64,000 nucleotides of DNA from Corynebacterium timonense (GTDB taxonomy: Bacteria; Actinomycetota; Actinomycetes; Mycobacteriales; Mycobacteriaceae). The DNA lies in contig NZ_LT629765.1 in the NCBI RefSeq assembly GCF_900105305.1, positions 558,001 to 622,000 of the forward strand. Reading direction: 5' to 3'. Below the pieces are notes generated by a model, which worked only from the letters and a program-made list of their open reading frames with translations, did not search any database and was not told where the DNA came from. Below are positions 1 through 64,000 of the stretch, one piece after another (the stretch's first letter is position 1; every line of letters begins with the position of its first letter). Both the position numbers and the translations under genes were made by a program.

Positions 1-4
1 CAAC

Positions 5-469
5 ATGTCCATCTTTGGCACCGCAAAGGAATTTTTCGGCCTCGGCCCCTACAACGAGGATGCGGCCTACTACGACGACGCTGACTACACCGACGGCGGC
101 TCCACCGCCTACGACCGCGCTCCGGCGCGCCCCTACTCCGAGGCCGCCCCGCGCGCCGACTACCGCGGTGACTACCCGCGCACCCTCGAGCCGGCGATTG
201 TTACCGCGACGCCGCGCAACTACAACGACGCCAAAGAGATCGGTGAGCCCTTCCGCGACGGCGACGCCGTGATCATGGACCTCAGTGACCTCGACGCCGC
301 CGACGCGAAGCGCCTTGTCGACTTCGCCGCGGGCCTGTGCTTCGCCCTGCGCGGCCGGATGCACAACCTGACCCGCGGCATGGATACCCCGCGCCGCGTC
401 TTCGCCATCACCCCCGAGAATGCGCCGTTCACTGCCTCCGAGCTGCAGCGCGCTGCGCGCCTGCGCTAG
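5..469 (+). CDS. sepF: Cell division protein SepF
   Basis: SepF binds FtsZ and the membrane and anchors the Z-ring in Gram-positive bacteria; actinobacteria lack FtsA and rely on it. The 154-residue protein starts MSIFGTAKEFFGLG, an amphipathic N-terminus that fits the membrane-binding helix. An acidic, tyrosine-rich linker covers about residues 15-60. The globular SepF domain fills about residues 62-150, with the core strand around AVIMDLS and the glycine-containing helix FAAGLCFALRG. Its place upstream of yggT and divIVA is the usual actinobacterial order. The ATG is only five bases into the window, so its ribosome binding site and promoter are not visible. Confidence 0.95.
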   Translation: MSIFGTAKEFFGLGPYNEDAAYYDDADYTDGGSTAYDRAPARPYSEAAPRADYRGDYPRTLEPAIVTATPRNYNDAKEIGEPFRDGDAVIMDLSDLDAADAKRLVDFAAGLCFALRGRMHNLTRGMDTPRRVFAITPENAPFTASELQRAARLR

Positions 470-620
470 GGGCCCGCTCCGGTTTTCTCGTCGGGCGGCA
501 CACGCACGGCCGTGCTTCCAGGTGCGCCTGGGGGCGCGGCCGTGCGCGTTGCACAGCGTGTCGGCGCGCCCCGCGCCGCGCCGGCCAGCACGCGGTTGTT
601 CCGCTGGGGTCGTGGGGCGG

Positions 621-626
621 TAGGCT
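621..626 (+). promoter_or_regulatory. Candidate -10 of yggT (leaderless)
   Basis: TAGGCT fits the corynebacterial TAnnnT -10 element and ends 6 bases before the GTG of yggT. Transcription would then start at or next to the start codon. No ribosome binding site is visible, which agrees with a leaderless mRNA. Confidence 0.45.
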
Positions 627-632
627 GGCCGC

Positions 633-938
633 GTGGCATTGTTTGGAGCAGCTATCTGCGCACTTATCGGCTTGTACACCACGGTGGTGGTGATCCGAAT
701 TATCGTCGAGATGATCCAGTCCTTCTCGAAGCAGTTTGCGCCGCCGCGCTGGTTCATGGTGGTGGCGGAGGCGATGTTCGTGGTCACCGACCCACCGGTC
801 ATGGCGCTGCGGCGCCTCATCCCTCCGCTGCGCCTGAGCGGGGGAGTGGGCCTCGACGTCAGCGTCATCGTGCTGTTTCTTATCCTGGCTATTGCCCAAG
901 TGTTGGCGCAGGCATTATTGGTGGTGCCCTTCCTGTAG
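633..938 (+). CDS. YggT family membrane protein
   Basis: A 101-residue integral membrane protein of the YggT family, with hydrophobic segments at about residues 2-25 and 75-100 and the family's PP-x-MALRRLIPP-type turn between them (DPPVMALRRLIPPLRLSGG). Its exact role is unknown; genetic linkage with sepF and divIVA throughout Gram-positives suggests a part in division or polar growth. Translation starts at GTG. There is no convincing ribosome binding site, but a TAGGCT element lies just upstream. The 163-base gap after sepF holds no other gene that I can see. Confidence 0.9.
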   Translation: MALFGAAICALIGLYTTVVVIRIIVEMIQSFSKQFAPPRWFMVVAEAMFVVTDPPVMALRRLIPPLRLSGGVGLDVSVIVLFLILAIAQVLAQALLVVPFL

Positions 939-1028
939 GCGGAAGGAAAACGCCGGTTTGGTTGCGTTGGGCTCACCCTCCGGTCGATAGTGAGGGTATA
1001 AATACACATAGCGCGGGGATGACTCGGC

Positions 1029-1034
1029 TACACT
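1029..1034 (+). promoter_or_regulatory. divIVA: Candidate -10 of divIVA
   Basis: TACACT in the sequence CGGCTACACTG fits the corynebacterial -10. It would give a leader of about 115 bases before the divIVA start. A second AT-rich element, GGTATAAAT, lies near 991 and could be another promoter. Neither has a clear -35. Confidence 0.4.
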
Positions 1035-1114
1035 GTCTGTTCACTACGCTCTGTTCAATAAGGAAAATACAACGAACTGTCTGGGCGCACCCCACACACT
1101 GGGTTTCGCCCGCA

Positions 1115-1132
1115 CACCCGTGGCAACGGGTG
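1115..1132 (+). other. Small hairpin in the divIVA leader
   Basis: CACCCGT, a GGCA loop and ACGGGTG make a 7-bp perfect stem about 20 bases before the divIVA start codon, just ahead of the ribosome binding site. It may protect the mRNA or affect initiation; this is inference from sequence only. Confidence 0.35.
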
Positions 1133-1154
1133 GGACAACATGAAGGGATCGCTC

Positions 1155-2138
1155 ATGCCGCTCACACCAGCAGACGTGCACAATGTCGCTTTTAGCAAGC
1201 CGCCCATCGGCAAGCGCGGTTACAACGAGGACGAGGTCGACCAGTTCCTCGACCTCGTTGAAGACACGCTTGCACAGCTGCAGGACGAGAACGACGAGCT
1301 GCGCGCTCGTGTAGAGGAGCTGGGGAAGGGCGGTCAACCGGCCGCGGCAGCCCCAGTGCGCGACAGCGGCGTGAACGAGGCCGCGATCCGCAAGGAGATC
1401 GAGCAGGAGCTGCGTTCCACCTACGAGCAGAAGCTACGCGCCGCGGAGGAGGCGAAAACCCGCGCGGAGAACGAGGCACGCTCTGCGAAGGACGACGCCA
1501 CCCGCGCCCGCAAGGAGGCCTCGGAGGCTGCGGAGAAGGCCCGCGCACAGCAGGCCCAGCCCGCCGCCGAGGCGCAGCCCGCCACACAGAAGGCGGATGG
1601 CGACGCCACGGCCGACACCCACGTCCAGGCCGCGAAGGTCCTCGGCATGGCCCAGGAGATGGCGGACCGCCTCACCTCTGAGGCGCAGGAAGAGGCCCGC
1701 TCCATGCTCGACGAGGCTCGCGGCGCCGCCCAGCGCCAGATCCAGGACGCAGAAAACCGCTCCCGCACCCAGCTCGAGGAGGCGGACAAGAAGGCCAAGC
1801 AGACCACCGAGCAGGCGGAGTCCCGCGCCCAGCAGCTCGTCAGCGATGCCGAGCGCACGGCCACCGAGACCACGAACGAGGCCAACTCCCGCGCCGAGGC
1901 TCAGATCCGCCAGGCGGAGGAGCAGGCGGCGAAGCTGCGCAGCGACGCCGAGCGCAAGCACACCGAGATCATGAACACGGTGAAGCAGCAGCAGAGCGCG
2001 CTGGAAAACCGCATCGGCGAGCTGCGCACCTTCGAGCGCGAGTACCGCACGCGCCTGAAGACCCTCCTGCAGTCGCAGCTCGAGGAGCTGGAAACCCGCG
2101 GCACATTTGCCCCCGGCAACTCCAACGACGATAAGTAG
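1155..2138 (+). CDS. divIVA: Polar growth scaffold DivIVA/Wag31
   Basis: DivIVA (Wag31) assembles at the cell poles and directs apical cell-wall synthesis in corynebacteria and mycobacteria; it is normally essential. The N-terminus [20 protein letters not shown] and the following [12 protein letters not shown] are near-identical to the mycobacterial Wag31 membrane-binding domain. Most of the remaining 327 residues are a long Ala/Glu/Arg-rich coiled coil interrupted by a Gln/Ala/Pro-rich spacer around residues 130-155. An in-frame ATG at 1140 exists, but GAAGGG at 1142-1147 is a good ribosome binding site for the ATG at 1155, and family alignment starts there. Its terminator has been split by the insertion sequence downstream. 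Confidence 0.95.
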
Positions 2139-2164
2139 TGCGCCGCGCCGAAACTCCCCCGGAC

Positions 2165-2190
2165 TGAACTGCTCCCCATTAGTTGGACTG
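2165..2190 (+). repeat. Left terminal inverted repeat of the IS
   Basis: TGAACTGCTCCCC at the outer end, followed by AGTTGGACTG after four bases. It matches the reverse complement of the right end at 21 of 26 positions. The target repeat GAC precedes it. Confidence 0.88.
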
Positions 2191-2228
2191 AGAAATCAGT
2201 TGCTAACAACTAGTGGGGAGCATGTTCT

Positions 2229-2711
2229 TTGAGAGCACGTAGTTCGCTGAGTGAAGTTCAGCGTGAGCAGTTAGTCGACCTTTTCGAGCAGGGAATGGGT
2301 TCCCACGCCGCTTCTCGTGTTGTCGGTGTCTCGAGGGATACAGCGCGGACACTCTATCGCCGTTTCCAACTGCGTGGCAGGCTATGTCTCGTGGAGAAAC
2401 CGAACAAGCAGCGCTACTCCTTCGAGACGAAGAAGGAGGTTGTGGAACGTCATCTTGCCGGTGAGTCGAAGATGGATCTTGCCCGAGAGTTCAATCTTTC
2501 ATCCGACCAACTCGTCAAGGACTGGGTGATTAAGTGGCGCAAAGGCGGCGACGAGGCTCTGCGCCCGAAGCCGAAGGGCAGGCCGAAAGGTTCAGGCAAA
2601 CCGAAGGTGCTTTCTGAGGAAGAAAAGCTTCGCCGCCAGGTTGAACGGCTGGAAGCGGAAATCGCCTACTTAAAAAAACTGCGGGACTTGAGGAACCAGG
2701 GACACGCCTAA
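2229..2711 (+). CDS. IS3-family transposase ORFA (helix-turn-helix)
   Basis: ORFA supplies the DNA-binding half of the transposase. Two helix-turn-helix units are visible, at about residues 8-45 (GSHAASRVVGVSRDTARTLY) and 60-105 (AREFNLSSDQLVKDWVIKW). A basic KPKGRPKGSGKPK stretch follows, then a leucine-zipper-like end (EEKLRRQVERLEAEIAYLKKL). Translation appears to begin at TTG, 2229. Seven consecutive A residues at 2672-2678, within codons TTA-AAA-AAA, form an A_AAA_AAA slippery heptamer. A -1 shift there leads directly into the ORFB frame, so this frame probably also yields an ORFAB fusion. Confidence 0.9.
   Translation: MRARSSLSEVQREQLVDLFEQGMGSHAASRVVGVSRDTARTLYRRFQLRGRLCLVEKPNKQRYSFETKKEVVERHLAGESKMDLAREFNLSSDQLVKDWVIKWRKGGDEALRPKPKGRPKGSGKPKVLSEEEKLRRQVERLEAEIAYLKKLRDLRNQGHA
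2672..2678 (+). other. Probable -1 programmed frameshift site
   Basis: A run of seven A residues lies near the end of ORFA. Reading after a -1 slip continues through KTAGLEEPGTRLKAQ into the ORFB frame without a stop. This is the usual way IS3-family elements make the full transposase. Confidence 0.7.
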
Positions 2712-2749
2712 AAGCCCAGGCGATCGTCATCCTCAAGTCACACCACCGC

Positions 2750-3571
2750 TTGGAGTACCTCCTGGATGCGGCCGGCATGGCACGCTCGACATCCTTCTAC
2801 CACCAGAAACGACTCACCGCACCGGATAAACATGCCGAGCTCAAACAGGCGATCCGGGACAGTTTTAAGCGCAACAAACACCGCTACGGCTACCGGCGGG
2901 TACTGCTCGACCTTCGGAACCAAGGTTGGATAGTCAACCACAAACTTGTCTTAAAGCTCATGCGTGAGATGGGCTTGAAAGCCAAGATCCGCCAGCGCAG
3001 GCCCTACGTCTCCTACACAGGCACAACCAGTCACATCGCCGAGAACACACTCGAGCGCAACTTCACCCCGGATAAACCCAACTCTGTTTTCGTCAGCGAC
3101 GTCACCGAGTTCAAGGTCGCCGGCCGCAAGGTGTATCTCTCACCGGTGATGGACCTGTTCGACCGCGCAATCGTCGCCCACACAGTGGCCACATCGCCAA
3201 CCACAGCGTTGACCTCGGCCTCGTTGGCGCAGGCGATCGAAGCGTGTGCTCCAGAGCCGGGCTGGATGATCCACACCGATCAAGGATTCCAATACCAGCA
3301 CTCATCCTGGCGCACCCTGATTAGCCAGCACCATGGAGTCCAGTCAATGTCACGCAAAGGCAATTGCTACGACAACGCGGTCATGGAGAACTTCTTCGGC
3401 CACCTGAAAACCGAAATGTTCCACGGAGAAGTCTTCGACACCATTGAGCAATTCATCGCCGCGGTCGACGAGTACATCCAGTGGTACAACACGCAACGAC
3501 TCCAACAACGACTCAAGGGCCTGACCCCGATGCAATACCGGAATCAGACCCTTGAAACCCTAACCGCCTAG
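2750..3571 (+). CDS. IS3-family transposase ORFB (DDE integrase core)
   Basis: ORFB is the catalytic half of the transposase, with an HTH_21 segment at about residues 20-75 (RNKHRYGYRRVLLDLRNQGW) and an rve integrase core after residue 95. The DDE residues are visible in VFVSDVTEF, in WMIHTDQGFQY and in the glutamate of NAVMENFFGHLKTE. The signature SMSRKGNCYDNAVMENFFG and the C-terminal YIQWYNTQRLQQRLKGLTPMQYR are typical of the IS150 group. The first possible independent start is TTG at 2750. The frame is open back to the A7 slip site at 2672, so expression as an ORFAB fusion is more likely. Confidence 0.93.
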   Translation: MEYLLDAAGMARSTSFYHQKRLTAPDKHAELKQAIRDSFKRNKHRYGYRRVLLDLRNQGWIVNHKLVLKLMREMGLKAKIRQRRPYVSYTGTTSHIAENTLERNFTPDKPNSVFVSDVTEFKVAGRKVYLSPVMDLFDRAIVAHTVATSPTTALTSASLAQAIEACAPEPGWMIHTDQGFQYQHSSWRTLISQHHGVQSMSRKGNCYDNAVMENFFGHLKTEMFHGEVFDTIEQFIAAVDEYIQWYNTQRLQQRLKGLTPMQYRNQTLETLTA

Positions 3572-3579
3572 AATTAAAC

Positions 3580-3605
3580 CAGTCCAACTTTCGGGGGCCA
3601 GTTCA
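3580..3605 (-). repeat. Right terminal inverted repeat of the IS
   Basis: Read on the minus strand it begins TGAACTGGCCCCC and contains AGTTGGACTG, pairing with the left end. The target repeat GAC follows at 3606-3608. CGGGGG at 3592-3597 and CCCCCG at 3608-3613 also make a new junction hairpin. Confidence 0.88.
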
Positions 3606-3665
3606 GACCCCCGCGGCCGGGGGAGTTTTGTATGCGCCTGTGGCCGCCCGCGCGCCCGAGTGGGC

Positions 3666-3671
3666 TACACT
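3666..3671 (+). promoter_or_regulatory. ileS: Candidate -10 of the ileS leader
   Basis: TACACT in GGGCTACACTAAAC fits the corynebacterial -10 and would start the transcript just before the T-box stem I. No clear -35 is visible. It lies downstream of the IS, so ileS keeps its own promoter. Confidence 0.5.
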
Positions 3672-3675
3672 AAAC

Positions 3676-3905
3676 ACCGCATCCTTTGAGCACGCGTCGA
3701 TCCGGCCATCACCGGGGAGCGTTTCCGGAAGAACAGCCGCGCTGTCGTAGGCGGCCCAGTAGAACCGGACGTCACGGGGAGACGTCACTTCCTTCACCAC
3801 AAATGAAGCGGGGGCCCGGTACGGGCCCCAAGCAGGGTGGTACCGCGCGGCGCCTGCTGCGTCCCTGCACGAGTGCGGATACGTCTGTGAGTGAAGGAGA
3901 AGAAT
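3676..3905 (+). promoter_or_regulatory. Isoleucine T-box leader of ileS
   Basis: A tRNA-sensing T-box riboswitch. The T-box core AGGGTGGTACCGCG is at 3834-3847, with GTCCCT at 3861-3866 closing the antiterminator-type helix. A short stem I carries GGCC-ATC-ACCGGGGAGC, with ATC at 3708-3710 as the probable isoleucine specifier. A GC-rich stem, GGGGCCC-GGTAC-GGGCCCC, precedes the T-box. No terminator hairpin with a T-run follows, so control is probably at translation, as known for actinobacterial ileS T-boxes with an ultrashort stem I: uncharged tRNA-Ile would expose the ribosome binding site. The bases GTGAAGGA around that site are exactly complementary to TCCTTCAC at 3790-3797, a possible sequestering partner. 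Confidence 0.88.
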
Positions 3906-6900
3906 ATGTCGGACGTCGGCGGCGTGTACCCCAAGGTGGATATGACGGGCGGCAGCTCGAAGTTTCCCGAGATGGAGCGCGAGGTGCTCGCGTACTGGGG
4001 AAAGGACGGGACGTTTGAGGCGTCGTTACGCAACCGCGAAGGCGGCGACGAGTACGTCTTCAACGACGGCCCGCCGTTTGCCAACGGCCTGCCGCACTAC
4101 GGCCACCTGCTGACGGGCTACGTCAAGGACATTGTCCCGCGCTACCGCACGATGTCCGGCTACCACGTCCCGCGCGTGTTCGGTTGGGACTGCCACGGCC
4201 TGCCCGCCGAGCTCGAGGCGGAAAAGCAGCTGGGCATCACGGACAAGGGCGAGATCGAGTCCATGGGCTTGGACAAATTCAACGAGTACTGCGCCACTTC
4301 CGTCCTGCAGTACGCCGGTGAGTGGGAGGACTACGTCACCCGCCAGGCCCGCTGGGTCGACTTCGACAACGGCTACAAGACGATGGACCTGGACTACATG
4401 GAGTCCGTCATGTGGGCGTTCAAGGAGCTCTACGACAAGGGGCTGATCTACCAGGGCTTCCGCGTCCTGCCGTACTCCTGGGCGGAGCACACCCCGCTGT
4501 CGAACCAAGAGACGCGCCTCGACGACTCGTACCGCGACCGCCAAGACCCGACCGTCACGGTCACCCTGCCGCTAACCGGTCCGCGCGAGGGTTTCCCGGC
4601 GCACAAGACGTGGGCTGAGCACCCGGAGCTCGACGGCGCCGCCGCCATCGCCTGGACCACGACGCCGTGGACCCTCCCGTCGAACCTCGCCCTCGCCGTC
4701 GGCCCGGAGATCGAGTACTCCCTCGTCGAGGTCGGCGAGGACGGCGCGGAGGGTTTCGTCGGCGCGAAACTGTTGCTGGCCACCAACCTGCTCGGCGCCT
4801 ACGCAAAGGAGCTGGGGGAGGAGCCCGCCGTGCTGGCCACCTTTACGGGCTCCGAGCTGGAGGGCCTGGAGTACACACCGGTGTTTGACTACTTCGCCGA
4901 CCACGACAACGCCTTCATGGTGCTCGTTGCCGATTACGTCTCCACCGAGGACGGCACCGGCATTGTGCACCAAGCGCCCGCCTTCGGTGAGGACGATATG
5001 GCCACGACGCAGCAGTACGGCATCGACCTTGTCATCCCCGTCGACGCCGACGGAAAGTTCACTTCGCTCGTGCCCGAGTACGCCGGAAAGCTCGTCTTTG
5101 ACGCCAACCGCGACATCATCCGCGACCTCAAGGCCAAAAACCGGGTCCTGCGCGACCAGACGATCGTGCACTCCTACCCGCACTCCTGGCGCTCGGGCGA
5201 ACCGCTCATCTACATGGCGCTGCCCGCCTGGTTTGTCAAGGTCACCGACGTGCGCGACCGCATGGTCGAGCTGAACCAGCAGATCGAATGGATCCCTGGC
5301 CACATCCGCGACGGCCAGTTTGGCAAGTGGCTCGAGGGCGCGCGCGACTGGAACATCTCTCGCACCCGCTACTGGGGCTCGCCGGTTCCGGCCTGGGTCT
5401 CCGACAACCCGGAGTACCCGCGCGTGGACGTCTACGGCTCGCTCGACGAGCTGGAGCGGGACTTCGGCGAGCGCCCCGCCTCGCTGCACCGGCCCTACAT
5501 CGACGAACTCGTGCGCCCGAACCCGGACGACCCGACCGGGCGGTCCATGATGCGGCGCGTGCCCGACGTGCTCGACTGCTGGTTCGAGTCCGGCTCCATG
5601 CCGTTCGCGCAGTACCACTACCCCTTCGACAACGCCGAGGAGCACGACGCGCGCCAGCCCGCGGACTTCATCGTCGAGTACTCGGGCCAGACCCGCGGCT
5701 GGTTCTACGTCCAACACGTGCTGGCCACGGCGTTGTTCGACCGCCCGGCGTTTAAGAAGGTCGTCGCCCACGGCATTGTGCTGGGCAACGACGGGCTGAA
5801 GATGTCGAAGTCCAAGGGCAACTACCCGGACGTCAACGAGGTGTTTGACCGCGACGGCTCGGACGCCATGCGCTGGTTTCTCATGTCCTCGCCCATCCTG
5901 CGCGGCGGCAACCTCATCGTCACCGAGCAGGGCATCCGCGAGGGTGTGCGCCAGGCGCTGCTGCCGCTGTGGAACGCCTACAGCTTCCTGCAGCTGTACT
6001 CCTCCACGGAGGCGCGCTGGTCCACCGACTCCACCCACGTGCTCGACCGCTACATCCTGGCCAAGACCCACGACCTCGTCGCAGGCGTCGACGCCGCGCT
6101 GGCGGATACCCGCATCGCCGACGCCTGCGACGAGGTGCGCCAGTTCGCCGACACCCTGACCAACTGGTACGTGCGCCGCTCCCGCGACCGCTTCTGGGAG
6201 GGCCAGGAGGCGCACCCGGAGGCCTTTGACACCCTGTACACGGTGCTCGAAATCGTCGCGCGCGTGGTGGCCCCGCTGCTGCCGTACATCTCCGAGGTGA
6301 TCTGGCGCGGCCTGACCGGCGAGCGCTCCGTGCACCTCGCCGACTACCCCCAGGCCAGCGAGATCCCGGCCGACGACGACTTGGTCGCGGCCATGGACGC
6401 CACCCGTGCGGTGTGCTCCGCGGCCAGCTCGGTGCGCAAGGCGAACAAGCTGCGCAACCGCCTGCCGCTGCCGAAGCTCACGGTGGCGCTGCCGAACTCA
6501 GCGTCCCTCGCGGAGTTCGCGGCCACCATCCGCGACGAGGTCAACGTCAAGGACGTCGAGCTCACCGACGACGTGGACTCCGCGGGTTCCTTCGAGGTGG
6601 TCGTCAACGCGAAGGTCGCGGGACCGCAGCTCGGCCGCGACGTACAGCGCGCGATCAAGAACGTCAAGGCGGGCAACTACGTCCGTGAGGGCCACAACGT
6701 CGTGGTCGACGGCGACATCGTGCTCACCCCGGAGCTCTACACCGAGCGGCTGGTTGCGGAGAACCCGGAGTCTACCGCCCGCGTGAGCGGCGAGGGCGGG
6801 GTCGACGGATTGGTCGTCCTCGACACCACGGTGACCCCCGAGCTCGAGGCGGAGGGCTGGGCGGCGGACGTGATCCGTGGCCTGCAGGACGCCCGCAAGA

Positions 6901-7094
6901 GCGAGGATTTCGCGGTGTCCGACCGGATCTCGGTGGTGCTGAGCGTGCCGGACTCCAAACAGGAGTGGGCACGCGGGCATGCGCGGCACATCGCCGCAGA
7001 AACGCTGGCGACGTCCTTCGACGTGGTTGTCGGCGACACGCTCGAACACGAGATCGTGGAGGGCGTGACGGCCACCGTGGTGAAAAACGCGTAG
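3906..7094 (+). CDS. ileS: Isoleucyl-tRNA synthetase, eukaryal-like type
   Basis: Charges tRNA-Ile with isoleucine. The 1062-residue class I synthetase has the HIGH-type motif HYGH at residues 64-67 within [18 protein letters not shown], and KMSKS at 632-636. A CP1 editing domain lies between them, with the anticodon-binding domain after about residue 700. GLPHYGH and the [11 protein letters not shown] stretch mark the eukaryal-like IleRS type found in actinobacteria, the type generally linked to low mupirocin sensitivity. I chose ATG 3906 because GAAGGAG at 3893-3899 is its ribosome binding site; the earlier in-frame GTG at 3891 overlaps that site. Expression is likely controlled by the T-box just upstream. 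Confidence 0.97.
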
Positions 7095-7107
7095 CACCCG
7101 TAGCACC

Positions 7108-7941
7108 ATGGCAGCGTGGGCGCCCGCGGGCGTGATGGTCCTTTCCGGCGCGTCGCTCTACGCCGGGGCGGCCATCGCCGTCGGGCTTTTCGACGCCTTC
7201 CCGCCCGCGCTCGTCGCATGGCTGCGCATCAGCGCCGCCGCGCTGATGCTTGTGGTGCTGCGCCGGCCCGCCCTGCGCGCGTTTATCGGGAGCGCCGGGG
7301 CGCGCGCCGCCGTGTTTGGCGCGTTCACGCTGGGCATGAACATGGCCTTCTACATGGCCATTTCGTCCATCCCGCTCGGCACCGCGGTGGCGGTGGAGTT
7401 CCTCGGTCCGGTGGCCGTGGCCGCTCTCGGGTCGCGGACGCTGCGGGACTGGTGTGCGCTCCTTGCGGCCGCGGCGGGCGTCTCCGTCATCTCCGGGGCA
7501 ACGTGGACCGATCACGCTTCCGGCATCGCGTGGGCGCTCGCGGCGGGGGCGCTGTGGGCGGGATACATCGTGACGGGGACGAAGATCGCCGCGCGTGGGT
7601 CGTCGACGGACAGCATCGCCGTGGGTTTTACCTGGGCGGCTATCCTTGCCGCTCCCGCGGCCGCGCTCCTGTGGCCGGCCGGAGCCATCGGCCACGACAT
7701 CGAGCCGCTGAGCTTTCTGGGGCTGTGGTTGGGGCTGGGCCTGCTGTCTGCGGCGGTGCCATACACGCTAGACCAAGTGGTGATGCGCCTGGCCGGGGCG
7801 TCGTATTTTGCGCTCCTGCAGGCGATCCTGCCGCTGGTCGCCGCGCTCATCGGCGCGGTGGCGCTGGGGCAGGTGCTCTCGCCGGGGGAGATGGTGGGCG
7901 TGGTGCTCATCGTGGCGGCGGTGGTGCTGCGGCGGCCGTGA
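7108..7941 (+). CDS. EamA-family (DMT) exporter, RhtA-like
   Basis: A 277-residue polytopic membrane protein of the drug/metabolite transporter superfamily, with about ten hydrophobic segments formed by two EamA repeats (roughly residues 5-130 and 140-275). MNMAFYMAISSIPLGTAVAVEFLGPVAVA is typical of the RhtA/YddG branch, known for amino-acid or homoserine/threonine export; the substrate here cannot be told. The ATG at 7108 lies 13 bases after the ileS stop, so it may be co-transcribed with ileS. The intervening sequence contains the direct repeat GTAGCACC twice. Confidence 0.88.
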   Translation: MAAWAPAGVMVLSGASLYAGAAIAVGLFDAFPPALVAWLRISAAALMLVVLRRPALRAFIGSAGARAAVFGAFTLGMNMAFYMAISSIPLGTAVAVEFLGPVAVAALGSRTLRDWCALLAAAAGVSVISGATWTDHASGIAWALAAGALWAGYIVTGTKIAARGSSTDSIAVGFTWAAILAAPAAALLWPAGAIGHDIEPLSFLGLWLGLGLLSAAVPYTLDQVVMRLAGASYFALLQAILPLVAALIGAVALGQVLSPGEMVGVVLIVAAVVLRRP

Positions 7942-7957
7942 GCCACAACTGCCGCGA

Positions 7958-7963
7958 TATTCT
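7958..7963 (+). promoter_or_regulatory. Candidate -10 of dinB (leaderless)
   Basis: TATTCT ends 7 bases before the ATG at 7971 and only 1 base before the in-frame ATG at 7965. If this is the promoter, the transcript starts at about the second ATG, which would make 7971 the true start. Confidence 0.45.
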
Positions 7964-7970
7964 CATGACT

Positions 7971-9362
7971 ATGACTCGCTGGGTGCTGCACATCGACATG
8001 GACGCGTTCTACGCCTCCTGCGAGCAGCTCACCCGGCCGACTCTCAAGGGCCGCCCGGTGCTGGTCGCGGGCGTTTCCGGCAGGGGAGTGGTCGCCGGTG
8101 CGAGCTACGAGGCGCGCGCGTACGGGGCGCGCTCGGCCATGCCGACCCACCGCGCCGCCCGCCTCGTGGGGCCGAAGGCCGTGCTCGTGGAGCCCCGCCG
8201 CGCGGTCTACTCCACGGCCTCGCGCCGCGTGTTCGAGGTCATCGCTCGCCACGTCGACGGCGAGTCGGTGGAGCAGCTGTCCATCGACGAGGCGTACATG
8301 GAGCCGCGGGAGCTCGTCGACGCCGACCCGGAGGGGGTGCGGGCGTGGGCGAACGCCCTACGCGCAGCGATTAAGGAGGAGACGGGGCTGCCGTCGTCGA
8401 TAGGCGCGGGCTCCGGGAAGCAGTACGCGAAGATCGGCTCCGGGCTGGCCAAGCCCGACGGGGTGTTTATCATCCCGCACGAGCGCCAGTTGGAGATCCT
8501 GCACCCGCTGCCCGTCGGCGAGCTGTGGGGCGCCGGCCCCGTCACGCAGGCGAAGCTGGCCACGGCGGGCGTGGAGACGATCGGGGACTTGGCGCGCCTG
8601 ACGGAAAAAGAGCTCGAGATCGCGCTCGGCGGTGTCGTGGGTCGGCACCTGTGGCAGCTCGCCCGCGGCATCGACGATCGCCCCGTCGCCCCGCGCGCCG
8701 ACGCGAAACAGATCTCCGCCGAGCACACCTACCCGCGCGATCTTGCTACCCCGGCCGAGGTCGACGCCGCGCTTGAGCGTGCCGCGGCCGAGGCGCATCG
8801 CCGTTTGCGTCGCGACGGCCGCGGGGCGCGCACCGTCAGCGTCAAACTGCGCATGGCAGACTTCCGCATCGAGTCCCGCTCCGCCACGCTGCCCTACGCC
8901 ACCGACGACGCCGACACGCTGCGCGCCACCGCGTTCAACCTGGTGCGCTACCCGGGCGAGGTCGGCCCGATCCGCCTCGTGGGGGTGTCCTACTCCGGGC
9001 TGGAGGAGTCGCTGCAGGACGTCCTCTTCCCGGAGCTGGACAGGCAGGTCGCCGTGCGCGAGGCCGCCAACGCAGACTACGAAAGCGGCGTGAGCGACCA
9101 CGCGGAGGAGACCGCCGTCGATGTCGATCCCGCCCCGTTGCGAGCGCCGGGCGTGTGGCGGCCCACCCAGGACGTGTACCACCCCGACCACGGGCACGGT
9201 TGGGTCCAGGGCTCAGGGCACGGGCGGGTGACGGTGCGTTTTGAAACGCGCGCCACCGGGCCGGGGCGCACCGTCACCCTGCCCGCGGACGACCCAGACC
9301 TCACGGCGGGCGACCCGCTCGACTCGCTGGCCTGGGACGACTGGCTACACGCCGAGGAGTAG
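7971..9362 (+). CDS. dinB: DNA polymerase IV, Y-family
   Basis: Error-prone translesion DNA polymerase. The 463 residues show the Y-family palm motifs HIDMDAFYASCEQ (first catalytic Asp) and LSIDEAYME (Asp-Glu pair). Helix-hairpin-helix/thumb sequence follows around LWGAGPVTQAKLATAGVETIGDLA, then the little-finger domain. QDVLFPEL near residue 345 resembles a beta-clamp-binding QxxLF motif. The last 75 or so residues (WRPTQDVYHPDHGHGW onward) are an extension common in actinobacterial DinB. ATG 7971 is preferred over 7965 because of the promoter spacing. The gene overlaps the convergent asparaginase gene by 18 bases. Confidence 0.94.
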   Translation: MTRWVLHIDMDAFYASCEQLTRPTLKGRPVLVAGVSGRGVVAGASYEARAYGARSAMPTHRAARLVGPKAVLVEPRRAVYSTASRRVFEVIARHVDGESVEQLSIDEAYMEPRELVDADPEGVRAWANALRAAIKEETGLPSSIGAGSGKQYAKIGSGLAKPDGVFIIPHERQLEILHPLPVGELWGAGPVTQAKLATAGVETIGDLARLTEKELEIALGGVVGRHLWQLARGIDDRPVAPRADAKQISAEHTYPRDLATPAEVDAALERAAAEAHRRLRRDGRGARTVSVKLRMADFRIESRSATLPYATDDADTLRATAFNLVRYPGEVGPIRLVGVSYSGLEESLQDVLFPELDRQVAVREAANADYESGVSDHAEETAVDVDPAPLRAPGVWRPTQDVYHPDHGHGWVQGSGHGRVTVRFETRATGPGRTVTLPADDPDLTAGDPLDSLAWDDWLHAEE

Positions 9363-10283
9363 GCGTGGGTCCGTGCCCGTCGCCAGCGCGGTGACCAGCG
9401 CGATGCGCGCCTGGCCCGCGCGCAGCCAGCCGCCCGGCAGTGCCCCGCGCGCGCCGAGGCTCGACCCGCCGCCGACGCCGCCGTAGTCGAAGGAGACTTC
9501 GCCGAAGGGCACCGACGTGGCCACGACCACGGGGATCCCGGCGTCGAGGGCGCGCCCGAGGGCCTCGCCCATCTGCTCGGACACGTTGCCCGAGCCGAGC
9601 GCCTCCACCACGATCCCGTCGGGGGTGGCCGCTACGACCCGGTCAACGAGGTCGCCCTCCGCGCCGGGCCAGGCGCGAAGGATGGGCACGTCCACCCCGG
9701 CCAGCGCGGCGGGGGAGACCGGGGCGGGGCGCGGCAGCGAGAGCGGGGCGGACAGCGCGAAGGCGCGCCGCTCGGCGGTGTCGCGCTTGATCAGGCCGCG
9801 GGCGGCGAGAGTGTCCCCGCCGAAGGCCACCATGACGCCCTGGCCGCGCGCGAGGGGGTCGGCGGCCAGCGCGATCGCCCGGTTCAAGTTGTCGGGGCCG
9901 TCCGCGTGGGGGTGGTCGGCGGGGAGCTGGGAGCCGGTGAGGACGACGGGGCGCGGGTCGTCGTGGACCAGGTCGAGCGCAAGCGCGGTCTCCGCCAGCG
10001 AGTCTGTGCCGTGGGTGATCACGATGCCGGCGACGTTGGCGTCGGAAAGCGCCCGGCGCGACAGCTCGATAAGAGTGTCGAGCTCGCCGAGGCTTATCGA
10101 CGACGAATCGAGCCGCGCCGCGTCATACACCCGCACCTCCTCCGTGGTTCCGCACGCGCGGACGAGGTCTTCGGCAGACAGCGTCGGCGTGCGCGCTCCC
10201 GTGCCCGGGTCGGTGGTACAGGCGATCGTGCCACCCGTAGAGATCACGAGGACAAAGTTTCCGAGTTGCTGAGCAATAGTCAT
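9345..10283 (-). CDS. ansA: L-asparaginase
   Basis: Hydrolyses asparagine to aspartate and ammonia. The 312-residue protein has both catalytic threonine motifs of the asparaginase/glutaminase family, VISTGGTIACT near the N-terminus and IVITHGTDSLAETA around residue 90. It also has LTGSQLPADHPHADGPDNL and the late GVDVPILRAWPGAEGDLVD stretch. No signal peptide is seen, so a cytoplasmic enzyme is likely. The ATG at 10283 begins MTIAQQLGNFVLVISTGG; the frame is open further upstream, but family similarity starts here. It is divergent from the lipoprotein gene at 10386. Confidence 0.93.
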   Translation of the reverse strand: MTIAQQLGNFVLVISTGGTIACTTDPGTGARTPTLSAEDLVRACGTTEEVRVYDAARLDSSSISLGELDTLIELSRRALSDANVAGIVITHGTDSLAETALALDLVHDDPRPVVLTGSQLPADHPHADGPDNLNRAIALAADPLARGQGVMVAFGGDTLAARGLIKRDTAERRAFALSAPLSLPRPAPVSPAALAGVDVPILRAWPGAEGDLVDRVVAATPDGIVVEALGSGNVSEQMGEALGRALDAGIPVVVATSVPFGEVSFDYGGVGGGSSLGARGALPGGWLRAGQARIALVTALATGTDPRLLLGV

Positions 10284-10385
10284 GAATACGCGAGTGTTGG
10301 TTGGGGTTTGTCTTTCTCCATCGGTAACCTTAGCCGGGGCACAAACGGGTCGCCGGTGCCGCTTCAACGAGATCAAGGAGAAACC

Positions 10386-10994
10386 GTGAAAAACGCGAAA
10401 GCACAGAAGCTTACTGCTGCGCTCGCCGCGCTCGGAGCCGCAGTGACGCTCGCCGCCTGCTCGAATGATGAGGGCGACGACGCCGCCGACTCCACCCCCA
10501 CCACCTCCGGCTCCAGCAGCGCCGCCGAGGCGCCGGCCGCCCAGCTGCCCAGCGCCGCCGAGCTCAACGCCGTCCTCGCGCGCGCGACCGACCCCAACCT
10601 GCCCATCGAGGAGCGCGTAACCACGGTCCAGGGCGGCGAGACCGCGCCTGAGCTTTTCGACGTCATGGCCCAATCCCAGCAGGAATCCGGCGCAAACTTC
10701 CAGGTCGTCGACCCGGTCTTGCCCGGGTATTCCCCGAACACGGCGCTGGCCACTGTCAACTTCACCGCCCCCGACCAGCAAGCACAGCTTGCCGAGAACG
10801 TGGAGTTCATCTACGAAGACGGCGCCTGGAAGCTTTCCCAGTCGTGGGCCTGCACCCTGGTGACCAACACGGTCCCGGCCGAGCAGGTGCCCGAGATGTG
10901 CCGCACGCAGGCCCCCGCCGGTGAGGCGCCGGCCGAGGGCGCGCCGGCAGGGGGCGCGCCCGCGGAGGGTGCGCCCGCTGCTCCGCAGCTCTAG
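10386..10994 (+). CDS. Secreted lipoprotein, MTB12-like
   Basis: A 202-residue exported lipoprotein. A basic N-terminus and hydrophobic core lead to the lipobox TLAAC, with the acylated Cys at residue 25, then a Ser/Thr/Ala linker. The globular part (about residues 50-165, LPSAAELNAVLARATDPNLP to PEMC) resembles the mycobacterial low-molecular-weight antigen MTB12 family, whose function is unknown. The C-terminus is a low-complexity Ala/Gly/Pro/Glu tail with repeated EGAPAGGAP-type units. GTG is the start, with AAGGAG at 10375-10380 as ribosome binding site. Assignment to the family rests on recall, not a search. Confidence 0.8.
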   Translation: MKNAKAQKLTAALAALGAAVTLAACSNDEGDDAADSTPTTSGSSSAAEAPAAQLPSAAELNAVLARATDPNLPIEERVTTVQGGETAPELFDVMAQSQQESGANFQVVDPVLPGYSPNTALATVNFTAPDQQAQLAENVEFIYEDGAWKLSQSWACTLVTNTVPAEQVPEMCRTQAPAGEAPAEGAPAGGAPAEGAPAAPQL

Positions 10995-11017
10995 GTCGCG
11001 GGCGGTCGTCGCACCTT

Positions 11018-11220
11018 GGTCGACCTCAACGAAATCCTGCGGGTAAAACTCCTGGTCGCGTGACCCCGGTTTGCGTTGAGGTCGACTAGGCGGGGTGTGC
11101 TGGTCGACCTCAGCGAAATCTGGAGCGTAAAACCCCTGGTCGCGCGCCACGGAAATACCTTGAGGTCGACTAGGCCTGGCGCCCTGGTCGACCTCAGCGA
11201 AATCTGGAGCGTAAAACCCC
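11018..11220 (+). repeat. 84-bp tandem repeat array with internal dyads (about 2.4 copies)
   Basis: GTCGACCTCA recurs at 11019, 11103 and 11187, a period of exactly 84 bases. Copies 1 and 2 end with TTGAGGTCGACTAGG, so each unit begins and ends with inverted copies of the same 10-mer and could fold into a long hairpin. Copy 3 is cut off after the GTAAAACCCC core. Copies 2 and 3 are nearly identical; copy 1 is more diverged. The array fills the 246-base gap between two convergent genes. It is open in several frames (84 is divisible by 3), but nothing indicates translation. Confidence 0.85.
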
Positions 11221-11240
11221 CGCCCCAGCGCAGAGCGCCC

Positions 11241-12926
11241 TTAACTGTCGTCGCGCCAGACCTCGTCGGTCCACAGGGTGGACAGGGTGAGAATCCGGGC
11301 GCGGGAGTCGCCAGAATCGACACGCGCGCGCCATTGGCGGCGCAGCCAGCGGTCGTGGCTGGTGATGACGACGGTGCCGGGGAAGTCCACGAGCGCCGAT
11401 TCGAGTTCCTCGGCGAGGGCGAGGGAGAGGTGGTTCGTGGGCTCGTCGAGAAGCAGCAGGTCTGGCGGGGAGCACAGGATGATGCCGAGGGACACGCGGC
11501 GGCGTTGGCCGAAAGACAGTGCCTCGAGCGGCCGGGCGGCCTGCTCCTCGGTCATGAGGCCGAGCTCGACGAGGTCGGGCGCGCCCTCAGGGGTGCGCTG
11601 CGCGAAGGCCTCGGCGGCGGTGAGGCGAAGGTCCTCCCACGAATCGTCCTGCTCGAGGCGGGCGACGGTCATCTCTTCCGGCATGACCAGCTCTCCCTCG
11701 TAGCCGCGAAGGGTCCCGTCGAGGATTTTCAGCAAGGTCGACTTTCCGGCCCCGTTCGGCCCTTCCACGAGCAGCTGCTGGCCGGGCTGGATCTTTATGG
11801 TGAGCGGCTCGAGCCGGCCGCCAACGGCGAGCTCGCGAGCGACGACCGCGGGGACCCCGAGGCTCGTCACGACACTCGGGGGCAGGCCCTGAAACTCGAG
11901 GCGCTTCGGCGGGGCGGGCAGCTCGCGTCGCTCCAGCTCGGCGAGGCGGTTTTCGGCGGAGCGGCGCCGGTTGCCCACGGTTTTGGCGGCGCGGTCCGCG
12001 TAGAATTTCGCCGCCTTGCGCGTTTCCGTCTTATTCTCCTGGGAGTGGAAAATATCCCCCGCGCCGACGTCGGCGGCCTTTTCTAGGCGTGCGCGCTCGT
12101 GCTCTTGGGCGGCGTAGTCGGTCTCCCACCGGCGTCGGCGGGCCTCGCGGGCGGCGAGGTAGTCCGTGAAAGAGCCGGTGAAGCGGGCGCCCTGCCGGGT
12201 GTCCTCGCCGAAGCCTCCCTCGGCCCCGAGACCCGGGTCGAGGTCGACGAGGCCGTCACAGGCGGCGTCGAGGAAAAAGCGGTCGTGGCTGGCGGCAAGC
12301 ACCGAGCCGGTGAAGGCATTGAGCTCGGTGACGAGGAAGTCCACGGCGGCGTCGTCGAGGTGGTTGGTCGGCTCGTCGAGCACCATCGCGTCCACGGGGC
12401 GCAGCAGCAGGGTGGCCAGGGCGAAGCGGCGGCGCTGCCCGCCAGACATCTCGCCGAGCGGGGTGGATAGCGCGACGTTGGAGAGGCCAAGGCCCGCGAG
12501 GACGGTGGCGATGCGCGCGTCGAGTTCCCATACCCCGTTGTTTTGCGCGAGGGCGAGGGTGCGGTCGAACTCGTCGGCAGCGTCTGGGTCAGTCGCCATG
12601 CGGTCGGACAGCTCGGTGATGCGGGCTTCAATGTGCCGCAGCTGCTCCACGGCGCCTTCGATGAGCTGGGAGGCGGGGGCCGTGAAGGGCAGATCGGTCT
12701 CCTGGGGGATGAACCCGGTCACCGGAGGGGTGATGATGCTGCCGGCGTCCGGGCTCAGCGCCCCGGAAACCAGCGCGAGCAGGGTGGACTTGCCCGCGCC
12801 GTTTTCGCCGATGAGGCCGGTCACCGAGTCGGAGGGCACGGCGAAGGAGATGTCGGTGAGAACCCGCCGGCCCCCCGGGTACGAGAAGGAGACACCGTCG
12901 AGGCCGATGTGCAGCGGAGCAACCAT
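11241..12926 (-). CDS. ABC-F family ATPase (duplicated ATPase)
   Basis: A soluble protein of 561 residues with two ABC ATPase domains and no membrane segments. Domain 1 has GENGAGKST near residue 40, MSGGQRRRFALA and LVLDEPTNHLDD-type Walker B sequence; domain 2 has GPNGAGKST near 395, LSFGQRRRVSLG and LLLLDEPTNHL. A charged linker around residues 270-340 separates them, as in ABC-F proteins that act on the ribosome (translation factors or antibiotic target protection). Which of these roles applies cannot be told. It follows the lipoprotein gene upstream by 9 bases, so the two form an operon read leftward. Confidence 0.92.
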   Translation of the reverse strand: MVAPLHIGLDGVSFSYPGGRRVLTDISFAVPSDSVTGLIGENGAGKSTLLALVSGALSPDAGSIITPPVTGFIPQETDLPFTAPASQLIEGAVEQLRHIEARITELSDRMATDPDAADEFDRTLALAQNNGVWELDARIATVLAGLGLSNVALSTPLGEMSGGQRRRFALATLLLRPVDAMVLDEPTNHLDDAAVDFLVTELNAFTGSVLAASHDRFFLDAACDGLVDLDPGLGAEGGFGEDTRQGARFTGSFTDYLAAREARRRRWETDYAAQEHERARLEKAADVGAGDIFHSQENKTETRKAAKFYADRAAKTVGNRRRSAENRLAELERRELPAPPKRLEFQGLPPSVVTSLGVPAVVARELAVGGRLEPLTIKIQPGQQLLVEGPNGAGKSTLLKILDGTLRGYEGELVMPEEMTVARLEQDDSWEDLRLTAAEAFAQRTPEGAPDLVELGLMTEEQAARPLEALSFGQRRRVSLGIILCSPPDLLLLDEPTNHLSLALAEELESALVDFPGTVVITSHDRWLRRQWRARVDSGDSRARILTLSTLWTDEVWRDDS

Positions 12927-12935
12927 ATGGAGAGT

Positions 12936-13877
12936 TTACGTCCCGTACTCGATGGCGGTCGTGATGTCTTGGACAACGCGGGTGACGGGGTCGGGCCCGG
13001 CGTAGACCACGCGGGTGGTGGCCTCGACGGTCCCGGACACGGGGAGCGGGGCCGCCCGCGACACCACGATCTGGCCCTGGGAGGTGGTCTCCGAGCTGTC
13101 GACGGTCAGCGTCTGGCCGTCGAGCTCCCCGGCGATGTCGTTGTCGATGGAGACGCTGTCGCGCGCCGGGCGCTCGTGCACCTGCACGTCGAGGGTGATC
13201 CGGTCGCCCTCGATGTTGGCGACGGTGTAGATGGTGGTGCGCCGCATCGCGTCGGCGCCGGTGACGCGGGTGTCGACGCTCCACGACCCGCCCACGCCGA
13301 CCGGCTGCTCGGGGACAACGACGTTGGTGGCCAGCACGGTGAGCAGCGCGCGTTCCACGGCTTGGCGGTCCTGTTCGGTCGAGTCGTCGGGGGCGAGGAG
13401 CTTGACCGTCGAGACGGCCCCGGTGGCGGAGGCGCGCCAGGCCATCTCGAAGCCTGCGGCGCTCGCGACGTCCGGGTGCTCACCCACGGTGACGTGCACG
13501 AGACGTTGCGCCGCCTCCTCGTCTGCGCCCGGGGCGGGGGCCTCGCCGGAGCTCACGCTCAGCGGCAGGGTCGTGGTGTCGGCGGGGGCGTCCTGGGGTG
13601 CGTGCGTGTCGACGGCGTCGGCGGGAACCACCTGCTGTGCAAAGCCCTGGGAGACCGCGACGGTGATGTCCCATTGCGCGGTGTCGCCGGCGTCGCCGGC
13701 GGCGAGGTCGAGCTGCTGCGGGTCGGCGCCCGCGTCGATGAGCGTGACGGAGGGGTGGTCGACGGCGAAGGCGGGCACTCCCTCGAGCGGGTCCTGCGGC
13801 CCAGCGCAGGAGGCGAGGGCACACACGGGGGCGAGCACAAGGGCGGCGCTGAGTGCGCTGAGTACACGGATAGTCAC
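12936..13877 (-). CDS. Putative lipoprotein of unknown function
   Basis: A 313-residue exported protein. The N-terminal hydrophobic stretch MTIRVLSALSAALVLAPVCALASC ends in a lipobox ALASC with Cys at residue 24. The rest is acidic and rich in beta-type sequence, without motifs I recognise; the C-terminal half (from about GVGGSWSVDTRVTG) resembles secreted actinobacterial domains of unknown function. Translation starts at GTG, 13877. It lies 51 bases from the divergent lspA, which encodes the signal peptidase that would process it, and 9 bases ahead of the ABC-F gene. Confidence 0.75.
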   Translation of the reverse strand: MTIRVLSALSAALVLAPVCALASCAGPQDPLEGVPAFAVDHPSVTLIDAGADPQQLDLAAGDAGDTAQWDITVAVSQGFAQQVVPADAVDTHAPQDAPADTTTLPLSVSSGEAPAPGADEEAAQRLVHVTVGEHPDVASAAGFEMAWRASATGAVSTVKLLAPDDSTEQDRQAVERALLTVLATNVVVPEQPVGVGGSWSVDTRVTGADAMRRTTIYTVANIEGDRITLDVQVHERPARDSVSIDNDIAGELDGQTLTVDSSETTSQGQIVVSRAAPLPVSGTVEATTRVVYAGPDPVTRVVQDITTAIEYGT

Positions 13878-13913
13878 ACGACGAACTTACCGTGCCCTCG
13901 TGAGGGTTGCGGC

Positions 13914-13919
13914 TACAGT
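13914..13919 (+). promoter_or_regulatory. Candidate -10 of lspA (leaderless)
   Basis: TACAGT in GGCTACAGTTAAC ends 9 bases before the lspA ATG. There is no ribosome binding site between it and the ATG. Confidence 0.4.
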
Positions 13920-13928
13920 TAACAGGCG

Positions 13929-14441
13929 ATGGATATACAGAAAGAACGCAGCGCCACGCGCGGTGTGAAGGGACGCAGGCTTGCGGTTCTCGCGGGTGTG
14001 ATGGCCGCGATCGCGGCCATTGACCAGCTTATCAAGCAGATCGCGGTGACCACGCTCGAGCCAGGCGAGCCCGTCAACGTCATCGGCGACTGGTTCCGCC
14101 TTGTGCTTCTGTTCAACCCGGGCGCGGCCTTTTCCATGGGGCAGAACTCGACCTGGTTGTTCACCACGATCCAGCTCGCCTTCGTCGTCGGTGCCCTCGT
14201 CGCGGCACCCCACGTCAGCCACCGTGTCGAGCTCGCGGGGCTTGCTCTCATCGCAGGAGGGGCGCTGGGTAACCTCATCGACAGGCTGACCCGCCCGCCG
14301 GGGTTCTGGTTCGGCCACGTGATCGACTACATCTCGGTGGGTGGATTCGCGGTGTTTAACTTCGCCGACGCCGCGATCACCGTCGGTGTGGCCGTCTTCA
14401 TCATCGCCTTGTTCGTGGGGGAGCTCGACAATGGCCGGTGA
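13929..14441 (+). CDS. lspA: Lipoprotein signal peptidase (signal peptidase II)
   Basis: Membrane aspartyl protease that removes signal peptides from diacylated prolipoproteins. Four transmembrane segments are predictable in 170 residues. Signatures are DQLIK, FNPGAAFSMG, GGALGNLIDRL and VFNFADAAITVG, the last two carrying the two catalytic aspartates. It overlaps the RluD-family gene by 11 bases, the usual lspA-rluD pair. Several lipoproteins encoded in this window, and lgt at 49282, belong to the same pathway. Confidence 0.96.
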   Translation: MDIQKERSATRGVKGRRLAVLAGVMAAIAAIDQLIKQIAVTTLEPGEPVNVIGDWFRLVLLFNPGAAFSMGQNSTWLFTTIQLAFVVGALVAAPHVSHRVELAGLALIAGGALGNLIDRLTRPPGFWFGHVIDYISVGGFAVFNFADAAITVGVAVFIIALFVGELDNGR

Positions 14442-15357
14442 GTTCCGCGCCCTTCCCGTCCCCGAGGGGCTCGACGGTATGCGTGTCGACGCCGCCGTGG
14501 CCAAGATCTTCGGCATCTCGCGCGCGCTCGCCGCCGAGATCATCGCCGACGGCGACGTGCTTGTCGACGCCACAGCGGTCCAAAAATCCGAGCGCGTGCG
14601 CGCCGGGTCGATGCTGGAGGCCACGCTGCCGGCGCCGAAAGCGCCCCCGCGCCCCAAGGCGGAGCACGTCGAGGGCATGAGCATCATTTACTCCGACGCG
14701 GATGTTATTGCCGTCGATAAGCCTGTCGGCGTGGCCGCGCACCCGACCCTGGGCTGGGAGGGGCCGACCGTCGTTGGAGGGCTGGAGGCGATGGGCTTCG
14801 AGCTTCCCGACGCCGGCCCCCCCGAGCGCAAAGGCATTGTCCAACGCCTTGATGTGGGCACCTCCGGGGTGATGATCGTGGCCGCGAGCGTGCACGGCTA
14901 CTCCGTGCTCAAACGGGCGTTTCGCGAGCGCACCGTGGAAAAGACCTACCACGCCGTGGTGCAGGGGCTACCCGACCCGATCGTGGGCACGATCGACGCG
15001 CCCATCGGGCGCCACCCCTCCGCTGGCTGGAAGTTCGCCGTGACAGGCGACGGGCGCAACTCGGTGACCCACTACGAGGTGATTGAGGCGTTCCGCGAGG
15101 CCTCGTTGCTCGAGGTCCGCCTGGAAACGGGGCGCACCCACCAGATCCGCGTCCACATGTCTGCCACCGGCCACCCCTGCGTCGGCGACCCGATGTACGG
15201 CTCGGACCCGACACTGACCGCCCGCCTGGGCCTGACCCGCCAATGGCTGCATGCAACGAAGCTGGGGTTCACACACCCGCGCTCGGCGTCGTGGATGGAG
15301 GTGGAGTCGCCGTACCCGGCTGACCTCGCCCACGCCGTGGAGGTGCTGCGAGGGTGA
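14431..15357 (+). CDS. RluD-family pseudouridine synthase
   Basis: Isomerises uridine to pseudouridine in ribosomal RNA. The 308-residue protein has an N-terminal S4-like RNA-binding region at about residues 15-70 and the RluA/RluD catalytic domain from about 85. The catalytic motif is QRLDVGTSGVMIVA, with the active-site Asp in RLDVGTSG. LETGRTHQIRVHM and HPCVGDPMYG complete the signature. The start at 14431 overlaps lspA by 11 bases and matches the family N-terminus. The stop overlaps the next GTG start, indicating translational coupling. Confidence 0.94.
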   Translation: MAGEFRALPVPEGLDGMRVDAAVAKIFGISRALAAEIIADGDVLVDATAVQKSERVRAGSMLEATLPAPKAPPRPKAEHVEGMSIIYSDADVIAVDKPVGVAAHPTLGWEGPTVVGGLEAMGFELPDAGPPERKGIVQRLDVGTSGVMIVAASVHGYSVLKRAFRERTVEKTYHAVVQGLPDPIVGTIDAPIGRHPSAGWKFAVTGDGRNSVTHYEVIEAFREASLLEVRLETGRTHQIRVHMSATGHPCVGDPMYGSDPTLTARLGLTRQWLHATKLGFTHPRSASWMEVESPYPADLAHAVEVLRG

Positions 15358-15878
15358 AGGGCGCCGTGCTGGCCGCGGTCACGGCGGGTGTGATCGCCGT
15401 CGCCGGGCTCGTGGCGCTCGGGGAAAGCGTGCAGGTCGCGCCCGTCCCCGCTGGCGACCAGCTCGGCGCGGAGGCGGGGGAGAGCTGGGAGGCCTACGCG
15501 CAGCGGGCCGCCGAGTCGCTCGCGCAGGCGCCGGCTGAGGAGCCGGTCTTCGCCCTGGTCACCTTCCTGCCGGGGGCGGGGCCCGCCGAGGCCGCCGCGG
15601 AGCTGGAGGGGATCGGTCGAGTCAACGCCGCCGTCTTTGCCGGAAAGGCCGCGCAGCCCGTGCCCGAGCCCACCGGGGGTGACGGGCGCGCCGAGGTGTT
15701 CACCCGCGCCGCCGAGCGAGCCGGGGTCGACCCGGGGAGCCTGCTCGGCGTCGTGATCTATGCCCCAGGGGGCCAGTTGCGCGAGGTCGCAGGGCGCGCA
15801 GGAGTCGCCGCTGTGGAAGCGCTGCCTCCCGACGCGGTGTGGGGGGCCTTCGCCATCGTGCCCACGCCCGCCAGCTAG
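15354..15878 (+). CDS. Hypothetical single-pass exported or anchored protein
   Basis: 174 residues, unrecognised. An N-terminal hydrophobic segment (about residues 3-22, VLAAVTAGVIAVAGLVALG) without a lipobox suggests a signal anchor or signal peptide. The remainder is acidic and Ala/Gly/Pro-rich, with an ESWEAYAQRAAES helix and an alpha/beta-looking stretch FALVTFLPGAGPAEAAAEL. The GTG start overlaps the stop of the pseudouridine synthase gene by 4 bases, so it is probably the last gene of the lspA operon. A cell-envelope role is possible but unproven. Confidence 0.7.
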   Translation: MKGAVLAAVTAGVIAVAGLVALGESVQVAPVPAGDQLGAEAGESWEAYAQRAAESLAQAPAEEPVFALVTFLPGAGPAEAAAELEGIGRVNAAVFAGKAAQPVPEPTGGDGRAEVFTRAAERAGVDPGSLLGVVIYAPGGQLREVAGRAGVAAVEALPPDAVWGAFAIVPTPAS

Positions 15879-15906
15879 GCAGGGGTAAATATTCAACGGG
15901 ACGGGG

Positions 15907-15912
15907 TATACT
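15907..15912 (+). promoter_or_regulatory. Candidate -10 of the MacAB-like operon
   Basis: TATACT in GGGGTATACTTCCG is one of the best -10 hexamers of the window, about 60 bases ahead of the adaptor gene. No convincing -35 was found. Confidence 0.5.
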
Positions 15913-15974
15913 TCCGCCCGTTATGTCCACGCGCCGCCTGTGGGTTCGGCGCATCACTCTTGGAGGAAGAAGCG

Positions 15975-17507
15975 GTGCACCCTTCTGTTGAGACACTCGC
16001 CGTCACTCGCTCGCGCAGCGTGGGGGCGCAGGGCGTGAAGTTACGAGTGAAGAAGGCCTGCGCCGCGGCGGTGGCCGCGACCGCACTGTTCGTGGCCGGC
16101 TGCGGCGTCGGCGGCGGCGACGCGGCTGACGGGCTGGGAGCCGGCGACTACACAGTGGCCGAGGTCGGCAACGTGACCAACAGCATCGTGGTCAACGGCA
16201 ACATCGCCCCGATCCGCTCGACCAGCATCACCTCGCCCCTGCAGTCCGAGGTGGTCCAGCTGGCCGTCGCCGCCGGTGATCGCGTTGAGCAGGGGCAGTT
16301 CCTCGCTGAGATGGACACGGAGGCGATCGAACGCCAGCTCGCGGAGCAGCGCAAGCAGGCCGAGGCCGCCCAGGCGCAGGCGGCGCAGGGCTACGAGCAG
16401 GCGCGCGCACAGCTAGCGGCGCACACACAGCAGGTGCAGAGCGGGACGCACCCCGCCATCAGCGCGGCCCGCGCCCAGGCCGCGGAGGCCGCCGAGGCGG
16501 ACGCGGCGGCAGGCGCCCCGACCCAGATGATCCTCGCCGCCAACGAGCAGGGCCAGACCGTGGGCATCGCCCCGATCGAGGAAGACCAGGCGGGCCAGGC
16601 GCAGGCGGGACAGGCGCAGGCGGGCCAGGCGCAGGCCCAGGCGGCGCTCCAGGCCGCCCAGGCGCAGGTAGCCGAGGAAAGCCAGCAGCTCCAGGCGCAG
16701 GCGGAAAGCGCGCGCCAGCAGGCCCAAGCCGCCAACAACATGGGCACCGACAGCTCCCTGGAGTACCAGGTGCAGCAGAGCACCATCTACGCCCCGATGT
16801 CGGGCGTCGTCGCCACCGTCGACGTGCAGGTCGGCGACGTGCCGCAGGGCCGCATCCTCAGCATCGCCGACGACTCCCGGCTGCTGATTACCTCCGAGGT
16901 GCGTGAAGCTGACGTCGCAAACGTCAAGGTGGGTGACGCGGTGCGTTTTACCTCCACGGCGACGGGCGATAAGGAGTACCAGGGCAAAGTCCGGCGCATC
17001 GCCCCCGTCGGCTCGCAGGGCGCGGCGAACCCCGAGCAGCAGCAAAACGGGGGTGCAGGCGCTAAGGCGGGCCGCGGCGGCGTGAGCTTCCCCATCGAGA
17101 TCGAGGTCGAGGGCGACAAAGAAGGCCTGCTGCTGGGTGGCTCCGTGCGCGCGGAGATTATTACGGACGAGACGCCCGAGGCGCTCATGGTGCCGCTCGA
17201 CGCGATCTACGACGACAACAAGATCCTCGTCCTGGCCACGGGCTCCGGCGAGGAGGACGGCAGGCAGGGCACCGTCGAGGAGCGCACCGTGACCACGGGC
17301 ACGGCCAACGAAGTCGATATCGCGGTCACCGGGGGCGACCTCGAGCCCGGCGACATCGTCATCAACTGGCCCGACCGCTTCCGCGACCGGCTGGGCGAGA
17401 CTGTCGAGATCACCGACCCGAACTTTGATCCGGCCCAGGTGGACGGCGGCGGCGAGCCCGACGAGTCCGGTCAGGCAGGCGACGACAACGCCGACCAGGG
17501 CGCGTAA
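15975..17507 (+). CDS. Membrane-fusion-type adaptor lipoprotein (MacA-like)
   Basis: First gene of a MacAB-like ABC efflux operon; the HlyD/MacA adaptor would sit outside the membrane. After GTG (15975, with GGAGGAAGAA at 15962-15971 as binding site) come a hydrophobic segment and a lipobox-like FVAGC. A lipoyl/barrel-sandwich half follows (NSIVVNGNIAPIRSTSITSPL). Then there is a long Gln/Ala-rich coiled coil including a tandem AGQAQ repeat at about 16594-16640. The second half has SGVVATVDVQVGDVPQGRILSIAD and a C-terminal beta-barrel. A later GTG at 16035 would give a more standard signal peptide and cannot be excluded. The tail is acidic and Gly-rich. Confidence 0.88.
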   Translation: MHPSVETLAVTRSRSVGAQGVKLRVKKACAAAVAATALFVAGCGVGGGDAADGLGAGDYTVAEVGNVTNSIVVNGNIAPIRSTSITSPLQSEVVQLAVAAGDRVEQGQFLAEMDTEAIERQLAEQRKQAEAAQAQAAQGYEQARAQLAAHTQQVQSGTHPAISAARAQAAEAAEADAAAGAPTQMILAANEQGQTVGIAPIEEDQAGQAQAGQAQAGQAQAQAALQAAQAQVAEESQQLQAQAESARQQAQAANNMGTDSSLEYQVQQSTIYAPMSGVVATVDVQVGDVPQGRILSIADDSRLLITSEVREADVANVKVGDAVRFTSTATGDKEYQGKVRRIAPVGSQGAANPEQQQNGGAGAKAGRGGVSFPIEIEVEGDKEGLLLGGSVRAEIITDETPEALMVPLDAIYDDNKILVLATGSGEEDGRQGTVEERTVTTGTANEVDIAVTGGDLEPGDIVINWPDRFRDRLGETVEITDPNFDPAQVDGGGEPDESGQAGDDNADQGA

Positions 17508-17552
17508 GGGGGCCTTGTGAAGCATTCGCTCAGCGCCTCTGCAGAGGGAAAC

Positions 17553-19549
<1,997 letters not shown>

Positions 19550-19585
19550 CCACAGGTCGGGGCGAGGGTTGACGGCGGCGATAAG

Positions 19586-22500
19586 ATGAGCCGCATGGCC
19601 AAAAATTCCTCCTTCGTCCACCTCCACAACCACACAGAGTTTTCCATGCTCGACGGCATGGCAAAGGTGGATCTGCTCGCGGAGGAGGTCGTGCGCCAGG
19701 GCATGCCGGCCGTGGGCATGACCGACCACGGCAACATGTTCGGCTCCAACGCGTTCTACCGCCGGATGGTCGATGCCGGCGTCAAGCCGATCATCGGCAT
19801 TGAGGCCTACATGGCGCCCGGCTCGCGCTTTAACAAAAAGCGCGTGCTCTGGGGCACACCGGACCAGAAGCCGGACGACGTCTCCGCCTCCGGCGCCTAC
19901 CTGCACCAGACGATGCTCGCGGAAAACGCCACGGGCCTGCGCAACCTCTTTAAGCTGTCGTCCTTGGCGTCCTACGAGGGCCAGCTGGGCAAGTGGCCGC
20001 GCATGGACGCCGAACTCATCGCTGAGCACGCCGACGGCATCATCGCCACCACCGGCTGCCCCTCGGGCGACGTGCAGACGCGCCTGCGCCTCGGCCAGTT
20101 CGACGAGGCGCTCGAGGCCGCCGCGATGTGGCAGGACATCTACGGCAAGGACAACTACTTCCTCGAGCTCATGGACCACGGCCTGCACATCGAACGCCGC
20201 GTGCGCGACGACCTGCTGCGCATCGGCGAGGCGCTCGACCTGCCCCCGCTGGTGACCAACGACTGCCACTACGTGCTCGAGTCCCAGGCCCCGTCGCACG
20301 AGGCGATGCTGTGCGTGCAGACCGGCAAGACCCTCATGGATCCGGACCGCTTCAAATTCGACGGCACCGGCTACTACATCAAGTCCGCCGCCCAGATGCG
20401 CGAGCTGTGGGACTCGATGGTTCCCGACGGCTGCGACAACACGCTGTGGATCGCTGAGCGCGTCGGCGACTACGGGGAGCTGTGGGAGGAGCACCCGCAC
20501 GACCGCATGCCCATCGCCGACGTGCCCGAGGGGGAGACCCCGACGACGTGGCTGCGCAAGGAGGTGCACGCAGGCCTGCGCGAGCGTTTCGAGGGCGGTG
20601 AGGTGCCCGCCGAGTACGCCGAGCGCGCGGACTACGAGATCGACGTCATCGATATGAAGGGCTACCCCTCCTACTTCCTCATCGTCGCCGAGCTGATCAA
20701 GCACGCCCGCGAGGTCGGCATCCGCGTCGGGCCGGGCCGTGGGTCGGCGGCAGGCTCGCTCGTGGCCTACGCCCTGACCATCACCAACATCGACCCGATG
20801 GAGCACGGGCTGCTGTTCGAGCGCTTCCTCAACCCGGAGCGCCCGTCCGCGCCCGATATCGACATCGACTTCGACGACCGCCGCCGCGGCGAGATGATCA
20901 CCTACGCCGCCGAGCGCTGGGGCGAGGACAAGATCGCCCAGGTGATTACCTTCGGCACCGTGAAGACCAAGCAAGCCATCAAGGACTCGGCGCGCGTGCA
21001 CTTCGGCCAGCCCGGCTTCCAGATGGCCGACCGCATCAACGGCGCGCTGCCGCCGGCCATTATGGCCAAGGACATCCCGCTGTCCGGCATCACGGACCCG
21101 GAGCACGAGCGCTACGCGGAGGCCACCGAGGTGCGCTCGCTCATTGAGACGGACCCGGACGTGGCCAAAATCTACGAAACCGCCCGTGGCCTCGAAGGCG
21201 TCGTGCGCCAGGCGGGCGTCCACGCCTGCGCGGTGATCATGGCCTCGGTGCCGCTCATGGACCACATCCCGATGTGGAAACGCTCCGCCGACGGCGCCAT
21301 CATCACCGGGTGGGACTACCCGGCCTGCGAGGCTATCGGCCTGCTGAAGATGGACTTTTTGGGGCTGCGCAACCTCACGGTGCTTGGCGACGCCCTGGAG
21401 AACGTGAAGAAAAACCGCGGCGAGATCCTCGACCTGGAGGCCCTGGACACCGACGACGCCGCCGTCTACGAGCTGCTCTCGCGCGGCGACACCCTGGGGG
21501 TGTTCCAGCTGGACTCGGGCGGCATGCAGGACCTGCTCAAGCGCATGCGCCCGACGGGCTTCAACGACATCGTCGCTTCGCTGGCCCTGTACCGCCCGGG
21601 CCCGATGGGTGTGAAGGCGCACGAGGCATACGCGGACCGCAAGAACGGGCGCAAACCGATCACCCCGATCCACCCGGAGCTCGAGGAGCCGCTCGAGGAG
21701 ATCCTGGACGAGACCTACGGCCTCATCGTCTACCAGGAGCAGATCATGAGGATCTCGCAGAAGGTGGCCAACTACACGGCCGGCGAGGCGGACGGCTTCC
21801 GCAAGGCGATGGGCAAGAAGAAGCCGGAGGTCCTGGCCCAGCAGTACGAGAAGTTCTCCGAGGGCATGTTCTCCAACGGTTACTCCAAAGACGCGGTCGA
21901 CGCCCTGTGGGGCACGATTGAGCCTTTTGCCTCCTACGCGTTTAACAAGTCCCACGCCGCCGGCTACGCCCTCGTGTCTTACTGGACGGCCTACATGAAG
22001 GCGAACTACACCGCCGAGTACATGGCGGCGCTTCTCACCTCAGTGGGCGACAAGAAGGACAAGTCCGCCATCTACCTCGCCGACTGCCGCCACCTGGGCA
22101 TTTCGGTGCTGCAGCCGGACATCAACGAATCCGAGGAGAACTTCATCGCCGTCGGCGAGGACATCCGCTACGGCCTGGCCGCGGTGCGCAACGTGGGCGC
22201 AGAGGTCGTGGAGTCCATCAAGGACACCCGCAAAGCGAAGGGCGCGTTCACCAGCTTTTCCGACTACCTCGACAAGATCGACTTGCTGCCGTGCAACAAG
22301 CGCATCACGGAGTCGCTCATCAAGGCCGGCGCCTTCGACTCGCTGGGGCACCCGCGCAAGGGCCTCATGCTCATCCAGGAAGACGCCGTGGACTCCGTGC
22401 TGACCACGAAGAAGGCGGCCGACAAGGGGCAGTTTGACCTCTTCGCCGGCCTCGGCGGCGGGGAAGGCGAGGCCTCGGCAGCGTTCGCGCTCGAGGTGCC

Positions 22501-23155
22501 GGAGGACGAATGGGACCGCAAACACAAGCTGGCGCTGGAGCGCGAGATGCTCGGCCTGTACGTCTCGGGCCACCCGCTCGACGGCTTCGGGGAGGCACTC
22601 GACGCGCAGACGGACACGCAGCTGACCGACATCCTGTCCGGGGAGATGCGCAACGGCGCGGAGGTGACCATCGGCGGCCTCATTTCGGGCGTCGATAGGC
22701 GATTTTCTAAGAAGGACGGCTCGCCGTGGGCCATCGTGACCATCGAGGACCATCACGGTGCGCAGGTGGAGGTCCTGCTGTTTAACAAGGTCTACGCGCT
22801 GGTCGCGCCGCAGATTGTGGAGGACAACATCATCCTGGTCAAGGCGCACGTGTCCATCCGCGACGAGCGCATGAGCCTGTTCGGCGACGACGTCAAGGTT
22901 CCCGAGCTCGGCCCGGGCAACGGCGCCGGCCTGCCGCTGCGGCTCACGCTGCGCACCGAGCAGTGCACCCTGGACAACGTGCGCAGGCTCAAGGAAGTCC
23001 TCGTGGCCAACCCGGGCGACTCGGACGTCTACCTCAACCTCGTCCACGGCGACCAGGAGCAGCTCATGGTGTTGGGCGATCACTTGCGCGTCGAGCGCTC
23101 CGCGAACCTAATGGGCGACCTCAAGGCAAACCTGGGCGCGGGGATCCTTGGGTAG
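19586..23155 (+). CDS. dnaE: DNA polymerase III alpha subunit, DnaE1
   Basis: Replicative polymerase. The 1189 residues begin with the PHP domain ([13 protein letters not shown], metal-binding histidines at 12, 14 and 16). The palm follows, with catalytic aspartates in PDIDIDFDD around residue 424 and the third in [11 protein letters not shown]. After the fingers and the tandem helix-hairpin-helix region, QFDLF around residue 950 is a probable beta-clamp-binding motif. An OB fold lies at about 1005-1080. Length and order match actinobacterial DnaE1, whose PHP domain is known to proofread. ATG 19586 is used; ATG 19595 is an alternative. Confidence 0.97.
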
Positions 23156-23165
23156 GCTACTCCCC

Positions 23166-23888
23166 GTGGAACGAGAAACTGGTGACCTCGCGCTCACGAG
23201 GACGGCCGTAGAAGGCATCGACGACGAGCTGTTCACCCGCTACAAGGGAGGCTGGCCGCACGAAATTGGCATCGCGTTGTGGGATGCCGTCTACAGCATG
23301 AGCGCCCGGTACAGTGGGGTGAAAGCTGGCCTTGCGCGCCTGAGGGATGGGCTGCACGAACGCGGCATGAGCACAGACTCCCTCAGCGTCGTGGCGCACC
23401 TGGACGAGCGCGTCGTCATCGAGGCCATGGGCGCCGGCCGCGTCGCGCCCGGCAGACCGAGAAGCACCACCAAGGCGGCCGCGGCGCGGGAGGTCGCCCG
23501 GCGCTTCCGCGACGTGAATATTGAGACCGCGGCCGACCTTCGCTCCTTCGCCTACCCCACGGGTTCGCGTCGGCCCGACGAGGATCGGGTCGCAGCGCTC
23601 ATCCGAGCGTACAGCGGCGTCTACGGATGCGGGCCGGTCACCGCCGAGTACTTCCTCATGCTCCTGGGGGTTCCCGGGCTCAAGGCAGACCGGCGCCTGG
23701 TGAGTTTCGTCTCCCGGGCCGTCGGCAGGACGGTCAGCAGCCGGGAGGCCCGCCGCCTCCTCGTCGACGTCTACGAGACGCTCGCCGAGGAGGGCGCGTG
23801 CAAGGCAACTCTCCTTGAGTTCGACCACGCGATCTGGTTGCACGAGACGTCTCGACACGAAGGGCCGCGGGCGCAGGGGCTACACTGA
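23166..23888 (+). CDS. Hypothetical protein with HhH-GPD-like region
   Basis: 240 residues, start GTG at 23166. The segment YGCGPVTAEYFLMLLGVPGLKADRRLVSFVSRAVG (about residues 155-190) resembles the helix-hairpin-helix plus Asp segment of endonuclease III/AlkA-type DNA glycosylases, and KADR may hold the Asp position. The N-terminal WPHEIGIALWDAVYSMSARYSGV also occurs in a group of actinobacterial proteins of unknown function with that fold. No Fe-S cysteine cluster is present. The gene lies 10 bases after dnaE, perhaps in the same transcript. A DNA-repair function is only a guess. Confidence 0.65.
   Translation: MERETGDLALTRTAVEGIDDELFTRYKGGWPHEIGIALWDAVYSMSARYSGVKAGLARLRDGLHERGMSTDSLSVVAHLDERVVIEAMGAGRVAPGRPRSTTKAAAAREVARRFRDVNIETAADLRSFAYPTGSRRPDEDRVAALIRAYSGVYGCGPVTAEYFLMLLGVPGLKADRRLVSFVSRAVGRTVSSREARRLLVDVYETLAEEGACKATLLEFDHAIWLHETSRHEGPRAQGLH
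23881..23886 (+). promoter_or_regulatory. Candidate -10 of ilvA (leaderless)
   Basis: TACACT ends 8 bases before the ilvA ATG and overlaps the end of the preceding gene. No ribosome binding site lies between. This spacing predicts a leaderless transcript. Confidence 0.5.
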
Positions 23889-23894
23889 TTCAGC

Positions 23895-25211
23895 ATGAAC
23901 GCAGCCGTGCCGACACCGCAGAACGAGCCCCACACGCCGCCGTCGACAGCAGAGGTCCACGCGGCCGATATTCAGGCAGCTCAGGCGAAGATTTCGACGG
24001 TGATCGAGCCCACTCCGCTGCAGTACTGCCCGCGCCTGTCGCAGCAGTACGGGCTCGAGGTGTACCTCAAGCGCGAGGACCTGCAGGACGTGCGCTCCTA
24101 CAAGATCCGCGGCGCCTATTACAACGTCGCCTCGCTCACGGACGAGGAAAGGTCCGCGGGCGTCGTCGCGGCCTCGGCCGGCAACCACGCCCAAGGGGTG
24201 GCCTACGCCTGCCGCGCCATGGGCATCGCAGGAAAGATCTTCGTGCCCAAGCCCACCCCGAAGCAAAAGCGCGACCGCATCCTCGTCCACGGCGGGGAGA
24301 ACATCGAGCTCGTCGTCACGGGTAACACCTTCGACGAGGCGGCCGAGGCCGCGCGTGTCGACGCCACCGAGCGCGGCGCCACCATCATCGAGCCGTTCGA
24401 CGCCCGCGAGACCGTGATCGGTCAGGGCACCGTCGCCGCCGAGATCCTCGCGCAGCTGACCGGCCTGGGCCGCGAGCTCGACAGCGTCATCGTCCCCGTC
24501 GGTGGCGGGGGACTGGCCGCCGGCATCGTCTCCTACCTCGCTGATATGTCCCCGCGCACCTCGGTCGTCGCCGTCGAACCGGCGGGCGCGGCGTCCATGG
24601 CGGCGGCGGTGAACAACGGCGGCCCGGTCACGCTGAGCGCCATCGACCCCTTCGTCGACGGCGCCGCCGTCAAGCGCGCCGGGGCGTTTCCCTTCGAGAT
24701 CATCGAGCGCAACCTCGGGCGGATCCACCTCATCGCCAGCGAAGAGGGCGCGGTGTGTACCGAGATGCTCGCGCTCTACCAGAACGAGGGGATCATCGCC
24801 GAGCCCGCCGGCGCCCTCTCCGTCGCCGGACTCAATGGGGTGAAACTCGAGCCGGGCAGCACCGTCGTGTGCGTCATCTCAGGCGGCAACAACGACGTGC
24901 TGCGCTACGCGGAAGTCATGGAGCGCTCCCTGGTGCACCGCGGCCTGAAGCACTACTTCCTGGTCAACTTCCCCCAGGAGCCGGGGCAGCTCCGCAGCTT
25001 CCTCACCGACATCTTGGGTGCGGACGACGACATCGTCCTGTTCGAGTACCTGAAGAAGAACAACCGCGAGACCGGCGTGGCGCTCGTGGGCGTGGAGCTC
25101 AGCCGCGCCAGCGACCTCGACCCGTTGCTCGCCCGGATGGAGGGTTCGCCGATCGAGTGCCGGCGCCTCATGCCGGGCACCGACGAGTACGAGTTCATCG
25201 TCGCCAGCTAG
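23895..25211 (+). CDS. ilvA: Threonine dehydratase (biosynthetic)
   Basis: Converts threonine to 2-oxobutyrate, the first step of isoleucine synthesis, with PLP. The 438 residues have the PLP-lysine motif SYKIRGAYYN (Lys at about 70), VAASAGNHAQGVAYA, and the glycine loop VPVGGGGLAAG that binds the cofactor phosphate. A single C-terminal ACT-like regulatory region of about 90 residues (HYFLVNFPQEPGQLRSFL) is present, shorter than the double domain of E. coli IlvA and like that of C. glutamicum. Its stop shares the bases CTAG with the convergent treZ stop. Confidence 0.96.
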   Translation: MNAAVPTPQNEPHTPPSTAEVHAADIQAAQAKISTVIEPTPLQYCPRLSQQYGLEVYLKREDLQDVRSYKIRGAYYNVASLTDEERSAGVVAASAGNHAQGVAYACRAMGIAGKIFVPKPTPKQKRDRILVHGGENIELVVTGNTFDEAAEAARVDATERGATIIEPFDARETVIGQGTVAAEILAQLTGLGRELDSVIVPVGGGGLAAGIVSYLADMSPRTSVVAVEPAGAASMAAAVNNGGPVTLSAIDPFVDGAAVKRAGAFPFEIIERNLGRIHLIASEEGAVCTEMLALYQNEGIIAEPAGALSVAGLNGVKLEPGSTVVCVISGGNNDVLRYAEVMERSLVHRGLKHYFLVNFPQEPGQLRSFLTDILGADDDIVLFEYLKKNNRETGVALVGVELSRASDLDPLLARMEGSPIECRRLMPGTDEYEFIVAS

Positions 25212-26962
25212 GTGCGGCGTGGGGCCTGCGGCTCGATGATCGCGAACTCCCAGGGCCCCAGGGCGGTCTCCTCGGGCCCTACCTGGGGGGCGCTGAAGGA
25301 GTACACAAGCTCTCCGCCGACGGGCACGCGCACGGGCGCGTCGCTGAAGTTGGCGGCGAGCAAGATGGTGTCGTAGCGCATGGCCAGCCACTGCTCGCCG
25401 TGCTCGACGTGCAGGTCGCGCAGGTCGTCGCGGGCCAGACGGTACTGCTCGCGCAGGCCGATGAGCGCCTGGTACGTCTCAAACATCTCGTCCTGGTCCT
25501 CGTCGACGTCCCAGACCAGCTGGGCGCTCTCGAAGGTGCGCACGTCCGCGGGGTCGGGCACGTCCTCTGGGCGCCAGCCGAGGCGCGAGAACTCCTCGAA
25601 ACGCCCGTGGCGTGTCAGGCGGTTGAGCTCGTCGCTGGTGTGGGAGACGAAGAAGGGGAAGGGTGTGCGGGCGGCGAACTCCTCGCCCATGAACAGCATC
25701 GGGGTGAACGGGGAGAACAACACGACCGCGGCTTTGAGCGCGAGCTGCGTTGGCGTGAGGTTCTGGGAGGGCCGGTCGCCCTTCGCACGGTTTCCGGTCT
25801 GGTCGTGCGTCGTGGTGTAGGCAATCAGGCGCCACGGTGCGACGGCGCCCATATCGAGGGGGCGGCCGTGGTGGCGCCGCCGGTAGATGGAGTAATCGCC
25901 GCGAAAGCGGTAGCCGTGGGAGAGGGTGTCGGCGAGGATCTCGATGGTGCCGTAGTCGACGTAGTAGGCGCCGCGTTCCCCGCTGACGAGCGTGTGGATG
26001 CTGTGGTGGACGTCGTCGACCCACTGGGCGCTTAAGCCGTAGCCGCCGACGGACTCGTCGTTGATAATCCGCGGGTCGTTGAGGTCCGACTCGCCGATAA
26101 TGATGCGCGGCACCCCGGTGTCGGCGGCGACGCTGTCGGCGACGGCGCGAATCTCCTCCATGATGGAGTAGGCGAGGCGGTCGTCGTAGGAGTGGATCGC
26201 GTCGAGGCGCAGGCCGTCAATGTGGAACTCGTCGAGCCACTGCCGCACGGCGTCGAGGATGTAGGCGCGCACCTCGTCCGAGCCCGGGCCGGAGATGTTG
26301 ACCACGTCGCCCCAGCCGGTGTTTCCGCTGGTGGTGTACGGTCCGAACAACCCGTTGTAGTTGCCGTCCGGGCCGAAATGGTTGTACACGACGTCGAGAA
26401 AAACAGCGAGCCCCGCGTTGTGGGCGGCGTCCACGAGCTTTTTCAGCCCGGTCGGCCCGCCGTAGGAATGCTGCACGGCGAACCAATCGACGCCGTCGTA
26501 CCCCCAGTTCCGGGTGCCGCCGAAGGGCTGCACCGGCATGATCTCGATGGCCGTGACGCCGAGAGAGACGAGGTAGTCCAGCTTCTCCGCCACCCCGGCG
26601 AAGCTCCCGGCTGCGGTGAATGTGCCGACGTGCAGCTCGTAGATCACCTGTCCGCGCAGCTCGCGCCCGCGCCACGCGTCGTCGCTCCATGCGAAGTCGG
26701 TCGGCACGACCTCCGAAGGGCCGTGCACACCCTCCGGCTGCGCCCGCGAACGCGGGTCGGGCAAGGGTTTGGTCCAGTTGGTGCCGTCGAAAAGGACGAA
26801 GCTGTAGCGCTGGCCGGCCGTCGGCGTGATGTCCGCGGGCTCCGCGTACCACCAACCCTCGCGCGCGTCGTCGCGCACCATGCCGAACTCCGCGCCGTCG
26901 ACAGTGATGCGCGCCTGATGCGCGTAGGGGGCCCAGATCTCGAATCTCGCGGGGGTAGACAT
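25208..26962 (-). CDS. treZ: Malto-oligosyltrehalose trehalohydrolase
   Basis: Releases trehalose from maltooligosyl-trehalose, the second step of the TreY-TreZ route from glycogen. The 584-residue GH13 enzyme has an N-terminal CBM48-like domain (about 1-95). The (beta/alpha)8 barrel has VVYNHFGPDGN, nucleophile Asp in DGLRLDAIHS, acid Glu in IIIGESDLND, and TTTHDQTGNRAKGDR. The ATG at 26962 gives MSTPARFEIWAP. TAACGT followed 7 bases later by the ATG suggests a leaderless start, though GGAGG lies in between. Its partner treY is about 2.4 kb away on the same strand, separated by yigZ and two further genes on the other strand and by relS on the same strand. Confidence 0.95.
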   Translation of the reverse strand: MSTPARFEIWAPYAHQARITVDGAEFGMVRDDAREGWWYAEPADITPTAGQRYSFVLFDGTNWTKPLPDPRSRAQPEGVHGPSEVVPTDFAWSDDAWRGRELRGQVIYELHVGTFTAAGSFAGVAEKLDYLVSLGVTAIEIMPVQPFGGTRNWGYDGVDWFAVQHSYGGPTGLKKLVDAAHNAGLAVFLDVVYNHFGPDGNYNGLFGPYTTSGNTGWGDVVNISGPGSDEVRAYILDAVRQWLDEFHIDGLRLDAIHSYDDRLAYSIMEEIRAVADSVAADTGVPRIIIGESDLNDPRIINDESVGGYGLSAQWVDDVHHSIHTLVSGERGAYYVDYGTIEILADTLSHGYRFRGDYSIYRRRHHGRPLDMGAVAPWRLIAYTTTHDQTGNRAKGDRPSQNLTPTQLALKAAVVLFSPFTPMLFMGEEFAARTPFPFFVSHTSDELNRLTRHGRFEEFSRLGWRPEDVPDPADVRTFESAQLVWDVDEDQDEMFETYQALIGLREQYRLARDDLRDLHVEHGEQWLAMRYDTILLAANFSDAPVRVPVGGELVYSFSAPQVGPEETALGPWEFAIIEPQAPRRT

Positions 26963-27004
26963 AGCCTCCACGTTACTGCCCCGCCGGTAGAGTTCTTGGA
27001 CACC

Positions 27005-27661
27005 ATGACAGACACCTTCACGCCCTACGAGCTGCCCCGCCCCGGGCAGGTGGTCGAGCACGAGATCGAGATCAAGCGCTCGCGCTTTATCACCCGCATC
27101 GCCCGCGCCCAGAACGAGGACGAGGCCCGCGCCGTCATTGCCTCAGCGCGCGAAGACTACCCCGACGCCAGACACCACTGCAGCGCCTACATCTACCGCG
27201 TCGAGGGGGCGCAGCCGGTCGAGCGCTCCTCCGACGACGGGGAGCCCGCCGGAACCGCGGGCATCCCCATGCTCGAGACCCTCCGGGGCTCGGGGCTTTT
27301 CGACGTCGCGGCGGTGGTCACCCGCTATTTCGGCGGCACGAAGCTCGGCACGGGAGGGCTGGTCAGCGCCTATTCGACGTCGGTAAGCGAGGCCCTCGAC
27401 ATGGTCGAGCGCGTCACCCGGAGCCCGAAACGTCTCGGGCAGGTCGCGCTGCCGCACGCGGACGCGGGGCGGGTGGAAGGCGAGCTGCGCGCCGTCGGAG
27501 TCGACGTGATCGACGTGGAATACGCGACGCTCGCGCGCTACACCCTCGCCTTCGCGCCGGAGGACATCGAGCGCGTACGAGAGAAGATCGCCGCGGCGAC
27601 CCGTGGTAGCGCGGAGCTGAAAGACCCCGACGGGATCACGTACACGTGGGTGGAAGGCTGA
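27005..27661 (+). CDS. YigZ/IMPACT family protein
   Basis: A 218-residue protein with the UPF0029/IMPACT signature YRVEGAQPVERSSDDGEPAGTAGIPMLETL and YFGGTKLGTGGLVSAYS in its first 130 residues. A C-terminal ferredoxin-like half follows. Members are linked to translation control or ribosome rescue in some organisms, but the bacterial role is not settled. The ATG at 27005 is supported by the conserved start of the domain soon after. It diverges from treZ across 42 bases. Confidence 0.92.
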   Translation: MTDTFTPYELPRPGQVVEHEIEIKRSRFITRIARAQNEDEARAVIASAREDYPDARHHCSAYIYRVEGAQPVERSSDDGEPAGTAGIPMLETLRGSGLFDVAAVVTRYFGGTKLGTGGLVSAYSTSVSEALDMVERVTRSPKRLGQVALPHADAGRVEGELRAVGVDVIDVEYATLARYTLAFAPEDIERVREKIAAATRGSAELKDPDGITYTWVEG

Positions 27662-27679
27662 GGGGTTAAAATCATGGCC

Positions 27680-27913
27680 ATGACTATGCAGCCGCGCCCG
27701 AACAACCCCATCGAACGCCGTAAACAAGCCGTCCGCCGCTACTCACGCAACGCCGCCATCTGGGTCGGCGGTGGCCTCGCGGGCGGCGTCCTGCTGGGGC
27801 TGCTCGCCGGCTCGTGGTTCCTGCTGTTCCTCGGTCTCGTCGCCGCCGTCGCGGGCGGGTGGACGAACTACAGCAAGGTGCAGAAGGTCGTCAACCACCG
27901 CGACCAGTACTAA
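27680..27913 (+). CDS. Small conserved membrane protein
   Basis: About 77 residues: a basic N-terminus (NNPIERRKQAVRRYSRNAAIW), then two hydrophobic segments (about residues 26-44 and 46-60) and a short polar tail, so probably two membrane passes. I do not recognise a family beyond small actinobacterial membrane proteins. ATG 27680 lies 8 bases after TAAAAT (27666-27671), a likely -10, suggesting a leaderless start; the in-frame ATG at 27674 is the alternative. It lies between yigZ and an S4 protein gene, each within 20 bases. Confidence 0.75.
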   Translation: MTMQPRPNNPIERRKQAVRRYSRNAAIWVGGGLAGGVLLGLLAGSWFLLFLGLVAAVAGGWTNYSKVQKVVNHRDQY

Positions 27914-27919
27914 ACGCCC

Positions 27920-28300
27920 ATGAGCGACGCTGAAGGCAGCGCGGTTCGCATCGACGTCTGGCTGTGGGCCGTGCGCGTGTACAAGACCCGCTCCCAGTCC
28001 GCCGAGGCCGTGCGCGCCGGGCACGTCAAGCTCAACGGCCATCCGCCCAAGCCCGCCGCCCAGGTTGTTCCGGGAGACCAGATCCGGGTGTGGAAGGACC
28101 ACCGCTACCTCGAGTTCGAGGTCACGGGCACGCCCAAAAAGCGCGTCGGGGCTCCCGTGGCGCGCACGATGTACATCGACCACTCCCCGCCGCCACCGCC
28201 GCGTGAAATCCTCGCCTCCCTGCCCACGCGCGACAGGGGTGCCGGGCGCCCGACGAAGAAGGATCGGCGCGCCATCGACCGCCTCCACGGACGCCGCTAA
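27920..28300 (+). CDS. S4-domain RNA-binding protein, Hsp15/RqcP-like
   Basis: A 126-residue basic protein whose first 70 residues form an S4 RNA-binding domain (IDVWLWAVRVYKTRSQSAEAVRAGHVKLNG). The C-terminal half is rich in Pro, Lys and Arg (RDRGAGRPTKKDRRAIDRL). Hsp15 and RqcP, which share this layout, bind ribosomal 50S subunits carrying stalled peptidyl-tRNA. That function is plausible but not shown. ATG at 27920, six bases after the small membrane protein gene; the relS gene converges 17 bases after its stop. Confidence 0.88.
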   Translation: MSDAEGSAVRIDVWLWAVRVYKTRSQSAEAVRAGHVKLNGHPPKPAAQVVPGDQIRVWKDHRYLEFEVTGTPKKRVGAPVARTMYIDHSPPPPPREILASLPTRDRGAGRPTKKDRRAIDRLHGRR

Positions 28301-28317
28301 ACGCTCCCGGCGGGCGC

Positions 28318-29343
28318 CTAGTCATGCCGGGACCGCAGCGCCACGAGGCGCGTGGAAAGCCGGTCGCGCCTTTGGTTCGGACGCTTCCCGGCGCTTGCCG
28401 TGCGCGCGATGTGATCCTCGCCGAAACGGTTGAGCAGCAGGTCGTCCACGATGCGCACCTGGCCGGGCGCGAACGCGTAGTTCAGGGCGGAACACACGGC
28501 GTCGATGTCGGCGTCGTTGGCCACGTCCGCTAGCTGGGCCACGTTGTCCAGGCCGTGCGCGCGCAGCAGCTCGAGAAGGAAGCGGTAGTCCTCCGGGCGG
28601 GAGAGGGGAAAACGGGCGCCGACCAGCACCGTGAGCACGCCCGGCAGCGTTTCCGGGGTGAGCTCGGCGTCGACGTCGGTGTCGATCTTGTGCTGCGGAT
28701 GGGTCACCGCCGAGATCTGGTCGAACTGCTGGTCCGCCAGCTCGATGAGACCAGCGGCGAGGGTGAAGGCGCGGTCGACTTGGGGGTCCGGCGCCGTCCC
28801 GCCGGCGCGCTTGTAGCGGATGTCGTGTTCGAACTCGGCCCACGCGTGCTGCAGGACGGTGCGGACTTGCAGCTCGAAAACCGAGCCTTCGTAGGCCCCG
28901 AGCCCCTCCGACGTGGAGAGCACCCGCACGACCACATGGTGTGAGCCGTAGCCGAAGCCGCCGGCGATGCGGGTTTCTTGGGCCTTGTCCACGCTGCGCA
29001 GCACCTCGAACTGGTCGGCGACGAGGTCGAGGACGGTGGGAATCTCCGTGGAGTGCAGCACGGTGACGCGGGCGCCGATGAGGTCCCGGATGTCGTGCCA
29101 CGGGTCGGGGTAGGCCGGGGCGCCATCGCGGAGAATACGCGCCTTCGCTTTCATCGAGGGCCACGACTTGATGCGCACGTCGACGCGATCGAAGTTGACC
29201 CCGGCGTCGGCGAGCAGCTCAGACAGCGCCTGCTGGAAGGCGAGATCAATCCCGGGGTGGGTGTCCAGCCAGTGAAAATAGGTCGAGCCGAGTCTCGCGA
29301 TCACCGCGTCGGGGACACCCGTGGGTTTCTGTTTCGCGTTCAT
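28318..29343 (-). CDS. relS: RelA/SpoT-domain small alarmone synthetase
   Basis: A 341-residue (p)ppGpp synthetase lacking both the HD hydrolase and the TGS/ACT regulatory domains of full-length Rel. The synthetase domain covers about residues 35-190: VRIKSWPSMKAKARI, DIRDLIGARVTVL, FGYGSHHVVVRV and the catalytic-Glu strand FELQVRTVLQHAWAEFEHDIRYK. A C-terminal region of about 150 residues of unknown role follows. It corresponds in length and position (directly behind treY) to RelS of C. glutamicum. It starts 12 bases after the treY stop, so the two are almost certainly co-transcribed. Confidence 0.9.
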   Translation of the reverse strand: MNAKQKPTGVPDAVIARLGSTYFHWLDTHPGIDLAFQQALSELLADAGVNFDRVDVRIKSWPSMKAKARILRDGAPAYPDPWHDIRDLIGARVTVLHSTEIPTVLDLVADQFEVLRSVDKAQETRIAGGFGYGSHHVVVRVLSTSEGLGAYEGSVFELQVRTVLQHAWAEFEHDIRYKRAGGTAPDPQVDRAFTLAAGLIELADQQFDQISAVTHPQHKIDTDVDAELTPETLPGVLTVLVGARFPLSRPEDYRFLLELLRAHGLDNVAQLADVANDADIDAVCSALNYAFAPGQVRIVDDLLLNRFGEDHIARTASAGKRPNQRRDRLSTRLVALRSRHD

Positions 29344-29355
29344 ACCGGCGGGGCC

Positions 29356-31794
29356 CTACAGCGAGTTGGAGACGAGCAACGCGGCGGGCAAGGTGGCGAA
29401 GATCTCGGCGGCGCGCGCCTCTGCCTCGAAGGTGCGCCCGCTGAGCCGGTCAGTCCACTGTCCGCCCGGCAGCGTGACGGTGGTGTCGCCCCACCCGCCG
29501 CGCCGCGCGAGCTGCAGAGGGTAGCGGGTGGCCAAAGCGATGACGCTGACCTCGTCCTCCCCGCGCGCGGTGCCGACGAGGTGGGCCTCGGCGTCCCCGA
29601 CGGCGAAGACGGGCTGGTGCCCGCCCGCAAGGAACGCGTCTGGGTACTCGCGGCGCAGCGTGAGGGCGTGGTGCACCACGTGTTGCTTCGCCCGGTTGAT
29701 GTGCTCCGCGAGGTGCGGGTAGGTGCCGTCGCCGGCGGGTTCGCCGAGCTCGAGCGGTTGCTCGAGGCTCTGGGCTCGGTTGGTGAAGTCCACGAAGCGG
29801 CGGTTGTCCGGGTCGACGAGGGAGAGATCGAAAAACTCTTGGCCCTGGTAGGTGTCGGGGATGCCCGGGCCGATCAGCTGAAGCAGCTTCCGCCCCAGCG
29901 AGACCTGGACCGCGCCGCGGTGCAGGCTGGCAGCGAAGTCCGTGATCAGCCCCGTCGCCGGCCCGTTGAGGAGGGCGTCCACCCAGTCGGTCACGGCCTT
30001 TTCGTAGGAGGCGTCCTGGTCAAACCACGTGGTGGTAGTCCCGGCCTCGCGGCTGGCCTTCACCGCGTATCCGTGGAGCCTCTCGCGCAGGGAGGGGGTC
30101 ACCTCGCCGTCGTGCGGCCACACGCCGAGGAGGTTTTGCAGCAGGAAGTGGCCGGCGCGCGTGTCGGGGGCGGGGACGATCGCCCCCACCTGGCGGACGA
30201 GCTCGGCGAACTCGTTCGGCAGCTCCGTGATTTCGATGATGCGCGCGCGTGTGTCCTCGGTGCGTTTCGTGTCGTGCGTTGTCAGCGTCGTCATCGCACG
30301 CGGCCACAGCCTCGCGCGCTCCTGTTGCAGCAGGTGGAACTCGGCCGGGGAGACCCCGAAACGTCCGGGCGCCCCGCCGACTTCCTGCAGGGCGACAAGC
30401 CGGGCCGCCCGGTAAAACAGCGTGTCCTCTACGCCCTTCGCCATCACGGCGCCGCACACCTGGGCGAAACGCGTCGCCGCCTCGCCGTTGGCGACGAGCG
30501 CGGCCGAGATCACGTCGAGGGCATCGCTTCTCGAGGGGAAACGCCGCGCCATCTCCGCCATGACCGTCGAGGTCACCCGCGACATGGACAGGTAATCGGC
30601 GCGGTACACCGGGATGGCCGCCACCAGTTCGATGACGACCCACGTGAGCTCCTCGTCGGACACCGTGGACCCGGCGGTGGAGAAGTTGTCGCGCCGGATT
30701 GCGCGCGTCAGGCGGCGAATCTCCGCGCCCAGCTCGCTGCGTGCCACGTCGCGCTTGAGCTGGTGCTCCGCCGCGTCGATGGCCCGGTCGTCCCACGTCG
30801 AGCCCGTCTGCTGCAGCGACAGCATGCTCAGCGCGTCCTCGGCGGAGCGGTCGACGAAGATGCCGTCGAGTTCGCGCAGCGCGTCGTAGCCCGTCGTTCC
30901 GTCGACGGCGAGACGAGGATCCAACGGTTCGTGCACCCCGAGGATCTTTTCCACCACGAGCCAGCGGTTCTCGCCGACGAGGTCGCGCAGGCGGGTGAGG
31001 TACGCGAAAGGCTCGGCGAGGCCATCGGGGTGGTCGACGCGGATGCCGTCGATAAGCTCCTCCGCGATGAGCTGGCGGAGCACGCGGTGGGTGTGCTCGA
31101 AGACGAGCGGGTCCTCTTGGCGCACCCCGGCGAGCCCGTTGACGGAGAAGAAGCGGCGGTAGGAGATCACGCCGTCGCGCCAGTACATCAGGCGGTAGTG
31201 CTGACGCTCGTAGACGGCGCGGGGGTCGTCGTCGAGCCCGTCGTAGGTGCCGGGGGCTAGCGGGAAGTAGTTGTCGTAGTAGGCGAGGACGTCCTCGTCG
31301 ATCTCGTCGAGGTGGGCCAGCCGGATCTTATCTTCGTCGCCCTCGCTGCCCAGCACCGGCAGCCCGAGCTTGCCGCCGGCGCCGTTGTCCTCGTGCCAGT
31401 CGATGTCGAAGTACATCTCGTACTCCGACTCCCGTCCGTTTTTGAGGACGTCCCACCACCACGTGTTCAGGTGGGGGGTGTCCACGCCGAGGTGGTTCGG
31501 CACGATGTCGAGGATGATGCCCAGTCCCGCATCGTGGGCGCGCGCCGCGAGCTCGCGTAGCCCCTCGATCCCGCCGAGCTCCGGGTTGACCAGCGTCGGG
31601 TCGGTGACGTCGTAGTTGTGGTTCGACTCCTTGACCGCGGTGAAGATCGGGGAGAGGTAGAGGTGCGAGACCCCCAGGTCACCGAGGTAGTCGACGACCT
31701 GTGTGGCCTCCGCGAAGCCGAAGCGACGCCCGGCCGGGTCAGCGTGGGGTCCCCGTAGCTGCAGGCGGTAGGTTGAGGTGATCGGGCGGCGCAT
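29356..31794 (-). CDS. treY: Malto-oligosyltrehalose synthase
   Basis: Rearranges the reducing-end glucose of maltodextrins to an alpha,alpha-1,1 bond, the first step of trehalose synthesis from glycogen. It is an 812-residue GH13 protein: TSTYRLQL at the start, IILDIVPNHLGVD, nucleophile Asp in IRVDHPDGLAEP, acid Glu in WLVVEKILG and TTHDTKRTEDTRAR. The large alpha-helical insertion between residues 280 and 600 is normal for TreY. ATG 31794 is preceded on the minus strand by GGAGGAG. Trehalose is both an osmoprotectant and a building block of corynomycolate glycolipids in this genus. Confidence 0.96.
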   Translation of the reverse strand: MRRPITSTYRLQLRGPHADPAGRRFGFAEATQVVDYLGDLGVSHLYLSPIFTAVKESNHNYDVTDPTLVNPELGGIEGLRELAARAHDAGLGIILDIVPNHLGVDTPHLNTWWWDVLKNGRESEYEMYFDIDWHEDNGAGGKLGLPVLGSEGDEDKIRLAHLDEIDEDVLAYYDNYFPLAPGTYDGLDDDPRAVYERQHYRLMYWRDGVISYRRFFSVNGLAGVRQEDPLVFEHTHRVLRQLIAEELIDGIRVDHPDGLAEPFAYLTRLRDLVGENRWLVVEKILGVHEPLDPRLAVDGTTGYDALRELDGIFVDRSAEDALSMLSLQQTGSTWDDRAIDAAEHQLKRDVARSELGAEIRRLTRAIRRDNFSTAGSTVSDEELTWVVIELVAAIPVYRADYLSMSRVTSTVMAEMARRFPSRSDALDVISAALVANGEAATRFAQVCGAVMAKGVEDTLFYRAARLVALQEVGGAPGRFGVSPAEFHLLQQERARLWPRAMTTLTTHDTKRTEDTRARIIEITELPNEFAELVRQVGAIVPAPDTRAGHFLLQNLLGVWPHDGEVTPSLRERLHGYAVKASREAGTTTTWFDQDASYEKAVTDWVDALLNGPATGLITDFAASLHRGAVQVSLGRKLLQLIGPGIPDTYQGQEFFDLSLVDPDNRRFVDFTNRAQSLEQPLELGEPAGDGTYPHLAEHINRAKQHVVHHALTLRREYPDAFLAGGHQPVFAVGDAEAHLVGTARGEDEVSVIALATRYPLQLARRGGWGDTTVTLPGGQWTDRLSGRTFEAEARAAEIFATLPAALLVSNSL

Positions 31795-31833
31795 GGCGGA
31801 CTCCTCCGTTTCCCTTCGTCGGACGTTCTATAC

Positions 31834-32439
31834 CTATGCAACCCTAGTTAATTGCGGCGCCACCGGTGCCGCCAGCAGTGGGAAGCCCAGTGAGTAGCGG
31901 GTACACACGGCAGCCGGGGGAACGGTAGGCAGGTCGAGCAGGCGGCGCAGATCGGCGTCGGCGGCGTCAACAACGAACAGGTCCCGGCAGTCGCGGGTGA
32001 GGTACGCCAAACCGTGCTGAGGGCGCAGCACGTGCGTGAAGTGCGCGTCAAGCGGCGCGAACAGCCGGGGGTGTGCTAGCCAGCTCGCGGCGTCGCCGCG
32101 GACCTCAACGCCCGGGGGCGCGTCCGGGCCCAGGGTAGCGCGCGCGTCGCGCACCCAGAACCTCAGCGCGTTGCCGCTGATGGCGTCGGAGGTGGCGAGA
32201 CGGTGCGCGGCGGCGGCGTTCCACGCCTGGTGCACCGTCAGACCCGCCGCCCCGACGTGCTGGTGTGTGGCGGGGGCGCCGGCGGGGTCCTCGCCGCGCG
32301 CGAGGACACAGATCAGGCCGGGGGAAAGGGTGATCGAGGCGGTCGACGAGGCAAAGCCCGGGTCCCCGAAGGGGGCGCCGGGGCGCGCGCGGCGCGCCAG
32401 CCGCGGGATGAAGCCGGTGGATGTTGTGCAAAGGGCCAT
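31834..32439 (-). CDS. Conserved hypothetical protein
   Basis: 201 residues, no domain recognised. The first 60 residues (MALCTTSTGFIPRLARRA onward) contain a beta-looking stretch ASSTASITLSPGLICVLARGED. Then comes a helical DUF-like segment with LTVHQAWNAAAAHRLATSDAISGNALRFWVRD and a C-terminal part ending APQLTRVA. No signal peptide or membrane segment is evident. The frame is open far upstream, but similarity of composition and the DnaQ stop at 32490 favour ATG 32439. It is read in the same direction as treY, with a 39-base gap to it. Confidence 0.65.
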   Translation of the reverse strand: MALCTTSTGFIPRLARRARPGAPFGDPGFASSTASITLSPGLICVLARGEDPAGAPATHQHVGAAGLTVHQAWNAAAAHRLATSDAISGNALRFWVRDARATLGPDAPPGVEVRGDAASWLAHPRLFAPLDAHFTHVLRPQHGLAYLTRDCRDLFVVDAADADLRRLLDLPTVPPAAVCTRYSLGFPLLAAPVAPQLTRVA

Positions 32440-32489
32440 ACCCGTGTTAGACGTCGCCGCGGGGGCCCTGGTTCCCGGGGCGCGGGAAC

Positions 32490-33884
32490 CTAGTCGAGCC
32501 CGAGGGCGTCGAAAAGCTTCGACGCGGGCCAAATGTCGATGTCCTGGCCCTTGTCCTGCAGCTCGCGGGCGCGCTTTTCTTTCGAGGTCATCGTAGTCCA
32601 CTCGCCGGCGACCAGGATGGTGGTTTTCTTGGTCACGTTTTTTCCCACGCTCGCGCCCTGGGCGGCGATGGACTCCCACAAGGAGCCTTTGTCGTAGGGC
32701 TCGAACTCGCCGGTCAGGGTGACGTTGTGGCCGTACAGCGGCGAGGAGGGGTCGGCGTCGGCGTTCGGGTCGGGCACCGTGTCCGGGGTGGCCACGGACT
32801 GCCAGGGCGCCGGCTGGCGGCGCCCAGCGTCGCGGGGGCCTCCCGCGTCGGGCTCGCCGGCGTCGCTTTGGTTGCTGCCCCGCGGGCTCGCGGCAGCGGC
32901 GGCGACCGCGCTCGGGGAGTTCCCGCGGGCGGCCTCGGCCTGCAAGGAGCGGGCGGCGCCGGAGCGGTCGCGCAGCACGGGCGTGACTCGCTCGGGGGTG
33001 ACGGCGCCAAGCGCGAAACCGGCATCGTGGACCAGGCTCATCAACGAGCCAGTGTGGCCTGCCTCGCGGGCAAGCTCGACCATGATGCCGGCGCACGCGG
33101 CGGCGTCGGCGCAGGCGTCGTGGTGGTCGTCGAGCCGCACCCCGAAGTGCTCCGCGAGTGTGGGCAGCTTGTGGTTGGCAACGTCGAGGCGCGCGGCGCG
33201 GCTGTGGGCGAGGGTGCAGGCGAACAGGAGGGTGGGCACCTCGCGCTCGGAGGCCAGGCACGCCTCACGCAGCGCGGTGGCGTCGAACTGCGCGTTGTGG
33301 GCGACGACGGGAAGGTCGCCGACGAAGTCAACGAGCTCGTCGACGCGTTGCGCCACCGAGGGCTGGCCGACGACGTCCTCGGCGCTAATGCCGTGGATGG
33401 AGACGTTGAAGGGGTCGAACTCGGCGTAGGACTCAGGCGGGGTGCACAGCCAGCTGGCGCGGTCGACCTCCTCGCCGTCGACGATTTTGACGAGGCCGAT
33501 CTGGCAGATGGAGCCCCACCGCTGGTTCGCCGTCTCCACGTCGAAGCCGACGAAGTCAAGTCCGGGGACGCCAGCCCCGCCCGTCGGCGTTGCGTGCTCG
33601 GGGGCCTCGCCTCGGCGCGCGGCACGGAGCAAATCAAGCAGGCTGGTCGGTCCGGCCTCGTCGCCGGGGGAGAAGGCGATGCGCAACGCGCCCGTGGGCA
33701 GGGTGAGCTCGACGACGCCGCAGTCCCAGGCATCCGCGTCGCGGGCGACCCCGGCATGTGAGATGTCGCTGATAGGCACGCTGCGTTCCTCGGTGCTGCC
33801 CGTAAGCGCCGCCTCAAGCGGGGTGGGTGCGATGACGAGGGCGGAGTTTGTCACCGACAGGGTCGCGCCGTGGGCGGGTATCAC
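32490..33884 (-). CDS. DnaQ-like 3'-5' exonuclease with C-terminal BRCT domain
   Basis: 464 residues in three parts. The first 100 form an N-terminal domain of unknown role. A DEDD exonuclease domain lies at about 108-275, with FVGFDVETAN (ExoI, Asp-x-Glu), VVAHNAQFD (ExoII) and DDHHDACADAAA (ExoIII, DEDDh type). A Pro/Ala/Asp-rich linker leads to a BRCT domain at about 385-464 (GHNVTLTGEFEPYDKGSLWESIAAQGASV and TILVAGE). The layout matches a family of actinobacterial epsilon-like exonucleases; a repair role is more likely than replication proofreading, since DnaE1 PHP proofreads. GTG 33884 is preceded on the minus strand by CAGGAG. Confidence 0.9.
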   Translation of the reverse strand: MIPAHGATLSVTNSALVIAPTPLEAALTGSTEERSVPISDISHAGVARDADAWDCGVVELTLPTGALRIAFSPGDEAGPTSLLDLLRAARRGEAPEHATPTGGAGVPGLDFVGFDVETANQRWGSICQIGLVKIVDGEEVDRASWLCTPPESYAEFDPFNVSIHGISAEDVVGQPSVAQRVDELVDFVGDLPVVAHNAQFDATALREACLASEREVPTLLFACTLAHSRAARLDVANHKLPTLAEHFGVRLDDHHDACADAAACAGIMVELAREAGHTGSLMSLVHDAGFALGAVTPERVTPVLRDRSGAARSLQAEAARGNSPSAVAAAAASPRGSNQSDAGEPDAGGPRDAGRRQPAPWQSVATPDTVPDPNADADPSSPLYGHNVTLTGEFEPYDKGSLWESIAAQGASVGKNVTKKTTILVAGEWTTMTSKEKRARELQDKGQDIDIWPASKLFDALGLD

Positions 33885-33940
33885 GTGTGTTGCTCCTGAA
33901 CGTTGGAACGGAAAATGGGGGTAATGGGGTGCCTCGTATG

Positions 33941-36142
33941 CTACTCCTCGGCAGCGTCCTCCCCGTCGTCGAAGATGGGGCCCTCGATCTGCTTGAGCAC
34001 CACCGTCGAGCGGGCGGGCACGATCTTGCTGCCGCCAGCTGGGAGGTTTTCTTTCTCCGCGGGGTAGCCCAGCGGTTTGGTGGTGTCGATGAGCACCTCC
34101 CACATGGCTCCGAGCGTCTGGTCGGGCAGGGTGAACTCGATGTCCTCGAAGTGGGCGTTGAACATGAGGATGAAGGAGTCGTCGGAGATGCGCTGCCCGC
34201 GGCGGTCCGCTTCCGTGATGGCTTCGCCGTTGAGGTAGGTCATGAGCGCCTTGCCGAAGGCGAAGTCCCAGTCCTCTTGGGTCATCAGCTTGCCGGAGGG
34301 CACCAGCCACGCGATCTCGCGTCCGCGCACGTCGGAGCCGAGCGCGCCGCCCGCGAGGAAGCGGCGGCGGCGGAAGACAGGGTGCTGCTTGCGGATGGCG
34401 ATGAGCCTGCGGGTGAAGTCGTGCAGCTCATCGGCGACGTCGAGGTGGTCCCAGTTCATCCACGCCAGCTCGTTGTCCTGGCAATAGACGTTGTTGTTGC
34501 CGTTTTGGGTACGAGCGAACTCGTCGCCGTGCGCGATCATCGGCGTGCCCTGGGACAGGAGGAGGGTGGTGAGGAAGTTGCGGCGCTGCTGAGCGCGCAG
34601 CTGCAGGATCTCCGGATCGTCGGTGGGGCCCTCGACGCCGCAGTTCCACGAGCGGTTGTGGCTCTCGCCGTCGTTGTTGTCTTCTCCGTTGGCCTCGTTG
34701 TGCTTGTCGTTGTAGGAAACGAGGTCGTTGAGCGTGAAACCGTCGTGGGCGGTGATGAAGTTGATCGAGGCGGTTGGCCGACGCCCGTTGTGCTGGTAGA
34801 GGTCGGAGGACCCGGTCAGGCGGGATGCGAATTCGCCGAGGGTGGAGGGCTCGCCACGCCAGAAGTCGCGGACGGTGTCGCGGTACTTGCCGTTCCATTC
34901 GCTCCACAGCGCCGGGAAATTGCCCACCTGGTAGCCGTTCTCGCCGACGTCCCAGGGCTCGGCGATGAGCTTGACTTGGGAGACGACGGGGTCTTGCTGG
35001 CACAGGTCGAAAAAGGTGGCGAGGCGGTCGACGTCGGAGAACTCGCGCGCGAGCGTCGAGGCGAGGTCGAAGCGGAAGCCGTCGACGTGCATCTCGGTCA
35101 CCCAGTACCGTAGAGAGTCCATGATGAGCTGCAGCGAGTGCGGGTCGCGCACGTTGAGGGAGTTTCCGGTGCCGGTGTAGTCCATGTAATGGAACTTGCT
35201 GCCCTCGACCAGCCGGTAGTAGGACTCGTTGTCGATGCCGCGGAAGGCGATCGTCGGCCCGAGGTGGTTGCCCTCGGCGGTGTGGTTGTACACGACGTCC
35301 AGGATGATCTCGATGCCTGCCTCGTGGTAGGCGCGGACCATCCCCTTGAACTCGGAGACGGCGTCGCCGGGGGTGTTCGACGAGGCGTAGTTGTTCTCCG
35401 GGGCGAAGAACCCGAAGGTGTTGTAGCCCCAGTAGTTGCGCAGCCCCAAGTCGCGCAGCCGGTCGTCTTGGAGGAACTGGTGGACGGGTAGGAGCTCGAC
35501 CGAGGTCACGCCGAGGTCGGTGAGGTAGTCAATCATCGCGGGGTGCGCCATGCCCGCGTAGGTGCCGCGCAGGGACTCCGGGATGTCCGGGTGCGTCTGC
35601 GTCATGCCTTTGACGTGGCATTCGTAAATGATCGTTTCCTCGTCCGGGATGTTCGGGTTGCGGTCGTCGCCCCAGTCGAAGAAGGGGTTGATGACCACAG
35701 ACAGCATCGTGTGGCCGAGGGAGTCGTCCTCGTTGCGGCCGGTGCCGGGTTCGTCGGCGTGGATGTCGTAGGAGAACAGGGAGGGGTGTTGGTCGAACTC
35801 CCCGTCAAAGGCGCGCGCGTAGGGGTCGACGAGGAGCTTTGAGGGATCGCAGCGCTTCCCGTTGTGCGGGTCCCACGCGCCGTGGACGCGGTAGCCGTAG
35901 CGCTGGCCGGGGGTCACCCCCGGCAGGTAGGCGTGCCAGACGAAGTTGTCCACCTCTTCGAGAGGGACTCGGGTTTCTGCGCCATCGTCGTCGATGAGGC
36001 ACAGCTCGACCTTCTCCGCGACGGAGGAAAAGAGGGCAAAGTTGGTCCCCGCGCCGTCGTAGGTCGATCCAAGGGGGTAGGAGGACCCGGGCCAGACGGT
36101 GTATGTGGACGTCGAATCCGGTGCGGCGTTGAGGTCAGTCAT
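33941..36142 (-). CDS. glgX: Glycogen debranching enzyme GlgX
   Basis: Hydrolyses the alpha-1,6 branches of glycogen limit dextrins left by glycogen phosphorylase. The 733-residue GH13 protein has an N-terminal CBM48 (WPGSSYPLGSTYDGAGTNFALFSSVAEKVELCL) and a barrel with IILDVVYNHTAEGN. Nucleophile Asp is in VDGFRFDLASTLARE, acid Glu in LIAEPWDVG, and the third acid region is NFITAHDGFTLNDLVSY. A C-terminal beta domain follows. Its ATG lies 8 bases inside the TetR gene upstream, so the two are translated from one message. GlgP is encoded at 54292-56700. Confidence 0.96.
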   Translation of the reverse strand: MTDLNAAPDSTSTYTVWPGSSYPLGSTYDGAGTNFALFSSVAEKVELCLIDDDGAETRVPLEEVDNFVWHAYLPGVTPGQRYGYRVHGAWDPHNGKRCDPSKLLVDPYARAFDGEFDQHPSLFSYDIHADEPGTGRNEDDSLGHTMLSVVINPFFDWGDDRNPNIPDEETIIYECHVKGMTQTHPDIPESLRGTYAGMAHPAMIDYLTDLGVTSVELLPVHQFLQDDRLRDLGLRNYWGYNTFGFFAPENNYASSNTPGDAVSEFKGMVRAYHEAGIEIILDVVYNHTAEGNHLGPTIAFRGIDNESYYRLVEGSKFHYMDYTGTGNSLNVRDPHSLQLIMDSLRYWVTEMHVDGFRFDLASTLAREFSDVDRLATFFDLCQQDPVVSQVKLIAEPWDVGENGYQVGNFPALWSEWNGKYRDTVRDFWRGEPSTLGEFASRLTGSSDLYQHNGRRPTASINFITAHDGFTLNDLVSYNDKHNEANGEDNNDGESHNRSWNCGVEGPTDDPEILQLRAQQRRNFLTTLLLSQGTPMIAHGDEFARTQNGNNNVYCQDNELAWMNWDHLDVADELHDFTRRLIAIRKQHPVFRRRRFLAGGALGSDVRGREIAWLVPSGKLMTQEDWDFAFGKALMTYLNGEAITEADRRGQRISDDSFILMFNAHFEDIEFTLPDQTLGAMWEVLIDTTKPLGYPAEKENLPAGGSKIVPARSTVVLKQIEGPIFDDGEDAAEE

Positions 36143-36734
36143 GGGGGTTTATCGTATCGGAAATTTGCTCGGGGGCGACTCTCATGCCGGCGAGCAGCAG
36201 CTCGACAGCTCGGTCGACGTCGGCCCCCGCATCGCGGGGCCGCGCCACCTCGGTCCCGCCGGTCGCCTGCGCCAGCTGCTCCGCTGATTGGTGCACGTAG
36301 GCAGCGCCCAGCGTCAGGTACAGCAACCCGTCGGCCGCGGCGTGGGCATCGCGTGTCGACGCCCCGCCGGCCGCCGTGTCACCCGAGCCTGCGACCGCCT
36401 CCCGTATCAGCCGCGCCAAACGACGTGCCACCGGCGAGTCGGGCTGGGAGACGGCCGTGATGACGACCTCTGCGCCGTCGCGGTGGCGCAGCAGCGCCGC
36501 GCGCAGGCGGGCGCAGGCGATGTCGGGCGCGGGTGGTGGGGCGTCGACAAGCGGCGCGATGATGAGGGCTGCGAGGTCGGAGATGAGCTCCTGCTTGTTC
36601 TCGATGTGCCAGTACAGAGCACCTGGGGCGACGCCGAGGGAGGAGGCGACGCGGCGCATCGAGACGTCGGCAAGCCCGTACTCGTCGAGGATGGAAAGGG
36701 CGGCCGCGCTGATCGCGCCCCGGGAAAGCTGCAT
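36135..36734 (-). CDS. TetR-family transcriptional regulator
   Basis: A 199-residue regulator with the TetR helix-turn-helix at about residues 5-50 (AALSILDEYGLADVSMRRVASSLGVAPGALYWHIENKQEL), followed by a helical ligand-binding region. ATG 36734 matches the usual start distance from the helix-turn-helix. It overlaps the glgX start by 8 bases on the same strand, so regulator and debranching enzyme form an operon. A role in controlling glgX or its own promoter is inferred from that coupling. The ligand is unknown. The 176 bases between it and the divergent lipoprotein gene would hold its operator. Confidence 0.9.
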   Translation of the reverse strand: MQLSRGAISAAALSILDEYGLADVSMRRVASSLGVAPGALYWHIENKQELISDLAALIIAPLVDAPPPAPDIACARLRAALLRHRDGAEVVITAVSQPDSPVARRLARLIREAVAGSGDTAAGGASTRDAHAAADGLLYLTLGAAYVHQSAEQLAQATGGTEVARPRDAGADVDRAVELLLAGMRVAPEQISDTINPHD

Positions 36735-36910
36735 GGTGCTCGACCTTAATGCAGCACGGCAGCCGCGGACCGAGGACGCGTCACCCCTTTCCTTACAGGG
36801 AATGTCCAGCTGATTAGTAAGCGCAGGTCACGGGCTGGCCAGTTTCGGGATGTTGACTGATCCCGTTATCAACGCCTGTTGCCGACGAAAATCTTCAAAG
36901 GAGATGTGCC

Positions 36911-37621
36911 GTGTTGCTTTCTGTCCCTGCCTCCCGCGCCGCCGCTGCGGTCTCGGTTGCCGCGCTTGCCGTGAGCCTAGCGGCCTGCGGCGCCGAGGAG
37001 GACGAGGCTGCGTCTGGTGGTCTGTCCACCGCGGCCGTGCCCGCGGCCGACTCCGCCGCTGAAACCGCTGCCGAGGACGGCGCTGACGCTCCCGACGAGG
37101 GGAAGGACGGCGAGAAGGAAAAGAAGGACGGCGAGGGTGCACAGCAGCCGCAGGAAGGCGGCGGGCAGAACGCCGCCGCTGGCGCGCCGCCGACGCTGGA
37201 GATCCCCTTCGGGGATGGCACCGTGTCCGTGCCGGTCCACGAACCTCTCGCAGACGGTAACCCCGGCGGTGACGCTGACCGAGAAGACATCGAGCGGACC
37301 ATGTACGCGGCGTTGAACCCGGAAAGCCCCGACAAGTGGACGCGCGTGCTTTTGGAGAACTCGTGCCGCAAGGTCACCGATCAGGTCAACTCCGAGCTCA
37401 ACAAGTCGGGCCTGACCCTCGACCAGGTCGAGGCGGCCGCGCGCATGCAGCAGCAGGCGGGAGAGGGCATCCAGCTGCCGAAGTCCGAGGTGTCGGTCAA
37501 GGATGTGCGCGTGAACGGGAACCGCGCGTCCGCGGAGGTCACGGCGACAAGCGCCAATGGATCCGAGACCCAGACCCAGATCTTCGAGCGCGAGGACGGG
37601 CGCTGGAAGCTGTGCAACTAG
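36911..37621 (+). CDS. Putative lipoprotein with acidic linker
   Basis: 236 residues. A hydrophobic N-terminus ends in lipobox SLAAC, Cys at about residue 26. Next is a highly charged, low-complexity stretch (about 28-92, with DEGKDGEKEKKDGEGAQQP). The globular C-terminal domain has DREDIERTMYAALNPESPDKW and ends DGRWKLCN; its pattern suggests an NTF2/SnoaL-like or DUF4878-like fold, not certain. Two cysteines (in ENSCRK and at WKLCN) could form a disulfide. GTG start, with AAAGGAG at 36897-36903 as binding site. A strong hairpin follows the stop. Confidence 0.75.
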   Translation: MLLSVPASRAAAAVSVAALAVSLAACGAEEDEAASGGLSTAAVPAADSAAETAAEDGADAPDEGKDGEKEKKDGEGAQQPQEGGGQNAAAGAPPTLEIPFGDGTVSVPVHEPLADGNPGGDADREDIERTMYAALNPESPDKWTRVLLENSCRKVTDQVNSELNKSGLTLDQVEAAARMQQQAGEGIQLPKSEVSVKDVRVNGNRASAEVTATSANGSETQTQIFEREDGRWKLCN

Positions 37622-37631
37622 CCGCCCGCGC

Positions 37632-37660
37632 GGCCCGCCCCATGACCGTGGGGGCGGGCC
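37632..37660 (+). terminator. Strong 10-bp hairpin after the lipoprotein gene
   Basis: GGCCCGCCCC (37632-37641) pairs perfectly with GGGGCGGGCC (37651-37660) across the 9-base loop ATGACCGTG, followed by TTCTCG. It starts 10 bases after the lipoprotein stop and looks like a terminator with a weak T-tract. The loop, however, holds the ATG of the next gene. Confidence 0.5.
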
Positions 37661-38181
37661 TTCTCGTGTTCGCACTCGTCGTCGGCGCCGTGGTGGGCGC
37701 CCTCTGGGGAGTGCTGCGCCCCGCCTACGAGGTGGTGGTGCGAGACGGCGGCGCCCTCGTCGATCAGGCGCTCAGCCCCGCTAACGTCGAGTTTTCCTCA
37801 TTCGGGTGGTTCGTGATCCTGAGCGCGGTCCTCGGGCTGGTGGTGGCGCTTGTCGCCTACGCCCGCCTGGGCGGAGCGGTCTCACTCGCCATGATGGCGT
37901 GGGTGGTCGTGGCGGCCGCCGCAGGAGCTTTCGCGGTGCACACCTTCGGGTCATGGTCCGCGGGACTGTTCTCCGGTATGCCCAGCCACGACGCGCTCGT
38001 TGATGGGGCCCGTTTCCAGCTCGTGCCGCCCCTGCACCCCGGGGTCGCGTGGTTGTGTGCGCCCTTCGTCGCGGCGCTGGTGTATTGGCTGCTGGCGCTG
38101 GTCACCCCGGTGCCGCGGGCGGCCGAGCCCCCCGCTCCAGCCCCGGCCGCAGAGTCCTCCCCAGCGGCGGCGGCTGGTTAA
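37642..38181 (+). CDS. Four-helix membrane protein of unknown function
   Basis: 179 residues with four hydrophobic segments at about 3-25, 52-72, 79-100 and 135-155, and a Pro/Ala-rich cytoplasmic-type tail (PRAAEPPAPAPAAESSP). An extracellular loop after helix 1 contains VVRDGGALVDQALSPANVEFSSFGW. I recall similar actinobacterial DUF2567-like proteins but cannot confirm the family. The first ATG lies exactly in the loop of a 10-bp hairpin, so initiation may be inefficient. GTG 37648 (V-G-A-G-L-L), also in the loop, is an alternative. Confidence 0.65.
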   Translation: MTVGAGLLVFALVVGAVVGALWGVLRPAYEVVVRDGGALVDQALSPANVEFSSFGWFVILSAVLGLVVALVAYARLGGAVSLAMMAWVVVAAAAGAFAVHTFGSWSAGLFSGMPSHDALVDGARFQLVPPLHPGVAWLCAPFVAALVYWLLALVTPVPRAAEPPAPAPAAESSPAAAAG

Positions 38182-38224
38182 AACCTCACGCCCCGCGCGA
38201 TGCCGCCGATGGCACAAGCGGTAG

Positions 38225-39277
38225 CTAGGGCCAGTCGACGGCGCTCGTGCCGTGGCTCTGCCTGCTGATCACATCAACCGCCCGGAGGATGGACACCAAA
38301 GAGGTGCGCACGTAGGTGTGCAGCTGGTCTGAGGTCAGGCCTGCGGTGATGAGGCATGTTGTTTCCACGTGCACGTGCAGATCCGAGCCCGACACGTGGA
38401 GGTAGGCCCGCAGCCCGGCGGATTTTTCGTTGATGCCATTGCACATCAGCCACATGGGTAAAAAGTGCATGCGCGCATCCTTGCCGCTGTCCCACATGGC
38501 GGTCAGCCGGGCGTAGCTGTTGTCGTCGATGCATGCGCCGAAGGGCACGGCGTTGATGCTGGTGGCCACGATGTCGTCGTCGAGGCGGTCGTAGGTGAAG
38601 TTGAGCGAGTCCAACGCCTTCTCGAGTTGGGCGATCCCGACCTCCTGGCAGGTGTGACCGCCGATCGCGCCGCGGGGCGGGGTGTACTCGTCGGGCGCGC
38701 TGTCGACGTCGACCTCGCCCCCGCGGGGCAGGTGTCGCGCGGAGGGGTGCTCCCCGACGAGGGCCTCGATGTCCTGGGCGCGCGCGAGCGTCGGGGGCAG
38801 CGGGTGGCGGTACTGCTCGGGGAGGAACGTCTCCCGGATGTCGGCGGAAAACGCGAGCATGTCGTCGCGGGCGGCGCAGATGTCGTGGACGAGCTGTTCG
38901 TCGCTGAGCCCGTGCTTCACGCGGATCGCTGTGCGCAGATGCGCGGCGAGGTCGCCGGCGTCGGTCAGCCGGTAGGAAGCCGTCGGCCCGAGCCGGTCGT
39001 GGTTCCAGGTGTTGATATACCGGGCGAGCGCGGCGCTATGGGCGAAGTCTACCGGAATGCGCTCCTGATAGTCGGCGACGAGCATGAGCGGGGCGGTGTG
39101 GCTGACCCAGAGGGTCGCGATGTACGAGCTGGAGGGGACCACGAGACGGTCGGGCTGCTCGAGCGGCTCGAAGCCGAGGCCGCGCAGCGCGTCGGCGACG
39201 CGCTCGAGGGTGACTTCGCGGGGGTGTTGTCCGAGGCCGGCGGTGCTGCGGTGAGGGCTGTGACGTCGCCGTGCCAT
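38225..39277 (-). CDS. YbjN-domain protein, two tandem domains
   Basis: 350 residues. Two segments each resemble the YbjN fold: about residues 20-150 (VTLERVADALRGLGFEPLEQPDRLVV to the helical AARDDMLAF) and 205-345 (VGIAQLEKALDSLNFTYDRLDDDIVATSINAVPF to the C-terminus). A linker of about 40 residues rich in Pro and charged residues joins them. YbjN proteins are linked to stress or motility phenotypes in enterics, and their biochemical role is unknown; actinobacterial members are uncharacterised. ATG 39277 is used. The upstream region contains a 15-bp repeat array. Confidence 0.82.
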   Translation of the reverse strand: MARRRHSPHRSTAGLGQHPREVTLERVADALRGLGFEPLEQPDRLVVPSSSYIATLWVSHTAPLMLVADYQERIPVDFAHSAALARYINTWNHDRLGPTASYRLTDAGDLAAHLRTAIRVKHGLSDEQLVHDICAARDDMLAFSADIRETFLPEQYRHPLPPTLARAQDIEALVGEHPSARHLPRGGEVDVDSAPDEYTPPRGAIGGHTCQEVGIAQLEKALDSLNFTYDRLDDDIVATSINAVPFGACIDDNSYARLTAMWDSGKDARMHFLPMWLMCNGINEKSAGLRAYLHVSGSDLHVHVETTCLITAGLTSDQLHTYVRTSLVSILRAVDVISRQSHGTSAVDWP

Positions 39278-39290
39278 CGATTGCCTCCTT

Positions 39291-39352
39291 GCTCCGTGCG
39301 TTGGAACTCCGTGCGTTTGAGCTCCGTGGATTGGAACTCCGTGCTTTGGAAC
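39291..39352 (+). repeat. 15-bp tandem repeats, about four copies
   Basis: Units TTGGAACTCCGTGCG, TTTGAGCTCCGTGGA and TTGGAACTCCGTGCT at 39301-39345 are flanked by partial copies on both sides. The array lies 14-75 bases upstream of the ybjN-like start, in its likely promoter or leader. Confidence 0.85.
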
Positions 39353-39488
39353 AGGGCCGAGCCCGCGCTGCCTCCGTGCCAGGACCTGCCGGGGCCAGCC
39401 CCCTGAACACGCCCGAGTCTAAGGAAGCCCGCAATAAAGCGCCAAAATTTTCCACTCGGTGTGAGGCCGTGCGGGCCGGTGTGAGGCG

Positions 39489-39523
39489 CCGCTGGCCCGA
39501 ACAGCCCCGTGTCGGGCCAGCGG
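39489..39523 (+). promoter_or_regulatory. Perfect 12-bp dyad over the hisD promoter
   Basis: CCGCTGGCCCGA and TCGGGCCAGCGG are exact inverted copies separated by 11 bases, ending 2 bases before the TAGAAT -10. The dyad covers the -35 position, as an operator would. It could also be a hairpin for transcription from further upstream, but no T-run follows. Confidence 0.5.
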
Positions 39524-39525
39524 CT

Positions 39526-39531
39526 TAGAAT
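39526..39531 (+). promoter_or_regulatory. Candidate -10 of hisD
   Basis: TAGAAT fits the corynebacterial -10. It would give a leader of about 75 bases before the hisD ATG. The -35 zone lies within the dyad. Confidence 0.5.
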
Positions 39532-39565
39532 AGCGACGGGAATGAATAGCAGCCGGAAAGGAAAG

Positions 39566-39600
39566 CGGCGTGCCGTGACACGACACGACACGACACGCCG
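39566..39600 (+). other. Leader hairpin with CACGA micro-repeats before hisD
   Basis: CGGCGTG (39566-39572) pairs with CACGCCG (39594-39600). The loop carries GACAC/CACGA units repeated four times. TAGGAGGA with the hisD binding site follows at once, so the stem could affect initiation. Confidence 0.4.
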
Positions 39601-39612
39601 TAGGAGGACGCG

Positions 39613-40944
39613 ATGCTGAAAGTGACTGACCTGCGGGGGCGCACCCCGACGACCTCCGAGCTACGCCGTGCGCTGCCGCGCGGCGGCGTCGACGTCGACG
39701 CGGTGGTGGGCGACGTCAGGCTGATCGTTGAGGAGGTGCGCCGGAGCGGGGCCGCGGCGGCGCTCGACTACGGGGAGAAGTTCGACGGCGTGCGCCCGTC
39801 CTCCGTGCGCGTCCCCGCCGAGGTGGTGGCCCGCGCTGTCGACACGCTCGACGCCGATGTGCGCGCCGCGCTTGACGAGGCGATCACGCGTATCCGCGCG
39901 GTGCACGCGGCGCAGAAGCCGCAGTCGCACACGACGACGCTTCGGCCCGGCGCCACCGTCACCGAGGTTTTCGTGCCCGTGCAGCGCGTCGGCCTCTACG
40001 TCCCGGGCGGCAAGGCCGTCTACCCCTCGAGTGTGCTCATGAACGTCATCCCGGCGCAGGAGGCGGGGGCTCGTTCGATGGTGGTGTGCTCGCCGCCGCA
40101 GGAGGAGTTCGACGGCTGGCCTCACCCCACGACGCTCGCGGCGTGCGCACTGCTGGGCATCGACGAGGTGTGGGCCGTGGGCGGCGCGCAGGCCGTGGCG
40201 CTCCTCGCCTACGGCGACGATAGCCACGACCTCGAGCCGGTGGACAAAGTCACGGGCCCGGGCAACATTTTCGTCGCGGCGGCAAAGCGCGTGGTCAACG
40301 GGGTCGTGGGCATCGACGCTGAGGCCGGCCCCAGCGAGATCGCGGTGCTTGCCGACGCCACCGCGGACCCCACCCTCATCGCCGCCGACCTCGTCTCCCA
40401 GGCCGAGCACGACGAGCAGGCTGCGTCGGTGCTCATCACGGATTCTGCAGAGCTGGCCGATGCAGTCAACGCCGAGGTGGAGCGCGCCGCGGCCGCAACC
40501 CTGAACTCGGAGCGTGCCAGCTCCGCCCTCGGCGGGGGGCAGTCGGGCATCGTGCTTGTCGACGACATCCACACCGCCATTGCCGCCGCCAACGCGTACG
40601 CCGCGGAGCACCTCGAGATCCACACCCGCAACCCGCGCGATGTGGCGGAGCGCATTACCAACGCCGGCGCCATCTTCGTCGGACCCTACTCGCCGGTGCC
40701 CCTGGGGGACTACGCGGCGGGGTCGAACCACGTTCTCCCCACGTCCGGCACGGCCCGCTTCGCGCCCGGGCTGAGCACCCACACCTTCCTCAAACCGGTG
40801 AGCGTGATCGAGTACGACCGCGACGCGCTCGAGGAGATCGGACCGCACATCATCACGCTGTCCGCGGCAGAGCAGCTGCCCGCCCACGGCGAGGCGATCA
40901 AGGCCCGCGGCATCGGTCAAGCGGCCGCGGGGGAGGAGGAGTAG
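39613..40944 (+). CDS. hisD: Histidinol dehydrogenase
   Basis: Oxidises L-histidinol to L-histidine in two NAD-dependent steps, using zinc. The 443 residues carry the family signatures [61 protein letters not shown] and [14 protein letters not shown]. Later come SQAEHDEQA and EHLEIHT, which contain the zinc and catalytic residues. The ATG at 39613 has AGGAGG about 6 bases upstream. It is the first gene of hisDCB, each gene touching or overlapping the next. Confidence 0.97.
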
Positions 40945-42676
<1,732 letters not shown>

Positions 42677-42814
42677 GGTGTGAAAGAAAGCGGCGGCAGC
42701 ACCGGCGCGCGACACGCGTCACGCGTCAAAGCACAGGGGTGCGGCGCCGACGCGCTGGGCGCTGCGCAACGTCGACATGTGAAAGGTGAACAACGACCGT
42801 AGAAAGGGTGGTAC

Positions 42815-44122
42815 ATGCGTCGGGGATGCGCTGCGGGTGTGCTCACTCCCGCGGAAGTGGAATCTGTAACGAGCCCCTGGGAGGCCCGGGGACTGAAACC
42901 AACGCTCGCGGCCGTCGCGGCCGCTTTCGGTGCGTGGTCTCTGCTTCTGCCCGTCGTGCCAACGGCGGTCCTTGATTCGGGCGGATCCGAAACCCTCGCG
43001 GGGGCGAGCACCGGTCTGTTCATGCTGTCCACGGTGCTCACCCAGATCGTGATGCCGCGCGTGCTGCGCGTCTTCGGATACCGCACGGTGATCGCCGTGG
43101 CCTCCGTGCTGCTCGGCCTTCCGGCCTTGGGCTTCCTCGTCGGCATGGATGCCGCCGTTGTCATCGTGGTCAGCCTCATCCGCGGCGTCGGCTTCGGCGC
43201 TCTCAGCGTGGCGGAAGCTGCCATTATTGCCCAGCTGGTTCCGCTGCGCCTGCTCGGGCGCACCACGGGGCTCTTCGGTATCTGGGTCGGCGGGTCTCAG
43301 ATGGTCGCCCTGCCGCTGGGGCTAGCTTTGGCGGAGCGCATCGGTTACTCCCTTGTGTTCGTCACCGCCACTGTCATCGGCATGCTCGGCCTCGTCGTGT
43401 GCCTGCTGATCCCGACGATCGAGAACGAGCCCGAGGGCGACGCGGATTTCACAGGCGTTCACGTGCCCACGTGGCGCCTTGTGGCGGTGCCGATGCTCGC
43501 CCTCACCTTTGTCACGACAGCGTATGGCGCGGTGACGAACTTTCTGCCGGTCACAGTGCGTGAGATCGACCCCGCGGTCAGCGCAACCTTCGCGGGCGCC
43601 TTGTTGTCGGCCGTCAACCTCGCGGCGATGGGGGCGCGCTACTACGCGGGCATGACCTTCGACCGTCGCGGCACGCCCGGCACCGTGATGATCCCCTTCC
43701 AGATCATCGCCGCCATCGGAATCGCGCTGATTGCCCTCGTTGCCGTGACCGACCTGTCGGTGTGGTGGCTGGTGCCGGCGGCCCTGTTCTACGGGGCCGG
43801 CTTCGGCGCGGTGCAAAACGAGTCGCTGACCCAGCTGTTCTACCGGCTGCCCAAGTCGAAGACTTCCGAGGCCAGCGCCATGTGGAACATTGCCTACGAC
43901 TCCGGCACGGGGATCGGCTCGTTGTTCTACGGCATGATCCTGGGCGCGGTGACCATGGGCGGCATGTACGCTGTCGCCACGGGCATCATCCTCATCGGCG
44001 TGATCATCACCTACTCGGACCGCGTGCTCGGGCGCCACCGCGTGGCGGAGGTGGACAACCTCGCCGTGCGGCTGCGCGCCGTGCAAGCACCGCGCCGCTA
44101 CGGGCGCCGCGGCGGGCGCTAG
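42815..44122 (+). CDS. MFS transporter inside the his cluster
   Basis: A 435-residue major facilitator protein with about 12 hydrophobic segments and a central hydrophilic loop near residues 200-225 (PTIENEPEGDADFTGVH). The N-terminal cytoplasmic part is about 25 residues. Typical MFS turns include MPRVLRVFGYRTV and RLLGRTTGLFGIWVGGSQMV. ATG 42815 is preceded by GAAAGGG. An MFS-type gene also sits between hisB and hisH in C. glutamicum; export of a histidine-pathway compound is possible but unshown. Confidence 0.87.
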   Translation: MRRGCAAGVLTPAEVESVTSPWEARGLKPTLAAVAAAFGAWSLLLPVVPTAVLDSGGSETLAGASTGLFMLSTVLTQIVMPRVLRVFGYRTVIAVASVLLGLPALGFLVGMDAAVVIVVSLIRGVGFGALSVAEAAIIAQLVPLRLLGRTTGLFGIWVGGSQMVALPLGLALAERIGYSLVFVTATVIGMLGLVVCLLIPTIENEPEGDADFTGVHVPTWRLVAVPMLALTFVTTAYGAVTNFLPVTVREIDPAVSATFAGALLSAVNLAAMGARYYAGMTFDRRGTPGTVMIPFQIIAAIGIALIALVAVTDLSVWWLVPAALFYGAGFGAVQNESLTQLFYRLPKSKTSEASAMWNIAYDSGTGIGSLFYGMILGAVTMGGMYAVATGIILIGVIITYSDRVLGRHRVAEVDNLAVRLRAVQAPRRYGRRGGR

Positions 44123-44125
44123 ACT
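44120..44125 (+). promoter_or_regulatory. Candidate -10 of hisH (leaderless)
   Basis: TAGACT overlaps the stop codon of the MFS gene and ends 8 bases before the hisH ATG. No binding site lies between. Confidence 0.45.
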
Positions 44126-44133
44126 AGCCAGCC

Positions 44134-44793
44134 ATGATGACAGGCTCGCCCGCTTCCCGCCCCCACGTTGCCCTGCTCGATTACGGGGCCGGTAACCTGC
44201 GCTCGGCGCAGCGCGCCCTCGAACACGTCGGCGCCGAGGTCGCCGTCACCCGCGACCCGAAGGAGGCCGTCGAGGCCGACGGCCTCCTCGTGCCCGGGGT
44301 GGGCGCCTTCGACGCCTGCATGAGGGGGCTGCGGGCGGTAAACGGGCCGCGCATCGTCGGTCAGCGGCTTGCCGGCTCGCGGCCGGTGCTGGGCATTTGC
44401 GTAGGGCTGCAGGTGATGTTCGACCGGGGCACGGAGCACGGGCTGAACGCCGAGGGGATGGGGCAGTGGCCGGGCAGCGTCGAGAAGCTGCGCGCGAGCG
44501 TGCTGCCCCACATGGGGTGGAACACGGTCGAGGTCGCGCCGGGGTCGGCGATGTTCGCGGGCCTCGACCCCGCTGAGCGCTACTATTTTGTGCACTCCTA
44601 CGGGGTGCAGGACTGGCAGATGCAGGAGGACGAGTTTATCGCGGCGCCGAAGGTGTCGTGGTCTGTCCACGGCGAGAGCCGGTTCGTTGCGGCGGTGGAG
44701 AACGGGCCGCTGTGGGCAACACAGTTTCACCCCGAGAAGTCGGGGGAGGCCGGCCTAGGGCTGCTCGAAAACTGGGTGCGCACGCTCGGATAA
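44134..44793 (+). CDS. hisH: Imidazole glycerol phosphate synthase, glutaminase subunit
   Basis: Supplies ammonia to HisF. The 219-residue class I glutamine amidotransferase has [18 protein letters not shown] at the start. The nucleophile Cys is in [17 protein letters not shown], and the His-Glu pair in [12 protein letters not shown]. Its partner hisF is encoded two genes downstream at 46436. The ATG at 44134 and a second in-frame ATG at 44137 both fit; the spacing from TAGACT supports the first. Confidence 0.97.
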
Positions 44794-44802
44794 GGTTGGG
44801 CC

Positions 44803-45558
44803 ATGGACTTCACTCTCCTTCCCGCGGTCGATGTTGTTGATGGTCAGGCGGTGCGCCTCAGCCAGGGCGAGGCCGGCACTGAGAAGAACTACGGCTCCCC
44901 GCTGCAGGCGGCGTTGAACTGGCAGGGGCAGGGCGCCGACTGGATCCATGTCGTGGACCTCGACGCCGCGTTCGGGCGCGGCTCGAACCACGAACTTGTG
45001 GCCGAGATCACCCGGGCGGTCGACGTCAACGTCGAGCTCTCGGGCGGCATTCGCGACGACGCCTCACTGGAGCGCGCCCTGGCGACGGGCGCGAAGCGCG
45101 TCAACGTGGGCACCGCGGCGCTGCGCAACCCGGAATGGGCCGCGCAGGTGATTCGCCGCTACGGCGAGAAGGTCGCCGTCGACCTCGCTGTGCGCGAGGA
45201 ACACGGGCAGTGGCGCACGAAGGGCAACGGCTGGACCTCCGACGGCGGGGACCTGTGGGAAGTGCTCGAGTACTTCGACCAGGCGGGCTGCGCGCGGGTT
45301 GTCGTCACCGACGTTTCGCGCGACGGCACGTTGAGCGGGCCGAACGTCGAGCTCCTGCGCGAGGTGTCGGCCGCGACGGACGCTCTGGTCACGGCGTCCG
45401 GAGGTATCTCGTCGGTCGAGGACATCGCCGAGATCGCGCGCTTTGCGGACGAGGGCATCGACTCCGCCATCGTTGGCAAGGCGCTGTACGAAGAACGCTT
45501 CACCCTGCGCGAGGCCCTGCGCCACCTCGAGCAGGTGCGAGACGGCGAAACCACATAA
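44803..45558 (+). CDS. hisA: ProFAR isomerase HisA (subHisA type)
   Basis: Isomerises ProFAR to PRFAR. The 251-residue (beta/alpha)8 protein aligns without gaps through most of its length to M. tuberculosis PriA, the dual HisA/TrpF enzyme. Asp10 in PAVDVVDG and Asp174 in VSRDGT match the catalytic pair Asp11/Asp175. Trp144 is kept, but Asn142 replaces Arg143 of the PriA GRGW loop, and Ala129 replaces the Asp of GLDVQ. These changes are those known for corynebacterial subHisA, which lost TrpF activity after the trp operon was replaced. TAAGGT (44791-44796) may give a leaderless start. Confidence 0.95.
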
Positions 45559-45586
45559 AAGCGCCCTATAGGAAAAGCTGAAAGGG

Positions 45587-45592
45587 TAGGGT
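45587..45592 (+). promoter_or_regulatory. Candidate -10 of impA (leaderless)
   Basis: TAGGGT ends 6 bases before the impA ATG; no binding site lies between them. Confidence 0.42.
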
Positions 45593-45598
45593 GTCGTT

Positions 45599-46390
45599 AT
45601 GGATTCCACGGCCCGCTACCTCGAGATCGCGGAAGACGCCGTCGCGGAAGCGCGCCGTATTTTCGTCTCCCATCTTGGGGCCGCTCCCGCGCTGTTTAAA
45701 GGCGACGGCGACTTCGCCACGGAGGCAGATGTGGCGATCGAGACGCTGCTGCACGAGAAGCTGACCTCCGCGACCGGCATCCCCGTCTACGGCGAGGAGC
45801 TCGGCGGCGACCTCAACGAGGGCGCCTGCTGGGTGGTCGACCCTATCGACGGCACGTCGAACTACTCCTCCGGCAACCCCAACTGCTCCATCTTGGTGTC
45901 ACTACTCCACCGCGGCCAGCCCATCGTCGCGGTCACGGAGGTGCCGCTTTTGGACATGCACCTCACCGCCGTCGACGGCGGCCCTGTCTACCTCAACGGC
46001 ACCGCTCTGCCGAGGGTGAGCGACGACAACAAGGCCGCCGCCCAGGTCGGGGTCGGTTCGGTGCGCTCTCCGGATTCGGAAGACTACCCGGCCGAGGTAC
46101 GCCTCGGCGTCATGGCCACACTGGCCGAGACGAACCTCCGCCCGCGAATCTCCGGGTCCGTGGGCGTGGACTTCGCCTTTGTGGCGCAGGGCATCTACCA
46201 GGCGGCGGTGAGCTTCTCGCCGCACTTGTGGGACAACTGCGCCGGGGTGCTCCTCGCACGCAGCGCGGGCGCTGTGGTCACGAGCCCCGACGGGGGGCCG
46301 TGGACCATGCGCTCGGAGGGGGCGATCGCTGGGACGAGGCGGGCCCATCGGATCGCGCTGAGTACGATGAAGTCCGTCGCCTCGAAGTAG
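45599..46390 (+). CDS. impA: Inositol-monophosphatase family phosphatase
   Basis: A Mg-dependent phosphatase, 263 residues, with the family motifs FATEADVAIETLL, YGEELGG (metal Glu), WVVDPIDGTSNYSSG (two metal Asp) and PHLWDNCAGVLLARSAGAVVT (last metal Asp region). Substrates in this family include inositol phosphates and histidinol phosphate. Its place between hisA and hisF is conserved in M. tuberculosis (impA). It could be the histidinol-phosphate phosphatase, but C. glutamicum uses a different paralogue for that step, so I keep the broader name. Confidence 0.93.
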   Translation: MDSTARYLEIAEDAVAEARRIFVSHLGAAPALFKGDGDFATEADVAIETLLHEKLTSATGIPVYGEELGGDLNEGACWVVDPIDGTSNYSSGNPNCSILVSLLHRGQPIVAVTEVPLLDMHLTAVDGGPVYLNGTALPRVSDDNKAAAQVGVGSVRSPDSEDYPAEVRLGVMATLAETNLRPRISGSVGVDFAFVAQGIYQAAVSFSPHLWDNCAGVLLARSAGAVVTSPDGGPWTMRSEGAIAGTRRAHRIALSTMKSVASK

Positions 46391-46435
46391 CCGCGCAGAA
46401 CGTGAGGAAAAGTTGGAGTTTCGGAGAAAGGGTCG

Positions 46436-47227
46436 GTGCCTGCCGTGGGAGTTGCCGTGCGTGTCATCGCGTGCTTGGACGTGGACGAGGGGCGCGTGGT
46501 CAAGGGCGTCAACTTCGAGAATCTGCGCGACGCCGGCGACCCCGTCGAGCTGGCCGCCCGCTACGGTGCCGAGGGCGTCGACGAGCTGACCTTCCTCGAC
46601 GTCTCCGCCTCGAAGCAGGGCCGGGGCACCATGCTGGACGTGGTGCGCCGGACGGCTGACCACGTGTTCATCCCGCTGACGGTCGGTGGCGGGGTGCGCA
46701 CCGCCGCCGACGTGCGGGAGCTACTACGCGCCGGGGCAGACAAGGTGAGCGTGAACACCGCCGCCATCGCGAACCCCTCCCTGCTGCGCGAGCTGTCCGA
46801 AGAGTTCGGCGCGCAGTGCATCGTGTTGTCCATCGACGCCCGCCGCGTCCGCCCTGACGAGCCGGGTGCTCATCCCCAGCCCTCCGGCTTTGAGGTGACC
46901 ACCCACGGCGGGACCCGCTCGGCCGGCATCGACGCGATCGAGTGGGCCCGCACCGGCGAGGAGCTGGGTGTGGGGGAGATCCTGCTGAACTCGATGGACG
47001 GCGACGGCACCAAGGAGGGCTTCGACATCGAGCTGATCGAGGCGGTCCGCGCCGCGGTGAGTGTGCCCATCATCGCCTCGGGTGGCGCGGGCGCGGCCGA
47101 GCATTTTCCCCCGGCGGCGCGCGCCGGCGCGGACGCAGTCCTCGCCGCCTCGATTTTCCATTTCGGGGAGGTCCCGATCGCCGACGTGAAAAAGGCACTG
47201 CGCGAGGCGGGGGAGGACGTGCGATGA
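46436..47227 (+). CDS. hisF: Imidazole glycerol phosphate synthase, cyclase subunit
   Basis: Closes the imidazole ring with ammonia from HisH, releasing AICAR. The TIM-barrel protein has the catalytic Asp in [14 protein letters not shown] and the second in [13 protein letters not shown], with phosphate loops [13 protein letters not shown] and [16 protein letters not shown] 46436 follows GAGAAAGGG. Family alignment begins near [11 protein letters not shown], so GTG 46457 is a possible shorter start. The stop overlaps the hisI ATG by 4 bases. Confidence 0.96.
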
Positions 47228-47610
47228 CACGCCCGCTGAGCGACGACCCGGCCGTCTACGAGCTCGACCCGGCCATCGCGGACAGGCTCACACGCAACAA
47301 CGCGGGCCTTGTGCCCGCGATCGTGCAGGAGGAGGGCACGGGCGACGTCCTCATGATGGCCTGGATGGACGACCACGCCTTGGCCTACACGCTGGCGACG
47401 CGCCGGGGCACCTATTACTCCCGCTCGCGCGGCGAGTACTGGATTAAGGGCGCGACGAGCGGGCACACCCAGGAGGTCACGGGGGTCCGCCTCGACTGCG
47501 ACGGGGACACGCTCCTCGTGCGCGTGCGCCAGGTCGGCGGGGCCTGCCACACCGGCGACCACACGTGCTTCGACGCCGACGTGCTGTTCGAGGGGGAGGC
47601 GCATGACTAA
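47224..47610 (+). CDS. hisI: Phosphoribosyl-AMP cyclohydrolase
   Basis: Opens the adenine ring of PR-AMP, the third step of the pathway. The 128-residue zinc enzyme has [38 protein letters not shown] with a zinc Cys, and the late [12 protein letters not shown] with the other cysteines. It lacks the HisE domain fused in many bacteria, as usual in actinobacteria, so hisE and hisG are elsewhere. It overlaps hisF by 4 bases and the next gene by 8. Confidence 0.96.
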
Positions 47611-48286
47611 CGCGCATACGCGCTCCGACAAGCGCCTGTCGCGGGCGGGGGCGGCCCTGCTCGCGGTGGGCGGGCTGCTCGTCGTCGGCTTCACCCGCCT
47701 GAGCTGGATGACGGTCACGTACTTCGACGACAGGGCCGGCGGCGGCGAAGCGGACATCAGCGGCGCCGCGTGGTCGGCGGAGGCCTCCGCAGTGTCGCTG
47801 CTGCTTTTCGTCTCCGCGATCGCCGCGCTTGCTTTGCGACGCCTCGGCCGCCGCATCGTCGGAGTCGTCGCCGCTGTCGCCGCCGCCGGCGCGTCGCTGG
47901 CCCCCCTCCGCCTGCTGGTGCAGGGCCCCGACCCCGAGCGCGCGCACACGATCCTCACCGCGGGCTACGAGGACCTGCAGTCCCGCTCTGACGCGATCCC
48001 CAGCTGGGCCGAGATCACCGGCATCGACGTGCACACCGTCAGTCCCGTGCTCATGCTGCTGGGGTGCGTGCTTGCCCTCGTGGGCGCGGTGATCGTTGTG
48101 GCGCGCCCCGGGACGGACACTGCAAAGCTGAACAAGTACGAGCGCGAGACCGTACGCCGGGAGAAGATCACGCAGGATTTGTCCGCCGACCCGGATTCTG
48201 GGCGGGTCATGTGGGACGCGCTCGAGGCCGACCTTGACCCCACGGACCTCGGGGACGTGCAGGAGGGGCCGGGGAAGCGCCGCTAG
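47603..48286 (+). CDS. Trp-biosynthesis-associated membrane protein (TIGR02234 type)
   Basis: 227 residues with hydrophobic segments at about 15-35, 65-85, 88-105 and 150-170, and a charged C-terminal tail ([19 protein letters not shown]). [12 protein letters not shown] after the first helix is typical of the family that in actinobacteria lies between trpE and trpC (Rv1610 in M. tuberculosis). Its function is unknown. Here trpE, trpB and trpA are missing and only this gene and a degenerate trpC remain between hisI and lgt. The start overlaps hisI by 8 bases. Confidence 0.88.
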
Positions 48287-48394
48287 GAAGCGGCGCGATT
48301 TCGCCTCCGCGCCGTCGGCAGATACGCTGGCAGTAACCCATGTGCTCGGACCCCGTCGAGCACGCGCAGGTTTTCGCTGATGGGAGGGGTACAC

Positions 48395-49222
48395 ATGCCG
48401 GCCAGCCAGGCAGTTGACAGCGTCGTCGACGCTGTACTTCGCGACGTCGCTCGCCGCGAGGCCGGCGTGTCCTTCCGCGAGATTAAGGCGCGCTCGCGGG
48501 ACATGGAACCCACCCGCGACGTCCGCGCCGCGCTGCTGCGCTCCGGCTGCGGCGTGATCGTCGAGATCAAGCGCACCTCCCCGGTGCACGGCCCCACGGC
48601 CCCCTTTTCCGCCTCGGGGTTGTCGGTGGAGGACGTCGCCTGCGCGATCGAGGACGGTGGGGCCCACCTCATCGCCTGTCAGACGGAGCGCGTGCGTTTC
48701 GACGGCTCACTCGCCGACATGGCGGCCGCCCGCGAGGCGGTGAGCCTTCCCGTGGTGTGCCGCGACGTCATCGTCGACCCCTACCAGATCCACGAGGCGC
48801 GCTGCTACGGTGCCGACATGGTCCCGCTGCAGGTGGGCATCCTGGACCAGCACCGCCTCGAGGCACTCATCGACCGCGCCGAGAGCCTCGGTATGGAGGT
48901 CATGGCGGAGGTCCGCACTCCAGAGGACGCGGACCGGGCGCTGCGCGCCGGGGCGACGATCGTGGCGGTGAACTCGTGGACCTTCGACACCAACGCGCTC
49001 AACCGGCACGCCTTTGCCGACATCGCGCCTGGGCTGCCGACGGAGGTGCTCAAGATCAGCCTTGGCGGGGTGCGCAACGCGCGTGACCTTATCGACGCAG
49101 CCGCCGCGGGCGCCGACGCCGTCCTCGCCGCCGAGGCTGTCATGAGCCACGAGGACATCTGCGCGGCCACCCGGCGCCTCGCCGCCGCCGGCCAGCATCC
49201 GGCGTGCCCCTCGCGCTCGTAA
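48395..49222 (+). CDS. trpC: TrpC-like protein with degenerate active site
   Basis: 275 residues aligning end to end with M. tuberculosis indole-3-glycerol-phosphate synthase. VEIKRTSP keeps Glu57 and Lys59, and Glu172 and Asn193 are kept. However, the RKDF motif is CRDV (Arg123 for the catalytic Lys), AESG is SLGG (Leu223-Gly224 for the catalytic Glu-Ser), and the phosphate-binding GEG is AEA. DPYQIHEAR, RAESLGM and ADRALRAGA show it is a true homologue. Loss of several catalytic residues makes normal IGPS activity unlikely. ATG 48395 has GGGAGGGG upstream; ATG 48380 is upstream of that site. I infer a repurposed or decaying paralogue, not the organism's working TrpC. Confidence 0.88.
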   Translation: MPASQAVDSVVDAVLRDVARREAGVSFREIKARSRDMEPTRDVRAALLRSGCGVIVEIKRTSPVHGPTAPFSASGLSVEDVACAIEDGGAHLIACQTERVRFDGSLADMAAAREAVSLPVVCRDVIVDPYQIHEARCYGADMVPLQVGILDQHRLEALIDRAESLGMEVMAEVRTPEDADRALRAGATIVAVNSWTFDTNALNRHAFADIAPGLPTEVLKISLGGVRNARDLIDAAAAGADAVLAAEAVMSHEDICAATRRLAAAGQHPACPSRS

Positions 49223-49281
49223 TCCGGGCTGTATGTGCCCCGGCTCGCCCGCAGGCGGGTCCGTGAGGCAGACTATGGGGC

Positions 49282-50166
49282 GTGGAAACGACGATTCTGG
49301 CAAACATTCCTTCCCCGCCACAAGGGGTGTGGTACCTCGGCCGGCTCCCCATCCGCGCCTACGCGCTGTGCATCATCGCCGGGATTATCGTGGCGCTGTG
49401 GATTACCCTGCGCCGCTACAAGGCCCGCGGCGGCAACCCCGATGTGGTGTGGGACGCCGTCATCGTCGTCATCCCGGCCGGGATTGTCGGCGGGCGCTTG
49501 TACCACGTGATCACCGACTGGGATAAGTACTTTGGGCCCGGTAGAGACCCGTGGCAGGCGTTCAACGTCACCGCCGGCGGCCTCGGCATCTGGGGCGCGG
49601 TGGCGGCGGGCGTCCTCGGCGTGTGGGCGCTGTTTCGCGTCAAGAAGCTCCCGCTGGGCCCCTTTCTCGATTCGGCCGCGCCCGGCGTCATCCTCGCGCA
49701 GGCCATTGGGCGGTTGGGCAACTGGTTCAACCAGGAGCTCTACGGCCGCCCCACGGACGTGCCGTGGGCGTTGGACATCTACTACCGCGTCGGCCCGGAC
49801 GGCTCGTACGCCCCGCTGACGGGCCGCTCCACCGGCGAGGTCATCGCGAGTGTGCACCCCACATTCCTCTACGAGATGCTGTGGAACATCCTGCTCTTTT
49901 GCTTCCTGCTGTGGGCGGACCGTCGCTTCCGCCTCGGCCACGGCCGGGTGTTCGCGCTCTACGTTGCCGGGTACTCCCTGGGCCGCTCGTGCGTCGAGCT
50001 CATGCGCGCGGACGAAGCAAACATGATTCTTGGGCTGCGCGTGAACACCTGGGTGAGCGCTATTGTGCTGATCGTCGCTGTGATCGTGTTCTTCCGTCTG
50101 CGGAAGGGCCGGGAGACGCCGGAGGAGGTCGACCCGACGTACCACCGCGAGCGCGCCGAGGCGTAG
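49282..50166 (+). CDS. lgt: Prolipoprotein diacylglyceryl transferase
   Basis: Transfers diacylglycerol to the lipobox cysteine, the first step of lipoprotein maturation. The 294-residue membrane protein has about seven helices with [51 protein letters not shown] (signature, with the key Arg and Asn) and [11 protein letters not shown]. The His of the E. coli HGG motif is absent, as in other actinobacterial Lgt proteins as I recall them. GTG 49282. It works with LspA (13929) on the lipoproteins encoded in the window. Confidence 0.96.
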
Positions 50167-50231
50167 CGGGGTAGCTTGGGCGGCGGAACCGTACACGCCG
50201 GCGCCGCCGGAGCTAACTAGGGTGGGAGATC

Positions 50232-51642
<1,411 letters not shown>

Positions 51643-51659
<17 letters not shown>

Positions 51660-52353
51660 ACCCGGCCCACCACCACGCCGCCCAGTCGGCGGCGCCCGGC
51701 TGGGCCGGCACGGCACGCGATCCGCCCGGACCCACGATGCGGGTGACGGGGCTGATGCCGTGCAGCGAGTTCACAAACCACAGCGGCATACCTGGGCGCA
51801 GCCGTCCGGCGCGAACGCGGTGGCCGAGCTCGCGGGCGCGTTCGGCCACCTGCTCCTGGGTCACGGAGGGAAGCCGCACGCCCGCCGGCACGACGAGTAC
51901 GTCGCCGTGCCAGCCGACGAGGGCGCCGGTGGTCGTCTCGTCGAAATCGCCGAGGACCACGTCGTCCGCGCCGGGCGGTGCGTAGTTGTCCCGGAAACGG
52001 GCTAGGCGGGCGAGATCGGGGCCCTTGACCAGCGGCGCGGTGCGCGGGTCCGGCGCGTCGGCGAGGCCGAGCACCGTGGTGCGCCGCGCGGGCGGGGCGG
52101 GGCGCACGTCGAGGCGCAGCTCGCCCTCCGCGAGGGCCACCCGCGGGAAAAAGTGCCCCGCTTCGCCTACGACGCGGAGGGTGGCTTCCCAGAAGCCGGG
52201 CGGAAGCGGGCCGGTACAGCGCTCGAAGCGGCGCGCGTGGGAGCCGAGACAGTGGGTGCGGCCGTCCACGTGGCGCCACGAGTCCGCGCACGCGATCTCG
52301 CCGACGGGCGCGTCGGTGGGCTGCCACCCGTCGCTCCAGAGGTAGCGCCTCAT
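51643..52353 (-). CDS. pabC: Aminodeoxychorismate lyase-like class IV aminotransferase
   Basis: Probably releases pyruvate from 4-amino-4-deoxychorismate to make p-aminobenzoate for folate. The 236-residue protein is somewhat shorter than typical class IV PLP enzymes. VKGPDLARLARFRDNY holds the expected PLP lysine, VVLGDFDETTTGALVGWHGDVLVVP resembles the usual E-x-TxxNxF region, and LHGISPVTRI is the conserved end. Context is the main support: its ATG overlaps the pabAB stop by 4 bases. Confidence 0.85.
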
Positions 52354-54254
52354 TCGAGGCCGCCGATCACGGCGCGCGCCTTGAGCAGGAGTTCCGCGTA
52401 CTCGGCGTGCGCGTCCGAGGCCCACACGATGGCGCCGCCGGCGCCGACGCGCACGGTGTCGCCGTGCGCGACGGCGGTGCGGATGACCACGCTGAGGTCG
52501 GCGGAGCCGTCGAAACCGAGGTAGCCCACCACGCCCGAGTACACCCCGCGCGGCCCGGCCTCGAGCTCGTCGATGATCGCGCAGGTGCGCTCCTTCGGCG
52601 CGCCCGTCATTGAGCCGGGCGGGAACGCCGCGCGCACAAGGTCCACCAGGCTGGCCCCGGGGCGCAGCTGACCGGTCACGGTAGAGACGAGCTGGTGCAC
52701 GGTGGCGTAGGTTTCCACGTGCATGAGCTTCGGCACGGAGACGCTGCCGGGGGTGCAGACGCGGGAGAGGTCGTTGCGCAGTAGGTCGACGATCATGAGG
52801 TTCTCGGCGCGCGTTTTGGCGTCGTCACGCAGGGCGCTCGGAGGCTGATCGCGCGGGATGGTGCCCTTGATGGGCTTGGCCTCGACCGCGCGGTCGCGGA
52901 CGCGGAGGAAGCGTTCGGGCGAGCTGGAGAGCACTTCGACGTCGCCGAGGGCGAGGTAGGCGGCGTAGGGCGCCGGGTTGGAGCGCCGCAGCCGCGAGTA
53001 GAGGTCGAGGCCGCGGCCTGCGGCGGGTGCCTCGTAGGTGTCGGTCAGACACACCTCGTAGGAGTCCCCGCGCGCCAGCGCCGCTTTGATCGCCGCGATG
53101 CGCGCGAGGTACTCCTCCCTGCTCAGCCGCCACGATCCGGGGCCGAGGCCCGCGGGCTCGGTCGCGGCAGGCTGGGCGCGAAGAGCCGCTTTCAGCGTAG
53201 CGACGAGCCGCGTCGCCTCCGCCTCCCGTTCTGGCTGGTAGAGCGCCATGAGATGCGCGCGCCGCGCCGCGTGATCGTAGACGAGGAACGACTGCGGGCG
53301 CACAAAGCACGCGTCGGGGTAGGAGTTGGCGTGCCGGGGGACGAAGCCGGGGAGGGTCAGGGCGGCGCACTCGTAGGTGAGGTAGCCGACCCAGCCGCCA
53401 GTGAAGGGGAGAGGCGGGGCGGTGCTCGTGTCCACGTCCACGGCAAGCTCGGCCTCGAGCTCGGCGAGCACGTCCCCGCCCGAAGTGAGGCTGTAGGCCA
53501 AGGTGCGCGTCAACGACCCGGCGCCGCTGGCCATGATGCTGTAGCCCTCGCCCGTGGCGGAGTCGAGCCAGAAGGCGTTGCCTCCCGCGCCGGTGAGCGC
53601 ACGGAAGGTGGCCTCGGTGTCCAGGTCCACGTCCACCGCCTCGTGCGCAAGGCCCCACCTGCGCGGCGCGTCACCGGCGGGCGCGAGCGCAAGGAAGTTA
53701 CGCATGAGTGTGTCGCCGTGCTCGGTGAGTACCGACTCGGGGTGGAACTGCACGCCCCAATGCGGGGCGCCGAGCACCTCGAGGGCCTGCACAACGCCGT
53801 CCTCGCTGCGAGCGTGGACGCGCACGCCGGGAATGTCCGTGACATGCAGCGAGTGGTAGCGCACGACCCGCATGCCCTGAGGCACGCCGGCGAAGATGCC
53901 CTCGCCCGAGTGTCGGAGCGTGCTCACGTGCCCGTGGTGCGGCTCGGCGCGCTCGACGTCCGCGCCCGCTAGGTGGGCCAGGCCCTGATGGCCCAGGCAC
54001 ACCCCGAGCAGCGGGACGCCCGCGGCGGCCTCGATGACGGCGCGGGAGCCCCCAAAGTCCTCGTCGGCGCTCGGAGTGCCCGGCCCAGGGGAAATGACGA
54101 CGTGGCTGTAGGCACCAGCGCGCACGCGCTCGCAGATGCCCAAGCGGTCGACGTCGTCGGAGCGCACGACCTCGGGTTCCTCGCCCGCCACCGCGGCAAT
54201 GAGGTGGGCGAGGTTGAAGGTGTAGGAATCGCGGTTGTCGACGAGCAGGATCAC
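52350..54254 (-). CDS. pabAB: Fused aminodeoxychorismate synthase PabA-PabB
   Basis: Makes 4-amino-4-deoxychorismate from chorismate and glutamine for folate synthesis. The first 200 residues of 634 are a glutamine amidotransferase (ILLVDNRDSYTFNLAHLIAA, nucleophile Cys in LGVCLGHQGLAHLAG, His-Glu in WGVQFHPESVLTEHGD). The rest is the chorismate-binding domain with AKPIKGTIPRDQPPS, ENLMIVDLLRNDLSRVC, FPPGSMTGAPKERTC and VRVGAGGAIVWASD. The PIKGT lysine marks PabB rather than TrpE. GTG 54254 is the first start that fits the domain. pabC follows with a 4-base overlap. Confidence 0.95.
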   Translation of the reverse strand: MILLVDNRDSYTFNLAHLIAAVAGEEPEVVRSDDVDRLGICERVRAGAYSHVVISPGPGTPSADEDFGGSRAVIEAAAGVPLLGVCLGHQGLAHLAGADVERAEPHHGHVSTLRHSGEGIFAGVPQGMRVVRYHSLHVTDIPGVRVHARSEDGVVQALEVLGAPHWGVQFHPESVLTEHGDTLMRNFLALAPAGDAPRRWGLAHEAVDVDLDTEATFRALTGAGGNAFWLDSATGEGYSIMASGAGSLTRTLAYSLTSGGDVLAELEAELAVDVDTSTAPPLPFTGGWVGYLTYECAALTLPGFVPRHANSYPDACFVRPQSFLVYDHAARRAHLMALYQPEREAEATRLVATLKAALRAQPAATEPAGLGPGSWRLSREEYLARIAAIKAALARGDSYEVCLTDTYEAPAAGRGLDLYSRLRRSNPAPYAAYLALGDVEVLSSSPERFLRVRDRAVEAKPIKGTIPRDQPPSALRDDAKTRAENLMIVDLLRNDLSRVCTPGSVSVPKLMHVETYATVHQLVSTVTGQLRPGASLVDLVRAAFPPGSMTGAPKERTCAIIDELEAGPRGVYSGVVGYLGFDGSADLSVVIRTAVAHGDTVRVGAGGAIVWASDAHAEYAELLLKARAVIGGLE

Positions 54255-54291
54255 GAGCGCCGCCCCGCGAAAGGGCGAGCGCTCAGGGCGG

Positions 54292-56700
54292 CTAGTCGCG
54301 TGCGATCGGGGTCGGCTCGATGTTCCACACCTCGGTAGCGTAGTCGCGGATGGTGCGGTCGGACGAGAAGCGCCCTGACTCACAGATGTTGATCCAGCAC
54401 ATGCGCGCCCAGTGCAGCGGGTCCTCGTAGTACTCGTGGGCCATGCGGTCGCGGGTGTCGCGGTAGGCGGCGAAGTCGCCCAGCACGTAGTAGACGTCCG
54501 GGGTGTCCCAGCCATTCGACTCGAGGAGCGAGGCGCGGATGTCGTGGAAGGCGCCTGTTCCAGCGTCGTCAAGCGTGCCGTCGGTGAGCGCGTCGAGCGC
54601 GCGCTTGAGGCCCGGGGTCTGCTCGAGGCAGGCCTGCGGGTTGTAGCGCTCGCGCAGCTCGTCCAGTTCGTCGACGGTGGCGCCGAAGATGTAGGCGTTG
54701 TCCGCGCCGACGGAGTCGACGATCTCGACGTTGGCACCGTCCATGGTGCCCAGGGTGAGCGCGCCGTTCATCATGAACTTCATGTTGGAGGTGCCCGAGG
54801 CCTCCTTGCCCGCGGTGGAGATCTGCTCGGAGACGTCTGTGGCGGGGATGATGTGCTCGGCGGGGGAGACGTTGTAGTTCTCCACGAAGACGACCTGCAG
54901 GTAGGTCGATACCTCGGGGTCGTTGTTGACCAGCTCGCCGATCGCGTTGATGAGTTTGATGATGCCCTTCGCGCGCGCGTAGCCCGGCGCCGCCTTCGCG
55001 CCGAAGATGAAGGTGCGCTTGGGCACGTCGCGCTCGCCGTCCTCCTTGATGCGGAAGTACAGGTCGAGGATGTAGAGCGCGTTCATGAGCTGGCGCTTGT
55101 ACTCGTGCAGGCGCTTTATTTGGGTGTCAAAGACGGAGTCTGGATCGACTGTCTCGCCCTGGTGGTCGGACAGCCAGGCGGAGAAGGCCTCCTTGTTGGC
55201 CACCTTGATCTCGCGCAGTTCGCGCATGACGTCGTCGTTGTCGGCGAAGTGGCGCAGCTCGCGCAGCGCGTCGAGGTTTGTCACCCACGCGTCGGATCCG
55301 GAGAGGCGGTCCAGCAGTGCGGACAGGCGCGGGTTGCACATGCGCAGCCAGCGGCGCGGGGTGACGCCGTTGGTCTTGTTGTTGAACTTCTCCGGGTACA
55401 GCCCGTGCCAAAAGCCCAGGGTGTCGCGCTTGATGATGTCGGTGTGCAGAGCCGCCACGCCGTTGATGGAGTAGGAGGCGTAGGCCGCGATCCACGCCAT
55501 GTGCACCTTGCCGTCGTGGACGGGGGAGTGGCGGTGGGCGGTGTCGGGGTCGATCCCGCGGGACTCCATGTCCAGGCGGTAGCGGCGGTCGATTTCCACG
55601 ACGATCTCCCAGATACGCCAGAACAGCTGCTTGAAGATGGCCGCGTCCCAGGTCTCCAGCGCCTCCTGCAGCACAGTGTGGTTGGTGTAGGCGAAGGTGT
55701 GGGTGGTCACCTCCCAGGCCTCGTCCCAGCCGAGGCCGTGCTCGTCCATGAGCAGGCGCATCAGCTCCGGGATGGCGAGGACGGGGTGCGTGTCGTTGAG
55801 CTGAACCGAGTTGTAGTCGTGGAAGCCGCGCACGTCCTCGCCGTGGTGCTCGATGTAGGTGTCCAGCATCTCCTGCAGGGAGGCGGAGACGAAGAAGTAC
55901 TGCTGGCGCACGCGCAGCACCTTTCCGGCGAAGGAGGAGTCGTTGGGGTAGAGCACGCGTGTCAGGTCGTGCACCGCCTCGCGCTCGAGGATGGCGTCGG
56001 TGAAGCGCTGGTGGTTGAACGCGTCGTAGTCAAACTCGTGGACAGGCTTGGCGTCCCACAGGCGCAGCGTGCCGACGTTGCGGGTGCCGTAGCCGGTGAT
56101 CGGCATGTCGTAGGGCACCGCGCGGACGTTCATGTCGTCGAAACGCACGATGCGCTGCTGCGTGCCGCGGCGCACGATGAAGGGGTAGAAGGTCTCCTTC
56201 CAGGCGTCGGGTTGCTCCTTCTGGAAGCCGTCGACGAACTCCTGGCGGAACAGGCCGTAGCGGTAGAGCAGGCCGTAGCCGGTAACGGGGTAGTCCTGGG
56301 TCACCGCGGAGTCGAGGAAGCAGGCAGCGAGGCGGCCCAGGCCGCCGTTGCCCAGGGCGGCGTCGTGCTCGGCCTCGAGGACATCGGCCAGCTCGCGGCC
56401 GTACTCGGAGGTGACGCGCGCCGCGTCGTCGACAAGGCCCACGTTGGTGAGGTTGTTCAGAAGGGCGCGGCCCTGCAGGAACTCCGCGGAGAAGTACGCC
56501 TGGCGGCGGGTGGCGGCGTAGGCCTTGCGGGTCGCGTCCCAGTCGTCGGCCAGCTGCTCCATGACCGCTGCGGACAGGCCGGTCCAGAACTTTTTCACAG
56601 TCGAGTTTTCGGGTCGCGCGCCGGAGAAGCTGCGGATGTGCCCGCCGATGGTGGATTCGAAAGCTGGCGTGTGTGCTGGTGTGTTCATGGTCTGCTTCAT
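54292..56700 (-). CDS. glgP: Glycogen/maltodextrin phosphorylase
   Basis: Releases glucose-1-phosphate from alpha-glucan ends. The 802-residue GT35 enzyme has AALGNGGLGRLAACFLDS, VQLNDTHPVLAIPELMR, WHGLYPEKFNNKTNGVTPRRW-type sequence and the PLP/phosphate motif EASGTSNMKFMMNGALTLGTMDGANVEI, which includes the cofactor lysine. Length equals E. coli GlgP/MalP. GlgX and TreY/TreZ, all in this window, act on the same polymer. ATG 56700 (MKQTMNTPAH) or the in-frame ATG 56688 may be used; neither has a strong binding site. Confidence 0.96.
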   Translation of the reverse strand: MKQTMNTPAHTPAFESTIGGHIRSFSGARPENSTVKKFWTGLSAAVMEQLADDWDATRKAYAATRRQAYFSAEFLQGRALLNNLTNVGLVDDAARVTSEYGRELADVLEAEHDAALGNGGLGRLAACFLDSAVTQDYPVTGYGLLYRYGLFRQEFVDGFQKEQPDAWKETFYPFIVRRGTQQRIVRFDDMNVRAVPYDMPITGYGTRNVGTLRLWDAKPVHEFDYDAFNHQRFTDAILEREAVHDLTRVLYPNDSSFAGKVLRVRQQYFFVSASLQEMLDTYIEHHGEDVRGFHDYNSVQLNDTHPVLAIPELMRLLMDEHGLGWDEAWEVTTHTFAYTNHTVLQEALETWDAAIFKQLFWRIWEIVVEIDRRYRLDMESRGIDPDTAHRHSPVHDGKVHMAWIAAYASYSINGVAALHTDIIKRDTLGFWHGLYPEKFNNKTNGVTPRRWLRMCNPRLSALLDRLSGSDAWVTNLDALRELRHFADNDDVMRELREIKVANKEAFSAWLSDHQGETVDPDSVFDTQIKRLHEYKRQLMNALYILDLYFRIKEDGERDVPKRTFIFGAKAAPGYARAKGIIKLINAIGELVNNDPEVSTYLQVVFVENYNVSPAEHIIPATDVSEQISTAGKEASGTSNMKFMMNGALTLGTMDGANVEIVDSVGADNAYIFGATVDELDELRERYNPQACLEQTPGLKRALDALTDGTLDDAGTGAFHDIRASLLESNGWDTPDVYYVLGDFAAYRDTRDRMAHEYYEDPLHWARMCWINICESGRFSSDRTIRDYATEVWNIEPTPIARD

Positions 56701-56714
56701 CTACCTCATCTACC
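56697..56714 (-). repeat. 9-bp tandem repeat over the glgP start
   Basis: Read on the minus strand, GGTAGATGA occurs twice in a row. The second copy supplies the glgP ATG. The first supplies an ATG whose frame stops after one more codon (ATG-AGG-TAG) right before the glgP start. Confidence 0.7.
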
Positions 56715-56808
56715 TGGCGAATCGCCGTTGGTGCGTGCTGGTGGGTGTGGTGTGTGCGTGCCGGGGCAGGTTTCCCCGGTGGTGCGGGGCCCGGGACGGT
56801 TCCCGAGC

Positions 56809-58083
56809 CTACCTGGACAGGTACGTCAGCACCGCGGTGATCGCGGCCTTGTTGGCCGACTCGATCGTCGGCTCGTACTCCGGCAGGAAGGTCGCCATGT
56901 GGTTGACGGGGACGTCCTCGTTGACGCGGTCGGCGCGCACCGCTGCGTCCCATTGCTCCCGCGGGGTGCAGCCGACTAGCCAGAAGAAGTAGGGCGCGCC
57001 GAAGGCCGTCGGAATCGTGGGGAAGTCCTCCGAGACGGTCTTGCGCGGCGCTCGCACCGAGTCGTGCCCGAAGACGGCGTCGAAGTTGGGGCGGACCTTG
57101 TTGTACACGACGGCGTCATTGCTCAGCAGCTCCCCGTGGGCGAAGTACTCGATCGCGGGGGCGTCCGTGATGCCGGAGGCGAGCACCTCGGCGTGGACGA
57201 CGCGCTCGATGGAGGCGTAGACCTTGGCCTTTGTCTTGTCACTGTAGAAGCGGCAGTTGAGGGTGAGCTCCGCGGAGGCCGGGATGATGTTGTTGGCGGA
57301 GCCGGCGCGCATGCTGGCGACGGTGACCACGGCGAAGTCGCCGGGGTCGACTTCGCGGCCGACGATGCCCTGCATGCGGGTGATGATCATGGCGGCGGTA
57401 AACGTCGGGTCCACCGCGGCGTGCGGCATGGAGCCGTGGGCGCTGCGGCCCGGGATGGTGACGCGGATGGAGTCGCAGGCGGCGAACTGGGGGCCCTCCT
57501 TGCTCATCACCTGGCCTGCGCGGCCGGGCATGACGTGCATGCCAAAGCACACGTCGGGCCGGGGCACACGGCTGGTCAGGCCGTCCTCGACCATCGCGTC
57601 CGCCCCAGCGGCGATCTCCTCGCCCGGCTGGAACAGCGCGATGAAGGTGCCCGTCCAGTGCTCGCGCGTGTGGTCCATGAAGTCGCACAGGCCGAGCAGA
57701 GCCGTGGTGTGCACGTCGTGGCCGCAGGCGTGCATCGTCCCCACAGGCTTGCCGTCGGGGCCCGGCACGACCTTGTGGGAGGCGTAGGACACCCCGGTCG
57801 CCTCGGTGACGGGCAAGCCGTCGAAGTCGGCGCGGTAGAGCACGGTCGGTCCCTCGCCGTTGCGGAAGATGGCGACGATGCCGTACTGGCCCAGCGGGGC
57901 GACAACCTCGCAGTCGAAGCGGCCCAGCTCGGTGAGGATGCGCCGGTGGGTCTCCTCCTCCTGCATCGACAGCTCGGGGTTCGAGTGCAGGATCTCGTAG
58001 AGGCGTCGCTGCCACACCGAGTCGATCTCGTAGGCGGCGAAGATGTCGGCGAAGGGCGTGTCCGCGTCTGGGCCGGTACTCAT
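56809..58083 (-). CDS. M20-family amidohydrolase
   Basis: A 424-residue zinc/manganese hydrolase of the M20D branch (N-acyl amino-acid or IAA-conjugate type). Metal ligands are visible in MHACGHDVHTTALLG and QPGEEIAAGADAMVEDG, with the late EDFPTIPTAFGAPYFFWLVG. The lid/dimerisation insertion lies at about 185-300 (IPGRSAHGSMPHAAVDPTFTAA). No signal peptide is seen. The acyl substrate cannot be told from sequence. Its start lies 18 bases after the stop of the DUF4921 gene on the same strand, so the two are probably one operon. In 108 bases between its stop and glgP I see only the glgP start repeat. Confidence 0.92.
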   Translation of the reverse strand: MSTGPDADTPFADIFAAYEIDSVWQRRLYEILHSNPELSMQEEETHRRILTELGRFDCEVVAPLGQYGIVAIFRNGEGPTVLYRADFDGLPVTEATGVSYASHKVVPGPDGKPVGTMHACGHDVHTTALLGLCDFMDHTREHWTGTFIALFQPGEEIAAGADAMVEDGLTSRVPRPDVCFGMHVMPGRAGQVMSKEGPQFAACDSIRVTIPGRSAHGSMPHAAVDPTFTAAMIITRMQGIVGREVDPGDFAVVTVASMRAGSANNIIPASAELTLNCRFYSDKTKAKVYASIERVVHAEVLASGITDAPAIEYFAHGELLSNDAVVYNKVRPNFDAVFGHDSVRAPRKTVSEDFPTIPTAFGAPYFFWLVGCTPREQWDAAVRADRVNEDVPVNHMATFLPEYEPTIESANKAAITAVLTYLSR

Positions 58084-58101
58084 GGGGTGGTCGATACTCC
58101 T

Positions 58102-59490
58102 TTACGGGTGGTGGTGAAGGTGCACGCGGTCTGTGACGTGCGGGTCCGCCTCCCAACTTAGCGAGGGGTTGTAGCGCAGGCAGTTGCGCACCGGCGTGCA
58201 CTCGTCCGCGACGCGGATCGTGTCGCTGATACGCCCCTGCTCACGCAGCTCGACGAGGCGCCGGGTGATGCGCTCGCGGATGTTGCTCGGCGAGATGGTG
58301 TTGACGTAGATCTTGGTGCCCCCCTCGAAGCCGGCGAGGGTGGACACGCGCCACTTCAGGTTCACGCGCAGCGGCATGGCCACGTCGAGATCGATCGGCT
58401 TGTGGTGCCACTCCTCGTTGCACGGCACCTGCGGCCCGGTCGCGGCGTGCGCGGCGTGGAGCAGGTCGGAAAAGCAGCGGGCCTCGTCGGCGCGCATGAG
58501 CCACGGCTCTGCGGCGGCCGACTTGGAGTAGACCACCATCGTGGGGTAGCGGTGCCCGACGCCGGCGAGCAGGATGGCGTGTTCGTTCTCCGCAATGACG
58601 AGGTTGTGGTAGAAGGCGTGGTTGACGGCCAGCTCGTTGTACATGTTCGCGTTGTGCCGCAGCTTGGCAATTTCCCAGTCGTTGCTCGCCCCGCGCTCGT
58701 CGATAGCAACGAGCTGCTTGTGCAGGTGGTCAAAGGAGGCGCCGGCCGGGGAGAGCCAATTCTGGAACACAGCCACGTAAGGCGCGTAGCGGTTGGTGTC
58801 GTACAGGTCGCGCATCGCGTCGATGGTGAGGGTGATAAACCCGAAATGTTCGTCGGGCGTCAGCGTGCCCGACGAGGCGAGCTGGGAATCGTCCGTCGCG
58901 TCGTCGACGAAGTGGCGCCGGGCGATGATGACGTCGTGGCCGCCGCCGAAGTAGGAGGGTGCGAGCTTAAGAAGCTCCTCTTCCGAGGCGCCGTCGGCCG
59001 CCGAGCCGAGGCGGCGGCGCGCGATGTCGAGCAGGTGGGAGCGCCCGGCGGGGTCCGCGAGGTAGGTGTCCATCCACTCGCGCTGGGCGCTGGGCATCTC
59101 GTAGCCGTAGTTTTTTGCCCAGTAGTTGTACGAGACGATCTCGAAGAGGTTGGGCACGCGGCGAAACTCCGCGCGTTCCTCCCCGAGCTGGCTGGGGAGC
59201 AGGCGCTGGCGCAGGGCCCACCCGTCTCCGTCCCAGTCCCCCTCGCTCGAGCGCACAAGGCGGGACTTTTCCGGCGGCGTGCTCAGCTGGTTGTCCGAAC
59301 AAAACGCGCACGAGTCGGTGAAGTCCTCCGGGCGCAGCGGCGAGGCGTTGCGCACGGGGGTGGCCAGAGGCCGGTCGCCGCGCCCGGGGACCGTCCACAC
59401 CTCGGTCCCCGAAAACGGGTTCACCTGTTTGACCGTGCCGTCGGCCATGGTGACGAGGGGATCGGGGGCTGCGGGGGAGAAGAAGGTCAT
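58102..59490 (-). CDS. DUF4921 protein, GalT/HIT-like
   Basis: 462 residues with features of galactose-1-phosphate uridylyltransferases: a CxxC-type site in DSCAFCSDNQLSTPPEKSR (possible zinc), and HLHKQLVAID after LSPAGASFD, which matches the HxHxQ nucleotidyl-transfer motif of the HIT/GalT superfamily. VNPFSGTEVWTVPGRGDRPL at the N-terminus is a recurrent GalT-like start. A nucleotidylyl- or adenylyltransferase activity is likely, substrate unknown. ATG 59490 is preferred: TATCCT lies 8 bases ahead and GGAGGG just before. TTG 59499 would add three residues. Confidence 0.82.
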   Translation of the reverse strand: MTFFSPAAPDPLVTMADGTVKQVNPFSGTEVWTVPGRGDRPLATPVRNASPLRPEDFTDSCAFCSDNQLSTPPEKSRLVRSSEGDWDGDGWALRQRLLPSQLGEERAEFRRVPNLFEIVSYNYWAKNYGYEMPSAQREWMDTYLADPAGRSHLLDIARRRLGSAADGASEEELLKLAPSYFGGGHDVIIARRHFVDDATDDSQLASSGTLTPDEHFGFITLTIDAMRDLYDTNRYAPYVAVFQNWLSPAGASFDHLHKQLVAIDERGASNDWEIAKLRHNANMYNELAVNHAFYHNLVIAENEHAILLAGVGHRYPTMVVYSKSAAAEPWLMRADEARCFSDLLHAAHAATGPQVPCNEEWHHKPIDLDVAMPLRVNLKWRVSTLAGFEGGTKIYVNTISPSNIRERITRRLVELREQGRISDTIRVADECTPVRNCLRYNPSLSWEADPHVTDRVHLHHHP

Positions 59491-59521
59491 GCCCTCCAAG
59501 GATATTGTTTAGCCTTGGCTC

Positions 59522-59920
59522 ATGCCGATCATCCAGTTCGATGTCCTTGTCCCCGACTTCGCCGCGCCCGAGGTGGCCGCCTCGTTTCAGAGCGCCCTCG
59601 ACATCCTCGTGCGGCGCGAGATGCTCACCTCGGGCGAGGTGGAGCACGCCGAGCCGCCGCGTCTCGACGCCCCCACGACCGACCAACTGAAGGAGGTCTA
59701 CCGCACCGACCGCGGCGGCGACCCGGACGCCGACGGCGCGCGCGTGCACCGCTTCCTCATCACCGCCGACGGCGCGGATAGCTACAACAAGCTGGCGATG
59801 GGGCTGTCGCGTGTGCTCACCCCGAAGGCGACGCTGCCGAAGGACCCAGCGGCGCTCATGCAGCAGGAGCGGTTCGAGGTCGCCTCGATCTACCCCTGGA
59901 TGGTGGACGTGCGCAGGTAG
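59522..59920 (+). CDS. Conserved hypothetical protein
   Basis: 132 residues, no family recognised. It looks like a small alpha/beta domain: IIQFDVLVPDF, then a helix-rich section with DILVRREMLTSGEVEHAEPP, a strand RVHRFLITADGADSYNKLAMGLSRVLTP, and the end RFEVASIYPWMVDVRR. No signal or membrane segment. TAGCCT upstream of the ATG could give a leaderless start; it diverges from the DUF4921 gene by 31 bases. Its last 31 bases overlap the convergent glycerate kinase gene. Confidence 0.7.
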   Translation: MPIIQFDVLVPDFAAPEVAASFQSALDILVRREMLTSGEVEHAEPPRLDAPTTDQLKEVYRTDRGGDPDADGARVHRFLITADGADSYNKLAMGLSRVLTPKATLPKDPAALMQQERFEVASIYPWMVDVRR

Positions 59921-61023
59921 CGCACCGCGATCTCCGCGCCGGCGCGCGTGAGCTGCTCCCGTGTGTCGTCGAGCGCCTCGAGCTCGACCCCGATCACGTC
60001 GTCGGGCAGCTCGTGGTCGATTGTGCCGGCGGCGACGGCGGCGGTGGTCCCTGCGGCCGCGGCGAGGTCCAGCACCGTGGACACCACCTTTCCCTCGGGG
60101 CTCTGGTCGTCGAAGCGCCCCTCGCCGGTGACAACGAGCGATGCGCCCGCGATGCGCTCGTCGAGCCCGTGCATCTGCGCCACGAGCCGCGCGCCGGGCA
60201 CCACCCGCACGTGCCCGTCGGTGCCGTGTAGCGTGCGCGAGAGCCACGTGATACCCACCGCGACCGCGCCCGCGGCGCCGTAGCCTGGGGTGGCGGGGTC
60301 GACTCCCGTGACGTCGCAGAGGTGGGCGAGGCCGCGGTCGAGCGTCTCGACGTCCTCGGGGGTGGCGCCCTTCTGCGGTCCGAAGACGTGGGCCGCGCCG
60401 CGGCGACCGGTGGCGGGGACGAGGGCGTCGGCAAGCAACAGCCAATCGACGGAGCCCGCGGGGATGTTGACGGTGGCGGTGTCGATATCGGCGAGCCGCT
60501 CGAGGTCGCCGCCCCCGGGTTTCAGGTTGTACCCGGCCGCGTCGACAGGCTGCGCGCCGAGGGCGACAAGGATGCCAGTGCCGCCGTCGACGGTGGCGGA
60601 GCCGCCCAACCCGAGGACGATGCGCGTCGCGCCGCGGGACTGTGCGTCCGCGATGAGCACGCCGGTGCCGTAGGTGTCCCCGCTTACGGGCACGGGGGCG
60701 TCCGCGACGGCGGGGAGGCCGGAGGCCGCGGCGATGTCGATGTAGGCGGTGGTCGTGTCCTCGTCGTAGGTGTAGGTGGCCTCGGTGAGGCGGCCGGCCG
60801 CATCGGTGGTGGGGAGGGTGACACGCTCGCCGCGAAAGAGCTCGGACGTGCCCTCGCCGCCGTCGGCCATGGGGACGAGCGTGATCTCGGCGTCCTTGAT
60901 GATGCTGCGGATACCCTCGCCGAGCCAGTGCGCGGCGTCGGCGGCGCGCGCCGTGCCCTTGAAGGCGTCCGGGGCGATGACGATGCGCGGGGAGGGAGCG
61001 GGAGAAGAGGTGATCTGTGTCAT
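59890..61023 (-). CDS. glxK: Glycerate kinase
   Basis: Phosphorylates D-glycerate. The 377-residue GK-I family protein has IVIAPDAFKGTARAADAAHWLGEGI at the start, MADGGEGTSELF, LGLGGSATVDGGTGILVALG with the nucleotide/substrate loop, ALVPATGRRGAAHVFGPQKGA, and VVTGEGRFDDQSPEGKV near the end. All expected blocks are present. ATG 61023 starts MTQITSSPAPSPRIVIAPDAFKG. It diverges from gdhA across 229 bases. Confidence 0.93.
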   Translation of the reverse strand: MTQITSSPAPSPRIVIAPDAFKGTARAADAAHWLGEGIRSIIKDAEITLVPMADGGEGTSELFRGERVTLPTTDAAGRLTEATYTYDEDTTTAYIDIAAASGLPAVADAPVPVSGDTYGTGVLIADAQSRGATRIVLGLGGSATVDGGTGILVALGAQPVDAAGYNLKPGGGDLERLADIDTATVNIPAGSVDWLLLADALVPATGRRGAAHVFGPQKGATPEDVETLDRGLAHLCDVTGVDPATPGYGAAGAVAVGITWLSRTLHGTDGHVRVVPGARLVAQMHGLDERIAGASLVVTGEGRFDDQSPEGKVVSTVLDLAAAAGTTAAVAAGTIDHELPDDVIGVELEALDDTREQLTRAGAEIAVRYLRTSTIQG

Positions 61024-61163
61024 AAAAACTTCCGTTGTGTGGGGGAAAACTCAAGCTGAGGGTGATTTTAGTGAGGCGGGTCGGGCGCGCTTGCCACCGG
61101 GCGCGGAAGAATTGCGGCAATTTCTGTTGCGCGTTCGGTGGACAGGCGTATTGTTGGTGACGT

Positions 61164-62599
<1,436 letters not shown>

Positions 62600-62634
62600 C
62601 GGCCGCGCCGCCACGTTTCGGGGGCGATGAGAAC

Positions 62635-62640
62635 TAGGCT
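62635..62640 (+). promoter_or_regulatory. Candidate -10 of sepIVA (leaderless)
   Basis: TAGGCT ends 8 bases before the ATG at 62649, the same hexamer as at yggT. Confidence 0.45.
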
Positions 62641-62648
62641 GGAGCACC

Positions 62649-63419
62649 ATGTACCGCGTTTTTGAAGCCCTCGATGAACTCGTCCGCACCGTGGAGCAGG
62701 CCTACGGCGTGCCAATGACCTCCAACTGTATGGTCCCGCGCAACGACGTGCTTGCTCTCCTCGACGACATCCGCAACGCCCTGCCCGTTGAGGTCGACGA
62801 CGCCCAGGACGTGTTGGACCAACAGGACGAGATCCTGCGCGGTGCGCAGGAGCGCGCGGACACCCTCGTTGCTGACGCCGAGGACGAGGCCGAGCGCATT
62901 ATGCGTGACGTGCACAACCAGACGGAGAGCATGTTGTCCGACGCCCAGTCGCGTGCCGCCCACCTCGTCTCCACTGCGGAGGAGGACGCCGAGCGCACCG
63001 TCGCGCGGGCCCGAGAAGAGGCAGATCAGACCGTCGCCTCCGCGCGCGGCGAGGCGGACCGCCTCATCGACAACGGCAACCAGGAGTACGAGCGTGCCGT
63101 GGATGCGGGCCTGGCAGAACAGCAGCGCTTGGTCGGCGAGTCCGAGGTCATGCGCCGCGCGGACGAGGAAGCCCGCCGCCTTGTGGAGAACGCGCACGCG
63201 GACTCGTCGCGCCTGCGCGCCGAGTGCGACGACTACGTCGACTCCAAGCTCTCGGAGTTCGAGGAGTCGCTCAGCGCCGTTCTGCGCACCGTGTCCTCGG
63301 ACCGCTCCGCGCTGCGCCGCGGCGCCGGCGCCTCCGGCGAGCGCTACGAGCGCCGCGACTACGGCCGCCGCCCGCGCTCCGGGCAGCCGCAGCGCGACGA
63401 CAACGATTCTGATTACTAG
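62649..63419 (+). CDS. sepIVA: SepIVA-type DivIVA-like septation factor
   Basis: A 256-residue coiled-coil protein. The first 60 residues, MYRVFEALDELVRTVEQAYGVPMTSNCMVPRNDVLALLDDIRNALP, match the start of mycobacterial SepIVA (Rv2927c), a DivIVA-domain protein needed for septation. Residues 60-215 are a continuous Ala/Glu/Arg coiled coil, followed by a basic, Arg/Tyr-rich tail. Context agrees: the next gene is the DUF177 protein, as in M. tuberculosis. Together with SepF and DivIVA at the other end, it makes three division or polarity scaffolds in the window. Confidence 0.88.
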   Translation: MYRVFEALDELVRTVEQAYGVPMTSNCMVPRNDVLALLDDIRNALPVEVDDAQDVLDQQDEILRGAQERADTLVADAEDEAERIMRDVHNQTESMLSDAQSRAAHLVSTAEEDAERTVARAREEADQTVASARGEADRLIDNGNQEYERAVDAGLAEQQRLVGESEVMRRADEEARRLVENAHADSSRLRAECDDYVDSKLSEFEESLSAVLRTVSSDRSALRRGAGASGERYERRDYGRRPRSGQPQRDDNDSDY

Positions 63420-63431
63420 CCAGATACCTCG

Positions 63432-63455
63432 CCGTATTACTAGCCGTATTACTAG
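63432..63455 (+). repeat. 12-bp tandem duplication before the DUF177 gene
   Basis: CCGTATTACTAG occurs twice back to back, and ATTACTAG also forms the end of sepIVA at 63412-63419. It is probably a local slippage product; no function is evident. Confidence 0.6.
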
Positions 63456-63487
63456 CAGGCCCGTTTCGTTGTAGGGTAGTGGCTGTT

Positions 63488-64000
63488 ATGGCTACCAATC
63501 CCTTTGTTTTCGACGTCGCCGAGGCCTTTGGCGGCGACGGAACGCCGGTCGTTTTTACGCAGGTGGGGCCGTCGCCCTCTCGCATCGGGCCCGAGATGAT
63601 CGCGATTGCGGAGGGCAGCGACGTCACCGTGGAGGCCGTCGTGGTCCCCCTGGGATCAAGCGTGATGGTGGACGCCTCCGCGTCCGGCACCCTGTCCGGG
63701 GAGTGCGCCCGCTGCCTCGCCCCTCTTCACCCCCCGTTTCAGGCGAGCGTCACCGTGGTCTTCGCCGCCGACGGTGACGCCATCACCGGCGACCCGGAGA
63801 GCGAGGAGGACAAGGGCTCCGGCGACGAGGTCCCGGTGATGGAGGGCACCACGATCGACCTCGAGCAGGCGTTTGTGGACGAGCTGGGGATGAATCTGCC
63901 CTTCAACCCGACGTGCGAGCCCGAGTGCGCCGGAACCGACGTGCCCTCCCCGGACGGGGTCTCCGGCGAGGAGAACGACCTCGTCGACCCGCGCTGGGCT
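63488..64000 (+). CDS. DUF177 (YceD-like) protein, cut by the window end
   Basis: The reading frame is open from ATG 63488 to the last base; 171 codons are visible and the stop lies outside. It starts MATNPFVFDVAEAFGGDG and has the paired cysteines of the DUF177 family, SGECARCLAPL around residue 77 and NPTCEPECAG near 140, which may bind zinc. DUF177 proteins affect 23S rRNA or ribosome assembly in plants and some bacteria. In M. tuberculosis the homologue (Rv2926c) lies between sepIVA and rnc, so rnc is expected next. TAGGGT at 63472-63477 may be its -10. Confidence 0.9.
   Translation, partial: MATNPFVFDVAEAFGGDGTPVVFTQVGPSPSRIGPEMIAIAEGSDVTVEAVVVPLGSSVMVDASASGTLSGECARCLAPLHPPFQASVTVVFAADGDAITGDPESEEDKGSGDEVPVMEGTTIDLEQAFVDELGMNLPFNPTCEPECAGTDVPSPDGVSGEENDLVDPRWA

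Follow-up and report, generated by a model that had tools for sequence, protein, structure and literature searches.

The window analysed here, 64,000 nucleotides of the Corynebacterium timonense chromosome (contig NZ_LT629765.1), carries the gene order hisH-hisA-impA-hisF-hisI-tmp-TrpCx-lgt-pyk. TrpCx is the name used here for the copy of the indole-3-glycerol-phosphate synthase (IGPS) family that lies at the his locus with no trpB downstream. The coding sequence occupies 48395..49222 of the forward strand, stop codon included, and translates into 275 residues with no internal stop. An in-frame ATG at 48380 is the less likely start because a ribosome-site-like GGGAGGGG lies at 48382-48389. The Pfam IGPS domain spans residues 8-262 at 163.7 bits (cut-off 27), and the solved TrpC of Mycobacterium tuberculosis (3qja) aligns with residues 4-273, in agreement with the original prediction of a full-length IGPS relative with an intact frame. 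The NCBIfam TrpC equivalog models give a best score of 260.2 bits, below the cut-off of 329, and TrpCx likewise falls under the cut-off of each of the remaining TrpC models listed.

The gene had been placed between hisI and lgt. The prolipoprotein diacylglyceryl transferase gene lgt (49282..50166, forward strand) does lie directly downstream, after a gap of 59 bases, but the gene directly upstream is not hisI (47224..47610, forward strand); it is tmp (47603..48286, forward strand), which encodes a tryptophan-operon-associated membrane protein (PF09534 / TIGR02234). Judging by the family name, tmp is presumably the counterpart of M. tuberculosis Rv1610. As tmp alone separates hisI from TrpCx, trpE, trpB and trpA are indeed absent at the locus; the best trpB match of the genome is located beyond the window at C1:2285760-2286908. 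A chorismate enzyme at 52350-54737 of the reverse strand scores above the PabB cut-off and below the TrpE cut-off, and is read as a PabA-PabB fusion (aminodeoxychorismate synthase) preceded in frame by ∼160 unexplained residues. Known RNA families were not found at 44000-52500 of the window.

A search for a second trpC in the genome, as had been suggested, reveals an intact-scoring trpCF outside the window. This second IGPS (C1:2287599-2288339, 274 bits) lies within an apparent trpD-trpCF-trpB cluster, in which IGPS and trpB were identified by family search and the cluster was read from translations. The IGPS part of the TrpC-TrpF fusion (TrpCF) keeps the catalytic letters here and in all 41 TrpCF sequences read. 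Near C1:2287000-2289400 (L001 862-3282, reverse strand), the trpD frame departs from the expected sequence close to its C-terminal end and continues into trpCF as a single 806-residue frame, reflecting a frameshift or an assembly error. In two other genomes the second IGPS, presumably trpCF, is matched in two pieces (G002 C43:43015-43754 and G022 C14:11137-11665), and the TrpCx frame is open there.

According to the available part of PMC3391178, the catalytic residues of the Sulfolobus enzyme are E51, K53, K110, E159, N180, and S211, and the ligand contacts include E210, F112, G212, G233, and S234 (also the available part of PMC5980557). Alignment with M. tuberculosis TrpC reveals that TrpCx of the window retains E51, K53, E159, N180, and G212. 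The changed residues are K110, replaced by Arg123 (codon 48761..48763), E210 and S211, replaced by Leu223-Gly224 (49061..49066), and G233, replaced by alanine, with the GEG motif reading AEA at 246-248 (Ala246-Glu247-Ala248, 49130..49138; all forward strand). Each of the three substitutions named in the original prediction, at the RKDF lysine, the Glu-Ser of ESG, and GEG, is confirmed in this alignment. Four of the six catalytic residues are thus kept (E51, K53, E159, N180) and two are lost (K110, S211), leaving the set incomplete. The claim that catalytic residues have disappeared therefore stands for K110 and S211 but not for E210, listed in the available part of PMC3391178 as a ligand contact.

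The original prediction also leans too heavily on loss of the glutamate. Two genomes from other classes of Actinomycetota (G201 and G202) each have one IGPS, in which Leu or Met replaces E210; the gene lies on the same contig as trpB, immediately before trpB in G201 (L356) and ∼2 kb or less away in G202 (L339). Because these trpB-associated single TrpCs also lack E210, its loss is no proof of inactivity and was rejected as such; E210 appears less universal in IGPS than assumed. The stronger change in TrpCx is K110 to Arg, joined by S211 to Gly. The Lys110 position is occupied by lysine in 25 of 25 functional-type, 41 of 41 TrpCF, and 28 of 28 phylum-wide TrpC sequences read.

At least one IGPS match is present in each of the 201 Corynebacterium genomes examined, with one in 52, two in 146, and three in 3 genomes. 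TrpCx is present in 151 of them, each time as an open frame. Of the remaining 50 genomes, 47 have a single high-scoring IGPS/TrpC without TrpCx; in the 19 that were read all catalytic residues are kept and trpB adjoins, the other 28 being classed by score only. The 25 functional TrpCs used for comparison consist of these 19 Corynebacterium loci and 6 outgroup loci. Genome G058 has trpCF only and represents the sole clean loss of TrpCx among the 201 genomes, its tmp overlapping lgt (L306, 917-1492 and 1489-2367). The apparent loss in G194 is not a loss, a run of N there separating the beginning of tmp from the end of a TrpCx-like protein; that in G130 may reflect incompleteness, the genome being 82% complete with lgt matched in part (residues 147-286). 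The most diverged TrpCx (L303 713-1429, genome G008), missed by tblastn with the window protein, has 238 residues; its frame remains open and encodes both Cys52 and the His-Pro tail.

Conservation across the 151 TrpCx proteins separates lost, retained, and newly fixed residues. E210 is gone in all of them (Leu in 95, Val in 31, Met in 17, Ile in 5, Ala in 2, and Arg in 1). At the Lys110 position, 128 proteins have Arg and 9 have Lys; nine genomes retain both Lys110 and Ser211, and their TrpCx could still be active. Cys52 (codon 48548..48550) is present in 150 of 151 TrpCx versus none of the 25 functional TrpCs, which have Val or Ile. Arg21, Tyr130, Gln131, Glu134, His268, and Pro269 are found in 151 of 151. 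In the tail His268-Pro269-x-Cys271 (49196..49207), the cysteine is present in 145, and five of the six proteins without it retain Cys52; a metal or disulphide site formed by Cys52 and the tail is an idea only.

In the 134 mainstream genomes, Glu57 (E51), Glu172 (E159), and Gly225 (G212) are invariant, Lys59 is present in 131, Asn193 in 128, and the first glycine of GEG in 102. Several new residues approach fixation in the same set: Arg123 in 124, Leu, Val, Met, or Ile at residue 223 in 132, and Arg at residue 174 (position 161; His in functional TrpC) in 123. Residue 96 is Gln or His in 133 and Leu in functional TrpC; it corresponds to position 83, within the stretch of positions 81 to 88 that was placed by offset and letter agreement, in part from what we take to be the Sulfolobus sequence. 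Among positions invariant in functional TrpC, to which the retention test is confined, active-site positions are retained at 54% and other positions at 72% in the mainstream group (permutation P = 0.017), compared with 22% and 50%, respectively, in the diverged set of 17 (P = 0.0012). The diverged genomes were chosen by low IGPS score, such that divergence itself was selected for and the contrast between kinds of site was not. All 17 have open frames and the His-Pro tail, and 16 have Cys52. As judged from these proteins, a remodelled pocket persists across the greater part of the genus, and 17 genomes have dropped most of it while keeping a core elsewhere. The TrpCx of C. callunae groups by sequence with the diverged 17. 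Members of this group mostly have 261 residues; cg2293 of C. glutamicum also has 261 residues and is probably of this type.

The frames, 234 to 285 residues long, are under purifying selection, as the selection test proposed with the original prediction reveals. Simple Nei-Gojobori counting in 41 pairs that are independent and unsaturated gives TrpCx a median dN/dS of 0.052 (maximum 0.294), with cuts at dN below 0.2 and dS of 0.1 to 1 that limit GC-rich saturation. The same pairs, where available, give 0.059 for lgt, 0.046 for hisF, 0.051 for hisA, 0.076 for hisI, 0.058 for impA, 0.107 for tmp, and 0.026 for pyk, and TrpCx lies below lgt in 21 of 39 pairs. Ten pairs among the most diverged TrpCx, taken with looser cuts, range from 0.042 to 0.222, and in 8 of the ten the TrpCx value is above that of lgt; constraint in this group is thus weaker, yet far from absent. 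In a tree of 70 proteins, TrpCx forms one clade with 100/100 support, separate from TrpCF, with end branches up to 6.5; the long branches of G008, G083, G171, and G081 render the inner order of those rows unsure. The earliest TrpCx branches keep Lys110 with E210 already gone, indicating that E210 was lost first and Lys110 later. Neither a broken frame nor relaxed selection, the marks of a pseudogene, is seen in TrpCx, and the loss of catalytic residues is combined with purifying selection, as expected of a regulatory pseudoenzyme.

Upstream of TrpCx lies a promoter-like element, CGATTTC-N-TACGCT (48296..48328, forward strand), whose commonest form in the genus is GATTTC-N18-19-GNTANCCT; the window copy deviates in the last block. 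The form [GA]ATTT[CT]-N20-21-TANNCT occurs within the 130 bases upstream in 122 of 151 TrpCx genomes and, among the 19 functional loci, in 5; for the tighter GNTAN[CT]CT form the counts are 89 and 1. The looser ATTT-N20-23-TANNNT is found in 136 of 151 and 9 of 19, and in none of 170 control stretches within the gene; after shuffling, 1.65 of 151 sequences match on average (maximum 4). These patterns were picked after viewing the sequences, and the control counts somewhat overstate the surprise. When 1.17 Mb of sequence around the locus in 120 genomes is scanned, a similar form matches 88 times in the forward direction, in 87 cases immediately ahead of TrpCx, and 3 times on the opposite strand. 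Within the window, a looser pattern matches at three sites (the TrpCx copy, 11124-11156, and 12005-12037), and the 122-genome form has two in 862 kb of chromosome, the TrpCx copy and C1:695581, with no open reading frame of at least 100 codons starting within 130 bases of the latter. A scan of 48150-49400 for sigma-70-type promoters and terminators found none. The element looks like a gene-specific promoter or operator.

The position of tmp is nearly constant: in 148 of the 151 TrpCx genomes it precedes TrpCx by no more than 400 bases. A tmp match is present in 200 of 201 Corynebacterium genomes; in G194 its start alone is readable, at E 2.5e-4. Across Actinomycetota, 11 of 70 genomes have tmp above the cut-off. 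In the nine with more than 60 bits, TrpC or TrpCx lies on the same strand within 3 kb in eight, and the ninth has the two on different contigs; the two weakest of the 11 matches are not adjacent to TrpC. The His-Pro tail occurs in 4 of 6 tmp-adjacent TrpCs versus 0 of 22 others across the phylum, a count that leaves out L366, and a clear phylum-wide link between tail and tmp was set aside, the pattern tracking the class-level tree. The tail motif of tmp seems equally conserved beside functional-type TrpC and is thus no pointer to TrpCx in particular. Co-loss of tmp with TrpCx is unsupported, G058 having retained tmp. The literature found, at listing level, gives no function for the tmp family.

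TrpCx also occurs in genomes that lack genes for tryptophan or histidine synthesis. A trpB match is present in 199 of 201 genomes, above the family cut-off in 196. The two genomes without any match, G143 (99% complete) and G118 (53% complete), are the same two that have TrpCx without trpCF. In G143 (L147), trpB, trpCF, and hisI have no match and tmp and TrpCx are kept; the separation of TrpCx from the tryptophan pathway in this one genome is an exception, not the rule. The hisI gene is missing from at least 14 TrpCx genomes, namely 14 of 17 tested, and present in three of three comparison genomes; the 17 were picked for TrpCx without his genes seen nearby, and the count indicates occurrence rather than frequency. 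One of the 14 is only 77% complete, and some, G143 included, still have hisA.

Several observations in C. glutamicum bear on the role of TrpCx. The available part of PMC1590026 describes 10 transposon mutants of trpCF as tryptophan auxotrophs. This auxotrophy despite cg2293 counts for a non-IGPS role, with the caveat that the insertions may silence trpB and trpA through polar effects and eliminate TrpF as well. The putative IGPS gene cg2293 is frameshifted in the laboratory-evolved fast-growing strain EVO5; its truncated product is judged most likely not functional by the authors, who in the available part of PMC6691914 do not credit the growth gain to cg2293. The gene therefore appears dispensable in that strain. 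The his operon is given as ending at cg2294 in the available part of PMC3896937. In a Corynebacterium sub-clade, PriA became a HisA-only enzyme (subHisA) after horizontal transfer, as described in the available parts of PMC4462073 and PMC5404923.

TrpCx very probably does another job than tryptophan synthesis. We consider it highly likely that TrpCx is the old chromosomal TrpC, displaced by a trp operon with a TrpC-TrpF fusion and retained under strong selection for a different task. The complete operon would have taken over tryptophan synthesis, and the chromosomal TrpC, freed from catalysis, would have been kept for its other task. We infer that the operon arrived by transfer from the work of Xie and colleagues in 2004, which reportedly describes trp operon transfer, and from what is available of the subHisA papers. 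The label of remnant given in the original prediction does not fit 151 unbroken frames, a dN/dS of ∼0.05, and fixed new residues. Its suggestion of reuse over decay is well supported by the open frames, the selection, the single origin, the upstream element, the occurrence without hisI or trpB, and the second IGPS.

Action of TrpCx on another ligand is plausible. The retained Glu57, Lys59, Glu172, Asn193, and Gly225 would hold a phosphorylated anionic ligand in the pocket, with the new Arg123, Arg174, and Gln96 also contributing, and closure of the indole ring should fail in the absence of Lys110. Docking on a partner would fall to the invariable portion of TrpCx, comprising the N-terminal Arg21, the PYQIHEAR and DR-ESLGM helices, the His-Pro tail, and the new Cys52; gene order makes the adjacent membrane protein tmp the most likely candidate. 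TrpCx would then be a regulatory or scaffold protein that responds to a ligand, and not an enzyme. To this whole explanation, which entails a presumed loss of IGPS activity, a ligand, a partner, and a regulatory role, we assign a probability of roughly 45%. The retention of tmp after the loss of TrpCx in G058, the dN/dS above lgt in most of the diverged pairs, and the dispensability of cg2293 in EVO5 speak against this explanation. A repurposed TrpC in most of the genus is the firmer part of the account, and a ligand-responsive docking protein beside tmp goes beyond it by inference.

The strongest rival, possible yet somewhat doubtful, is a new enzyme with the IGPS pocket remodelled for another phosphorylated substrate and the retained acid-base residues performing catalysis. 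The invariance of Glu57, Glu172, and Gly225 in the 134 mainstream genomes fits this idea at least equally well, and the retention of Lys59 and Asn193, the near-fixed residues at 96, 123, 174, and 223, and the dN/dS of ∼0.05 agree with it. In contrast, the protein remains under selection (dN/dS 0.04 to 0.22) in the 17 genomes without most pocket residues, and no new enzyme genes are seen beside TrpCx in the loci read. A different extension, which we regard as rather unlikely, is that the TrpC of Actinomycetes always had a non-catalytic job tied to tmp that outlived the enzyme in Corynebacterium. Once a foreign trp operon had taken over catalysis, the protein would have been retained for that job alone with its own promoter, would have gained a near-invariant cysteine, and would be independent of tryptophan and histidine synthesis. 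By this account the functional TrpC of Mycobacterium and other relatives would moonlight, revealing a hidden function of actinobacterial TrpC and the tmp family.

A still working backup IGPS is improbable, even though four of six catalytic residues remain, nine genomes have Lys110 and Ser211 too, and E210 is also lost in single TrpCs found with trpB. The invariant lysine of working enzymes is arginine in 128 of 151 TrpCx, G143 keeps TrpCx without trpB, and the auxotrophy of C. glutamicum trpCF mutants (PMC1590026, available part), possibly polar, argues against a backup, at least for the probably diverged type of that species. An association with histidine synthesis, as partner or regulator of, for example, the HisA (subHisA) encoded at the same locus, would account for the adjoining his genes and the conversion of PriA in the genus (PMC4462073, available part). 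It is weakened to a very slim chance by the genomes that have TrpCx without hisI, though some have hisA, and by the operon end given for C. glutamicum (PMC3896937, available part). A decaying pseudogene can hardly be credited. Key residues are gone, some lineages diverge fast, G058 lost the gene cleanly, and a frameshift was fixed in laboratory evolution (PMC6691914, available part); against this, none of 151 frames is broken, dN/dS is as low as in lgt and by itself contradicts decay, the upstream element recurs, and new residues are fixed.

TrpCx resembles several known systems in part. With IGPS TrpC (M. tuberculosis 3qja, S. solfataricus 1a53) it shares full-length homology, the chromosomal locus, the tmp neighbour, and E51, K53, E159, N180, and G212; it differs in the loss of K110, E210, and often S211, in the new Cys52, Arg123, and Arg174, in having no trpB beside it, and in its presence in G143 without trpB or trpCF. 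The TrpCF of the same genome belongs to the same IGPS family but to a separate clade (100/100), with complete catalytic residues in the 41 sequences read. Noda-Garcia and colleagues in 2013 reportedly described subHisA as PriA without TrpF activity. Both cases concern the same genus and a recipient's own barrel enzyme changed after horizontal transfer, the same proposed cause (PMC4462073 and PMC5404923, available parts), whereas subHisA retained one of its two reactions and TrpCx apparently lost its sole known one. The AdoMetDC prozyme and the dead deoxyhypusine synthase of trypanosomatids are likewise retained homologues without key catalytic residues (PMC5201418 and PMC3663545, available parts); their active partners are known, whereas tmp is a candidate by gene order, and TrpCx seemingly arose by displacement rather than duplication.

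The repurposed TrpC would provide a natural experiment on the fate of a native enzyme after pathway replacement, with ∼150 genomes of single origin, intermediate states in which E210 was lost before K110, and later loss of the pocket. Searches of open-licence PMC papers turned up no account of TrpCx as a protein family. In 151 of 201 Corynebacterium genomes, approximately three quarters, a protein named TrpC or IGPS in public sources, where named, is probably not IGPS, and this naming misleads annotation and metabolic models, for example, of G143. One TrpCx protein (P0061) carries the species name Streptococcus thermophilus in a public source, where contamination or mislabelling of the record is the probable reason.
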